DNA of 64,000 bases from Myxococcales bacterium (lineage in GTDB: Bacteria; Myxococcota_A; Polyangia; Polyangiales; Polyangiaceae): contig JAAZAA010000254.1 of the NCBI GenBank assembly GCA_012514535.1, positions 1 to 64,000 on the forward strand, read 5' to 3'. Below the pieces are notes generated by a model. It did not search any database, had not been told where the DNA came from, and saw only the letters and a program-made list of their open reading frames with translations. The translations under genes were made by a program, and so were the position numbers. Of this stretch, positions 1 to 64,000 are shown one piece after another (position 1 is the first letter of the stretch; every line of letters starts with the position of its first letter).

Positions 1-528
1 GACGGCGTCATCTCCTTCAGCAACAAGCCGAGCCCGGGCAGCAAGCGCGTCGTCAAGGAGACGCCGAAGAAGGCCGCCAAGCCGGTGTTGCCGAGCGACA
101 CCTCGTCGGCGCGCGTCCAGCGCTACGACGCCTACATCCGTGAGGCGGCCGCCCTCTACCAGATCCCCGAGGCCCTGATCCGGGCGGTGATCAAGGTGGA
201 GAGCAACTTCGACCCGCGGGCGCTCTCCCCCGCCAACGCCCACGGCCTCATGCAGCTCATCCCTTCGACGGCCGAGCGCATGATGGTGCAGGACATCTAC
301 GATCCCCGACAGAACATCTTCGGGGGCACGCGTTACCTGCGCGTGCTGGCGAACCTCTTCAACGGCGATCTGCAGCTCACCGTCGCCGCCTACAACGCGG
401 GCGAGAACGCCGTCATCCGCCACGGGGGCATCCCGCCCTACGCGGAGACGCAACGCTACGTGGTGAAGGTGCTCGAGTACTACCGCCAGTACCGCGAGCA
501 GGAAGCCCTCGCGGTCGCCTCGCGCTGA
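1..528 (+). CDS. Lytic transglycosylase (SLT domain), 5' truncated by window edge
   Basis: Frame 1 is open from base 1 (DGVISFSNKPSPGSK...). SLT motifs: IRAVIKVESNFDPRALSPANAHGLMQLIPSTA and AAYNAGENAV. Confidence 0.9.
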   Translation, partial: DGVISFSNKPSPGSKRVVKETPKKAAKPVLPSDTSSARVQRYDAYIREAAALYQIPEALIRAVIKVESNFDPRALSPANAHGLMQLIPSTAERMMVQDIYDPRQNIFGGTRYLRVLANLFNGDLQLTVAAYNAGENAVIRHGGIPPYAETQRYVVKVLEYYRQYREQEALAVASR

Positions 529-617
529 CCCACTCTCCTCGGGCCCCCCTTGGGCCCAGCCGTCGTGCGGCTCTGCCCAGGGCGCCGCCCCACGGCTCCC
601 TCGAGGCCCGGTCGACC

Positions 618-1736
618 TCAGCCCTCCCGCTTGCGGCCCCCTCGGGCGTAGTTCGCCAGGGCCTCCTCCAGCTCCTGCCGCACCCGCTCCACGAGCTCCG
701 GGGGCTCCACCACACGCGCTCGCGGCCCCCACTCGAGCACCCAGCTCGTCACGGGCAAGAGATTGCCCACGGTCATCGTGAGCCGCACGCCGCCGCCCGC
801 GATCGCCGCCAGCTTCTGCGTCGGGTGCACCTTGCGCATGCGCACGTACTCCGCGGCCTTAGCGTCGAAATCCACCACGACCTTGTGCCGCTCCGTGCTC
901 TTGAAGACGCCGAACTCCCCCTGGAAATACTCGTTGATGTCGAACTCCGCCGGGAGCTCGAAATGCTCCGTGTGGTGGAGCTGGGTGTCCCGCATCCGAT
1001 CGAGCACCAAGGTCCGAATCTCGCCGTGCCCCAAGTGATGAGCGACGCAGTAGATCGAGTCCCGGTGGAGCACCATCGCGTAGGGGTGGATCGTGATGCG
1101 CTCCTCCTTCGCCTTGTTGCTGCTCCGGTAGCGCAGGGACAGGGGACGGAGATCCGCGACCGCCTGGAACACGTCGTCCAGCTCCTCCGTCTTCTCCGAG
1201 TAGTTCTTCGGCGCGAAGGGCAAATACAGGAACCGATCCTCGAGGCGCGCGTCCGCCAGCCCGGCGTTGGGACCTCGTCCCGGCTTCCTGGCGAAGGCCA
1301 GGAGCTTCGAGGTCGCCATGTCGATCTCGTCGTAGAGGGCGGAGCCAGCCATGGGCTCGAACAGCCGCCGCGCGGCGAGGATCGCGTAGACCTGGGTCCG
1401 CCGCAGCTCCACCTTGCGGGGTAGCTCGCTCGCCCGGATTTTCCAGAGCAGGGGCCCGCCGCCGCGCACCTCGGTGCTCTCGAGTTCGTACTCCCGCTCC
1501 ACCTCCTTGAGGTAGCGGCGCATGGTGCGCGTCGTGACCCCCAGCCCGTCCGCGAGCTCGTACAACGTGAGCCCCTTGGGATGGCGCATCAGGATCTCCC
1601 GCAATCGATCGAGGCGTCGATGCTGCGTGAAGTTGCCGACGGGGCGTCCGAGGGGTCTAGCGCTGCGGCTCACGGCTCCAGCGGTGTTCTTACCAGATTC
1701 TGCGGCCCGGGATCCGCCGAACGCGCCCGCGGGCAC
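618..1736 (-). CDS. HTH/WYL-domain transcriptional regulator (start uncertain)
   Basis: N-terminal HTH (LTLYELADGLGVTTRTMRRYLKEVE) and C-terminal WYL-like region (PLSLRYRSSNKAKEERITIHPYAMVLHRDSIYCVAHH). Confidence 0.85.
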   Translation of the reverse strand: MPAGAFGGSRAAESGKNTAGAVSRSARPLGRPVGNFTQHRRLDRLREILMRHPKGLTLYELADGLGVTTRTMRRYLKEVEREYELESTEVRGGGPLLWKIRASELPRKVELRRTQVYAILAARRLFEPMAGSALYDEIDMATSKLLAFARKPGRGPNAGLADARLEDRFLYLPFAPKNYSEKTEELDDVFQAVADLRPLSLRYRSSNKAKEERITIHPYAMVLHRDSIYCVAHHLGHGEIRTLVLDRMRDTQLHHTEHFELPAEFDINEYFQGEFGVFKSTERHKVVVDFDAKAAEYVRMRKVHPTQKLAAIAGGGVRLTMTVGNLLPVTSWVLEWGPRARVVEPPELVERVRQELEEALANYARGGRKREG

Positions 1737-1805
1737 GGGACGGCGCGCCCGCGGCCGCAGAACGGCTCTTGAAAGCCGCCGGAGCGCGCGCCATCGTCCG
1801 GAGCG

Positions 1806-3266
1806 GTGCTCCCTCGCCGTCCTCCCTCGTCACCGTCCTCGCAGGCCTCACCCCGCGCGAAGAGGCGAGGCGCGCCGACCACGCGCGCGAAAGGGGGCGC
1901 AGCCCGCGCACCGCACACCGCGGCGCCGAGCCCCGTCGAGCTCATCGCCCGCAAGCGCGACGGCGGCACCCACTCCGCCGAGGAGATCCACAGCCTCGTC
2001 GAGCAGCTCGGCGACGGGCGCATGGCGGACTACCAGATGAGCGCCTGGCTCATGGCCGCGTTCCTGCGCGGCCTCGACGCGGGCGAGACCGTTGCCCTGA
2101 CGCGCGCCATGCTCGAGTCCGGGAAGATCCTCCGGCTCCCCAGCGTGACCCGCCCCAAGGTGGACAAGCACTCGACCGGCGGTGTCGGAGACAAGATCAG
2201 CCTGTGCCTGGGCCCCCTCGTGGCGGCCTGCGGCGCCGCCGTCCCGATGATCGCCGGGCGCGGCCTCGGGCACACGGGAGGCACCCTCGACAAGCTGGAG
2301 GCGATCCCGGGCTACGACGTCCACCTCTCCGCCAGCCGCTTCGAGAAGGTGGTCCGCGAGGTGGGGGTCGCGATCATCGGGCAGACCGCCGAGCTCGCCC
2401 CCGCCGATCGCCGCATCTACGCCCTGCGCGACGTCACGGGCACCGTCGCCTGCATCCCCCTCATCGTCGCCAGCATCCTGTCGAAGAAGCTCGCGGAGGG
2501 CATCGACGCGCTGGTGCTCGACGTCAAGGTCGGGCGCGGCGCCTTCATGGCGGACCTGCCCTCCGGGCGCGAGCTGGCCCGCGCCCTCGTGAGCGTCGGC
2601 AAGAGCGCGGGCACGCCGGTGCGCGCCCTGCTCACGGACATGGACGCCCCCCTCGGCCTCACCATCGGCAACGCCCTCGAGCTCCGGGAGGCCATCGACG
2701 TGCTGCGGGACGGCGGCCCCCCGGACGTGCGCGAGCTCACCCTGGCCCTGGGCGAGGAGATGTTGATCGCCGTGGGGCTCGCCTCGCGGCGTCCCGCGGC
2801 GCGTGCACGGCTCCTCGAGGCGTTGCGCAGCGGCGCCGCCTTCGAGCATTTCGAGCGCATGGTCCACCTCCAGGGCGGCGACACGCGCTTCGTGACGGAT
2901 CCGAGGCGTCTCCCCCGGGCGTCCGTGCTCCTCGAGGTGACCGCTCCCCGCGCCGGCCACCTCGTCACCGTCGACGCGCGGATTCTCGGGCACCTCGCCG
3001 TCCGGCTCGGGGCGGGGCGTCACCGAGCCGAGGATCCGGTGGACCCCGCCGTCGGCGTGGAGCTCCTGGCGCGCCGCGGGGATCGGGTCGAGGCGGGACA
3101 ACCCCTCGCTCTGTTGCACGTCCGCCGCGGCAGCTCACGAGCCCACCGCGAGAGCTGGCTCCGCGAAGCGGCTAGCGCGTTCGAGGTGCGCGCGCGGCCC
3201 GCCGCCGCGACGCCCCTCGTCTTGGAGCGGGTCCTGGCGCGGGGTCGCCCCGGCGTCGCTCGGTGA
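1806..3266 (+). CDS. deoA: Thymidine / pyrimidine-nucleoside phosphorylase (start uncertain)
   Basis: Family signatures KVDKHSTGGVGDKISL, AGRGLGHTGGTLDKLEAIPG, DVTGTVACIPLIVASILSKKLAEG, LDVKVGRGAFM. Confidence 0.92.
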   Translation: MLPRRPPSSPSSQASPRAKRRGAPTTRAKGGAARAPHTAAPSPVELIARKRDGGTHSAEEIHSLVEQLGDGRMADYQMSAWLMAAFLRGLDAGETVALTRAMLESGKILRLPSVTRPKVDKHSTGGVGDKISLCLGPLVAACGAAVPMIAGRGLGHTGGTLDKLEAIPGYDVHLSASRFEKVVREVGVAIIGQTAELAPADRRIYALRDVTGTVACIPLIVASILSKKLAEGIDALVLDVKVGRGAFMADLPSGRELARALVSVGKSAGTPVRALLTDMDAPLGLTIGNALELREAIDVLRDGGPPDVRELTLALGEEMLIAVGLASRRPAARARLLEALRSGAAFEHFERMVHLQGGDTRFVTDPRRLPRASVLLEVTAPRAGHLVTVDARILGHLAVRLGAGRHRAEDPVDPAVGVELLARRGDRVEAGQPLALLHVRRGSSRAHRESWLREAASAFEVRARPAAATPLVLERVLARGRPGVAR

Positions 3267-3373
3267 CCTTCCAGCGCGTGTGACGTCGATGGGACGGACG
3301 TCGTGATCTCGCCACCGGAACGATGCCCCCGGAGGTGGACTCCGAGTCACCGGCGCAGTACCGAGCGACGAGC

Positions 3374-4996
3374 ATGATTCAGCTCGACTCCGTCTCGAAG
3401 CGACACGGCAGCCAGATCCTGTTCATCGACGCGAGCTTCGCGGTGTTCCGCGGCGAGCGCGTCGGCCTGGTGGGGCCGAACGGCGCGGGCAAGTCCACCA
3501 TCTTCCGGCTCCTCGTGGGGCAGGAACAGCCCGACGCCGGGCAGGTGGCGATCGAGAAGAACACGGCGATCGGCTACTTCGATCAGAACGTCGGCGAGAT
3601 GAGCGGGCGCAGCACCCTGGAGGAGACCATGGCGGGCGCCGGCGAGGTGTCCACCCTGCGCGCGGAGCTCCTCCGCCTCGAGGCGGCCATGGCGGATCCG
3701 GAGCAGTTCGACGAGCTCGACGAGCTCGTCGAGCGCTTCGGCACCGTGCAAGCGCGCTTCGACGAGCTCGACGGCTACGCCCTCGAGGCGCGCGCCCAGG
3801 AGGTCCTCGCGGGGCTCGGCTTCAGCGAGGCGATGGTGGCGGGGGACGTGGGTCAACTGTCGGGCGGCTGGAAGATGCGCGTCGCCCTGGCCCGCGTGCT
3901 GCTGATGAAGCCCGACGTGCTCCTCCTCGACGAGCCGACGAACCACCTCGACATCGAGTCGATCATCTGGCTCGAGGGCTTCCTGAAGAACTTCGCCGGT
4001 GCCCTCGTCCTCACCTCTCACGATCGGGCGTTCCTGAACCGCGTCGTCACGCGGATCGTCGACATCGACGCCGGTGACCTCGTCAGCTACTCCGGGGACT
4101 ACGACTTCTATCAGCAGCAGTGGCAGCTCCGCCGCGAGCAGCAGGCGGCCCAGTTCGCCCGCCAGCAGGCGATGCTCGCCAAGGAGCAGGCCTTCATCGA
4201 TCGCTTCAAGGCCCGCGCGAGCCACGCGGCACAGGTCCAATCCCGAGTGAAGAAGCTCGAGAAGATCGAGAAGATCGATCCGCCGCGGGAGCGAAAGATC
4301 ATCGAGTTCGATTTCAGAGCGCCCCCGCGCTCGGGGGACGACGTCGCGACGGTCGAGGACGTGCACAAAGCCTACGGCGAGAAGGTCATCTACGACGGCC
4401 TGAACCTCTTGATCCGCCGCCAGGAGCGCTGGTGCGTGATGGGCGTGAACGGCGCCGGCAAGACGACCCTGCTCAAGCTGGTCGCGGGCGCCTCCCAGCC
4501 CGACCGCGGCAGCGTGCGCATCGGCGCCAGCGTGAAGCTGGGGTACTTCGCCCAGCACACCATGGAGCTCCTCGATCCCGAGCGCACCGTCCTCGAGACC
4601 CTGCAGCACGAGTATCCCCTCGCCGGCCTGGGCGTGCTCCGGACCCTGCTCGGCGCCTTCGGCTTCCCCGGCGACTCGGTGGAGAAGCGCTGCGCGGTCC
4701 TGTCCGGCGGCGAGAAGGCGCGGCTCGTGCTCGCCATCATGCTCTTCGATCCCCCGAACTTCCTCGTCCTCGACGAACCGACGAACCACCTCGACATCGA
4801 CACCAAGGAGATGCTCGTACGAGCGCTCCACAAGTTCGAGGGGACCTTGCTGTTCGTCTCCCATGACCGCACGTTCTTGAGCGCCCTGTCCAACCGCGTG
4901 CTCGAGCTGACCGCCGCCGGGCCGCGCGTCTACGACGGCGGCTACGACGAGTACGTCGCCGCCAGCGGCCAGGAGGCTCCGGGCCTCCGCCACTGA
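3374..4996 (+). CDS. ABC-F family ATP-binding protein
   Basis: Two ABC cassettes (GPNGAGKST, LSGGWKMR, LLLDEPTNHLD; GVNGAGKTT, LSGGEKAR, LVLDEPTNHLD) with the ABC-F linker and no TM domain. Start placed at the internal ATG before IQLDSVSK. Confidence 0.93.
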   Translation: MIQLDSVSKRHGSQILFIDASFAVFRGERVGLVGPNGAGKSTIFRLLVGQEQPDAGQVAIEKNTAIGYFDQNVGEMSGRSTLEETMAGAGEVSTLRAELLRLEAAMADPEQFDELDELVERFGTVQARFDELDGYALEARAQEVLAGLGFSEAMVAGDVGQLSGGWKMRVALARVLLMKPDVLLLDEPTNHLDIESIIWLEGFLKNFAGALVLTSHDRAFLNRVVTRIVDIDAGDLVSYSGDYDFYQQQWQLRREQQAAQFARQQAMLAKEQAFIDRFKARASHAAQVQSRVKKLEKIEKIDPPRERKIIEFDFRAPPRSGDDVATVEDVHKAYGEKVIYDGLNLLIRRQERWCVMGVNGAGKTTLLKLVAGASQPDRGSVRIGASVKLGYFAQHTMELLDPERTVLETLQHEYPLAGLGVLRTLLGAFGFPGDSVEKRCAVLSGGEKARLVLAIMLFDPPNFLVLDEPTNHLDIDTKEMLVRALHKFEGTLLFVSHDRTFLSALSNRVLELTAAGPRVYDGGYDEYVAASGQEAPGLRH

Positions 4997-5035
4997 ACGG
5001 GCGACGCGCGCTCCCCTCATTCCCTCGAGCTCTGG

Positions 5036-5118
5036 CGTCCGCACCGCGCACCGCGCTCGGCCCACCGCGCACCGCGCACCGCGCTCGGCCCACCGCGCAC
5101 CGCGCTCGGCCCACCGCG
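5036..5118. repeat. Tandem repeat built from caccgcg / ctcggcc units
   Basis: Direct reading: ccgcaccgcgcaccgcgctcggcccaccgcgcaccgcgcaccgcgctcggcccaccgcgcaccgcgctcggccca. Confidence 0.85.
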
Positions 5119-5168
5119 CGTCCTGGCCCCCGCTTGCCTCACGAGCGCTTCGTTTCTAAATCTCGGAA

Positions 5169-6533
5169 ATGAGTGACGGAGCGGTACGCGACGACCCGGA
5201 GCGCTTCGACTTCACCGTCGAGACGTTGGGGGAGTGCACGGTGGACAGCCCCCTGCGCCGGCGTACCTTCATCGGGCCCGACGAGCGCGTGATCGTCCCC
5301 TCGGATCTGGCGACCGTCGAGCACTGCGTCCAGAACGGCCTCCCGATCCCGACGATGGAGCGCGCCGGACCCCGGGAGAAGATCTTCCACCCGCCGTTCA
5401 TGACCCGCGCGGCGATCGTCACCTGCGGCGGGCTCTGCCCGGGGCTGAACTCCGTGATCAAGGGCCTCGTCGAGACGCTGTACCAGGAGTACGGGGTCAC
5501 GGAGGTCTACGGCATCCCCTACGGGTACCGCGGGCTCGACGCCGCGAACGGGCACCGCCCCGTGGTGCTGGGACCCGACGTGGTCGACACCATCCACCTC
5601 CAGGGCGGCTCGATCCTCGGCTCCTCCCGGGGCGCCCAGGATCCGGACCGGATGGTGCAGACCCTGGTCAATCTACGCTGCAACGTGCTCTTCACCGTGG
5701 GCGGTGACGGCACCCTCCGCGGCGCCGCGAAGATCGTCGAGGCCATCAAGCGCCGGCGCCTGGCCATCTCGGTCGTGGGCATCCCCAAGACGATCGACAA
5801 CGACATTCATTTCGTCGGCAGCACCTTCGGCTTCGAGACGGCCGTCTATCACAGCACGCCCGTCATCACCTCGGCGCACGTCGAGGCGAAGAGCGTCCCG
5901 CGGGGGATCGGCCTCGTGCAGCTCATGGGGCGCGACTCCGGGTTCATCGCCGCCTACGCGTCGTTGGCCAACCCGGTGGTGAACATCTGCCTGATCCCCG
6001 AGGTGGAGCTGTGCCTGGAGGGGGAGCACGGCTTGCTCCGGGCCCTCGAGCGGCGCTTCGAGAAGAAGAACCACGCGCTCATCGTCGTCGCCGAGGGCGC
6101 GGGGCAGCACCTCTTCGCCGATCAGCCCCCCCGCTACGACGCCTCGGGCAACCTCCTGAAGCACGACATCGGTCCCTACCTGAACCAGCGCATCACCGAG
6201 CACTTCCGCGAGCTGGGGCAGCCGGTCTCGATGAAGTACTTCGATCCGAGCTACCTCATCCGGAGCGTGCCCGCCTCGGGCACCGATCAGATCCTGTGTC
6301 ATCGCCTGGCGGAGGCCGCCGTCCACGCGGCCATGGCGGGCCGGACCAACGTCGTCGTGGGCTCCTGGAACCGCCATTTCGTCAACGTGCCCATCTCCGT
6401 GGCGACCTACGAGCGCCAGAAGGTGGACGTCCAGGGGGCCCTGTGGCGCTCGGTGCTCGCCAGCACCCGCCAGGAGAAATGGTTCGGGGTCGAGGACCAC
6501 GACGCGCCCCAGGGCATGCCCGCCCCCTGCTGA
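5169..6533 (+). CDS. ATP-dependent 6-phosphofructokinase
   Basis: CGGLCPGLNSVIKGLV, TVGGDGTLRGA, GIPKTIDNDIHF, LMGRDSGFIA. GGDGT suggests ATP dependence; PKTIDND is typical of the PPi/plant-type clade. Confidence 0.88.
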   Translation: MSDGAVRDDPERFDFTVETLGECTVDSPLRRRTFIGPDERVIVPSDLATVEHCVQNGLPIPTMERAGPREKIFHPPFMTRAAIVTCGGLCPGLNSVIKGLVETLYQEYGVTEVYGIPYGYRGLDAANGHRPVVLGPDVVDTIHLQGGSILGSSRGAQDPDRMVQTLVNLRCNVLFTVGGDGTLRGAAKIVEAIKRRRLAISVVGIPKTIDNDIHFVGSTFGFETAVYHSTPVITSAHVEAKSVPRGIGLVQLMGRDSGFIAAYASLANPVVNICLIPEVELCLEGEHGLLRALERRFEKKNHALIVVAEGAGQHLFADQPPRYDASGNLLKHDIGPYLNQRITEHFRELGQPVSMKYFDPSYLIRSVPASGTDQILCHRLAEAAVHAAMAGRTNVVVGSWNRHFVNVPISVATYERQKVDVQGALWRSVLASTRQEKWFGVEDHDAPQGMPAPC

Positions 6534-6588
6534 TACTGCTGACCGTCCGCTCTTGCCGCCCGCGGGCCGCGCTGACACAAACCGGGTC

Positions 6589-7206
6589 ATGAGCGAGCCG
6601 TCGCACTTCCGCCTCTGCACGACCTGCAAGACGCCCATCCCCTTCTCGGCGAAGTACTATGCGTGCAGCGTCTCGACCTGCAACCGCAGGGCGACGGCGA
6701 TGTATTTCTGCTCGGTGCCCTGCTGGGACGCCCACGTCCCGGAGGCACGCCACCGCGACGCCTGGGCGGAGGTCGAGACCGCGCCGAGCCGCGAGGAGTG
6801 GCTCCGGGAACGGGCGAAGAGCGCCGAGTCGGCGTCGTCCCCCGAGCGCACGCCTTCCCCGCGGAGCGCCGAAGCGCCTCGCGGCGGTGAGCCGGTCCGC
6901 CGCATCGTGTCGGGACACCAGCCGAGCGCCCCGCGCGCTGGTCTCGCTCAGGGGAGCGCGGGGGATGAGGACGCCGACGACGCGGCGCTGCCCCGCGACG
7001 TGCTCGTGGTCGTCTCCAAGCTCAAGGCCTACGTGCGCGCGCGGAGCTCCATGAACACCTCCGACGGCGTCGTCGAGGTGCTCTCGGATCACCTGCGCAC
7101 CCTCTGCAAGGCGGCGATCCGCAGCGCCGCCGCGAACTCCCGCAAGACGGTGCTCGCCCGCGACTTCGAGGCGGTCCTGCAGGGGCGCGCCGCCGCGGAC
7201 GAGTGA
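6589..7206 (+). CDS. Cys-rich zinc-finger-like plus histone-fold domain protein
   Basis: N-terminal CTTC...C....C...CSVPCWDAH...H pattern. C-terminal DVLVVVSKLKAYVRARSSMNTSDGVVEVLSDHLRTLCKAAIRSAAANSRKTVLARDFEAVL resembles a histone fold (archaeal GRKTIKAEDIELAV). Confidence 0.75.
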   Translation: MSEPSHFRLCTTCKTPIPFSAKYYACSVSTCNRRATAMYFCSVPCWDAHVPEARHRDAWAEVETAPSREEWLRERAKSAESASSPERTPSPRSAEAPRGGEPVRRIVSGHQPSAPRAGLAQGSAGDEDADDAALPRDVLVVVSKLKAYVRARSSMNTSDGVVEVLSDHLRTLCKAAIRSAAANSRKTVLARDFEAVLQGRAAADE

Positions 7207-7290
7207 GCCCTTTGTCGCCGCAGGCCACGCGGGGCTCCCTGGGCCCCTGAAGCGGCGGAGCTCTCGAAGGAGGGCTCCTCGAGGCCCCCT

Positions 7291-7341
7291 GTGGACCCGG
7301 GCCGTCAGTGGACCCGGGCCGTCAGTGGACCCGCTGCCCGG
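7291..7341. repeat. 17-bp tandem repeat (gtggacccgggccgtca), ~2.6 copies, overlapping the metG stop codon
   Basis: Direct reading of gtggacccgggccgtca gtggacccgggccgtca gtggacccgctgcccggg. Confidence 0.9.
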
Positions 7342-9385
7342 GCCGCGCGCCGCTGTCCGGCGACAGCACGAACAGATCGCTGCCGCCGGAGCCCGCGGCG
7401 ACCACCATGCCCTCGCTCAGCCCGAACTTCATCTGCCGGGGCGCGAGGTTGGCGACGATCACCACGAGCCGTCCCTCGAGCTGCGCTGGCTCATAGGCGG
7501 CCTTGATCCCGGCGAAGATCGTCCGACGCTCCTCGCCGCCGAGGCTCACGGTCAGCTTGAGGAGCTTGCGCGCCTCCTTGACCTCCTCGGCGCGGACGAC
7601 GCGGGCGACACGCAGATCGACCTTGGCGAAGTCGTCGATGGTGCACTCCGGCGCGAGCGGCTCCGCCCGCAACGCCTCGTCCGAATCCTCGACCGGCTCG
7701 CCCTGCCCACTCCGCTCCTGAACTTCACTCGACGCGTCCACGCTTGCCTCCACCATCTGGGCCACCTTCTTCGGATCCACGCGCTGCATCAGGTGCTTGA
7801 ACTCACCGAGCGTCGCGCCGACGAGCGGCTCTGCCGCGAGCTCCCAACGGTCGCAGGGCGCCCCGAGCAGCGCCGCGCTGTCGGCGGCCAGCTGCGGCAG
7901 CACCGGCGCCAGGTACACGACGATCTGTCGGTACAGGTTCAGAGCCACCGTGCACACGTCGACGAGCTCCTGCTGGCGCTCCGGATCCTTGCGGAGCTTC
8001 CAGGGCTCCTTCCGATCCAGGTACTCGTTCGCCCGATCCGCCAGGCCCATGACGAGGCGCATCGCCCGGGAGAACTCCCGCTCCTCGTAGGCGGCCGCGA
8101 TGTCCTCCCCGGCCCGGCGCGCCTGCTCGAACAGGCCCTCGTCCTCGGGGTAGCGGCTCGCCAGCTGCGTCACGAAGCGCGCCGTGCGGCTCGCCAGGTT
8201 CACCACCTTGCCGATGAGATCCGCGTTCACCTTCGCGACGAACTCGTCGACGTTGAGGTCGATGTCGTCCACCCGCGAGGTGAGCTTGCTCGCGTAGTAG
8301 TAACGGAGATACGCCGGGTCCAGGTGCTCGAGGTAGGTCGAAGCGCGGATGAAGGTGCCCTTCGACTTGGACATCTTCTCGCCGTTGACCGTGAGGAACC
8401 CGTGCACCTGGACGCGCGTCGGCAGCGAGTACCCCGCGCTCTTCAGCATCGCCGGCCAGAACAGCGTGTGGAAGTAGGTGATGTCCTTGCCGATGAAGTG
8501 ATGGATCTCCGTCTCGTCCGAGCGCCACCAGTCGTCGAAGCGCTCCCCGTGCCGCTTGCACCACTGCTCCGTGGACGCCATGTAGCCGATGGGGGCGTCG
8601 AACCAGACGTACCAGTAGTGCCCGGGCGCGTCCGGGATCTCGAAGCCGAAGTAGGGCGCGGGCCGTGACACGTCCCAGTCCCGCAGGGGCTCGGCCAGGA
8701 AGTGCCCCTTGAGGTAGTTGGCGACCTCCGGCTGCAGGTGGTCTCCCCCCTGGGTCCAGGCCTCGAGGAAGTCGTGGAGCTGCTCGATCTGCACGAAGAA
8801 GTGCGGCGCGGAGCGGACCTCCGGGCGCGCGCCCGTCAGGGCGCTGTAGGGCTCCACCAGATCCGTCGCGGCGTAGGCGGCTCCGCACTTCTCGCAGGAG
8901 TCTCCGTACTGGTCCTTCGCGGAGCACTTCGGACAGGTGCCCTTCACGAAGCGATCCGCCAGGAACACCCCGGCGTCGGGATCGTACAGCTGGGTGACCT
9001 CGCGCTCCACCACCAGCCCTCCGCGCCGCAGGGCGGCCCAGATCTCCGCGCAGCGCGCGCGGTTCTCCTCGGAGTTGGTGCTCCCGTAGTTGTCGAACTC
9101 GATCTGGAACCGGGCGAAGTCGCGCTCGTGCGCGGCCTGCATGTCGGCGATGAGCTCCGTCTCGGGGCGCCCCTCCTGGCGTGCCCGGATCATGATGCTG
9201 GTGCCGTGCGTGTCGTCGGCGCAGACGTAGACGCAGCGATGCCCCCGGGACTTCTGGAAGCGGACCCAGATGTCCGTCTGGAGGTACTCCACCAGGTGTC
9301 CGATGTGGATGTGCCCGTTCGCGTAGGGCAGCGCGCTCGTCACGAGCAGGCGGCGGCGCGTCGGGGAGGTCGCGGGTGCAGACAT
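7322..9385 (-). CDS. metG: Methionyl-tRNA synthetase
   Basis: [20 protein letters not shown] (HIGH), [10 protein letters not shown] (KMSKS), zinc knuckle [18 protein letters not shown]-terminal tRNA-binding domain. Confidence 0.97.
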
Positions 9386-9462
9386 GGGGCCCGGAGGGTA
9401 CGAGAAGCTCAGCGGCGCGTCACGGTCAGGACTTCGCGTGGTGGCGGTGCTATGGGGCGCCC

Positions 9463-10311
9463 ATGGAGTCCGCCGGGCTATTGCAGGGCAAGACCGCGAT
9501 CGTCACGGGAGCCGGCCGGGGTATTGGCCGAGCCGTCGCGCTGGCCTTCGCGGAGCAGGGGGCGCGTGTGGTGGTCAACGATCTGGGGTGCTCCAAGGAC
9601 GGAGCGGGCTCGGATCCGACCGTGGCCGCCCAGGTCGTCGACGAGATCCGGGGCCGGGGCGGCGAGGCCATCGCCAACGTCGACACGGTGGCGACCGCCG
9701 CGGGCGCCGCGGGGATCGTGCGCGCCGCCGTGGAGCTGTGGGGCGGCGTGGACGTGCTGGTGAACAACGCCGGCATCCTCCAGGACAAGAGCCTGCTGGG
9801 CCTCTCCGAGAGCATGTGGGACGAGGTCATGGCGGTTCACCTGCGCGGCGCCTTCCTGTGCACGCAGGCCGCAGCGGCGCAGATGCGCCTCCAACGCCGC
9901 GGCGGGCGCATCATCAACACCACGAGCATCTCGGGGCTGCTCGGCAACCTGGGGCAGGCGAACGAGTCCGCCGCGAAGGCGGGCGTGTACGGGCTGACCC
10001 GTACCGCGTCCATCGAGCTCCAGAAGTACGGGATCAACGTCAACGCCGTCGCCCCGATCGCGAGGACGCGGCTCACGGAAGACCTCCCCATGTTCGAGAA
10101 GGTGGGCGACACGCTCGAGCCCGCCCACGTCGCCCCCGTCTACACCTTCCTCGCGAGCGAGCTGGCCAGCGAGGTCTCCGGCATGGTGTTCAGCGTGGCG
10201 GGGGGGCGCCTCAGCACCTTTCAGCTGGTCGAGAGCGCGGGCAGGCTCAAGGACGGCATCTGGACCCCAGAGGAGATCGCCGAACACCTCGAGTCGATCA
10301 GCAAGGTCTAG
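9463..10311 (+). CDS. SDR family oxidoreductase (MFE2/HSD17B4-like 3-hydroxyacyl-CoA dehydrogenase or FabG-like)
   Basis: [42 protein letters not shown]. Start ATG at MESAGLLQG. Confidence 0.88.
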
Positions 10312-10673
10312 GAGCCCTCGCAGCCGCCCGGCCCGACGCAGATCGGAGTGGGGTGATCGGGGGAGGCTGGTCCGGGAGAGGTGGTCGAGGCGCGCGCCGC
10401 CAGGGGCGAGTGACCGCGCTGCTCCATGAATCCGCGCGAGGCGGACCGCTCGGGGAGCGTGTCGGGACGAGCCACGCCCCCTGGAGCGCGGCGGTGCGGC
10501 GAGGGGACCTCTAGGCGCGCGGATTCCCTTGGGTTCGCTGTCCCCAAATTGCTGGCCCCCAGGGTGGATGTTAGCCTGGGGCGGGAAAAGGTCGCCGCGA
10601 ACCATCGAGGAGCCCCGCCAGGACCGCGGGAGCCAAGGGGGTCGAGCGAATCGACCCCACCGCTCGAGAGCCG

Positions 10674-12401
10674 ATGTCTCGTGAACCGCACATCCCTCTG
10701 TTCCTTTGGATCGCGACGGCAATCGTAGCCCACGCGATCTGGGGTGGAGGTGCGCACCAGGTCTCCAAGGCCCTCGAGGAGACCCTCGACATCGGCGCCT
10801 TCGCCCGAGAGGTGCAGCGGCACGTCCGCCTCCATTCCGTTCCCGTCGAAGTGTCTCTCCTGGACGAACAGGACGCCCCCTCCCTCGAGGTGCCCTCGCA
10901 GGTCGATCCGGCGCAGGAGAGCACCGAGGAAGCGGATCCCCAGGAGTCCACCGAGGTGGATCCCGAAGAGGAGCGGGTGGAGGAGAAGAAGCGCGAAGAG
11001 GAAAAAAAGAAGGAGAAGGAGCCAGAGCGTCCCCAGGCGCCCGAGCCCGAGCCGGACCCCGAACCCACGCCGGAGCAGGACCAGCCCCAGTTGGTGGTCC
11101 CACCCGAGGCGCTCAACCGCGTCGCGGTCGAGCAGCACGTGGAAGACAAGGATCAAGAGGACAACCCGGACGCCGCCCACATCGCCGAGCACGCCAACCG
11201 CGTGGAGCAGGAGACGCGGGCGCGGATCACCTCCACGGATCAGAACGAACCGGAGCCGAGCCCCGGTGAGCGCCACGCGGGCTCCGACCCGGAGCCGGGC
11301 AACTCGGAGGAGTCTCGGGTGGCCCAGTCCGACGACGCGGAGGGCGACCCGGACAGGCCTCCCGGCGACACCGCGGGGGAGCGCCCGCTCCCGCCCGTCG
11401 CCTCCCAGCCCGCCCCGCGGGAAGCCAGCGCTCAGGCGCCCGGTACGAACGCCCCCGCTCCCGCCCCTGCGCCTGCACCGACCCCACCCAGCGTCGCGCA
11501 GTCGCAGCAGGACGAGTCACCCGAGGTGCACGAGCTCGGCTCGGGTCGCTGGTCCTTGGCGCGCCCCCTCGAAGGGCGCGACGCGCAGAAGGCGGTCCCC
11601 CCGCGGCGTCCGCAGAAGCCGACGGATCTGCTGGGGCTCGGCGCGACGGGCACCACCCGCAACGGCGTGAACCTGAACCTCTCACCCCAGATGGCCGTCG
11701 CGGCGGTCGGCGCGGACCAGCTGGCCCGAGAGCGTCGCCTCGACGGTGAGCGCCGTAAGAGCGCCCATCGTGGCTCCTGGCAGTCCCTCGGACTCGAGCG
11801 CTGGAAGCCCGCCCTCGAGAACTACGTCGCGAGCGTGCAGGTGGGCAACCAGACGGCGCTGAACACCGCGCGGGTGCCCTTCGCGCGCTATCTCAACGCG
11901 ATCCACCTGCGCATCCACCCGGTCTTCGCAGACCGCTTCCTCGCGAGTCTCCAGTCCCTGCCCAAGGATCACCCGCTGAACCGCGAAGACATGAGCACGC
12001 ACCTCGAGATCGTGCTGAGCAAGGAGGACGGGCGCATCGTGCGTATGGGCATCACCAAGTCGAGCGGCGTGACCGCCTTCGACGTGGGCGCCCTGGACTC
12101 GGTGCAGAAGGCCTCGCCCTTCGGGGCGCCCCCCGACGTCATCGTCTCTCCTGACGGCAACGTCTATCTCCACTGGGAGTTCCATCGCCTGCCCCACTAC
12201 GCCTGCTCCACCTACTTCGCCAGACCCTACATCCTGAAGAGCGCACCGGAGACGGCTCCGCCGCGGCAGGGGCCCCCGCGGATGCCACCTCCACGGGGCG
12301 AACAGCCCTACGATCCGAGTCGTGCGGCTCCAGCCAGCCCAGGACAGCGCAGTGGCTTCCTCCACCGAGACCGGCGTGAAGCTTCTCAGCCCCGTGGTTG
12401 A
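10674..12401 (+). CDS. TonB-family protein with long charged/proline-rich linker
   Basis: N-terminal TM, E/K/P-rich linker, C-terminal TonB-like domain (LEIVLSKEDGRIVRMGITKSSGVTAFDVGALDSVQKASPFGAPP). Confidence 0.75.
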   Translation: MSREPHIPLFLWIATAIVAHAIWGGGAHQVSKALEETLDIGAFAREVQRHVRLHSVPVEVSLLDEQDAPSLEVPSQVDPAQESTEEADPQESTEVDPEEERVEEKKREEEKKKEKEPERPQAPEPEPDPEPTPEQDQPQLVVPPEALNRVAVEQHVEDKDQEDNPDAAHIAEHANRVEQETRARITSTDQNEPEPSPGERHAGSDPEPGNSEESRVAQSDDAEGDPDRPPGDTAGERPLPPVASQPAPREASAQAPGTNAPAPAPAPAPTPPSVAQSQQDESPEVHELGSGRWSLARPLEGRDAQKAVPPRRPQKPTDLLGLGATGTTRNGVNLNLSPQMAVAAVGADQLARERRLDGERRKSAHRGSWQSLGLERWKPALENYVASVQVGNQTALNTARVPFARYLNAIHLRIHPVFADRFLASLQSLPKDHPLNREDMSTHLEIVLSKEDGRIVRMGITKSSGVTAFDVGALDSVQKASPFGAPPDVIVSPDGNVYLHWEFHRLPHYACSTYFARPYILKSAPETAPPRQGPPRMPPPRGEQPYDPSRAAPASPGQRSGFLHRDRREASQPRG

Positions 12402-13563
12402 GACCCACTCCAACCGCTGGGACGCGGGCTCGGTGTTCAGGCCCGTGCTCGCGTGGGGGATCCTGGGGTTCGTCACCTTCGTGGTGGAGGTGCTCTTGCT
12501 GAGCGGGCTGCGGGGGAGCGCGAGCGGCATCTCCGCGCTCATCGACTCGCTCACGGTCCTGGGCGCGGTGCTCACTCAGCTCCTGTTCGTGAGCGGCGTC
12601 ATCCTGGTCGTGCATTTGGAGCTGCTCCTGATCCGCTCGACGGCGCCCTGGCCCTTGCGCGCGTTGAGCGTCCCGGTGACGTCGGTGCTCTGCACCCTCT
12701 TGATGAACGCCGCCGTCGGCGAACTCGCGGTACTCCCCCTGCTGCTCCTCGGCATCCTGGCGACGGGGCTCGCGCTGGCGACGGGGATCGCGCGCGGCCT
12801 CGCGCGAAACGACCTCGCGCGCAACGACTCGCAGGGCGACCCAGCGCCGGGCATCGCCTCACAGGGTGCTCCGGCCCAGGGTGTTCGAGCACAGGGTGTT
12901 CGAGCACAGGGTGTTCGAGCACAGGGTGCTCCGGCCCAGGGTGCTCCGGCCCAGGGTTTTCGAGCACAGGGTGTTCGGGCGCAGGGTGCCTCCTCCCGGC
13001 ACCTCGGTCTCTTCTTGATCCTCACCTCCCTGGCGGCGCTCCTGTGGGCTGCCGCCCGGGTCTCCGCGTGGCAGGCGACCACCCTCGAGCCCCCTCCCTT
13101 CGACTCCTGGGCCCCCTGGTTGGCCACCTCCGCCTGGGCGGTGAGCGCCGGCTTGACGACGTGGGCCTTCGTCCTCCTGGTGCGCGCCCCGCGGACCGCC
13201 GGCTCCCGCCCGCCGATCACGCCCGTCCTGGTGGGGCTGCTCGCCACCGCGGCGGGCTGGCTCGTCACCCGTCCGCGAACCTTCGACGAGCCGATCTGGC
13301 TGGTCTTCCTGGCTCGCGCCACGCAAGGCCTGCTGCGCACGCCGCTCCCCGTCGTGCCCCCCTTCTTCGTCGCCGTGGAGCATCTGCTCGGCCTCACCGT
13401 CGCCGCCTGGGCCTTCGCTCACCGAAGCCTCCCTCCCAGCCACAGGATCGCCGTCGGCTTCTGCCTCCTGGCGCTGCGCGCCCCCGACACCCCCTTGCTC
13501 GCCCTCGTGCTCACGGTCGGAGCCCTCTGGGTCGCGATCCCCTCCGCGCCGAAGCACGCCTGA
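12394..13563 (+). CDS. Polytopic membrane protein with internal pentapeptide (AQGVR/AQGAP) repeat loop (start uncertain; ORF open from 12322)
   Basis: Several hydrophobic helices. In-frame GTG at 12394 overlaps the upstream gene's stop. Confidence 0.65.
   Translation: MVETHSNRWDAGSVFRPVLAWGILGFVTFVVEVLLLSGLRGSASGISALIDSLTVLGAVLTQLLFVSGVILVVHLELLLIRSTAPWPLRALSVPVTSVLCTLLMNAAVGELAVLPLLLLGILATGLALATGIARGLARNDLARNDSQGDPAPGIASQGAPAQGVRAQGVRAQGVRAQGAPAQGAPAQGFRAQGVRAQGASSRHLGLFLILTSLAALLWAAARVSAWQATTLEPPPFDSWAPWLATSAWAVSAGLTTWAFVLLVRAPRTAGSRPPITPVLVGLLATAAGWLVTRPRTFDEPIWLVFLARATQGLLRTPLPVVPPFFVAVEHLLGLTVAAWAFAHRSLPPSHRIAVGFCLLALRAPDTPLLALVLTVGALWVAIPSAPKHA
12862..12990. repeat. 15-bp tandem repeat (gttcgagcacagggt / gctccggcccagggt), ~8-9 units, coding
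   Basis: Direct reading; encodes (AQG[VAF][RP])n. Confidence 0.92.
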
Positions 13564-13625
13564 TCGACGGGCGTCTCCGTCGAAAGCCAGCTCCGCGCGA
13601 GAGCACGCGATGAGCTCGGCGACAC

Positions 13626-13688
13626 CCCGCTCGCGGCAACGCCCGCTCGCGGCAACGCCCGCTCGCGGTAACGCCCGCTCACGCCCGC
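13626..13688. repeat. 16-bp tandem repeat (cccgctcgcggcaacg), ~3.6 copies, intergenic
   Basis: Direct reading of consecutive copies. Confidence 0.9.
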
Positions 13689-13796
13689 AGGGACTCACAA
13701 CCACCCACCATCACATCCCTCTCTCACACCCGATCTCCAAGCCGTCGAACGTCGACGATTGTCGCCACGAAGCGCCTCCGATAGAATAAAAGATCG

Positions 13797-14303
13797 GTGC
13801 CTCCCATCAGCGCGGACAGCGCCCCGTCCATGACCCTCGAGCTCAGCTTCTTCCCCTCGGAGCAGCTGGTCCCCGCGATCTCCAAGCTCGTCGCGGATTT
13901 CTGCAACCTGGTCTTCTCGGACCCGAACGTGACGATGCGCTACCACATGGCCGCACAGGAGCTCGCGGAGAACGTCGTCAAGTACGGCGACGGGCCCGTG
14001 GTGAGCCTCGGCGTGCAGTTCCGTCACGAGGGGGACGGGTACCTGATGCGGCTGCAGGCGACGAACACCGCGTCTCCGGAGAAGCTGGCGGAAGTCCGGC
14101 GTCACGTGGAGGCCCTGAAGACGGCGCCGGATCCGGAGGCCCTCTACGACGACCTGATCCAGGCGGGAGCGGGCCTCGAGGGCACCTCCGGGCTCGGCCT
14201 CGCACGCATCCGGGCGGAGGGGAGGCTCCTCCTCGACTACGCCATCGACGGCGACGAGCTCACCATCACCGCCGAGGCCAGCTCACGGGGGGACACACCA
14301 TGA
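13797..14303 (+). CDS. slr1658-like regulator (HATPase-like, possible anti-sigma/switch kinase)
   Basis: MRYHMAAQELAENVVKYGDGPVVSL (N-box-like) and GTSGLGLARIRAEG (G-box-like). First gene of a cassette with a STAS-like protein and a SpoIIE phosphatase. Confidence 0.65.
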   Translation: MPPISADSAPSMTLELSFFPSEQLVPAISKLVADFCNLVFSDPNVTMRYHMAAQELAENVVKYGDGPVVSLGVQFRHEGDGYLMRLQATNTASPEKLAEVRRHVEALKTAPDPEALYDDLIQAGAGLEGTSGLGLARIRAEGRLLLDYAIDGDELTITAEASSRGDTP

Positions 14304-14674
14304 CCCTCGCCGTCCGGGAGGTCGTCACCCCCACCTTCACCTTCGTGCCGAAACTGCAGGGCACGGACCTCTGCTGCGCCCTCACGGGGACCGCCGATCT
14401 GGTCGCCGTCGAGCCGCTCCAGGACTTCTTGAAGGAGCTGCGGGAAGACGTCGCGCGCCTCCGTCCGCCGCGCGTCGAGGTCGACGTGCGCGCGCTCCTC
14501 TTCATCAACTCGAGCTGCTTGAAGGCGTTCGTCAACTTGGTGTTCTTCCTGCGTGAGGCCGAACACACACCGCTCCTCGAGTTCGTCACGGACGGGAAGC
14601 TGACGTGGCAAGAGCGCGCCCTGGCTCCGCTCCGGAGGATGTCCCCCTCGACGGTCTCCATCAGGATCCTCTGA
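14300..14674 (+). CDS. slr1659-like / STAS-like anti-sigma-factor antagonist protein
   Basis: Small alpha/beta protein with VDVRALLFINSSCLKAFVNLVFFLR (STAS-like). 4-nt overlap with the upstream gene. Confidence 0.65.
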   Translation: MTLAVREVVTPTFTFVPKLQGTDLCCALTGTADLVAVEPLQDFLKELREDVARLRPPRVEVDVRALLFINSSCLKAFVNLVFFLREAEHTPLLEFVTDGKLTWQERALAPLRRMSPSTVSIRIL

Positions 14675-14684
14675 TCATCACCCG

Positions 14685-17147
14685 ATGACGAAACCACGCC
14701 GAACGATCGCGGTCCTGGCGGACACTCTCGCGGGGGAGTACCAGACGGACGTCCGCTCGGCGATCGAGCGGGCCGCGGCGGAGCGCGACACCAACCTCCT
14801 GTTCGTCACCGGACAGCAGATCGCGACGCTCGGCAGCGACTCTCTCGCCAACACGATCTACGAGCTCGTCACACCGCGCAGCTGTGACGGGATCATCGCC
14901 CTCTCCGGGACCTTCGGACACCGCGCCGGCGTGGACGGCACCCTCCGGTTCTTGAAGGCCTACGCGCCTCTGCCCGCCTGCAGCATCGGCATCGCGCTGC
15001 CCGGGATCGCCAGCGTCATCGTGGACAACGCCGGCGGCATGGCCCTCGCCGTCGAGCACCTCATCGTCGACCACCGGCGACGCAGGTTCGCTTACATCGC
15101 CGGCCCCGCGAGCAACGACGAGGCTCGGCTGCGTCTCGAAGCCGCTCGGCAGAAGCTGGAGCTCCACGGCCTCCACCTCGATCCGGCCCTGCTCGTCCAC
15201 GGCGATTTCACGACCGCCGGGGGCGCCGAGGCGATGCGGCAGCTCCTCGCCAAGGGCGTGCCCTTCGACGCCGTCGTGGGCGCCAACGACAACATGGCCC
15301 TCGGGGCCATGCAGGTGCTGCAGCAGCAGGGCATCTCCGTACCCGGTGAGGTCGTGGTGACCGGCTTCGACGACGTCACGGTGGCGCGCTTCGGGAGCCC
15401 ATCCTTGACCACGGTGCGCCAACCCCTACGCCGCCTCGCGGCTGCCGCCGTGGAGTCCGTGCTCGATGCCATCGACGGGAAGCCGACCTTCGCCTCGACG
15501 ATCGTGCCCGTCGAGTTCGTGCGCCGGGAGTCCTGTGGCTGCGGGTACCAGCTCGTCAACACCTGGATCCCGCCGCGGCCGGCGGAGGTGGGCTCGCTGC
15601 CGCCCCCTGCGGAGCGGCAGGCAGAGCTGGCGGCCAAGCTGCGCGAGACCGTCACCTTGTCCTCGGACACCGCTGGCGACTGGCCGGAGCGGCTCCTCGG
15701 GGCGCTGAACCGCGAGCTCCGGGGAGAGGCCGGCGTGTTCCTGAGCGCCCTCGACGACTTGCTCGAGGAGGCCGCCCAGGAGGGGATCGCGATCGACGAG
15801 TTCCAACGGGCGATCACGCTCTTGCGCAGGGAGGGGAACCGCGCCCGCTCCGAAGATCCGGCGCGCCGGGCCGCGCAAGAGCGGCTCTGGCACGCGGCCC
15901 GGATGCGTATCGGTGATGCGTCCGTGAGAACGCAAGGCAAACGCCGCCTCGAGGTCGAGCTGTCCGCCGTACGCCTCGCGCACTCCGGCGAGAGGTTCGC
16001 GACCGCCTTGAGCCTGCCCTTGCTCGAGCGCGCCATCGTCGGCGCCTTGCCGGAGATGGGGATCCCGCACGCGGCCGTCTTCCTCTGCTCCGACACCCAG
16101 CGACGCCTGCGCCCCTTCGTCCTGTTGCGGGACGGAGAGCCGATCCCCGTCGATGGGGAGCCCTTCGACGCCACCGAGCTGCGCCCCGCCGATCTCTTCG
16201 GCGATCGTCGCTTCAGCCTGTACGTGATGCCGCTGACCTTCGAGGCACGCCTCCTGGGCGTCTCGATGATGGCCGCCGGCGCGAACGAGACCATCTACGA
16301 GACCCTGCGGCATCAAATCGGCTCTGCCCTGACCACCGCCTCGATGCATCGCCAGGTCGTGGAGCAGATCGCCGCCCGAGAGCGGGTCGAGAAGGAGAGC
16401 GCGGCCAAGGAGACGCGCATGGCCGCCGCGATCCAGACGTCGATCGTCCCCCAGAGCTTCGCCGTCGACGGCCTCGACATCGCCGCGCGGATGCTCCCCG
16501 CGGCGGACGCCGGGGGCGACTACTACGACGTCGTCGCCACGGAGGAGGGAGCCTGGCTCGCGGTGGGGGACGTCAGCGGCCATGGTCTCGCCGCAGGCCT
16601 GATCATGCTCATGCTCCAGAGCATGATGGCGGTCCTCCTCCGCCGGGAGAGCTGCCGCAGCCCCGCCGAGGTGGTCACGGACGTCAACCGCGCCCTCTTC
16701 CACAACCTTCGGGATCGGCTCGGACGCGATGATCACGCGACCCTGGTCGTCCTCCTCTATCGACGTGACGGTCACGTCGTCTTCGCTGGCGCTCACGAGG
16801 AGCTCCTCGTCGTCCGCCATCGGACGGGCCAGGTGGAGTGCATCTCGACCACGGGCGTCTGGGTCGGCGCGATGCAGGACGTCCGGGCCGTGACCCACGA
16901 CGCCCACTTCCTCCTGGAGGACGGTGATCTTCTGGTCCTGTTCACCGATGGCGTCGTGGAGGCCCGCAACGCCCAGGGGGCGCAGTTCGGCATCGAGCGG
17001 CTGTGCGCGACGCTGCAGGCGCACCGCGCCGCGCCCGTGGAGGAGCTCTGCGACGCGGTGCTGCGCCAGGTGCGCGCCTGGACCCCCACCCTCGACGACG
17101 ACGTGACCCTGCTGGCGCTGCGCTACCAGGCGCCGCGCGGCGGCTAG
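14685..17147 (+). CDS. Soluble LacI-type ligand-binding domain, GAF-like middle region, and C-terminal PP2C/SpoIIE phosphatase
   Basis: N-terminal PBP1 fold without HTH (TIAVLADTLAGEYQTDVRSAIE, DAVVGANDNMALGAMQVLQQQGISVPGEVVVTGFDD). RRESCGCGY after the PBP domain. SpoIIE motifs AGGDYYDVV, VGDVSGHGLAAGL, LVLFTDGVVEARN. Confidence 0.88.
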   Translation: MTKPRRTIAVLADTLAGEYQTDVRSAIERAAAERDTNLLFVTGQQIATLGSDSLANTIYELVTPRSCDGIIALSGTFGHRAGVDGTLRFLKAYAPLPACSIGIALPGIASVIVDNAGGMALAVEHLIVDHRRRRFAYIAGPASNDEARLRLEAARQKLELHGLHLDPALLVHGDFTTAGGAEAMRQLLAKGVPFDAVVGANDNMALGAMQVLQQQGISVPGEVVVTGFDDVTVARFGSPSLTTVRQPLRRLAAAAVESVLDAIDGKPTFASTIVPVEFVRRESCGCGYQLVNTWIPPRPAEVGSLPPPAERQAELAAKLRETVTLSSDTAGDWPERLLGALNRELRGEAGVFLSALDDLLEEAAQEGIAIDEFQRAITLLRREGNRARSEDPARRAAQERLWHAARMRIGDASVRTQGKRRLEVELSAVRLAHSGERFATALSLPLLERAIVGALPEMGIPHAAVFLCSDTQRRLRPFVLLRDGEPIPVDGEPFDATELRPADLFGDRRFSLYVMPLTFEARLLGVSMMAAGANETIYETLRHQIGSALTTASMHRQVVEQIAARERVEKESAAKETRMAAAIQTSIVPQSFAVDGLDIAARMLPAADAGGDYYDVVATEEGAWLAVGDVSGHGLAAGLIMLMLQSMMAVLLRRESCRSPAEVVTDVNRALFHNLRDRLGRDDHATLVVLLYRRDGHVVFAGAHEELLVVRHRTGQVECISTTGVWVGAMQDVRAVTHDAHFLLEDGDLLVLFTDGVVEARNAQGAQFGIERLCATLQAHRAAPVEELCDAVLRQVRAWTPTLDDDVTLLALRYQAPRGG

Positions 17148-17256
17148 AGCGCCGCTCGGCTCGCCTGCAGGAGAGCTCCGCCCGTCAGGCCGCCGCCGAA
17201 CCCCAGCGCAGCGAACGCCGCGGCCCCGAGCTTCGACGGAGCGTGCAGGCGCCGGC

Positions 17257-18156
17257 TCAGGCGAGCCCGATCACGAGCGCCGCCATCACCAACACGAGGT
17301 GCGGCATCGAGGCGAGGAACAACGACCGAGCCCAGGCGTGGTCCGCGTCCGCCCGCAGGCCGCGCAGGGCCCACGCGACGAACAGGGCCCCGGACACCCC
17401 CGCGAGAGCACCGTAGACGACGCCGACCAGGCCGTCCCAGTAGGGCAGCAAGGTCGTGGCCCAGAGCGCGATCGCCAGGACCGCGATGTGCCGCTTCGCG
17501 TGGGCGAGGCCCCGCTCCGCCGCGAGGACCTTGAGCCCCGCGCGCGCGTACTCGTCCCGTCGGAAGACGGAGATCGCGAGGAAGTGCGGCAGCTGCCAGA
17601 CGAAGAGGATCGCGAAGAGCGCGAAGGCCCTCCGATCGAAGGTCCCCGCCATCGCCGCGTAGCCGATCGCGGGAGGCAACGCGCCGGGGACCGCCCCGAC
17701 GTAGAGAGACAGGGGCGTGACCCGCTTCAGCGGGGTGTAGACGAGGACGTAACTGAGCAGCGCGAAGGCGGACAACGCCACCGCAGTCAACGTCGTGAAA
17801 TGCGCGAGGAGCGCGAGCCCTGCGATGGACACCCCGACGCCGAAGAGGAGCGCCTCGTCGGGGGTGAGCCGCCCGGTGGGCAGGGGGCGCGTCCGGGTCC
17901 GCGTCATGAACGCGTCCGAGTCGATCTCGAGGAGCATGTTCAGGGCGTTCGCGCCCGCGACCACGAGGCCCGTGCCGAGGACCGCCCAGGCGAGGGTCAG
18001 GCCATCCAACGGTCCCGACGCCGCGAGCCCGCCGCAGGCCGTCGTGACCAGCACGAGGCGCGTCACTCCCGGCTTACTCAGCTCGAGAAACGCCCGCAGG
18101 GTACGGGAAACGTCCCGGGGCTCGTCCAGTAGATCCGCAGGGGTCTGCATGCCCAC
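17257..18156 (-). CDS. ctaB: Heme o synthase (protoheme IX farnesyltransferase)
   Basis: UbiA-family motifs: GANALNMLLEIDSDAFMTRTRTRPLPTGRLTPDEAL and VYTPLKRVTPLSLYVGAVPGALPPAIGYAA. Confidence 0.93.
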   Translation of the reverse strand: MGMQTPADLLDEPRDVSRTLRAFLELSKPGVTRLVLVTTACGGLAASGPLDGLTLAWAVLGTGLVVAGANALNMLLEIDSDAFMTRTRTRPLPTGRLTPDEALLFGVGVSIAGLALLAHFTTLTAVALSAFALLSYVLVYTPLKRVTPLSLYVGAVPGALPPAIGYAAMAGTFDRRAFALFAILFVWQLPHFLAISVFRRDEYARAGLKVLAAERGLAHAKRHIAVLAIALWATTLLPYWDGLVGVVYGALAGVSGALFVAWALRGLRADADHAWARSLFLASMPHLVLVMAALVIGLA

Positions 18157-18396
18157 TCAGGCCTTGTTCTGCTTTTTCCGAACGGCTTGCTTGTCCGACA
18201 GGGACTTACCCGCGAGCTGCTTGGGCTCTTCGTCTTCGTCGGCGTCGTCCGACTCGTCCGGATCGTCGGTGATGCCCTTCTTGAAGTTACGGATGCCCTC
18301 ACCGAGGCCCTTGCCGATGTCGCCCAGCCGACTGGCTCCGAAGAGGAGCAGGATGACGAGCGCGATGAGGACGATCTGCCAGGGGCCAACAGCCAT
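18157..18396 (-). CDS. tatA: Sec-independent translocase TatA
   Basis: MAVGPWQIVLIALVILLLFGASRLGDIGKGLGEGIRNFKKGI. Confidence 0.93.
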   Translation of the reverse strand: MAVGPWQIVLIALVILLLFGASRLGDIGKGLGEGIRNFKKGITDDPDESDDADEDEEPKQLAGKSLSDKQAVRKKQNKA

Positions 18397-18639
18397 GAGG
18401 AATGTCTCCAGCGGTCGCCAGGCCTGACCCAGGACCCATCCTCGTCGGGTGGGCTCCTCGGGGCGCCGGGCGGTGTGCCGCGTCCTTTACCACCGGGGCC
18501 TACCGCGAGCAACGCAGCGGCCGAATCCACCGTGGGCCCGGAGAGTGGCTCGGGAACGCCGCGGTTCCGCCGCGAGAGCGCCCTTGGTATGCTCGCCCCC
18601 CTCGGGGGGGTGTGCGCCCCGCGGGATTGGAGCAATTGG

Positions 18640-19308
18640 ATGGAAACGTCGAATAGTTCGCCCGAAGCGGAACGGCGCGCCCCAGGCGCCCCCTCCCTCC
18701 ACCCTCGAAGCGCCCGCACGCTCCTCGCGCTGGCCGGCGCGGCCCTCACCTTCGCGACGACCCTCCCCGCTCGAGCGACGGGCACCGACGCGGCGTCGAC
18801 CGACGGCAAGGGGATCGCCGCCGGGATCCTGCTCGGGGCGGAGACCGTGGTGCTCGCGGAGGCGGCTTTGGGTGTGCGCCCTGGGTGGGCCTACCTGGTC
18901 GGCGCCGGCGTGGGTGCCGTTGGCGGCGGCGTCGGGGGCTACTTCCTCGAAGACCACATCAGCCCCAAGACGGCCACCGTGCTCCTCGCGAGCGGCCTGG
19001 TCCTCGCCGTCCCGGCGACGATCGCCGCGTTGAGCGCGAGCGCCTACGAGCCGCCGCGGGACTACGTGCAGGACACCGCCCCGGAGGACGAACCCGTGGA
19101 CGCGCTGCCCCAGGGGGCGAGCGCTCCTCGGCGCCCGACCCTGTCCCTCGTCGTGCCCCCCTCCCTGATCGGCGTCGACGAGGGGCGGTGGTCGGTGGGT
19201 GTGCCCGCCGTCAGCCTCCTCGACGTCTGGTCGCCCGAGGACCGCCTGACCTACGGCCTGTCCCGCGAGACCGAGCTCCGCGTGCCGGTGCTGGCGATGC
19301 GCTTTTGA
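18640..19308 (+). CDS. Hypothetical exported/membrane protein
   Basis: Signal-like N-terminus, Gly-rich TM segments (YLVGAGVGAVGGGVGGYFL). The ORF is open from 18187; ATG at 18640 chosen because upstream sequence overlaps tatA. Confidence 0.6.
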   Translation: METSNSSPEAERRAPGAPSLHPRSARTLLALAGAALTFATTLPARATGTDAASTDGKGIAAGILLGAETVVLAEAALGVRPGWAYLVGAGVGAVGGGVGGYFLEDHISPKTATVLLASGLVLAVPATIAALSASAYEPPRDYVQDTAPEDEPVDALPQGASAPRRPTLSLVVPPSLIGVDEGRWSVGVPAVSLLDVWSPEDRLTYGLSRETELRVPVLAMRF

Positions 19309-19507
19309 GCCGCCGCGCGGTGGCGGGGGCTGCCCGCGTGACGATCGCGGGGATGCGTTTCCGAGCAGCGCGCGGAGTCGAGCAGCGACGCACACTGTGA
19401 TGGATAAGTGACCAACGGGCGCAGCTCCTCCCACCCGTGCCACCAGGTCGGCGCGGAACCTACTCGCGCGCCTGGCTTCCACGAGGCATCGCCTTCTTCT
19501 AACATTC

Positions 19508-21367
19508 ATGGAGATGAGCGAACTGGACGGGCGTCGTGAGCCCACCTCCAGCAAGCTCGAACAAGGCGGCGTCAGGAGTTCCCTGTCGCGGTCGCGGCCC
19601 GAAGACGACTCGAACAACGGCGAAACGACCATGGTAGAGCTCGCGCCCCAACGGGGTAGCTCGCGCAGCAAGCGCGGCGAAGATCCAGCCCTCGGCAAAG
19701 TCATCGCGGGGCGCTATCGCCTGGAGGCTCGCATCGGCGAGGGCGGCATGGGCATCGTGTACCGCGCTCGGCACGTGCTGATCGATCGAGTGGTCGCGGT
19801 GAAGCTCATTCGGCCGGATCTGCGCGGCGAGACGCACCTGCGCGCCTGGATGTTGCGGGAGGCGCGCGCCGCGAACCGCGTCGATCACGCGCACATCATC
19901 GACATCCACGACATCGGGGAGACCGACGACGGCGAGCTGTACCTGGTCATGGAGTACCTGATCGGCACGCCACTCTCCACGGAGCTCGCCCGTGGGCCGA
20001 TGCCCCTGCAGCGCGCGGTCGACATCATCGAACAGATGGGCGCCGCCCTCTGCCGCGCCCACGACCTCGGGGTCGTCCACCGGGACCTCAAGAGCGATAA
20101 CATCCTGCTCACCGCCCGAGGCGGCCGCCAGGATTTCGTGAAGATCCTCGACTTCGGCCTCGCGGCCCTCGCCCACGATCCGCGGCTCGCGCCCAAGGGC
20201 GCGGTCTTCGGAACGCCGGAGTACATGTCCCCCGAGCAGGCGCGCGGCGAACAGGCGGGGCCCCAGTCGGACCTGTACGCCCTCGGCGTGCTGTTCTTCG
20301 AGATGATGACCGGGCAGCTGCCCTTCCGCGCCAGCGACCGCGACACGCTCCTCGAGATGCAGCGCACGGGGCGCGCCCCCCTGCCCTCCTCCGTCCGCCG
20401 CGACTGCCACCCGGAGGCGGAGAAGATCGTGATGCGCTTGCTGGAGAAGGATCAGCGCAAGCGCTACAGGGACGGGCACCATCTGCTCGAGGAGCTCAAG
20501 AAGCTCCAGCGCTCGCTGCCCAGCCACACCACCTGGGACGCCAAGAAGGCGGCGGACGGTACGACGGCCACCCCGCCCGTCCCGCCGCCGCCCCGCTCCC
20601 CGAGTGTGATGGAGTGGGCGAGCCGCGCGGGGCTCTTCTCCCGCATGGTCGCGCGCGCGTTCCCCGCCGGGAACGCGCCCGCCGACGTCTCCCAGGCCCT
20701 CGCCACCCTCTGGGACGTGGCAGCGAAGGCCAACCATCTCGAAGGCGAGGTGGCGAGCCACACGCGCAAGCTCGAAGCTCTGGAGCGACGCGGTCGCGCC
20801 CTGCGCGCCGAGATCGGCCGCAAGGTGGAGGAGCTGGCCCAGGAGGAGTCGCGCGCCCTGCGGGAAGCCGCGGCCTACTCGGAGGAGGAAGGTCAGGCGC
20901 GCCGAGAGCTGGCCCAGGCGCAGGCCGCTGCTCGCGAGCACGTAGCCGCCGCGGACCACGCGGAGAAGCTCGGGCAAGGGACGCGCACCCTCTTCGAGCG
21001 GGCGGGGGCGGCTCGCGCGCTGGTCGACGCCAAGGCGGCGTGGCTCGCGACCCGCGAACGGCGCCGCAAGGCCCGTGAGTCGGTGGCCGCAGATCTGCGC
21101 GCCCAGATCGAGGAGCTACGCGGTCAGCTGTCGCGCTACGCGGACGCCGTCGAAGAGGATCTCGCCGCGGGTCGAGAGAAGATCGCGGCGCGGACGCGGG
21201 ACGGCCTCGCTTACGAGAAGCAGTTCGTCGACGCGTGCAACGTCCTCGTGAGCCACCTCAAAGGCAAACCCGAGGTGCGCGACCTGATGAACGAGCTGAG
21301 GGCGAGCACCGAGCAGGCGCCGCAGTCGGGCGCCGCGAAGGTCGAGCCAGCCCGCGCGGCCAGCTGA
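19508..21367 (+). CDS. Serine/threonine protein kinase (Hanks type) with C-terminal coiled coil
   Basis: IGEGGMGIVYRARHVLIDRVVAVKLI, VVHRDLKSDNILL, KILDFGLA, GTPEYMSPEQARGE. No clear TM in the C-terminal part. Confidence 0.93.
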   Translation: MEMSELDGRREPTSSKLEQGGVRSSLSRSRPEDDSNNGETTMVELAPQRGSSRSKRGEDPALGKVIAGRYRLEARIGEGGMGIVYRARHVLIDRVVAVKLIRPDLRGETHLRAWMLREARAANRVDHAHIIDIHDIGETDDGELYLVMEYLIGTPLSTELARGPMPLQRAVDIIEQMGAALCRAHDLGVVHRDLKSDNILLTARGGRQDFVKILDFGLAALAHDPRLAPKGAVFGTPEYMSPEQARGEQAGPQSDLYALGVLFFEMMTGQLPFRASDRDTLLEMQRTGRAPLPSSVRRDCHPEAEKIVMRLLEKDQRKRYRDGHHLLEELKKLQRSLPSHTTWDAKKAADGTTATPPVPPPPRSPSVMEWASRAGLFSRMVARAFPAGNAPADVSQALATLWDVAAKANHLEGEVASHTRKLEALERRGRALRAEIGRKVEELAQEESRALREAAAYSEEEGQARRELAQAQAAAREHVAAADHAEKLGQGTRTLFERAGAARALVDAKAAWLATRERRRKARESVAADLRAQIEELRGQLSRYADAVEEDLAAGREKIAARTRDGLAYEKQFVDACNVLVSHLKGKPEVRDLMNELRASTEQAPQSGAAKVEPARAAS

Positions 21368-21438
21368 GCCCAGGACGCCAGCTGAGCCCAGGAGGCCAGC
21401 TGAGCTCAGGAGGCCAGCTGCACTCAGGAGGCCAGCTT
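21359..21438. repeat. 18-bp tandem repeat (gccagctgagcccaggag), ~4.4 copies, spanning both stop codons of convergent genes
   Basis: Direct reading of consecutive copies from 21359. Confidence 0.92.
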
Positions 21439-21969
21439 CGTGCTCAAGAAAGCCCGGAGCTTGACCGCGTTCTTCGCGTCCTGACCGAGGGGCGGCGCCT
21501 CGTAGCGGTTCGCCCAGGCGGTCACGTCGGCGAGGAACTCTTCTCGGACCTGGGCGTCCTCGAGCAACGCCTGCACGCTCCGTCCCCGGACGTTCAGCTC
21601 CCCGAGCCCCTCGACGAAGCTGGACAGGCGCTCGTACTCCGCTCCGAGGAACTCCCGCACGAACTCCACCTGCCCGGCGAGCTTCCGCAGGCCCTCGGGC
21701 GTCTCGTCTCTCTCCAGGACGTCGGGTGGGATCTGGCTCAGCGCGACGCGCACCACGAAGGCGTCGTCCACGTAGCCCAGGCTCTCGATGCCATCGTCGA
21801 TCAGGTCCAGGGACTTGAACAGATAACTCAGCCCCATCGCCGCCGGCCGTCGCACCTGCTCCGGCTGGTCCTCCGCGGCGAGCACCTCGCCGAGAGCGCG
21901 TGCGTCGTCACCCAAGCACCTCAGCCACGTTCCAAAGACCTCGAGAAATCGCGCGTCCTGGTCGCTCAT
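21424..21969 (-). CDS. YkvA/DUF1232-like domain protein
   Basis: AAMGLSYLFKSLDLIDDGIESLGYVDDAFVVRVAL matches the DUF1232 pattern (YLxSPxDLIPDxIPxLGYxDD). Confidence 0.7.
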   Translation of the reverse strand: MSDQDARFLEVFGTWLRCLGDDARALGEVLAAEDQPEQVRRPAAMGLSYLFKSLDLIDDGIESLGYVDDAFVVRVALSQIPPDVLERDETPEGLRKLAGQVEFVREFLGAEYERLSSFVEGLGELNVRGRSVQALLEDAQVREEFLADVTAWANRYEAPPLGQDAKNAVKLRAFLSTKLAS

Positions 21970-23123
21970 GGGGGACCGTTCCTATCATCGCCGCGCCGGG
22001 AAAAGAACGGTCCGCACAGCACCCGGAGCGCGTTTTCGCCCATCACCAGGCTCACCTCCCGTCGCGTGAGGCCCGCCTCGAGCAGCGCCGCTGCGAGCGC
22101 CTGATAGCGGGAGGCGTCCGCGAGCTCGGGCACCGGGCGGATCCCCCCTTCGAAGTCCGAGCCGATGGCCACGTGCTCCACGCCCGCCACGCGCCGGATG
22201 TGGAGCACCTGCGCCACCACGTCCTTCAACGACGCGCGGCCGCTCCCGGACAGGAACGGCTGGTGGAAGTTGACGCCGATGACGCCACCGCTCCGACCGA
22301 TGGCGCGGATCTGCGCGTCCGTGAGGTTGCGGGGATGGGCCGCCAGCGCGCGCGCGTTCGAGTGGGTCGCGATCACGATCGAGCGCGACTCGGCGGCCCT
22401 GTCCAGGATCTCGTCCGTGGCCGCGTCCGACGCGTGGGACACGTCCACGAGGCCCCCGAGCCCCTGGATCTTCTCGACCACCTCCCGCCCCTTGGGGGTG
22501 AGACCCGGTCGGCTCCCAGGTGAGCTCCCGGAGCTCGACCCGAGCGCGTTGTGCTTGGTGTGCACGAGCCCGAAGGAGCGCACGCCTCGCAGGATCCAGC
22601 TCGCCAGCTCCTCGGTCTTCGGCTCGAGGTGCGCGGCGCCTTCGAAGGCGAACCACGTCTGCACGGGCCGCGAGCGCGCCGCCCCCGCCTGGTGCACCCC
22701 GCAGCCGGGCAAGGCGTAGGGCGGCGTCTCGAGGATGCGTTCGTAGGCTGCGGCATAAGCGCCCTCGTAGTCCTGCCGCCGCGCGCCGATGGGCGACGCC
22801 CACTCGGGCACGAACAACGGCAGCACCACCCCCACGACGCCGACCCCCTCGAGCGCCGCGGCGCGAAATTCGCCCAGTCCGCTCGCGAAGGGTTGGCCCT
22901 TGTAGAGGTGCCGGTACACGAGGTCCACGTGCAGGTCGACGACCGCGAAGGGGCGCTCCGCGGCCTCGACCCCTCGCAGCGGCAAGGTTCCCAAGGCCCC
23001 CAGCGCCGCCAGTGAGAGAGCGACGGACAGGAGCCCTCGCGCCGCTCGTCGAAGGGGCTTCGGCGCGGTGCGGAGGGGCGCCCCCTTCAGGCTGTGTAGT
23101 CGGGCTCGTTGCCGGGCTTCCAC
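21966..23123 (-). CDS. Membrane dipeptidase (peptidase M19), exported (start uncertain)
   Basis: VVDLHVDLVY, GLVDVSHASDAATDEIL, IVIATHSNARAL, HVAIGSDFEGGI. Confidence 0.88.
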   Translation of the reverse strand: MEARQRARLHSLKGAPLRTAPKPLRRAARGLLSVALSLAALGALGTLPLRGVEAAERPFAVVDLHVDLVYRHLYKGQPFASGLGEFRAAALEGVGVVGVVLPLFVPEWASPIGARRQDYEGAYAAAYERILETPPYALPGCGVHQAGAARSRPVQTWFAFEGAAHLEPKTEELASWILRGVRSFGLVHTKHNALGSSSGSSPGSRPGLTPKGREVVEKIQGLGGLVDVSHASDAATDEILDRAAESRSIVIATHSNARALAAHPRNLTDAQIRAIGRSGGVIGVNFHQPFLSGSGRASLKDVVAQVLHIRRVAGVEHVAIGSDFEGGIRPVPELADASRYQALAAALLEAGLTRREVSLVMGENALRVLCGPFFSRRGDDRNGPP

Positions 23124-23665
23124 TTGATGCTGCAGCCGATGCTCGGCTTCTGCTCCGCGCTCGGCGTGCGGCCCGCGCGGACCGCGTCGATGGCTGCCCG
23201 CACGTCCGCGCCGGTCACCGGGTGATCGTTGTTCGGCCGCGCGTCGTCCATCTGCCCCCGGTAGACCAACCGGTGCTCTCCGTCGAAGAGATAGAACTCC
23301 GGGGTGCAGGCCGCGCGCAGGGCGCGGGCCAAGGTCTGCTCCTCGTCGAACAGATACGGGAACACATACCCGAAGCGGGCGGCGTCCTCCGCCATCGCGC
23401 TGGGCGAGTCGCCGGGCTGCTGCTGCGGATCGTTGGCGGAGACCGCCACCATGTTCACTCCCAGCTCACGGCAGCTGCGGCCGAGCTCGGCGATCCCGGC
23501 CTTGATGTGCTTCACGTAGGGGCAGTGGTTGCAAATGACGGCGATGAGCAACGGCTGCCCCGCGAACCTCTGCGAGTCGACCCGCTCGCCGCTCACCGTA
23601 TCCAGCAGATCGAAGGGCGGCAGCGGGCTGCCGAGCTCGAGCATCGTCGACGGAATCAATGCCAT
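23087..23665 (-). CDS. Thioredoxin/AhpC-TSA-like redoxin
   Basis: LLIAVICNHCPYVKHIKAG, YLFDEEQTLARALRAACTPEFYLFD. Confidence 0.88.
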   Translation of the reverse strand: MALIPSTMLELGSPLPPFDLLDTVSGERVDSQRFAGQPLLIAVICNHCPYVKHIKAGIAELGRSCRELGVNMVAVSANDPQQQPGDSPSAMAEDAARFGYVFPYLFDEEQTLARALRAACTPEFYLFDGEHRLVYRGQMDDARPNNDHPVTGADVRAAIDAVRAGRTPSAEQKPSIGCSIKWKPGNEPDYTA

Positions 23666-23686
23666 CAGGTACCTCCCCTCCCCCGT

Positions 23687-26137
23687 TTACGGCGCCTCGA
23701 GCCGCAAGGGCAAGCGCAGGGCCTCCTCCGCGCGCTCCGGATCGTACAGGTAAGCGTAGGCGGCCCGGCTCGCGAGGACCCGCTTGGTGTAACGGCGCGT
23801 CTCCGAGAAGGGGATGAGCTCGACCCAGACGTCGAAGTCGACCTCCGGCCGCTCCCTGAGCCAGCGAGCCGGCCTCCCTGGTCCCGCGTTGTAGCCGGGG
23901 ATCGCCAGGAGCGGGTTCTTGGGGAAGCGCTCCGTGAAGCTGCTGAGCACGCGGCTTCCGAGGGCGATGTTCACCGCGGGCCGCTTCAGCGCGTGGGGTT
24001 GATAGGGCAGGCCGAGAGGCTGCGCGTAGGCTTTCGCCGTCGGCACGATGAGCTGCATCAAGCCGTAAGCCTTCGCGGGGCTCTCCGCGGCGGGATCGAA
24101 GGCGGACTCTTCCCGCATGATCGCGTAGATGAACCACTCGGGCACGCCGTTCTTGCCCGCCTCGCGCTCGACGATGGAGCGATGGGGGCGCGGGAACCCG
24201 AGCTCCCACGCCTTGCGCCAGTCTCCGGAGGGCCAGTGCGCGAACCAGTCCGTGAGCTGCCCGCGAGCGATCCCGTGGGAAGGTCCAGCCGCGCCGGCTC
24301 GCCCATAGAGCAAGGCGATGCCCCAAAGCAGCGAGGCATCCGGCGAGTCACCCTCTCCCTTGGGGAGCGCCGCGAGCTCTCGGCGGCCGCGCGCCACGTC
24401 CCCGACGCGCAGCAATTCCATGCCACGCCGGAAGGCGGGGTGGCGATACTCGCTGCGCATCGCGAAGGAGAACGGCCGCTCGGTCGCGCGACGCACGCCC
24501 TCCTCCAAGCTGGCCCGGGCTCGCTCGGGATCGAGAGCGTTCAGGCGCGAGTAGGCGTGGAGCATGTAATAGGACAGGGGCAGATCCCGCACGATGCCGG
24601 CGTACTCCTCCAGCGCGGCTTCCCGCTGCCCCAGCTCGTAGCGCGCCCGCGCGAGGAAGTAGCGCTCGCGCCCAGAGAACTCGTGCCCCCGCGCGCTGTC
24701 CTTGCTCCGCACCAGGGCCACGCCCCGCTCGAGCACCGACGCGGCGCCCGACCAGTCGTGTTTCTCGATCCGGCGCATGGCGAGCTCGAGGACGCCCTCC
24801 ATCGTCATGTCGCCGTTCGGGTAATCGGCGGGCATGCTCGCCAACAGCTCCGTGAAGCGCGCCTCGGCGCCCATGCGCAGGTAGCTCCGTGCCCGCAGCA
24901 GGCGCCCATCGTCGAGCAACGTGCTCTGCCCGCCCTCCTGCTCGAGCATCTCGTAGTAGCGCACCGCCTGGGCATGCTGGCCTCCGGACGCGGCGTATTT
25001 GCCCGCGACGTAGAGGAGCCGAGGGCGCAGATCCGCGTCGTCCCGGCACTGTCGGACCGCCGGGGCGAGCTCCTCGGAGGCGCGCGCCCACTGCCGCTGG
25101 CGCGCGAACACCTTGCCCCGGACGAAGGACAGCTTGCAGCCCACCGGGGACCACCTGTCGGACAGGCGCTGGATCAGAGCGTCGCTCGCGTCCAGGGCGT
25201 CGTCGAGGTGTCCCGTGTCGTGGAGCGCCTCCACGTGACGCAGCTCGACCTCCGGTTCCCGCGGACCTGCGAGGGCCGCTTCGCCCTCGGGGAGCAAGGC
25301 CGCGGCGCTCCTCTGCAGGGCCCGAGCCGCCCGGGCGCCGTCAGACGCAGGCGCGAGCCCCACCTCCGCGGCACGAGCATGCACCAGGATGGCGCGCGCC
25401 TCGGCTTCGCTGACGGCGCCAGCCTCGCGTGGTCGGCCCATCTCGTCGAGGACCCCGCGCGCCTGCAGCCGCGCGAGGAGGATCCGTGCCAGCGCTCGGT
25501 GAGCGTCCGCCGACGGCGCCGCCGAGACCTCCGCGCTCCACAGCTGGCCGGCGCGCTCCAGATCGCCCGTCCGCTCGGCGGCCTCCGCCAGGAGGGGCCG
25601 CAGTCCATTGCCGACGGGCCCCTCGAGGGGCACCTGCCCGAGGGCGGCCAGGGCCTGCGCGGGTTCGTCGACTTGAAGCCAGCACCGACCCGCGCCGAGG
25701 AGCGCATAGTGAGTGAGCTCCCAGGATACCTCGGACGCGTTCGTATAGGCCCGGGCAGCGGACTCACAGCGCCCCGACTCCTCCTCCAAACGCGCCAGGA
25801 GGTACTCCGCCCGAGCGCGCTCGACACCGCGCCACTCCGACCGCTCGAGCACCTCGCGGACACGCTCCGCCGCGACCGCCGTGTCGCCGGCGTCGATCGC
25901 TTCCCGTGCCGCCCGCAGCTCCGGAAGGGCGAGGAGCGGCGTGAACGCCTCCAGATCCAGCACCTCGTCGGGGGTCGCCTCCGCCGTCGTCGGGGCCTCA
26001 CCCGTCGCCGTCGTCTTGATCGCCAGGGGCTCCCCCGGCGCCTCGGGGCCAGTGAGCCGTGCGATGGAACACGCCCCCACCACCAGGCCCACCGCGGCGG
26101 ACCCGAGCTTCCAGGCTCGCCCCGACGGAACCTTCAT
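23687..26137 (-). CDS. Soluble lytic murein transglycosylase-like protein with TPR-like repeats, putative lipoprotein
   Basis: C-terminal SLT: IYAIMREESAFDPAAESPAKAYGLMQLIVPTAKAYA and IPGYNAGPGRPARWL. N-terminal VGLVVGACSI lipobox-like; long helical region. Confidence 0.9.
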   Translation of the reverse strand: MKVPSGRAWKLGSAAVGLVVGACSIARLTGPEAPGEPLAIKTTATGEAPTTAEATPDEVLDLEAFTPLLALPELRAAREAIDAGDTAVAAERVREVLERSEWRGVERARAEYLLARLEEESGRCESAARAYTNASEVSWELTHYALLGAGRCWLQVDEPAQALAALGQVPLEGPVGNGLRPLLAEAAERTGDLERAGQLWSAEVSAAPSADAHRALARILLARLQARGVLDEMGRPREAGAVSEAEARAILVHARAAEVGLAPASDGARAARALQRSAAALLPEGEAALAGPREPEVELRHVEALHDTGHLDDALDASDALIQRLSDRWSPVGCKLSFVRGKVFARQRQWARASEELAPAVRQCRDDADLRPRLLYVAGKYAASGGQHAQAVRYYEMLEQEGGQSTLLDDGRLLRARSYLRMGAEARFTELLASMPADYPNGDMTMEGVLELAMRRIEKHDWSGAASVLERGVALVRSKDSARGHEFSGRERYFLARARYELGQREAALEEYAGIVRDLPLSYYMLHAYSRLNALDPERARASLEEGVRRATERPFSFAMRSEYRHPAFRRGMELLRVGDVARGRRELAALPKGEGDSPDASLLWGIALLYGRAGAAGPSHGIARGQLTDWFAHWPSGDWRKAWELGFPRPHRSIVEREAGKNGVPEWFIYAIMREESAFDPAAESPAKAYGLMQLIVPTAKAYAQPLGLPYQPHALKRPAVNIALGSRVLSSFTERFPKNPLLAIPGYNAGPGRPARWLRERPEVDFDVWVELIPFSETRRYTKRVLASRAAYAYLYDPERAEEALRLPLRLEAP

Positions 26138-26628
26138 GCGCTCCTCCCGGCGCTCCAGCGCGCCAACGCGCCTTCGGCCGCGTCCTCCTCCTCGGTCCGC
26201 GCTGCCCGTCCGGCCGCGAGTCGCACCCCTTCGCTCAGGCATCGCTCGACGGCTTCCTTCTTCCCGTGCGCCTCTGCGAGGGCGCGGCGGGCGTCGCGCA
26301 CCACCTTCTCGTCCCTGCGGAGCCGATCGAGGGCTTCGTCCCGCGCCCGCAGCAGCACCTCACCCCGACGCGCTGCTGCGGCCTGGTACTGCTCCTGACG
26401 GACCCACTCAGAAGCCCGACGCTCGCCGCTCCCGAGGCGTTCCTCCTCCGCGGCGACGGAGGCACGCACCTCTCCACGCCAGAGCTCGAGGGCGCGCTCC
26501 GCGACGGCGAGGTCCGCTCGCGCTCCTTCGAGGTCCTGCTCGGCTCGCGCGAGCTCCTGAGCACGGCTCCTGACGTCCGCGCTGCGCAGCTGAGCGAGCG
26601 CCGTGAGGGCGGTGCTCGTCCGGGGCAT
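26134..26628 (-). CDS. Coiled-coil protein (FliJ/YscO-like size and composition; assignment tentative)
   Basis: 164-aa helical, charged ORF from ATG at 26628; 4-nt overlap with the downstream transglycosylase gene. Confidence 0.5.
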   Translation of the reverse strand: MPRTSTALTALAQLRSADVRSRAQELARAEQDLEGARADLAVAERALELWRGEVRASVAAEEERLGSGERRASEWVRQEQYQAAAARRGEVLLRARDEALDRLRRDEKVVRDARRALAEAHGKKEAVERCLSEGVRLAAGRAARTEEEDAAEGALARWSAGRSA

Positions 26629-26775
26629 GGGCGGAACCCTAACCCCGGAGCCCAGAGCTGTCCAAAGCGCCGCCAGCACCCCGATCCCACGCCCGACCCC
26701 CGGACGGCATGGCTCGGAACGGCTCCGCGAGGCGGCCCCATTGCCCGCCGGTCCCCCGAGAGACAGCATCCCACC

Positions 26776-27603
26776 ATGTACGACGAGGGGGTGGGGGAAG
26801 TCGCTGAGCCCGCGGCCTTGGACGAGCCCGCGTACATCGTCCTCACGGCCGTCCACGCCTTTGAACGCCTCGATCTGCGGGTCATCGCCGCCCGCGCGGA
26901 TGGCTGGCTCAGCTCGTCCCCCACCACCGTGCGCCTCGCCGACGGCTCCTACTGCGTCTGCATGCGTTACGGGGTGGTCGTGTTCGTTGGCAGCTCGGAC
27001 ACCGCTCGCGAGGATTTCCTCGAGTTCCTCGGGGCCTGCGGCGCGGAGCGCAAGAGTCAGCCGGAGGTCGACGAGCTGCGCTTGCGCGTGCGCCCCGAGC
27101 GCGTCGACCGCATGGTCGCCGATACCCTCGAGATCCAGAGCACGTCCCTCTACCGCTTTCAGGTCATCGCCGAGGTACTGGCGCGGAGCGTCGTCCTGTC
27201 GAGCTACGAGGCCGTGCTGCGGGAGGCGGCGGATCTCGCGGAGCCCCTGGCTCGGGATCTGGCGGCCCGGGGGAACAGCCGTCATGCTGCACGCGAGCTG
27301 CTCCGCAGCATCGGCTCCGTGCTCCACATCCGCCAACAGCTCGTCGGCCGCGCCGAGGTCACCGAGAAGCCGGACCTCCTCTGGGATCACCCGGAGCTCG
27401 AGCGTCTCTTTCACCTCCTCAACGACGAGCTCGAGATCGTCGAACGCAACCTCGCTCTGGGCGCCAAGCTCGATCTGATCACCGAGACGGCGCGGACCGC
27501 CCTCGATCTGGTCCAGCACCGCGCCACCCTCCGCGTCGAGTGGTACATCGTGGCGCTCATCGTCGTGGAGATCGTGCTCTCCCTCGTCGACAGGTGGTTC
27601 TAA
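26776..27603 (+). CDS. RMD1/DUF155 family protein
   Basis: YGVVVFVG, KDLL-type motif LLWDHPELERLFHLLNDELEIVERN, ELLRSIGSVLHIRQQL, C-terminal TM (VEWYIVALIVVEIVLSLV). Confidence 0.85.
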   Translation: MYDEGVGEVAEPAALDEPAYIVLTAVHAFERLDLRVIAARADGWLSSSPTTVRLADGSYCVCMRYGVVVFVGSSDTAREDFLEFLGACGAERKSQPEVDELRLRVRPERVDRMVADTLEIQSTSLYRFQVIAEVLARSVVLSSYEAVLREAADLAEPLARDLAARGNSRHAARELLRSIGSVLHIRQQLVGRAEVTEKPDLLWDHPELERLFHLLNDELEIVERNLALGAKLDLITETARTALDLVQHRATLRVEWYIVALIVVEIVLSLVDRWF

Positions 27604-27614
27604 CCGACACATCC

Positions 27615-28360
<746 letters not shown>

Positions 28361-28364
<4 letters not shown>

Positions 28365-29824
28365 CCACCCTCATCGTCGTCGAGAACCCTCAGAGCTGGG
28401 CCCTCGAGGTGCCAGGCGCCGAGGTCGTCTCCGCCCGTGACTACCTGACCCGCTCCCGTTTCACCGGGCTCGGCCGCGCCACCGTGTTCAACCTGTGCCG
28501 CAGCTACGCCTACCAGTCGACGGGGTACTACGTCTCTCTCCTCGCCACCGCGCGCGGACACCGCCCCTTCCCCTCCGTGACGACGATCCAGGACCTGCGC
28601 CTCTCGCCGGTCGTCAAGATCGCCTCGGAGGAGCTCGATCGGATGCTGCAGTCGCTCCTCGCGCCGCTCAAGAGCGACACGTTCTCCCTCAGCATCTACT
28701 TCGGGCGGAACCTCGCCTCGCGCTACGATCGCCTGGCGCGGGCGCTCTTCAACTACTTCCCTGCCCCGCTGCTCCGCGCCGAGATGGTCCTGGCAGACCG
28801 CTGGCGCCTGCACAGCCTCCGCACCATCGCCGCCGACGAGATCCCTCCGACGCACCTGGACTTCGTCGCCGCCCAAGCGAAGCGGTTCTTCGCGCGCCCC
28901 AACGTGCCCGACCTGAAGCGCGCCCGCTACACCATCGCCATCCTCGTCAACCCCCAGGAGGTGGACGCGCCCTCCGACGCGAAGGCCATCGACCGCTTCG
29001 TGCGCGCCGCGCGTCGCCTCGGCATGCAAGCCCAGGTCATCGGCAGGGAAGACTACGGACGGATCGCCGAGTTCGACGGCCTCTTCATTCGTGAGACGAC
29101 CTCCGTCAACCACCACACCTACCGCTTCGCGTCGCGCGCCGCGGCGGAGGGCCTCGTCGTCATCGACGATCCGGAGTCGATCGTGCGCTGCAGCAACAAG
29201 GTGTACCAGGCAGAGATGATGCGGCGCCGTGGGATCCCGACGCCGCGCACCCTCGTCGTGCATCGGGAGAACGCGAAGGAGGTGGGCGCCGAGCTCGGCT
29301 TCCCCTGCGTGCTGAAGCGCCCCGACAGCTCCTTCTCCCTGGGCGTCGTGAAGGCGAACGACGAGCAGGAGCTGAAGGCCCACCTCGCCACCTTCTTCGC
29401 CCGCTCCGAGCTGATCGTGGCGCAGGAGTTCTTGCCGTCCCAGTTCGACTGGCGCATCGGCGTCCTCGACGGCACCCCGCTCCACGCCTGCCGCTATCAC
29501 ATGGTGCGCGGGCACTGGCAGATCCAAGTCGCGGAAGACACCACCAAGCGCCGCTATGGCCGCGTCGACACTCTCGGTCTCGACGAGACGCCGCCCGAAG
29601 CCATCGCCCTCGCCGTCCGGGCCGCGAACCAGGTGGGGCGCGGCTTCTACGGCGTGGACATCAAGGAGCTCGATGGACGCTTCGTCGTGATGGAAATCAA
29701 CGACAACCCGAGCGTCGAAGCCGGCTGCGAAGACGCCGTGCTCAAGGACGACCTCTACCTCGCCGTGATGCGCACGTTCTATCGCCGCTTCGAGGAGCGC
29801 GCCCGCGAGCTTCGCCCCATCTGA
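28361..29824 (+). CDS. RimK-like ATP-grasp ligase with N-terminal RLAN-like domain
   Basis: GTG start overlaps the upstream stop (GTGA). ATP-grasp core: KVYQAEMMRRRGIPTPRTLVV, GFPCVLKRPDSSFSLGVVK, GVDIKELDGRFVVMEINDNPSVEAGCED. Confidence 0.9.
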
Positions 29825-29891
29825 CGAGCTCCCCGGGTCGGCGCGCACGCGTCACCACGTTCTCCAGCGCCCGCCTTCGCCAGCGCGCCCC

Positions 29892-29932
29892 TTCCTACCG
29901 ACCCGTTCCTATCGGCCCGTTCCTATCGCCCT
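29892..29932. repeat. 14-bp tandem repeat (ttcctatcggcccg), ~3 copies, intergenic
   Basis: Direct reading: ttcctaccgacccg ttcctatcggcccg ttcctatcgccct. Confidence 0.8.
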
Positions 29933-29973
29933 GCCCCGACGCTCCAGCCCAACGGCCCAGCCCCCCTTTTCCC

Positions 29974-31218
<1,245 letters not shown>

Positions 31219-31346
31219 TCCGACCGGCGCCGCCCGGCCCCGCACGCGCCGCCGCCGCTCCGCACAACGACGGCCTCGAGCTCAACGCCCCCCACGCCCC
31301 GACGGCCGCCGCCACGATGGGCGGTGGCCCGGGGCTCACGCTCCGC

Positions 31347-32117
31347 TCACCCCTCGTCCGCGGCCTTCTTCACCGTCTCCCAGCTGTCGATCATGTCCTG
31401 ATACTCAGACCGGTCCGTCAAGGACATCGAGAGGAACAGCAACACGAACAGGAAGGACGACACGAACACGGTGACGTTGAACTTGCTGTCCCACAGCATG
31501 TGCATGAAGAACGCCATCACCATGCCCGCCTTGATGGTGGCGATGATCATGGCGACGATGAAGTTCCCCTGACTGCCGAGATCGATCGCCGTCACGGCGA
31601 CGGTGAGGATCGTCAGGATGATCAGGCCACCGAACACGCCGAACAGCAGGTTCAAGCTCGCCGTGTGGGCCAGGCCGTGCTCCGCCTCGCCCTGATGGCT
31701 CGTCCCCGCGTGCTCCCCGCCCTTCTCCTTCGCGGGCTGGGCCGACGCGGCCGCCGAGTCCGAATCCTGTGTGATCCCCGGCGCGGTGTCGACGGGAGCG
31801 GCGGCCTTGACCTCCTCCGACGAACCCGCGACGTCCGCAGGATCCTTCGCGTCGCCCGCTTCAGCCTTCTCCTCGGTCGCCGCCTCGGCGCGGTCCGCCC
31901 CCTTGGAGTCGTCTCCCGCTCCTGCCTCGGAGGATGCCTCTGCCGAGCCTTCCTCGCCCGCGGGACCTTCTTCCGCAGCAGCGCCTTCTGCCGCGGCGCC
32001 TTCCGCCTGGGCCTCGTCCGCGCGCTTGCCCTCGTCGGCGTTCTGGGTCGCCTCCTGGCGCGCCTCTTCGCCTTCGCCAGACTTCTCGTCGTCGGAACGC
32101 TTCTCTTCGTCAGCCAT
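31347..32117 (-). CDS. ctaF: Cytochrome c oxidase subunit IV (prokaryotic type) with long acidic N-terminal extension
   Basis: C-terminal TMs GNFIVAMIIATIKAGMVMAFFMHMLWDSKFNVTVFVSSFLFVLLFLSMSLTDRSEY. ~140-aa E/A/G-rich extension. Adjacent to ctaCDE. Confidence 0.82.
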   Translation of the reverse strand: MADEEKRSDDEKSGEGEEARQEATQNADEGKRADEAQAEGAAAEGAAAEEGPAGEEGSAEASSEAGAGDDSKGADRAEAATEEKAEAGDAKDPADVAGSSEEVKAAAPVDTAPGITQDSDSAAASAQPAKEKGGEHAGTSHQGEAEHGLAHTASLNLLFGVFGGLIILTILTVAVTAIDLGSQGNFIVAMIIATIKAGMVMAFFMHMLWDSKFNVTVFVSSFLFVLLFLSMSLTDRSEYQDMIDSWETVKKAADEG

Positions 32118-32184
32118 GGTCGTTCTCGGGTTCCGTGGGGCCACTAGGGACCCCACGGAGGAGTCTTCAGATCAATCGCGGAGA

Positions 32185-33518
32185 TCAGTGGATGAGGTAG
32201 AGGAGGGGGAAGAGGTAGATCCAGATGAGATCGACCAAGTGCCAGTAGAGCGCCGTGAAATCGATCGGCCCGAAGTACTTCGGCCCGAACTTGCGTCGCC
32301 CCGCGCGCACCAGCATCCAAATCCACACGCCGATGCCGATGATGACGTGCACCCCGTGCAAGCCCGTCATGAAGAAGTAAATGCTGAAGAACACCCCCGC
32401 CTTCTTCGGACGCACGAGCTCGAAGGGCCCGTCTGCCTGACGCTGGAGCACCCCGGCACGCAGCAGGGGCGTCGCCTCCGCCGGCGTGAGCTTGCGGAGC
32501 TCGTTGGCCAGGAACACGTCGTCGTCCAGAATCGGCTCCTCCGCCGCGGGGGCGGGGGCCGGCGCTGGCGCAGCCACCGGGGCCGGCGCCGCGGGCGCCG
32601 CCTCTTCCGTCCCCTCCGCACCAGCCTCTGCGGCTTCGGCCGTGCCGGCCTCCTGAGTCGCGGGCTCCTGGGCGGCTTCCTGGGCCGGCGCCGGGGCGGC
32701 GCCTTCCTGAGCCGGCGCCTGCTGAGCCACAGCTTCCTGGGCGGTCGCCGCCTGGGTCGTCGTGGCCTGGGCAGCGCTTCCTTCCGCCGCCTCGGCGGGG
32801 GCCGCCGCCACCTGGTTCACCACCGGGACGAGCGCCAGAGGCTCTCCGTGAGGCACCTCCAGATCGACGGCCGCCGTCGCCTTCCGCGCCTCCAGCTTGG
32901 CCATGAGCCTCGTCATGGCCTCGGCCGCCTCGGGGTGCTTCTTCTTGAAGGCCTCGACCTCCCACACCTCGTGCTTCGGGTCGAAGTGCCTGCTCGGCAA
33001 CAGGCCGTCGTGGAACTTGTGGCTGTACTCGACGTACTTCACGCCCATGAACGTGAAGGCGCAGGCGATCGTGACCAGGATGTTGATCTTGACCAGCTTC
33101 TGCTGTCCGAGCTGCGCCGCGCGCACCGCCCAAGCTGCCGTGAGGCTGCTCAGGATGAGTACGACGGTGTTCAGCGCACCCATGTTGGTGTCGAGGTAGA
33201 AGTGCGCCCAGTAAAACACCTCCGGGTTCTGCGCCCGATAAATCGTGTAAGCGCAGAACAACCCCGAGAAGAACAGGATCTCCGTGACCAGGAACAGCCA
33301 GATGCCTAGCTTGCCGGAGTCGAACTGCTGCTGAGGTGAGTCGAAGTGATGCGCAACGTAAGGGTACTGCAGGGGCGCGCCGTGGCCGTGCCCCCCCTCC
33401 GCGTGACCATGGTCGTCGCCGTGGGACTTCGCGGCGTCCGCCACGCGCGCGCCCTCATTCGCTTTGCTTTCCATCATCGATCCTGTTCCCAGGCTGGGAA
33501 AATCGAGTCCCCGCCGGC

Positions 33519-33522
<4 letters not shown>
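32185..33522 (-). CDS. ctaE: Cytochrome c oxidase subunit III with ~150-aa Ala/Pro/Glu-rich internal insertion
   Basis: [69 protein letters not shown] overlap with the ctaD stop; alternative start at 33474. Confidence 0.92.
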
Positions 33523-35186
<1,664 letters not shown>

Positions 35187-35196
35187 CGTGGAACTC

Positions 35197-36195
35197 CTAC
35201 TTCAGGGTCTTGATGTACTCGATCAGAGCAGTGAGCTGGTAATCCTCCAGCTTGCCTTTGTAGGTCGGCATGGAGGGCGGAAAGCCTTGCCGAATCCGCG
35301 CCTGCGGCTCGAGGATGGCTTCACGGAGATAGTTCTCGTCCACGACGACGCTCGTGCCGTCGGTCATGGCGTGCGTGGCGCCGAAGATACCCTTCCAGGT
35401 CGGCCCCACCTGGACGCTGCCGTCCACGGAATGGCAGGCCGCACAGCCCTGCCGCCGGTAAAGCTGCTCGCCGAGCTCGGCGGGCGGCATCTGCTTCTCC
35501 AAGTCCTGCGCCTGCTCGAGGAACGCCTCGAAGCCGCCGGGTTCATGGACGATGACCCGGCTCAGCATGTCCGAGTGGGCCGTCCCGCAGTACTCCGCAC
35601 AGAAGATGGGGTACGTGCCGGCCTCCGTGGCGTTGAACCACAGATCCGTGTAGCGCCCGGGCACCGCGTCCATCTTCACCCGGAATGCCGGGATGAAGAG
35701 GCTGTGCAGCACGTCCACGGCCTGGATGACGACGCGCACGTCGCGATCCTTCGGCACGTGCAGCTCCGTGTCCGTGTATCCGTTCGGGTAGGTGAAGAGC
35801 CAGCTCCACTTCTGCGCCTGGACGTGGACCTCCAGGGCCTCCTTCGGGACCGTGCGCAGGTTCACGTAGCCCTTGAAGCCCCACACGAAGATGGCGATGA
35901 CGAGGAACAACGGAATCACCGACCACGTAATCTCGAGGGCGGTGTTGTGCTCCGACGTCTTGTCCGCCAGCTCGTTCTCTTCGCGACCGCGCGCTCGGTA
36001 GCGCACGGCGAAGAGGATCATCACGGCGAAGATCGCAAAAGAGACTGCGGTCGAGAGCCAGAAGATGAAATCGTAAAGCCAGTCCACCTCCCCTGCGACC
36101 GTGGACGCAGGGAAAGGCATCCAGTAGTCCGGCGACGCGGGACTCTGAGGCTGCGGCGGCTGGGCCGCGATGTTCGCAATCAACGAGGAGCTCAT
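35197..36195 (-). CDS. ctaC: Cytochrome c oxidase subunit II with C-terminal cytochrome c domain
   Basis: CuA site [13 protein letters not shown]; heme c motif CAACH; two N-terminal TMs. Confidence 0.95.
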
Positions 36196-36212
36196 GTGCA
36201 GTTCTCGACTAG

Positions 36213-37073
36213 CTAAGCCTGCGATCCTTGCTTCTTCCGGCGCTCGGAACGCCACAGAATCGTGAGAAATCCACCGAGGGCCACGGCGCCTGACCCTCCA
36301 CCCACGCGCATGATGTTCATGGCGACAGGGGCGTACCGTCCTTCCGACGCGTCGTAGTGGAAACAGTAGAGGATCAGCCTGTCCATCGCCGATCCGACCT
36401 TCCCCTCCGACGCCTCGATGAGGCTCAAGCGCAACGTCTTGGGGTGGTACTCCAGACCGTAGAGGTAGCGCGCGATCATGCCGTCCGGCGTCGTCACGAC
36501 GAAGGCGGCGGGGTGCACGTACTCCTCGCGCTTTTCGTTGTAGCCGTAGCTGAATCCGATCGCGTCAGCCACGGCACGGATGTTGTTCTCCGAGCCCGTC
36601 AGCATCGTCCAGGCCAGCGGATCCGCCGTCGGGCGGCCGTACTGAGCCAGGTAGCGCTGCTTCGTGCCATGGGCGCGCCGGGGCGTCTCCTCGGGGTCGA
36701 GCGACACCGTCACGACGCGATAGTCCTCGCCCAAGGAGAGATCGACCCGCTTCAACCCCTCGACCAATGCGTTCAGCTGGAGGCTGCACAGCATCGGGCA
36801 ATCCGAGTAGTTGAGGGTGACGATGACCGGCTTGTCCCCACGGAAGAAGTCGCCGAACAGCACCTGGCGACCGTCGTCCGCGGTGAACCCCAGGGTGGCC
36901 GGGACCATCGTCTCGAGCCGCTCCACGACGTCGATGCCCTCGAGGCGCTTCGGCGCCGGCTCCTTTCGCGACTTGATCTCGCTGGGATCGACTGGAGCAG
37001 CGGACGCAACTCCGCCTCCGACGATCGCCGCGCCGATCACGAGCGAAATGAGCGTACGAGCAAGCCGAGTCAT
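36213..37073 (-). CDS. SCO1/SenC family copper chaperone-like protein
   Basis: KPVIVTLNYSDCPMLCSLQLNALVEGLK (SCO CxxxC), DYRVVTVSLDPEET. Confidence 0.92.
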   Translation of the reverse strand: MTRLARTLISLVIGAAIVGGGVASAAPVDPSEIKSRKEPAPKRLEGIDVVERLETMVPATLGFTADDGRQVLFGDFFRGDKPVIVTLNYSDCPMLCSLQLNALVEGLKRVDLSLGEDYRVVTVSLDPEETPRRAHGTKQRYLAQYGRPTADPLAWTMLTGSENNIRAVADAIGFSYGYNEKREEYVHPAAFVVTTPDGMIARYLYGLEYHPKTLRLSLIEASEGKVGSAMDRLILYCFHYDASEGRYAPVAMNIMRVGGGSGAVALGGFLTILWRSERRKKQGSQA

Positions 37074-37735
37074 GGAGCTGAGTGGTCCGAACCCTCCGCT
37101 GGCGTCTGAGACCCCTGGCCGGGGTTCTGCTTCGCAGGTTCAGTGCCGGTCGCCTTCGGCGGCGCCGGAGTGCCCGCGGGCGTCGTCCCTTGCGAGGGCG
37201 CCGCCCCTGTCGGGGGCTTCGTTTGCCCGGAGTCTCCCTCATTCAGAGGACTTTCGCCAGGTGTGCCGGGCTTCCCTGGAGTCACGGGGGCCTTCGGCGC
37301 CCCTCCAGGCGGTGCACCCACGCCATCGTCCCCCGGATCGCGCTTCTCGTCCGGTCCGTCCGTCTGGCCCTCGCCCTCGGCCGCATCCCCCTCGGGGGCG
37401 TCCGCCGCCGGCTCCTCGACCTTCTTCCCACCGACGGTGGTATGACCGCTCCGGATGTCCCGCAGCGTCAGCTCCATCGCTCGATCGATCGGGATGGACA
37501 CCAGCCCCTTCTCCCGATCCATCCACGCGGGCGCGCTCTTGAGGAGCGTCTCCTGCTCCGCGCGCAGCGAGCGGAACGAATGCGTGATGGGCTCGTTGCG
37601 GACCAGGTCGAGCTCCGCCTCTTCCGAGCGCACGAGGGCCGTGATGCCGAGAGCCGCCGCGAGGGTCGCCAGCGCCGTCAGCGCGAACATCGTGGCCAAC
37701 GCGCCACTATTGACCTGATCGGGTTGTGTCGCCAC
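37070..37735 (-). CDS. Hypothetical membrane-anchored protein with Pro/Gly-rich tail, in the ACIII-caa3 operon
   Basis: Single N-terminal TM (GALATMFALTALATLAAALGITALV), short conserved-looking globular part, disordered C-terminus. ATGA overlap with the SCO gene. Confidence 0.75.
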   Translation of the reverse strand: MATQPDQVNSGALATMFALTALATLAAALGITALVRSEEAELDLVRNEPITHSFRSLRAEQETLLKSAPAWMDREKGLVSIPIDRAMELTLRDIRSGHTTVGGKKVEEPAADAPEGDAAEGEGQTDGPDEKRDPGDDGVGAPPGGAPKAPVTPGKPGTPGESPLNEGDSGQTKPPTGAAPSQGTTPAGTPAPPKATGTEPAKQNPGQGSQTPAEGSDHSAP

Positions 37736-37745
37736 TTGAGCCTCC

Positions 37746-39008
37746 TCAGACGTTCTCGAAGGCCAAGGACCGCTGCAGGCGGGGATCCTTGGTCGGCAGG
37801 AGATTCACGGACCGCGCCTTCCACACCACGAAGGCGACGATCAAGCCACCCACGCCCACCCAGGCGGCGAAGTCCGCCGCGTGGAACACGGGCTCCTTGT
37901 GCAGGTTCGGAGCGACCAGCCAGTACATGTCATACCAATGGATGACCAGGAGGTAGACGGCTCCGAGCGCCAAGGTCGTCTTGTTCCGCTTGATCTGGCG
38001 GGACATGAGCCCGAAGAAGGGCACCGGGAAGTGCAGGATGGCGAGGGCGAGCGTCGCCGGCCACCAAGCCCCCTCGAGGCGCATGTGATACCAGTGCGTC
38101 TCCTCGGGGATGTTCGCATACCAGATCAGCATGAACTGGGAGAACGCGATGTAGGTCCAGAAGGCCGTGAACGCGAACATCATCTTCCCGAGGTCGTGGT
38201 AGTGCTCCACCGTGACGCTGCGCACGAGGTGTCCCTTGCGCTGCAGCCAGATGAGCGCGAGCACCATCGCCGAGTGGACGGCGAGCACACAGCCCGAGAA
38301 GTAGTAGACGCCGAAGATCGTGCTGAACCAGATCGCGTCGAGCGACATCAAGAAGTCGACGGCGCAGAACGTCAGCGTCAGCGCGAAGCCGATCATCGTC
38401 AGCGGGCTCGCCCGTCCCATGCGGGCCGTGAGGCTCGTGTCACCGGACTTGTCCTGGGCGACCGACGCCTTCAGGAAGTAGCGGGCCATCAGCGCCCAGA
38501 ACCCGAAGTAGATGACGCAGCGCACGGCGAAGAAGGAGACGTTCAGGTAGCCCGCCTTGCCCTCGAGCACGTGCTCCGACGCCATGTACTCGTGGCTCAC
38601 CCACCGATACAGGCTGTCGTTCCCGAGCAGCATCGGGACCACGACCGGGAGCGACAGGAGCGCCATCAGCACGAGCGAGTGCGCCAACAGCTCTCCGACC
38701 CGACGCACCGCCACGCTCCAGCGCGCGCCCACCAGGTGCTGCAACGTCACCCACCACAGGGCGCCGGCGCCGATGCTCAGGCCCCACATGAAGGCCGTCA
38801 GGTACGAGTGCTGAAACTGCTGGTGCGTCAGCCCGCCGCCGAGGACGACCGCGAGCACGATGCCGACGACCCCGATCCCCGCGGCGATCCTGAAGAGCCC
38901 GTTCGCCTCATCGCCGAGACGAATGCTGTCGTCGACGTAGTCACCCGCGTGACCGGAGTCCGCGACCATGTCCTTCTTGTGCTTTGGTTGAGCCATTCGA
39001 CTACTCAC
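37746..39008 (-). CDS. actF: Alternative Complex III subunit ActF (quinol:cytochrome c oxidoreductase membrane subunit)
   Basis: ~10 TM protein between ActDE and SCO genes; PsrC/NrfD-like features and gene order typical of ACIII. Confidence 0.85.
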   Translation of the reverse strand: MSSRMAQPKHKKDMVADSGHAGDYVDDSIRLGDEANGLFRIAAGIGVVGIVLAVVLGGGLTHQQFQHSYLTAFMWGLSIGAGALWWVTLQHLVGARWSVAVRRVGELLAHSLVLMALLSLPVVVPMLLGNDSLYRWVSHEYMASEHVLEGKAGYLNVSFFAVRCVIYFGFWALMARYFLKASVAQDKSGDTSLTARMGRASPLTMIGFALTLTFCAVDFLMSLDAIWFSTIFGVYYFSGCVLAVHSAMVLALIWLQRKGHLVRSVTVEHYHDLGKMMFAFTAFWTYIAFSQFMLIWYANIPEETHWYHMRLEGAWWPATLALAILHFPVPFFGLMSRQIKRNKTTLALGAVYLLVIHWYDMYWLVAPNLHKEPVFHAADFAAWVGVGGLIVAFVVWKARSVNLLPTKDPRLQRSLAFENV

Positions 39009-39012
39009 CGAC

Positions 39013-40242
39013 TCACTTGAGTCCAGAACGTTCGGCTTCCGAGAGATCGCCGAGGCCCGAGGCCCGGCTGCGCTGCAGCGCGCGGACGTACATCACGATC
39101 GCCCAACGATCGTCGGGTTCGATCTGAGGGCCGTAGGCGGGCATGTTGCGGACGCCGTTCGTGATCGAGTTGAAGAGCTCGCCCACGGGCTGCAGCCGCA
39201 GATACTCCTGGTGCAGGTTGCTCGGAGGCACCCAGCCCTGACCGAGTGTCTCGGCCCGCTTGTGGACCATGCCGTCGCCTTCGCCCGCGAACCCATGGCA
39301 GGGCGCGCAGAAGACGTTGTACTTGTCGCGACCGACCCGCAGGGTCTCCTCCGTCACCTGCACGCCAGCCGGGTACGTTGTGGCCCAGGCGTCGCCGACG
39401 CGGCCGCGGTACATGTGGTCGTCGTCGCGGAGCGCACCCGTCGCCACCGTCCCCGCCACGGGCTTCCGCATCGCGCGGTTGTCGTCGAACAACGGGTTCG
39501 CGCGCTGGGCCTTGAACTTGGGCTGGAAGTCCATGTCCCAGATCGCGTGGATCCGGGGCTTCTCGCTGTGCCGCGCCCGCGCCGCGGTGAAGGCCGCGAA
39601 GGGCACGAGGCTCGCCGCACCCGCCACGATGAGGGTGTAGATCAGCGCGCGTGGAATCTTGTCGGAGGTGACCCGGTCCTCGAGCACCTCGTCCAACAGG
39701 AGGGGCTCCGTGCTCTCGAGGAGCCGACGGGTGTCGACCTCGTCGAACTTCCCATCCCGCGCCTCGATCAAGAGGAAGAACCGATCGTCCGTCACCCGGG
39801 CGAAGCGCTCCTTGAGATCCAAGGGGTGCGCGGGCAGCGGCAGGTTGTTGAAGATCAGCATGCCGCCCAGCGCCGCGAAGGCGCTGTACAGGATGGTCAT
39901 CTCGAACGCGATCGGCACGTTCGCCGGCCAGCTCCAGAAGGGCTTGCCGCTGACGAGCCACTTGTAGTCCCACGCGTTCGTCAGGAACTGCAGGAGCACG
40001 CCGTTGGCGAGGCCGATGAGCGCCGCCACGAAGACCAGCCACGGGAGCCGAGTCATCCGGATACCCATCGCACGCTCGATGCCGTGGATGGGGAATGGCG
40101 TGAACGTATCCCAGTGGGCGTAGCCGGCGTCGCGAACCTTCTTGGCGGCGCGCACCAGCGCCGTCGGGTTGTCGTACTCGGCCAGAAGGCCATGGAGGGG
40201 GGCCGGGCCCGCCTCTGCCTGGATTGCCTGCGTATCACTCAT
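39013..40242 (-). CDS. ActD-ActE fusion: DUF3341 membrane domain plus monoheme cytochrome c domain
   Basis: N-terminal DUF3341-like (GLLAEYDNPTALVRAAKKVRDAGYAHWDTFTPFPIHGIERAMGI). C-terminal heme motif NVFCAPCHGFAGEGDGMV with distal ITNGVRNMPAYGPQI. Confidence 0.9.
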   Translation of the reverse strand: MSDTQAIQAEAGPAPLHGLLAEYDNPTALVRAAKKVRDAGYAHWDTFTPFPIHGIERAMGIRMTRLPWLVFVAALIGLANGVLLQFLTNAWDYKWLVSGKPFWSWPANVPIAFEMTILYSAFAALGGMLIFNNLPLPAHPLDLKERFARVTDDRFFLLIEARDGKFDEVDTRRLLESTEPLLLDEVLEDRVTSDKIPRALIYTLIVAGAASLVPFAAFTAARARHSEKPRIHAIWDMDFQPKFKAQRANPLFDDNRAMRKPVAGTVATGALRDDDHMYRGRVGDAWATTYPAGVQVTEETLRVGRDKYNVFCAPCHGFAGEGDGMVHKRAETLGQGWVPPSNLHQEYLRLQPVGELFNSITNGVRNMPAYGPQIEPDDRWAIVMYVRALQRSRASGLGDLSEAERSGLK

Positions 40243-40262
40243 GGCGACTGGATCTCACAAGC

Positions 40263-41607
<1,345 letters not shown>

Positions 41608-41630
<23 letters not shown>

Positions 41631-44600
41631 CTTCGGTCGCTAGCTCCGGATGCGGGTTGCTGATGCGCGCGAGGTACTGCACACGTGTGCGATTGTTGAG
41701 CTCCTGCAGGAGCTCGTAGGCACGCGGCTCGCCATGGGCCTTCGCCACACGGCTCTTCTTGTCGTTCAGGTCACCGAACACGTACGCGCCCGTGGGACAG
41801 GCCTGCTCGCAGGCGGTCTTGATCTCGCCGTCCTCGACGGGGCGCCGGGCGTTCTTCGCCTTGATCTTCACGTTCTGGATGCGCTGCACGCAGAACGTGC
41901 ACTTCTCCATCACACCGCGGCCACGCACCGTGACGTCGGGGTTGAACGCCATCGAGCGCAGCTTCGCGCGCGGATCGTCCGTGCCCGTGTACGGCGTCGT
42001 CCCGTACACATCGAGGTTGTAGTTGCGGTAATTGAAGCGCCGAACCTTGTAGGGGCAGTTGTTGGAGCAGTACCGCGTGCCAATGCAGCGGTTGTACACC
42101 ATGTCGTTGAGCCCCTCGCTCGAGTGGAGCGTCGCGCCGACGGGGCACACCTGCTCGCAGGGCGCGTTCTCGCACTGCATGCAGAGCACCGGCATCTGGC
42201 GCGCGTCCGCCTGCTCACGGTCGCCCTTGAAGTAGCGCTCGACCCGCAGCCAGTTCATCTCGCGACCGCGAGCCACCTCGTGCTTGCCGACGACGGGCGT
42301 GTTGTTCTCCGCCGCGCAGGCGATCACGCACGCGTTGCAGCCGGTGCACTTGTTGAGGTCGATCGCCATGCCCCACTTGTGGCCGTCGTAGCTGACGGGG
42401 TCGTGCCACAGGTTGAGGCGCGGCGGATGGTGGACCTTGTGCTTGATGACCTCGGGGTGAGCCTGATAGTCGCTGAGGGTCGTCTCACGCAGGAGCTGCG
42501 GCAGACGCTCGTCACGCCCCCGGGCGCCGATGTCGTCGATGGCGTACAGATCCTGGGTGTTCGCCAGGACGTCGGGGCGACGATTCAGAGGCGTCACCGT
42601 GGCCCCGACCGCGATGGCCCCCGCCTTGGCGGTGAACAGCGCGTAGGTGTCGGTACCGACCACCTCGACGTCTTCGTCCACGAGCCCGCCCACTCGACCC
42701 GCCACCTTGCGGCCGTAGCCCAGGTTCACGGTGAGGGTCCCCGGAGCCTGGCCGGGCGTGAAGGCCACCGGCAGCTCGACGCTCCGCCCCTCGAGCGTCA
42801 GCGTGGCGAGGAAGCCATCGCGGAGGCCCAGGCGTTCGGCGGTGATCGGGGCGATCATCAGGGCGTTGCCCCAGGAGATCTTCGTGAGCGGGTGGCTCAT
42901 CTCCTGCAGCCAGCCGTTGTTCGCGAAGCGGCCGTCGTGCACCGCGGGGTCCAGCTCCAGCACCAACTCGAGCTTGTCGATCCCATCCGCGGAGCCGAGG
43001 GCGGCCTCCGTCAGCGTCATCGAGGCGATGGGACGCAGCACTGGCTCCACCGCGAGGGCGGCCGAGCCGAGGGTGCCGTCGTGGACGGCCCTGCGCCACA
43101 CCTTGTCGTCGCTGGCGTCGTGGGTCGCGCGGACGAGGTCCTGCCCCGACGTGCGCGGAAGCCCGAGCAGCCCGGCGATGAGCTCGATGGCGGAGCGTCC
43201 GCCGTGGAGCGGCGCGATCGTGGGCTGCGCGATGAGCACGGTGCCGTCGAAGGCTCGCGCGTCGCCCCAGGCCTCCAGGTAGTGGGCCTGCGGGACGTGC
43301 CAGGTGCAGAGCCGCGAGGTCTCGTCCTCGTACAGGCCGAGACGGATCGAGTTCTTCACCTTCCCGAGGGCGGCCGCGAAGGGCACGTCGACGGGCGCGT
43401 TGTAGACGGGGTTGCCGCCCAGAATGAGCAGCGTCTCCACGCGACCGGCCTCGATTTCCGCCACCAGGGCGGCGAGGTCCGCCGCGCCGCCGGAGATGCG
43501 ATCCGCCTCTTCGACGTAGCGGATCGTCTTGCCGACGTTTCCGAGCAGCGTGTTCAAGCGATGCACGACCGCGTGCACCTCGGCCGGTTGCCGGCTGCCC
43601 ACGGTGATGAGGCTGCTGCCCCGGTGGGCGAGCAGATCCTTCACGATGACGTCGAGGACCTTCTTGACCCCCGCGTCCTCGAGGAACTTGGCGTCAGGGC
43701 GGGGCTGCGCCGCCCCGAGGGCCGCGGGCGGGCGAGCCTGCGCGCTCAGCTCCGCGTCCAGGTAGGCCACCACCGCCGCGATCTGGGAAGCGCGCAGCGC
43801 GACGCGGTGATCCGCCATCGAACCGATCTCGGTGATGCTGCTCTCGACCGCGTAGATCCGGCTCATGGAGCCGCTGGGGTCGCGCCGGCTGGCGATGGCC
43901 CGCGAGTACGCGAGACCGCCGTCCGTCGACGGACACAGCAGGTCGGCGTCGAGGCTGACCAGGACGTCCGCGCGCTCGGGCGCGAGCACCGCGCGCAGGC
44001 GCTGACCGAAAGCGAGCTCGATGCCCTGCTCCGCGCTCGCGGAGTGGGACGGCTCGTAGGCGACCCAGGTCGCCTGGGGCATTGCCTGGAGGAAGCGGCT
44101 CCTGAGGGACGCGAGCGTCGGCGACGAGCTCGCCTCGCTCAACACCGCCACGCCGCGGCCGCCCGCGGCGCGGGCCTGCGCGATCAGCTCACCGGCGGCG
44201 CGGTCGAAGTCCGCCCAGGAGGACGGGGTCCGCTGGCCTGCCCGGCGCACCACCTGCTGGCTCCGATCGGGATCGTACAGGCCGAGGATGCTGCCCTGGT
44301 GATAGGTGTTCGTCGCGCCGAGGCTCGAGGCGCTGTTCGGGTTGCCCTCGATCTTGATGGGGCGGCCGTCGAAGGACTTCGCCCACAGCCCCGTCGCCAC
44401 ACCGGCGATGTCCATCGCGGTCGCGTAGAAGACCGGCTCCCCGGGCACGAAGCCCTCGGGGCGCTCGGAGAAGGGCAGCAGCTTGTCTTCCTTCCAGCGG
44501 CAGCCGGCGAGCGCGAAGGACGCGCCCATCAGCTGCATGAAGCGCCGCCGCCCCTTGGAGCTGAGCGGCATTTCTTCGAGGGGGGTCTTGAACTCCCGCG

Positions 44601-44781
44601 CCACGAACTCCCGGAACTCCGGGTCGTTGTCGAGCTCTGCCAGGCTACGCCAGTGGCTCGGAGCGGCCGAGGTGTCGGCGGCCGCAGACGCGGGCATGTC
44701 GGCGGCGTCACACGGCGTCTTCAACTCGCCGGATGAGACCGTGCTGGGATCCTGCAGGGACTTGGGCTTCATCGATGACAT
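41608..44781 (-). CDS. actB: Alternative Complex III subunit ActB (molybdopterin-oxidoreductase-like plus Fe-S domain)
   Basis: N-terminal [18 protein letters not shown]-terminal Fe-S clusters [59 protein letters not shown]...CEQACPTGA. Start at 44781 or 44772. Confidence 0.93.
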
Positions 44782-45419
44782 GTGGAGCAGTCCGTCGGGG
44801 GATGGATGTTGTTCTGCTCGCGAAGCTGGGCCCCGTAGGCGATCGGATCGCCAGGGGGGGTCCAATTCATGTTGGTGACTTCGGACGGCGGCCGGAGGTG
44901 GGGCTCGGGGTTGCGGTGGCAATCCAGGCACCACTCCATGCTCAGCGTTTCCTGCTGATAGACGACCTCCATCCGGTCGACGCGACCATGGCACGAGACG
45001 CAACCCACACCGCGCGTCACGTGAGCGCTGTGGTTGAAGTACGCGTAGTCCGGCAGATCGTGGACCTTCACCCACTGCACCGGCTGCCCCGTCGCTGCGC
45101 TCTCACGAACCGGCAACAACTTCGGGCTCGTGGGATGCACGAGCGTGTGGCAGTTCATGCAGGTCTGCGTGGGCGGGATCGCTGCGAACGCGGCCTGATC
45201 CACGGTGGTGTGGCAGTACCGACAGTCGATCCCGAGCTCGCCGACGTGGAGCTCGTGGCTGTAGGGGACGGGCTGCTTCGGCTGGTACCCCACGTCAGTG
45301 GTCTTGGGCGAGAAGCCGTACCAAACGAAGGCCGTCAGATAGATCGGCGCGCCGCCCAGCGCCGCGCCTGCGATCAGCCGGGTCTTGTTTGCCCAGCGGG
45401 GGAAGACGAACAGCTTCAT
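44769..45419 (-). CDS. actA: Alternative Complex III pentaheme cytochrome c subunit ActA
   Basis: Five CxxCH motifs: CRYCH, CMNCH, CVSCH, CLDCH, CSTCH; N-terminal TM. ATG at 45419. Confidence 0.94.
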   Translation of the reverse strand: MKLFVFPRWANKTRLIAGAALGGAPIYLTAFVWYGFSPKTTDVGYQPKQPVPYSHELHVGELGIDCRYCHTTVDQAAFAAIPPTQTCMNCHTLVHPTSPKLLPVRESAATGQPVQWVKVHDLPDYAYFNHSAHVTRGVGCVSCHGRVDRMEVVYQQETLSMEWCLDCHRNPEPHLRPPSEVTNMNWTPPGDPIAYGAQLREQNNIHPPTDCSTCHR

Positions 45420-45780
45420 CGTTGATGAACCGGGGTGGGGGGACACACCGCGCGAGCGCGCCCGAGTAGCCCAACTTCGGTGAAGGCCGACGACGGCCCG
45501 CCACGACCCGAAATCGGCAGCCTTGCGCGGGGGTCGCTCAAGTGCGGGCGCGTTATGGGGTGAAAGGGAGGAAATGTAAATGAAAACTCCCCCGAAACGG
45601 CCAACCATCCGGCAAGACTGGAAATCTCGACGGTTTCCCTCCTCGAGCTCTCTCCGAGGTGGCTCACACCTCGACCAGGCGCCTCCGCCCGTACCCGAGT
45701 TCTCGGCCACCCCTGACACCTCCGCGCCGGCTCACACCGAGCCCCCCGCGCGCCGCCCCCCTACCGGGCACCGCTCGCCC

Positions 45781-45866
45781 GTCCCCCACCGCGCCGTCCC
45801 CCACCGCGCCGTCGCCCATCGCGCCGTCCCCCACCGCGCCGTCGCCATCGCGCCGTCGCCGCGTCG
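45781..45866. repeat. 15-bp tandem repeat (cccccaccgcgccgt), ~5 copies, intergenic
   Basis: Direct reading of consecutive copies with small variants. Confidence 0.85.
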
Positions 45867-45978
45867 CGCCCGCCGCTCCCACGGGTCACTCCGTGACCGG
45901 GGCCCTCCTCGCTGGCTCATCGTTCGCGACGCGCCCCCTCCCCTGCCCTCCGTCGCGCGACGCACACAAACCGCAAAC

Positions 45979-46006
45979 GGGCCGCACCCCCGAAGGGGCG
46001 CGGCCC
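45979..46006 (-). terminator. Probable intrinsic terminator downstream of the sigma factor gene
   Basis: gggccgc-acccccgaaggggc-gcggccc hairpin. On the minus strand it is followed by GTTTGCGGTTTGTG. Confidence 0.7.
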
Positions 46007-46067
46007 GCGCTGTCGTCCTCGGCGTGACGGTCCGGCTCTCGACCTGCCTCCGCCTCGCCGAAACGGC

Positions 46068-47459
<1,392 letters not shown>

Positions 47460-47586
47460 GGGAGTTCGTTCGGGCTAGGGGTCGAGGTCGCGCTGGCCAG
47501 GTGGCAACACGCCCCCGACCGGACATGAAGAAGAGGTTCGGTGGTGCTGTGCAAATTCAGTGGGGTAACTGCGCTGGGCTCTGATT

Positions 47587-47601
47587 CATTCCTGGGGAAT
47601 G
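47587..47601. promoter_or_regulatory. Palindrome CATTCC-TGG-GGAATG upstream of the sigma gene (candidate operator)
   Basis: Perfect 6-bp arms read directly. A GCAATT/AATTGC inverted repeat follows at 47601-47625. Confidence 0.4.
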
Positions 47602-48192
47602 CAATTTCCATTCCTCTTGAATTGCTTCGGGTTAGCTCGGGGAGGCCGTCGTCACGCCTTGCATTCCTGCAATTCGTGCTAAAACAGTGGAGCCTCGGGG
47701 CCCGCCCCTGGGGCTTGACCCCGTTGTCGGTCCGTTCGGGCCGTGTTTCCCTCCAGGAGAGCCTTTCGAGCTTCAGGTCCCCTGATCCCGATGAGACGCG
47801 AACCATGTACGGCCACGGCGACCGGGCGACCGGACGCTGGTCCCCCGGTGGGATTGCCCCCGGGGTTGCCGACGGGATCGGTTGTCCCCGGAGGTGCGCA
47901 AATTTTGCGAGGCTCCACTTCATTGGATCACGGGAACGCCCTTCGAGGATCTCGATCGCCGCGGTAACCTCCCCTGAGACGATCCAGAGTCCGCGACCGA
48001 TCTCGCGCGTCGCGATTCGAGTCACCGATTCCGGTTGCTCCGAGAGCGAGCTACCTCTGGAAAGAACGGCACCAAAGGTCCGAGCTTGCGCGGAGAGTCC
48101 GCGTCAAACCGAAGGTACGCGCGGAAGAAACTCCGGCGCTCCTTCTATCGTGGGGCCGGGTTGAGAATCGTCAAGTCCCCGAGGGGCTCGGA

Positions 48193-48211
48193 GTGTGGCA
48201 AAATGCCACAC
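48193..48211. promoter_or_regulatory. Inverted repeat GTGTGGC-AAAAT-GCCACAC (operator or short terminator hairpin)
   Basis: Perfect 7-bp arms, 5-nt spacer, 78 bp past the pheS stop. Confidence 0.5.
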
Positions 48212-48288
48212 ATGGGCCGACCCTGTCGCAAAGCGTCCCGCTCCGGGTGGACGAAGGTGGCCCCCACCCGCCCGGGCCCCGAGCTTTG

Positions 48289-49371
<1,083 letters not shown>

Positions 49372-49384
49372 GGCGAGGCGCCGC

Positions 49385-49759
49385 TCACTCCGCCGCGGCC
49401 GGCTCCGCCGCAGCCTGCTTGGCCAGTTCCGTCAGCTTCTTGAAGGCGTCCATGTCGTGGACGGCCATGTCGGCCAGCACCTTGCGGTCCAGGTCGACGC
49501 CCGCGAGGCGCAGCTGGCCCATCAGGCGGGAGTAGGTGGTGCCGTTCTCACGAGCAGCGGCGTTGATCCGCTGAATCCAGAGCGCGCGGAAATCTCGCTT
49601 GCGCAGCTTGCGCCCGACGTAGGCATACTGCCAGCTCTTCCACAGGACGCGGATGGCCTGGCGGATGCGGTTCTTGCGACCGCCCCAGAAGCCCTTGGTT
49701 TGCTTGAGCACCCTTTTGTGGCGACGCCGGGCAAAGGGACCCCTTTTCACGCGTGACAT
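49385..49759 (-). CDS. rplT: 50S ribosomal protein L20
   Basis: MSRVKRGPFARRRHKRVLKQTKGFWGGRKNRIRQA...RDFRALWIQRINAAAR. Confidence 0.97.
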   Translation of the reverse strand: MSRVKRGPFARRRHKRVLKQTKGFWGGRKNRIRQAIRVLWKSWQYAYVGRKLRKRDFRALWIQRINAAARENGTTYSRLMGQLRLAGVDLDRKVLADMAVHDMDAFKKLTELAKQAAAEPAAAE

Positions 49760-49785
49760 GGGTCGTTCTCCTGATCCCTACTCGC

Positions 49786-49983
49786 TCACCCGTAGGGGAG
49801 CAGAATCTTCACTCGCTTTTCCATCTCGGGCGCGACCATGTCGTTGTCGCGCAGCCGCCGACGTTGCTTGCGGCTCTTCCCCATGAAGCAGTGCTGGCCG
49901 CCCATCTTCGGGCGGCGCACCCTCCCCTTACCGGTGATCTTGAAGCGCTTTGCAGCAGCGCGGTTCGTCTTCATTTTGGGCAT
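49786..49983 (-). CDS. rpmI: 50S ribosomal protein L35
   Basis: MPKMKTNRAAAKRFKITGKGRVRRPKMGGQHCFMGKSRKQRRRL. Confidence 0.96.
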   Translation of the reverse strand: MPKMKTNRAAAKRFKITGKGRVRRPKMGGQHCFMGKSRKQRRRLRDNDMVAPEMEKRVKILLPYG

Positions 49984-50226
49984 GGGACGTTCTCCAGCGG
50001 GGCGCCGTGGGGGCGGGACTTATGACGGAAGGGAGCGGCCACGTCAAGTGGTTTGCCCGCGCCAGCGCCGTCACCCCGTGGACCGCGCCGATCCGGCTGG
50101 TTCCGGGGCGGCGTCGTGGGGCCTCGAAGACCCCTCCGGTGGGCCCTCGGAGGGCGCCGGGAGCTGCCGGCCGCGCCGCTCGTTTTGGGGGCTAGTTTAT
50201 CTCTTGGCTGTGCTAAGGGCCGTGCC

Positions 50227-53200
50227 GTGCCGCGCCGCGAAGACATCGAAAAAATCCTGCTGATTGGCTCAGGGCCCATCGTCATCGGACAGGCCTGTGA
50301 GTTCGACTACTCCGGGACCCAGGGGGCGAAAGCCTTGCGGGACCTGGGCTACGACGTCGTGCTCGTCAACTCGAACCCGGCCACGATCATGACGGATCCG
50401 GAGCTCGTGCGACGGACCTACATCGAGCCCCTCGACGTTCCCCACCTCACCGCCATCATCGAGCGGGAGCGCCCGGACGCGCTCCTGCCCACGCTCGGGG
50501 GCCAGACGGCCCTCAACCTCGCCCTGGAGCTGCACGGCAGCGGGGTCCTGTCGAAGTACGGGGTCCAGCTCATCGGCGCCCAGGTCGACGCCATCCGCAA
50601 GGCCGAGGATCGGCTCCTGTTCAAGGAGGCCATGGCCCGCGTCGGCCTCGAGTCGCCGCGCTCCGGGTATGCGCGCTCCCTCGAGGACGCCCGCGAGATC
50701 GTGAAGGAGACGGGCTACCCCGTCATCCTGCGCCCGAGCTTCACCCTCGGTGGTCAGGGCGGCGCGATCGTCGAGACGCCCGCGGAGTTCGAACGCAAGG
50801 TGCTCTGGGCCCTCAGCCAGTCGCCGACCCACGAGGTGCTCGTGGAGGAGAGCATCCTCGGGTGGAAGGAGTACGAGCTCGAGGTCATCCGGGACAAGAA
50901 CGACAACTTCATCGTCATCTGCTCGATCGAGAACATCGATCCGATGGGCGTGCACACGGGTGACTCCATCACCGTGGCGCCCGCGATGACGCTGACGGAT
51001 CGCGAGTACCAGCGCCTCCGCGATCAGGCGCGCACCGTGATGCTCGAGATCGGAGTGGAGACCGGCGGATCGAACGTGCAGTTCGCCGTCGATCCGAAGA
51101 CGGGCCGCGTCCTCGTCATCGAGATGAACCCGCGCGTGTCGCGCTCGAGCGCCCTCGCCTCCAAGGCGACCGGTTACCCGATCGCGAAGATCGCCGCGAT
51201 GCTCGCCGTCGGTCTCACCCTCGACGAGCTCGAGAACGACATCACGAAGACGAGCGCCGCCTTCGAGCCGACCATCGACTACACCGTCGTGAAGGGGCCG
51301 CGGTTCGCCTTCGAGAAGTTTCCCGGCGCCGACGACACGCTGGGCACCCAGATGAAGAGCGTCGGCGAGGTGATGAGCATCGGCCGCACGTTCCCGGAGG
51401 CCCTGCAGAAGGCTGCGCGCTCCCTGGAGACGGGCAAGGCCGGCTTCGTCAGCCTGCGGGACCGCGTGGACTATCGCGTGCTCGCACAGCGCCAAGAGGA
51501 TCTGCGCGACCTCGCCTTCGACGCCCCTCCCGCGACCAAGCCGCGCCCGACCCTGCCGCCGCCGAGCCCCGAGGAGCTGAAGGCCGCGCTGCGCCAGGTG
51601 ATCAAGCGCCCGGTGGCGGACCGCCTGTTCTACGTGGGCGACGCCCTGCGCGCGGGGATCTCCCCGGAGGAAGTGCACGAGATCACCAAGATCGATCCGT
51701 GGTGGCTCTCGCAGATGATGCGCATCATCGAGCACGAGACGCGGCTGCGCCAGGCCTCCGAGCTCACCCGTGAGCTGCTCTGGGAGAGCAAGCGCCTCGG
51801 CTTCAGCGACGCGCAGATCGCCGAGCTGCGCGGTCAGACCCAGGACGACATCCTGGCGCTCCGCAAGCAAAAGGGGCTCAACGTGGTGTACGGCCGCGTG
51901 GACACCTGCGCCGCGGAGTTCCCCGCCTACACGCCCTACCTCTACTCGACCTACGAGACCCACACCGAGAGCGACGTCAGCGATCGCAAGAAGGTGATCA
52001 TCCTCGGCGGCGGTCCGAACCGCATCGGGCAGGGCATCGAGTTCGACTACTGCTGCTGCCACGCGGTGTTCGCCCTGCGCGAGCTCGGGATCGAGACCAT
52101 CATGGTCAACTGCAACCCCGAGACCGTCTCGACGGACTACGACACCGCCGACCGCCTCTACTTCGAGCCCCTCACCCTCGAGGACGTCCTCGCCATCTGC
52201 GAGGAAGAACAGCGGAAGGGCGAGGTGCTCGGCGTGATCGTGCAGTTCGGCGGGCAGACGCCCCTGAAGCTCGCGGTGCCCCTCGAGAAGCGCGGCATCA
52301 AGCTGCTCGGCACGCCGGCGGACGCCATCGATCGCGCCGAGGATCGCGAGCGCTTCGACGCGCTCTTGAGCAAGCTCGGCCTCGAGCGCCCCCTGGCCGG
52401 CATCGCCAAGGACCCCGCCGAAGCTCTCGCCGTCGCGCGGAACATCGGCTTCCCCGTGCTCGTGCGCCCGTCCTACGTGCTCGGCGGGCGCGCCATGATG
52501 ATCTGCGCCAACGAGGACGAGCTGATCGACTACGTGGGCGTCGCCGTGGACGCGGCCCGCGACGAGGGCCTCGAGCCCACGCTGCTCATCGATCAGTACT
52601 TGAAGAACGCCACCGAGGTCGACGTCGACTGCATCTCCGACGGCCGCCGCGCGGTCATCGGCGGCGTCATGCAGCACGTGGAGGAGGCTGGCGTGCACTC
52701 CGGCGACTCGACGAGCGTGCTGCCTCCGCACACCTTGGATCCCGAGGTCATCGCCGAGATCGAGTCCCACACGCGGGCCTTGGCCGTCGAGCTCGGCGTC
52801 GTCGGCCTGATGAACGTGCAGTTCGCGATCAAGGATCGCCGCGTGTACGTGATCGAGGTGAACCCGCGCGCGTCCCGCACGGTGCCCTTCGTCTCGAAGG
52901 CCACGGGGCGGCCGCTGGCGAAGCTCGCCGCGCAGCTCATGGTCGGCAAGACCCTGGACGAGCTCGGCGTGTACGATCAGCCTCTGCCGACCCACGTCGC
53001 GGTCAAGGAGTCCGTGTTCCCCTTCAACAAGTTCCCTGGGGTGGACACGATCCTGGGACCGGAGATGCGCTCGACCGGCGAGGTCATGGGCGTCTCCCTC
53101 AGCGTCGCGCTGGCCTTCGGCAAGGCCATCTCCGCCGCGGGGGCGCGGCTCCCCAGCGCCGGGTGCGCCTTCATCAGCGTGCAGCCCGAGGACAAGCAGC

Positions 53201-53583
53201 TCGCCTGTCTGCTGGCCCGCCGGCTGCGCAACCTCGGCTTCTCGATCCTCGCCACCCACGGCACCGCGGAGGCGCTCGCTCGCGCGCACGTCCCCGCCGA
53301 GCGCGTGAACAAGGTCGCCGAGGGCTCACCGCACATCGTGGACGCGATCCGCGACGGGCGGGTGCAGCTCGTGATCAACACGACCCACGGCGCGAAGGCG
53401 ATCCGGGACAGCTACTCGATCCGCCGCAACACCCTGCAGATGGGTATCCCCTACTTCACGACCGTGTCGGCCGCGGTCGCGGCGGTGGACGCCCTCGAGG
53501 CGAACGCCGTCTTGGCGGAAGGCCAGGTCTCCGGGGTGCGCAGCATCCAGGAGTGGCACGCGCGGATGCTCCAGTCCCAGTGA
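50227..53583 (+). CDS. carB: Carbamoyl-phosphate synthase large subunit
   Basis: [35 protein letters not shown], two ATP-grasp halves, MGS-like C-terminus. GTG start inferred at 50227. Confidence 0.97.
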
Positions 53584-53707
53584 GGGGCACGGAGTGTTGG
53601 GTCGTCGCCGGACCACGCGGCGACGACCCCTCTGGCGCCGCCCGAGCGGCGCCAACGCATCCCCCTGCCCGCAGCGACGGCGCGCCTGGCGCGCCGTCGC
53701 GCTTCCA

Positions 53708-54439
53708 TCAAGCGCCGTAGCGCCCGGTGACGCGCCGATACACCTCGGCGAAGGCGACGACGATCGCCGGCAGCACCACGAACAAGCCCACGTAGCACGC
53801 GCACAGGCCCGCGATGCTCAGGAGCCCGGAGACCAGGAAGAAGAGGAGGAGCGAGACCTTGTGTCCTTGCATCGCCTCCCAGCTCTCGCGCAGGCTCTCC
53901 ATCACGCCGACGTCCGTGTCCGCGATGAGCGCGCCCACCAAGCCCCAGCCCAGGAGGAGGATGATGCCGGGGATGATCAACAGGAGCATGCCCAACAGGC
54001 CCCCGAGATAGACGAGCATCATCGCGCCGAGCATCGGCAGCATCCGGTCCCCGCCGCTGAAGAAGAGCCCGAAGTCGAACTCCTCGTCGCGGGCGGCGGC
54101 GAGCGCCACGCGCAGCTGCCCCACCCCCGCATAGGCGCCCACGATCATCGATCCCAGGAGGCTCACCACCTGGATCACCCAAAAGACCGGTGTGGTCTCG
54201 GACACGACGCCGGCGAGGGAGAGGACGAGGGGGAGCTGTCCGGGCAGCTGGGCCAGTAGATTGATGAGGAAGAAGCCTCCGATGAGCTCGAGGGGCCGCT
54301 TGCGGACGGCGGCGAACCCGACGTTCAACACCTCACTGATGGTCCAGGGCATCGGCGCTCCCCGGGGAGCGCCCGCCATCGCCGCTCCGGCGAGCCCAGG
54401 ATCCTGCGTCGGGGGTGCGTAGGGGTTGTACCCTGTCAT
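53708..54439 (-). CDS. Integral membrane protein of unknown function
   Basis: Several TM helices (LLGMLLLIIPGIILLLGWGLVGALIADT); Pro-rich N-terminus MTGYNPYAPPTQ. Confidence 0.75.
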   Translation of the reverse strand: MTGYNPYAPPTQDPGLAGAAMAGAPRGAPMPWTISEVLNVGFAAVRKRPLELIGGFFLINLLAQLPGQLPLVLSLAGVVSETTPVFWVIQVVSLLGSMIVGAYAGVGQLRVALAAARDEEFDFGLFFSGGDRMLPMLGAMMLVYLGGLLGMLLLIIPGIILLLGWGLVGALIADTDVGVMESLRESWEAMQGHKVSLLLFFLVSGLLSIAGLCACYVGLFVVLPAIVVAFAEVYRRVTGRYGA

Positions 54440-54505
54440 TCGTTCGATCGTTCAGGGGCGGAGCTCCTTGTCAAGGCTGGGTTCCCACTCGCATGATGGC
54501 GCTCG

Positions 54506-55396
54506 ATGCTGGGTGTGCAGGGAGCTGGCGGCTCGTCGGGATCTCTCGATGAGCCTCCTCGAGAGCCCATCGACGGCCCGACGAGCGGCGCCGTCGACGA
54601 GCTCGGTGGCGGACCCCTCGACACGACCGTCGAGGTGGAGACCCCCGAGCACGTGCGCTTCCGCTACCAGATCGCGGGGCCCGCCCGGCGCGCCGCGGCC
54701 TATCTCGTCGACTTCCTGGTGCGGGGGCTCGTGGTGCTGGCCCTGGTCATCGTGATCGGGCTGGGCTCCTTCTCGGGGTTCTGGGACGTGAGCGGGTTCG
54801 AACTGGGAGCCGTGCTCGTCGTCTATTTCGCCGTCGAGTGGGGCTACTACGTAGTGAGTGAGCTCCTGATGAACGGGGCGAGCATCGGCAAGCGCGCCCT
54901 GCGGCTGCGCGTCGTGCAGGCGGACGGGCTGCCCATCACCTTCACGGACAGCTTCCTGCGCAACCTCGTGCGCGCCGCCGATCTGCTCCCGACCTTCTAC
55001 GCCTTCGGTCTGATCTCGATGGTGCTCGACTCCCGGTTCCGGAGGCTCGGCGATCTGGTCGCGGGGACCATCGTCGTACACGAGCCCCCCACGACCTTGC
55101 GCGCCATGCGCAGGATGGGCGCTCCCGGCGCGGCCTCCGGCGAGCCGACGGGCGCCGTGCTCGAGGAAGCCCGGAGGCTCCCGCCGCGCGCCCCGATGAG
55201 CCGTGAGGAGCGACGCGCCCTCGCCCTGTTCGCGCGGCGGCGCCCCTTGTTGAGTCCCCAGCGGGCGGAGGAGCTCGCCGAGATCGTCGCGCCGGCCTTC
55301 GCCGAACGGCTCGGCGTACGCTACGGGAGCGCGGCGGCCTTCCTGGAGGCGCTGCATCGGCAGGTGAGCGCCCAAGGCACGACGGCGAGCCGATGA
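54506..55396 (+). CDS. RDD family membrane protein
   Basis: VRFRYQIAGPARRAAAYLVDFLVRGLVVLALV and GASIGKRALRLRVVQADGLPITFTDSFLRNLVRAAD. Confidence 0.88.
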   Translation: MLGVQGAGGSSGSLDEPPREPIDGPTSGAVDELGGGPLDTTVEVETPEHVRFRYQIAGPARRAAAYLVDFLVRGLVVLALVIVIGLGSFSGFWDVSGFELGAVLVVYFAVEWGYYVVSELLMNGASIGKRALRLRVVQADGLPITFTDSFLRNLVRAADLLPTFYAFGLISMVLDSRFRRLGDLVAGTIVVHEPPTTLRAMRRMGAPGAASGEPTGAVLEEARRLPPRAPMSREERRALALFARRRPLLSPQRAEELAEIVAPAFAERLGVRYGSAAAFLEALHRQVSAQGTTASR

Positions 55397-56523
55397 CCCC
55401 GCTGACCTCTCCACCCGCGCCTTCGAGGCACGCCGCGGCCGTCCCGTTGCTCGACGCCGTCGAGCGGTTCCTGGAGCTCCGGCGGGGGAGCTGGGACGAA
55501 CTCTCCGCGCTGCTGACCAAACAGTCCCACCTCCACAAGCTCGAGCCGGACCAGATCGCCCGGGTCGCGGCCCTCTATCGGGAGGTGTGCACGGACCGCA
55601 TGCGAGCCGACTACCTGGGCTGTCCGCCGGAGGTGACGAGCTTCCTCGACCAGCTGGTAGCCCGAGCGCACAACGCCCTCTACTCGTCCCGCCGCTTCTC
55701 CCTACGACGCGCCTTCGAGTTTGCGGTGTTCGACTTTCCGCGCGCCCTCCGACGCAACCGCGGCCCGTTCCTCTGGGCGAACTTGCTGTTTTGGGGGCCC
55801 TTCGTCCTCGGCCTGGTGGGCTCGATCGGCTCGCAGCAGTTCGCGATGAACATCCTGCCCGCCCAGCTGCTCGAGTCCATGGCGGAGGCCTACTCGAAGG
55901 GGTTCGCGGAGGGACGGGACGGGGCGACGAACTCCGCCATGGCGGGCTTCTACGTCTACAACAACGTCGGCATCGCCTTCCGCTGCTTCGCCACGGGCAT
56001 CCTCTTCGGCGTCGGGAGCGTGTTCTTCCTCCTCTACAACGGGCTGGTGACCGGGGCGGTGATGGGCCACGTGATCCGCACCGGCGGCGGTCCCAACATC
56101 CTCACCTTCGTCGCCGGGCACGCGCCGCTCGAGCTCACGGCCATCGTGATCTCGGGGGCCGCCGGGCTGCAGATGGGGCGCGCCCTCGTCGCCACCGGCG
56201 GGCTGACACGCCTCGGCTCCCTGTGGGTGGCCCGTCATGATCTCGCGGCGCAGGTCGTCGGCGCGGCGTGGATGCTCTTGGGCGCCGCCGCCATCGAGGG
56301 GTTCTGGTCGCCTTCGTCCGTGAGCCCGCCCATCAAGTGGGCCTTCGGGGGCGTGCTCACGTGCCTGGTCGTCCTGTACTTGGCGCTCGCGGGTCGACGG
56401 CGCGCTGTCACGCCCCACTCAGCCAAGCCGGGCGCTGCCGTGCCGGGCGCTGCCGTGCCGGGCGCTGCCGTACCGGGCGCTGCGCCGGGCCAGCCCTCCG
56501 TGCGTCCTCCGGAGGGACCATGA
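55393..56523 (+). CDS. SpoIIM/DUF95-like membrane protein with C-terminal GAAVP repeats
   Basis: FLELRRGSWDELSALL, FYVYNNVGIAFRCFATGILFGVGSVFFLLYNGLVTGAVMGH, APLELTAIVISGAAGLQMGRALV. ATGA overlap with RDD gene. Confidence 0.87.
   Translation: MTPLTSPPAPSRHAAAVPLLDAVERFLELRRGSWDELSALLTKQSHLHKLEPDQIARVAALYREVCTDRMRADYLGCPPEVTSFLDQLVARAHNALYSSRRFSLRRAFEFAVFDFPRALRRNRGPFLWANLLFWGPFVLGLVGSIGSQQFAMNILPAQLLESMAEAYSKGFAEGRDGATNSAMAGFYVYNNVGIAFRCFATGILFGVGSVFFLLYNGLVTGAVMGHVIRTGGGPNILTFVAGHAPLELTAIVISGAAGLQMGRALVATGGLTRLGSLWVARHDLAAQVVGAAWMLLGAAAIEGFWSPSSVSPPIKWAFGGVLTCLVVLYLALAGRRRAVTPHSAKPGAAVPGAAVPGAAVPGAAPGQPSVRPPEGP
56428..56489. repeat. 15-bp coding tandem repeat (gggcgctgccgtgcc), ~4 copies
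   Basis: Encodes GAAVPGAAVPGAAVPGAAPG. Confidence 0.9.
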
Positions 56524-57305
56524 ACCTGAGCTCCGCGGCCATCGTGCTCCGGGAACGCACGGCCCTCGAGGTGATCGACCTCAGCCTGCGGTTCGTGCGC
56601 TCGCTGGCGCCCCTCGCCTACCTGCGGCTCGGCGCCGTCGTCCTGCTCCCGATCTTCGCGGGCTGCCTGCTGCTCCGCTACGTCGCCGACGTCGGGTGGG
56701 CCTGGATCTGGTTGATCGCGTGGTGCGCCGCGACCGTCGCCCAGGGTCCCTTCACGCTCCTGGCCGGGCGTCTGCTGTTCGCCGACGAGGTCCGCGCCCG
56801 CTCGATCCTCGTCGACGCCCTGCGCCGCGCGTTCCCCTACGCCGTCCTGCTGACGCTGCGCGCGCTGCTGTTCCTGCTCTCGACCGTCATCGTCATCGGC
56901 CCGCTCCTGGTGTGGTCACAAACCGCTTACGTCCATGAGATCCTGTACCTGGAGAACGCGACCGTGAGGACGGCGCTCGGACGCAGCAGCCGCTTCGTGC
57001 GCGGGCGGAGCGGTTCGAGCATGGAAATGTTGCTGCTCTTGTTCTGCGGGATCTTCGTCTCCATCGTGCTCGCGGAGGTGCTCGGACTCATGCTCGTGCG
57101 CTACGTCCTCGAGATCGCCCTCCCCGTGGAGACGGTCGCGGACAACGGCGGTTCCCCCTTCGCGCTCGCCGGTTTGCTGTTCGCGGTGCCCTTCATCAGC
57201 GCGCAGCGCTTCTTGTTCTACGTCAACGAGCGCACGCTGCGGGACGGCTGGGACGTGCAGGTGCGCTTCCTCGGGCTGCGGGAGGAGCTGGGACGACGTG
57301 CTTAG
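56520..57305 (+). CDS. Integral membrane protein of the RDD/MoxR operon
   Basis: Start ATG overlaps the upstream stop (ATGA); several TM helices. Confidence 0.8.
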   Translation: MNLSSAAIVLRERTALEVIDLSLRFVRSLAPLAYLRLGAVVLLPIFAGCLLLRYVADVGWAWIWLIAWCAATVAQGPFTLLAGRLLFADEVRARSILVDALRRAFPYAVLLTLRALLFLLSTVIVIGPLLVWSQTAYVHEILYLENATVRTALGRSSRFVRGRSGSSMEMLLLLFCGIFVSIVLAEVLGLMLVRYVLEIALPVETVADNGGSPFALAGLLFAVPFISAQRFLFYVNERTLRDGWDVQVRFLGLREELGRRA

Positions 57306-59394
57306 GACGATCGACGCAGTCGGTGGGATCGTTCCGCGGCGGCCCCCTCTCTGGGGCGCGCTGATGGGGTGCGCGGGGGTGGTCGCCCTGGGGCTCGGCT
57401 TCGCTCCGGAGGCCGCCGCCGGACAGCCGACGATCACCGACGCTGCCCTCTGGGAGACGCTCACCGACCAAGAGGGCTGGGAGACCGCCGAGGAGCACGC
57501 TCCCTCCGAGGAGCACGCCCCCTCCGAGGAGCCGTTCGAGAGCGCGGAGGTCCGCTGGGCCGCCGATCCGGCGGTGGAGAGCGACCTGCGTGAGATCTTC
57601 GGGAACGCCAAGTTCCGCTACTGCAACGAGGAAGGCTACCGGCTCTGGTTTCACGAGAAGGACACCTACTGCCCGCACGCCGACGTCCTGGCGGAGCGTT
57701 GTCCGGGACTGGCCCGCGCCTGCCAGCTGCCCGCTTTTCGCCACGTCGAAGTGGAGGAGGTCGACCTCGACGGGAGCTGGTTGCCGGCGATGGGCGAGGT
57801 GGTGCGCTTCCTGTTCTGGCTCACCCTGGCGGTCGGGGTCGGTCTGTTGATCCGTGCGCTGGTGCGGAACCTCGCCGAAGAGGTCCAGCGACGTCGACGC
57901 GGAGCGGACGAGCCCGCTCCCGAGCTCATCGAGTGGACCCCGGAGACATCCCCGCCGCCGCGAGAGACGGACGCGGAGCGGCTGCTGTACCGCGCCCGAG
58001 AGCAGGCGGCGCGAGGGGACTTCGCCGCAGCGCTGGGGAGCGCCTACGCGGCCGCGCTGTGGACGCTGGACCAACGGGGCCTGATCGAGCTCCATCGCTC
58101 CCGCACCAATGGGGACTACGTGCGTCAGCTGGCGCCCCACCCGCAGGAGCGCGAGGAGCTGCGCCAGATCGTCCGGGACGTCGAGGCGGTGCAGTTCGGC
58201 CAGGCCTCCGCGGACCGCGCGCGCTTCGACCACCTCCTCGCCCACGTCACGGCGCTGGTGCAGCGCGCCTCCCTGTGGCTGGCGCTCGTGCTCCTCCCCC
58301 TCACGGGGATCGCCTGCGACGGCGTCTCCCAGCCGGATCCGCCTCTCGCCCATTACGGTCCGGACGGCCATGCGCTGCTCGAGACCCTGCTCCAGCGGCA
58401 CTCGGACAGCGCGCAGCGGCGCGTGCGGCGCCTCGTGGGGGACCTCGAGGAGGTGGCGACCTTCGTGGCCCTCGGCCCGACGCTGCGGCAAGAAGAGTGG
58501 GACCTCCTGATGAGCTGGGTCGACCGCGGGGGCACCCTCGTCACTGCTGGCGTTCCTGCTCCCCTCCTCGAGTACATCCCCCATGACCTCGACCTCCTGA
58601 GGTGCGAGGCCCCCCTCGCGCTGCATCCGAGCCCGGAGGCCGAGGCGCCTGGGCAGAACGATGGGCACGCGCAATCCACCCAGGCGTCCGCTCCCCCCGC
58701 GCTGAGCGTCGTCCAGGCCGGCGCCTCCGCCTTTCGGGATTTTCCCAGCGGGACGACCCTCGTCTCCTGCGGAGCACACCCCTTCCTGGTGGAGCTCGAG
58801 CACGGAGCGGGGAGCGTCTACCTGCTCGCCGACGACACCTGGCTCCGCAACGCCAACCTCGGCGCGGCCGACAACGCCCAGATCCTCGTGCAGTTGGCGG
58901 CGGTGCCCTTCGGGCGCGTGGAGCTACTCGGGCCCTGGACGGGATCCGGCGCTCACCATCCCTTCGAGAGCATCCACAAGGCGGGCCTGACCCCGTGGGT
59001 CCTCCAGCTCGCCTTGCTCGGCCTCGCCTACGCCGTGGCGCGGGGCGTCCGCTTCGGCACACCTCGGCAACCGGAGCGCGACCGGCGTCGCTCCTTCACC
59101 GAGCACGCCGAAGCTCTGGGCAACCAGTACGCGCGCCGCCAGGCCTCGGGCCACGCCCTGGAGCAGTACGGGCGCTGGGCCCTCGAGCGCATCCGGGAGC
59201 GGGTACCCGTGCGGGAGCGCGATCTCCACGCGCTGGCCCACGCCGTCGCGCGCCGCACGGGCGGTGACCCCATGGCCATCCTCAGGATCTTGGTAGAAGC
59301 GCAGTCAGCGGGACAGATCCAAGGCAGCCCCGAAGAGCACTCCCGGACGATGGAGAGCCTGTCGCGCATTCTGCGCGACGTCGGCGGGGCATGA
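57298..59394 (+). CDS. DUF4129 plus DUF4350 domain protein
   Basis: DUF4129-like AREQAARGDFAAALGSAYAAALWTLDQRGLIELHRSRTNGDYVRQL. DUF4350-like region with GGTLVTAG and a following TM. GTG start overlaps the upstream stop. Confidence 0.75.
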   Translation: MLRTIDAVGGIVPRRPPLWGALMGCAGVVALGLGFAPEAAAGQPTITDAALWETLTDQEGWETAEEHAPSEEHAPSEEPFESAEVRWAADPAVESDLREIFGNAKFRYCNEEGYRLWFHEKDTYCPHADVLAERCPGLARACQLPAFRHVEVEEVDLDGSWLPAMGEVVRFLFWLTLAVGVGLLIRALVRNLAEEVQRRRRGADEPAPELIEWTPETSPPPRETDAERLLYRAREQAARGDFAAALGSAYAAALWTLDQRGLIELHRSRTNGDYVRQLAPHPQEREELRQIVRDVEAVQFGQASADRARFDHLLAHVTALVQRASLWLALVLLPLTGIACDGVSQPDPPLAHYGPDGHALLETLLQRHSDSAQRRVRRLVGDLEEVATFVALGPTLRQEEWDLLMSWVDRGGTLVTAGVPAPLLEYIPHDLDLLRCEAPLALHPSPEAEAPGQNDGHAQSTQASAPPALSVVQAGASAFRDFPSGTTLVSCGAHPFLVELEHGAGSVYLLADDTWLRNANLGAADNAQILVQLAAVPFGRVELLGPWTGSGAHHPFESIHKAGLTPWVLQLALLGLAYAVARGVRFGTPRQPERDRRRSFTEHAEALGNQYARRQASGHALEQYGRWALERIRERVPVRERDLHALAHAVARRTGGDPMAILRILVEAQSAGQIQGSPEEHSRTMESLSRILRDVGGA

Positions 59395-59416
59395 ACGGGA
59401 AGTAGACGAGGTACCG

Positions 59417-60382
59417 GTGAACGTCGAAGAATTCAGTCGAGCCTTCCAGGAAACCGTGGACGAGGTGTCCCGCGTGTTGCTCGGGCAACGGGAGGTGATC
59501 GAGCACGTGCTCGTGGCGATGCTCTCGCGGGGGCACGTCTTGATCGAGGGGGTCCCCGGCCTGGGCAAGACCCTGCTCGTGCGCGCGCTGGGCCACGTGC
59601 TCGGTTGCACGTTCCGGCGCATCCAGTTCACCCCGGATCTGATGCCCAGTGACGTCACGGGGAACAACGTCTACAACACCAAGGCCGGCGAGTTCGAGTT
59701 CGTGCCCGGGCCCGTGTTCACCCAGCTGCTGCTCGCCGACGAGATCAACCGCGCCCCCGCCAAGACGCAAGCCGCCCTGCTCGAGGCGATGCAGGAGCGG
59801 AGCGTGACCATCGACGGCACCACCCGCCGGCTCCCCGAGCCGTTCCTGGTGCTCGCGACCCAGAACCCCATCGACTCCCAGGGCACCTACCCACTGCCGG
59901 AGGCGCAGCTCGATCGGTTCCTGCTCAAGGTCCACGTGGGGTACCCCACGCCGGACGTGGAACGTGGTATCCTGAAGAGTTACCTGGACGGCTTCGATCC
60001 GAGCGACCTCGCCGCGCTCCAGCTCCGCTGCATCCTGGACGTCGACCGCCTCCTCGCCATGCAGTCCGTGTTGCGGACGCTTACGGTGCATGACGAGCTC
60101 CTCGACTACATCACGCGCATCGTCACGCGCACCCGGGCGCACGCCTCCGTCTACGTCGGCGCCTCACCCCGCGCGTCGGTAGCGCTGCTGAACACGGCGC
60201 GAGCCGCCGCCGCCGCCGCCGGTCGCTCCTTCATCGTCCCCGACGACGTGAAGGCGTACGCGCACGGTGTCCTCCGCCACCGGCTCATCCTCCACCCGGA
60301 CGCGGAGCTGGAGAACGTCTCCGCCGACGACGTCATCGAGGGGATCCTGCGGGAGACGCCCGTGCCCAAGTCGGCCGCCTGA
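59417..60382 (+). CDS. MoxR-family AAA ATPase
   Basis: LIEGVPGLGKTLLVRAL (Walker A), FTPDLMPSDVTGNNVY, LLADEINRAPAKTQAALLEAMQE (Walker B). Confidence 0.96.
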   Translation: MNVEEFSRAFQETVDEVSRVLLGQREVIEHVLVAMLSRGHVLIEGVPGLGKTLLVRALGHVLGCTFRRIQFTPDLMPSDVTGNNVYNTKAGEFEFVPGPVFTQLLLADEINRAPAKTQAALLEAMQERSVTIDGTTRRLPEPFLVLATQNPIDSQGTYPLPEAQLDRFLLKVHVGYPTPDVERGILKSYLDGFDPSDLAALQLRCILDVDRLLAMQSVLRTLTVHDELLDYITRIVTRTRAHASVYVGASPRASVALLNTARAAAAAAGRSFIVPDDVKAYAHGVLRHRLILHPDAELENVSADDVIEGILRETPVPKSAA

Positions 60383-60389
60383 GCGCCCC

Positions 60390-61751
60390 ATGTTCCCCTC
60401 GCGCTTGCTGCTCGCGCTCCTGGCGCTCCCTGCCCTGCTAGCCATCGGCGTGGTCTTCGATCGGGCGCTGTTGAAGCCGGTCCTCGTCCTGGATGGCGCG
60501 CTGCTCCTCATCGCGCTCGCGGACGCCCTCTGGTCACGCAGACGCGCGGTGCAGATCAGCCGGCGCGCGCCGGACGTCTTCTCCCTCGGCGAGCCGAACC
60601 GAGTCACCCTCGAGCTGCGCTCCCAGGCGCCCACGCCGCTGCGCCTCGAGGTCAACGAGGATCTGTTCCCGGGCGCCACCTCCCCGGACCTGCCCACGTC
60701 CGTTGAGCTGCCCGCGCACGGGGTGGTCGAGGTGACGTACCGCGTCGTGCCGAAGCGACGCGGCGCCTTCGAGCTCGGGGATCATTTCGTCCGCTACCCG
60801 TCGAAGCTCCGCCTGTGGACGCGCCAGCTGCGACTGCCCGCCCGACGCCCCGTGCGCGTCTACCCGGATCTGGCGATGATCCGAACCTTCGAGCTCCTGG
60901 CGCGCACCAACCGGGAGTATGCGCTCGTCCGCGCCACCAAGCTGCGGGGCGGCGAGACGGAGTTCGCCCGGTTGCGCGACTACACCACGGACGACGACTA
61001 CCGCAGCATCGACTGGAAGGCCTCCGCGCGCCGTCAGAAGCTCACGGCGCGCGAGTACCAGCTAGAGAGCGATCAGAACGTCTTCTTCATGCTGGACAGC
61101 GGCCGCCTGATGACCGCGGTGGTCGACGAGCTGTCCCAGTTCGATCACGCGCTGAACGCGACCTTGATGATGGCCCACGTCGCGAACCGCGGCGGCGACA
61201 AGGTCGGGCTGCTCACCTTCGACGAGCGGGTCCGCGGCTTCGTGCCGCCGGAGCGCGGCGCGGACGCGTCCCGGCGGCTCGTGCAGAGCTGCTATGCCGT
61301 CTACCCCCGGCTGGTCGAGTCGAACTTCGACGAGGCCTTCGCGCACGTCGCCCTCAAGCTCCGGCGCCGCTCCCTCTTGGTCCTCTTCACGCAGCTGATG
61401 GACGACAACTCCGCCCGGTCTCTGGCGCGGCAGGTGCGCACCCAGGCGAAACGTCACCTGCCCTTGGTGGTCCTGTTGAAGGACACGGATCTCGAGGCGA
61501 TGGCGGAGGGGCAGCTCGACACAGCGCGGGAGCAGCGGCGCGGCGCGGCGCCGGGGCGTTCCCGCAGAGCAGCCGCGCGCACGGAGCAGCTGTATCAGCG
61601 CGGCGCGGCGGCGGAGCTCCTGCGCTGGAAGTCGGCCGTCGTCCGTGAGCTCACGGGCGCGGGCGCCCTGGTCCTCGAGGCGCCTGCTCGTCAGCTCACG
61701 GGCGCCCTGGTCAACCGGTACCTCGAGGTCAAGGCGCGGCAGCTCCTGTGA
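60390..61751 (+). CDS. DUF58 domain protein
   Basis: LRGGETEFARLRDYTTDDDYRSIDWKASARRQKLTAREYQLESDQNVFFMLDSGRLM. Confidence 0.93.
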   Translation: MFPSRLLLALLALPALLAIGVVFDRALLKPVLVLDGALLLIALADALWSRRRAVQISRRAPDVFSLGEPNRVTLELRSQAPTPLRLEVNEDLFPGATSPDLPTSVELPAHGVVEVTYRVVPKRRGAFELGDHFVRYPSKLRLWTRQLRLPARRPVRVYPDLAMIRTFELLARTNREYALVRATKLRGGETEFARLRDYTTDDDYRSIDWKASARRQKLTAREYQLESDQNVFFMLDSGRLMTAVVDELSQFDHALNATLMMAHVANRGGDKVGLLTFDERVRGFVPPERGADASRRLVQSCYAVYPRLVESNFDEAFAHVALKLRRRSLLVLFTQLMDDNSARSLARQVRTQAKRHLPLVVLLKDTDLEAMAEGQLDTAREQRRGAAPGRSRRAAARTEQLYQRGAAAELLRWKSAVVRELTGAGALVLEAPARQLTGALVNRYLEVKARQLL

Positions 61752-61869
61752 CGTGAGCCCTCGGACGGGACGACGAGCAGAGCGACCAGCTGCCTGACGT
61801 TCCCGCGTCGGGACGTCTCCTCCCCATCCCCCTCCGGCGGCCGTTGCCGCTCGAACGGAGGGCAGAGCC

Positions 61870-62766
61870 TTGAAGCCGCTGAGACGACTCCCCTGGAAGA
61901 AGCTGGCCGTCGAGGTGAAGAACCAGGCCGCCCACGACAACCTGACCAACGGCGCGGCCGCCATCGGGTTCTATCTGATGCTCGCCCTGTTTCCGGGCCT
62001 CATCTTCCTGCTGAGCATCCTGCCCTACCTCCCGATCCCGCGCCTCGAGCAGGCGATCATGGATCTCCTCCATCAGGGCATGCCCGGGGAGGCGGCGGGG
62101 CTCCTCCAAGGGACGGTCCAGTCGCTGGTGCAGGAGCGCCAGGGTGGTCTCCTGTCCTTGGGGTTGCTCGGGACCCTCTGGGCGGCGTCGGCCGGGATGA
62201 TGGCGATCATGCGGCAGCTGAACCAGACCTACAACGTCGAGGAGAGCCGCTCCTTCGTCCGCGCGCGCGGTACGGCGCTCGTCATGACGGTGCTGTTCGG
62301 GGTGCTCGTGATCGGAGCCATGACCCTCATCGTCGGCGGTGGGTTCCTCCAGCGCTGGCTCACGGAGCAGACGGGCCTCCAGCAGCCCGTCGTGATCCTC
62401 TTCGCAGTGCTGCGCTGGGGGATCGTCTTCCTGCTCCTCCTGCTCGCGTTCTCGATGTTCTACTACCTCGGGCCCGACGTGGATCAGGAGTTCCGCTGGA
62501 TCAGCCCCGGCGCGGTCTTCGGCGTGCCCGTGCTCATCCTGTCCGCCCTCGGCTTCCGCTTCTACATCGAGAACTTCGGCAACTACGAGGCGACCTACGG
62601 CGGCCTCGGCGCGGTCATCATCCTGATGATGTGGCTCTTCGTGGCCGGCCTGGTGCTGTTGCTCGGCTCGGAGATCAACGTCGTGTTCGAGAACTTCGCC
62701 CGCGAGGACGAGTCCGGGCGCGTCCACCCCTCCCAGCGGGCGCGCCGCGCCATCTCCCATCGCTGA
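61870..62766 (+). CDS. YihY/BrkB family membrane protein
   Basis: LTNGAAAIGFYLMLALFPGLIFLLSILPYLP, WAASAGMMAIMRQLNQTYNVEESRSFV, TYGGLGAVIILMMWLFVAGLVLLLGSEIN. Confidence 0.93.
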   Translation: MKPLRRLPWKKLAVEVKNQAAHDNLTNGAAAIGFYLMLALFPGLIFLLSILPYLPIPRLEQAIMDLLHQGMPGEAAGLLQGTVQSLVQERQGGLLSLGLLGTLWAASAGMMAIMRQLNQTYNVEESRSFVRARGTALVMTVLFGVLVIGAMTLIVGGGFLQRWLTEQTGLQQPVVILFAVLRWGIVFLLLLLAFSMFYYLGPDVDQEFRWISPGAVFGVPVLILSALGFRFYIENFGNYEATYGGLGAVIILMMWLFVAGLVLLLGSEINVVFENFAREDESGRVHPSQRARRAISHR

Positions 62767-62805
62767 CAGCCAATCGCCAGTCGCTGACAGCCAATCGCTG
62801 ACAGG
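62760..62805. repeat. Tandem repeat tcgctgacagccaa, ~2.8 copies, first copy contains the upstream gene's stop codon
   Basis: Direct reading: tcgctgacagccaatcgccag tcgctgacagccaa tcgctgacagg. Confidence 0.85.
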
Positions 62806-62869
62806 GCGCTGCCCCGGAGGGACGAGGGCGCCGTCAGCGCACCGGCCCGTCAGCGCACCGACACGGGCT

Positions 62870-64000
62870 TCAAGGCGCGCTGGGCTGAGCGTCTCGGGAG
62901 GTGCCCTCTTGCTGGCTGGGGCGCTCGGGGGCGCTCTGGGGCTGCGGCGCCGCCCAGAGCGCCTTGGCGATCTCGGTGACCACCCGATCGGAGCGCTTGC
63001 GCGCTTCTCCGGGCTCCGCGGGCACGCCGACCACGAGCAAGCTGAAGGCGATGGGAGCGCGCCCCGCCGGCCCCATCACGTAACCGCTCAGGGCGATCAC
63101 GTTGCGCAGCGTCCCCGTCTTCGCGCGCACGACGCGCTGCCCGGCGAGGTCCCGGAACCGATTGCGCAGGGTGCCGTCCACGCCACCGATCGCCAGCTGG
63201 GCGACCATCTCGCTCGAGATCGCAGGCTCCCTGTAGGCCGCCGCGAGGGCCTCCGCGAGCACGCCCGCGGACACGCGATTCGCGTCGAAGAGCCCCGAAC
63301 CGTTCGCGACGACGACGTCCTTCGTATCGATCTTCGCCCCCTCGAGCCAGCGCACGAGCGCCCGGGCGCCAGCCGCGGTCGTGGCCGGCGGAGTGGCCTT
63401 CCCGTCGGCGTTCGCGGCCGCGCCGACCACCTTGAGCAGCATCTCGGCGTAGAAATTGTCGCTCTCCTTGCCGACTGGATAGAGCAGCTGCGCCAGGGGC
63501 TTCGACGTGATGTAGGCGAGCTGCTCGCTGGAGGGGAGCTTGCCGAGGCGGACCTCGTCGCCGACCTCGATCCCGACGTCCTTCAGGACGTCCCGCAGGG
63601 CGTACCCGGGCACGAGCCGTGGATCCTCCAGACGGCGCGTGTAGCGGCGCCGACCGAGATCCGCGGCGATGCCCCCGCTCACCTCCGAACGCAGCCGCGT
63701 CGCGCCCGGCGCGTCGTCCGGGCGCAGCGACCACCCCACCGCGTCGCCGCTGCCCGGAGCTCGCGTCGCGATGGTGCCGTGGGAATCCACCGCCCCCGGC
63801 GGCTCGAACCAGAAGCTCGCGGCCGTCCCTGAAGCGTTCGGCAACACGTTGAGGGTCACCGTGTTCTGCTCGACGGCCACCGCGCTCACGGGAGCGCGGA
63901 ACGCCGCCCACTCGTTCGGCTGCTGCTCGAAGGCGGGCGGCACGAACTGATCGTCGAAGTAGCTCTGATCGACGTACACCGCACCGACGCGCTTCAGCCC
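62870..64000 (-). CDS. dacB: D-alanyl-D-alanine carboxypeptidase/endopeptidase (PBP4/DacB family), 5' truncated by window edge
   Basis: VVANGSGLFDANRVS (SxN-like), VVRAKTGTLRNVIALSGYV (KTG). The frame stays open to the window end (GLKRVGAVYVDQSYFDD). Confidence 0.87.
   Translation of the reverse strand, partial: GLKRVGAVYVDQSYFDDQFVPPAFEQQPNEWAAFRAPVSAVAVEQNTVTLNVLPNASGTAASFWFEPPGAVDSHGTIATRAPGSGDAVGWSLRPDDAPGATRLRSEVSGGIAADLGRRRYTRRLEDPRLVPGYALRDVLKDVGIEVGDEVRLGKLPSSEQLAYITSKPLAQLLYPVGKESDNFYAEMLLKVVGAAANADGKATPPATTAAGARALVRWLEGAKIDTKDVVVANGSGLFDANRVSAGVLAEALAAAYREPAISSEMVAQLAIGGVDGTLRNRFRDLAGQRVVRAKTGTLRNVIALSGYVMGPAGRAPIAFSLLVVGVPAEPGEARKRSDRVVTEIAKALWAAPQPQSAPERPSQQEGTSRDAQPSAP

Follow-up and report, generated by a model that had tools for sequence, protein, structure and literature searches.

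We find that three adjoining genes of a myxobacterial contig probably constitute a complete kinase/switch/phosphatase partner-switching cassette, the input of which would be a cytoplasmic LacI-type domain carried by the phosphatase itself. The genes lie in a window of 64,000 nucleotides, the whole stretch of DNA analyzed (positions 1 to 64,000 of contig JAAZAA010000254.1), and their open reading frames were recovered where the first-pass annotation had placed them, including the 4-nt overlap at 14300-14303 between the stop of the HATPase gene and the start of the STAS gene. A gap of 10 nt separates the STAS gene from the phosphatase gene, and coding bias is strong in all three frames (GC3 0.91-0.92 versus GC2 0.42-0.48).

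Table 1. Genes of the cassette and predicted parts of the phosphatase protein, in window coordinates.
Feature	Position	Strand	Evidence
slr1658-like GHKL ATPase, 168 aa; proposed Ser kinase of the STAS protein	13797..14303	+	NCBIfam, alignment, model, fold search
slr1659-like STAS protein, 124 aa; proposed phospho-switch	14300..14674	+	NCBIfam, profile alignment
PBP1 / R-x-S-C-G-C / helical / GAF-like / SpoIIE phosphatase, 820 aa, soluble	14685..17147	+	Pfam, model, hydropathy
PBP1 (LacI-type) ligand-binding core, residues ~6-284	14700..15536	+	Pfam, LacI alignment, fold search
R-E-S-C-G-C motif, residues 281-286	15525..15542	+	Comparison of 16 sensor proteins and LacI
Helical bundle 308-386, long helix 392-441, alpha/beta GAF-like segment 444-530, long linker helix 535-586 (predicted)	15606..16442	+	Model, pLDDT about 60-89
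SpoIIE/PP2C catalytic domain, residues ~597-814	16473..17126	+	Pfam, invariant Asp residues

The catalytic end of the 820-residue protein matches Pfam SpoIIE with an E-value of 2e-41 at residues 621-814 and retains a full set of metal-site aspartates (D612, D615, D629, D755, D805 and D806, all invariant), which bears out the earlier description of a complete SpoIIE phosphatase domain; the same domain also matches the SiaA model NF038263 (E 1e-13). Its opposite end matches Peripla_BP_3 (E 1e-30, residues 124-284) and Peripla_BP_1 (E 4e-15). As previously noted for the HTH and transmembrane segments, neither of these nor a signal segment was found by domain search and hydropathy. The highest hydropathy peak (2.07, at residue 634) lies within a helix of the catalytic core, ruling out a transmembrane phosphatase. 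In an AlphaFold2 model the PBP1 core is followed by a disordered joint at 287-307, then by the helical bundle and long helix, the alpha/beta segment, the linker helix and finally the PP2C domain, an arrangement that is a prediction from a seven-sequence alignment with a mean pLDDT of 80 and a pTM of 0.54. The GAF-like region proposed in the first-pass annotation has its support in this model, which contains an alpha/beta segment at ~444-530; we tentatively regard this segment as a GAF-like element, but it has no Pfam GAF match.

Fold searches with the model returned LacI ancestors, CelR, RbsR, LacI, PurR and CcpA as the top matches, with E-values down to 4e-20 and ~35% identity of the PBP1 core to the LacI ancestors, so that the N-terminus is predicted to adopt the PBP1 fold expected of it. 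In an alignment with E. coli LacI, R150, N201 and D229 of the core correspond to R197, N246 and D274, which we take to be the ligand residues of the repressor; across 20 full-length relatives R150 is invariant and N201 and D229 are nearly so. D149 of LacI and its other sugar contacts are not kept, and a different set that is not LacI-like (Y19-Q20, N144 and E146) is conserved instead, with Y19-Q20 and E146, both in the cleft, invariant or nearly invariant over the same relatives. It is reasonable to suppose that a cytoplasmic small ligand gates the phosphatase, since R150, N201 and D229 are retained and the protein is soluble. Judged from these residues the ligand is probably a small polar molecule; with D149 lost and a different set conserved in its place, the sequence does not reveal the class of the ligand, "sugar or nucleoside" included. 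Residues 280-288 form the RRESCGCGY motif reported previously. All 16 sensor proteins that were compared have R-x-S-C-G-C or a near variant of it after the core, 15 with SCGC and one with SCNC; both C-x-C cysteines are kept in every case regardless of output, and LacI has no such motif.

The two small proteins had been described as slr1658-like and slr1659-like. The likeness stands, as the ATPase matches NCBIfam NF047703 (slr1658; E 5e-9, 35.9 bits) and the STAS protein NF047705 (slr1659; E 2e-9, 38.0 bits), but family membership does not, both scores falling far short of the 100-bit NCBIfam cut-off for these superfamilies. Pfam adds weak matches to HATPase_c_2 (E 0.028) and STAS_2 (E 0.009), respectively; the SiaC-family model does not match the STAS protein, for which STAS_2, slr1659 and one weak general anti-anti-sigma match were all that was obtained. 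The alignment of a STAS-protein profile to SpoIIAA (E 0.004-0.006) runs across the phospho-site and sets NSSC, invariant in all 11 aligned relatives, against the DSSG of SpoIIAA. Within the motif LLFINSSCLK, Ser71 occupies the position of SpoIIAA Ser58 and SiaC Thr68. We predict Ser71 to be the phospho-acceptor because Ser58 is presumably the first Ser of the SpoIIAA DSS and because SiaC T68 takes the same position; the phosphorylatable Ser/Thr on which the earlier proposal depended is thus present. The equivalent SiaC phosphopeptide, LLYLNTSSIK, receives its phosphate at T68 from SiaB and loses it through SiaA (PMC7647112), and N67, T68 and S69 of SiaC contact SiaD (PMC8457831). LLFINSSCLK resembles this peptide, including at Asn and Lys positions that are absent from SpoIIAA.

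The ATPase carries the N-box Asn59 and a GLGL lid motif, with the G1-box Asp replaced by Asn90, which is invariant across the aligned relatives. Because the canonical Asp is absent, activity of the predicted kinase is not assured. Its AlphaFold model (pLDDT 86) has the SpoIIAB-SpoIIAA and SiaB-SiaC complexes as its top PDB matches in a fold search, which was the sole informative comparison, since a profile search of PDB sequences gave no usable match (best E 0.046). SiaB, matched as structure 6kko, is a precedent for the modeled ATPase at the level of fold only: the window protein has no match to DUF6272 (PF19788) up to E 10, which rules it out as a DUF6272/SiaB family member. Weak DUF6272 matches occur in seven of 13 relatives (best 3.5e-4); a PF19788 search of the window's own genome returned no match, but its controls returned none either, which makes it uninformative. 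A search of the literature for slr1658/slr1659 or DUF6272 turned up no functional studies. Taken together, the STAS protein and the kinase resemble SiaC/SiaB as much as SpoIIAA/SpoIIAB.

Conservation of the cassette, as the first-pass annotation had anticipated, is evident in Sorangium, where the same gene order recurs and where relatives of the phosphatase are collinear over residues 1-819 at 45-50% identity. Three complete Sorangium genomes encode 17 full-length PBP1-SpoIIE proteins (5, 8 and 4), together with 12 close STAS genes and 10 close kinase genes, and this excess of phosphatases suggests that switch proteins may be shared by several sensors. Each of the 12 STAS genes sits directly upstream of a PBP1-SpoIIE gene, at a spacing of ~30 nt or less in 11 and ~270 nt in one, and a kinase gene also stands in front in eight of these cassettes. 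Tandem arrays are present in So ce26 and So0157-2 (three cassettes each; L162 and L163) and in So ceGT47 (two; L164). The three genes are not a strictly obligate unit, because some cassettes are without a kinase gene (it is a remnant in the last cassette of So ce26, L162c, and was not found in front of L163c, L168 and L169) and one, L009, is without a STAS gene. Divergence of the STAS proteins and of the phosphatases is correlated across cassettes (Spearman 0.59, with 4 of 2000 permutations as high), as expected of units duplicated together. Mean within-genome identity in Sorangium is 74-79% for the catalytic domains, 62-66% for PBP1 and 53-54% for the helical part, the most variable segment of the protein. 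The window's own genome contains a second kinase/STAS pair with no phosphatase nearby (C42; L058) and a second PBP1-SpoIIE gene near a contig end (C407; L047).

In Myxococcota the kinase/STAS core is also combined with other sensors. A close STAS relative was found in 14 of 379 Myxococcota genomes, and most of these loci have a SpoIIE gene close by, the sensor of which differs: TM-HAMP (L084, L085, L087, L113 and L114), 4HB-MCP-HAMP (L107), NIT-HAMP (L108), dCache-HAMP (L111), GAF (L105), PAS (L106) or Hanks kinase-AAA-GAF (L112). In a quick tree of the catalytic domains, a clade of 28 (SH-aLRT 86) holds the PBP1 phosphatases together with those of the TM-HAMP (L084-type and L087) and 4HB-HAMP types, separate from the remaining SpoIIE domains; the tree has long branches and inner forks that are partly unresolved. 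Conversely, fusions of the PBP1-RxSCGC-helical-GAF-like module to histidine kinases (L083, L082, L012 and L013) and to GGDEF (L086) occur across Myxococcota, Chloroflexota and Fibrobacterota. The modularity runs both ways, the core taking other sensors and the sensor taking other outputs. The authors of work on RsbU have proposed that N-terminal domains are exchanged among phosphatases, kinases and cyclases (PMC12143880), in a text that makes no mention of periplasmic-binding, LacI or sugar-binding domains. As a tentative extension, which we would not yet call probable, RxSCGC-tailed LacI-type receptors could be general plug-in sensors that in Sorangium and its relatives were duplicated into arrays of metabolite-gated partner switches, several ligand-gated phosphatases converging on fewer STAS proteins and kinases.

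We infer the following biochemical scheme. The slr1658-like ATPase would phosphorylate Ser71 of the STAS protein and so hold it inactive; binding or release of a ligand in the PBP1 cleft would be relayed along the helical and GAF-like segments and the linker helix and, whichever the sign of the regulation, would change the activity of a SpoIIE dimer; the phosphatase would remove the Ser71 phosphate; and the unphosphorylated STAS protein would bind a target encoded elsewhere, the candidates being an enzyme, for instance a cyclase, and a partner of the sigma or anti-sigma class. For the path by which the sensor would act on the phosphatase our analogy is RsbU, in which a coiled-coil linker dimerizes and activates the phosphatase (PMC12143880). 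That the target is not encoded beside the cassette, as claimed previously, agrees with the absence of a sigma factor from the cassette and with a scan of 62 neighbors of 22 related loci, which yielded no consistent partner; sigma-70 domains occurred in three of the 62, one of them an ECF-like sigma factor in L106.

The sensor, the ATPase and the output each admit another reading. The PBP1 domain might instead be a dimerization or protein-binding module, the signal entering through the GAF-like segment or through the CGC cysteines as a redox or metal site. Retention of the C-x-C cysteines in all 16 sensor proteins, whatever the output, would fit such a role, as would the loss of LacI D149 and the other sugar contacts, but we consider it unlikely: a pure scaffold has no need of a conserved cleft, and it is the helical segment that varies most, while R150, N201, D229, Y19-Q20 and E146 scarcely change among the 20 full-length relatives. 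For the ATPase, the alternative is a pseudokinase that sequesters the STAS protein and leaves its phosphorylation to another enzyme, for example a Hanks-type Ser/Thr kinase. The Asn that replaces the G1-box Asp throughout speaks for this, as do a Hanks-type kinase in the window (19508-21367), the locus L104, where a Hanks-type kinase gene precedes the STAS gene and a HATPase gene was not found, and the great abundance of Hanks-type kinases described for S. cellulosum (PMC2887360). We nevertheless judge a pseudokinase improbable, given that Asn59, the GLGL lid and the overall fold match active SpoIIAB and SiaB and that a kinase-substrate pair fits the conserved gene pairing and the 4-nt overlap.

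With regard to output, an enzyme target of the SiaC kind has to be taken seriously beside a sigma factor: the unphosphorylated STAS protein would activate an enzyme, such as a diguanylate cyclase, as SiaC does. This variant of our preferred scheme differs from it only in the target and, although possible, falls short of being the expected outcome. It is favored by the SiaC-like acceptor motif, with the Asn and Lys positions that SpoIIAA lacks, and by the inconsistency of sigma-factor neighbors (3 of 62); against it, no GGDEF gene was identified adjoining the cassettes, and likeness over ten residues is a weak guide, SpoIIAA showing similar identity in that stretch. There is, finally, next to no likelihood that three unrelated signaling genes are adjacent by chance. 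The small number of Myxococcota genomes with a close STAS relative and the separation of the second kinase/STAS pair from the second PBP1-SpoIIE gene in the window's own genome might be read in that way, but the recurrence of the order in Sorangium, the tandem arrays and the correlated divergence argue against it; repeated chance adjacency is implausible because there are only six SpoIIE matches in the 5.8 Mb of the window's own genome, and the synteny in Sorangium and other Myxococcota refutes it.

The preferred reading, a ligand-gated partner switch, can be set against several known systems. The phosphatases of well-studied partner switches often detect stress by way of a membrane domain or a partner protein, and in many cases their primary signal is not known. 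With a LacI-type cleft, a soluble phosphatase offers a direct chemical handle for ligand screening, the same switch can be compared across relatives with HAMP, PAS or GAF sensors, and the cassette provides a natural test of the proposed exchange of N-terminal sensors among phosphatases, kinases and cyclases. Among named families the slr1658/slr1659 superfamilies are the best-matching, the window pair being divergent relatives. SiaABC(D) of Pseudomonas aeruginosa likewise combines a small GHKL kinase and a PP2C phosphatase with a STAS-like phosphoprotein, the acceptor motif of which is similar. In contrast, the window kinase has no DUF6272 match, its STAS protein has no SiaC-family match, there is no siaD neighbor, and the phosphatase bears a soluble PBP1 sensor, a type not known for SiaA. 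The SpoIIE/SpoIIAB/SpoIIAA and RsbU/RsbW/RsbV switches share with the cassette the three protein classes, their folds, the position of the acceptor Ser and the PP2C catalytic residues, whereas the cassette is without a sigma factor and has an altered G1 box and a PBP1 input. LacI/GalR repressors share the ligand-binding core and ligand residues, whereas the window protein lacks an HTH (its core begins at about residue 6) and has a phosphatase output and an RxSCGC tail. Closest are the Sorangium relatives, which have the same domain pair; the PBP1-SpoIIE architecture is therefore not new, as such fusions (PBD-SpoIIE) and their expansion in S. cellulosum were described in 2010, in a paper the consulted passages of which do not describe adjoining kinase/STAS genes, tandem cassettes or the RxSCGC motif (PMC2887360). 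Relative to the literature searched, what appears to be new in these sequence comparisons is the linked kinase/STAS cassette with its tandem arrays, the RxSCGC sensor family with its three kinds of output, and the swapping of sensors on a single kinase/STAS core.

The three-gene order is broken in Sorangium So ceGT47, where one locus retains the kinase and phosphatase genes and the STAS gene between them is cleanly absent; two further STAS copies are retained in this genome, both within its tandem array. A close kinase relative in Sorangium So0157-2 is an orphan, with no STAS match nearby. At L104, a locus of genome G364, the gene in front of the slr1659-like STAS gene encodes a Hanks-type Ser/Thr kinase. 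No HATPase gene was found near this STAS gene, and the Hanks-type enzyme may have replaced the HATPase here.

Coordinates of features in the window and at related loci
Sequence	Positions	Feature
Window	12322-13563	ORF
Window	12860-12988	15-bp repeat, 8.6 copies, within the ORF
Window	13626-13680	3.4 tandem copies of a 16-bp unit, a short way upstream of the cassette
Window	19508-21367	Hanks-type Ser/Thr kinase, coiled-coil-like tail, ~2.4 kb downstream of cassette
L009 (So ceGT47)	5900-6010	STAS gene absent
G379:C1 (So0157-2)	8035216-8035710	Orphan kinase relative
L104 (G364)	6784-9106	Hanks-type kinase and STAS genes
L105 (G347)	5952-8640	Cassette with second HATPase
L048 (own genome, C19)	4949-6775	PBP1-RxSCGC protein, 608 aa

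In the window, the ORF ahead of the cassette encodes a low-complexity pentapeptide array. Elsewhere in the host genome, the protein encoded at L048 possesses the helical and GAF-like region and lacks a recognised output domain. The second small HATPase at L105 (133 aa) adjoins the phosphatase, with genes for a response regulator, CheB and a CheA-like Hpt-HATPase in the vicinity.

The phosphatases of L084, L085, L087, L110, L113, L114 and L115 are HAMP-type or otherwise membrane-bound, and adjoining them are a plastocyanin-like gene and a beta-barrel or cytochrome c554-like gene; Pfam analysis of these neighbours covered just two of the loci, L085 and L115. The arrangement hints that this membrane-phosphatase branch responds to an envelope or redox signal.
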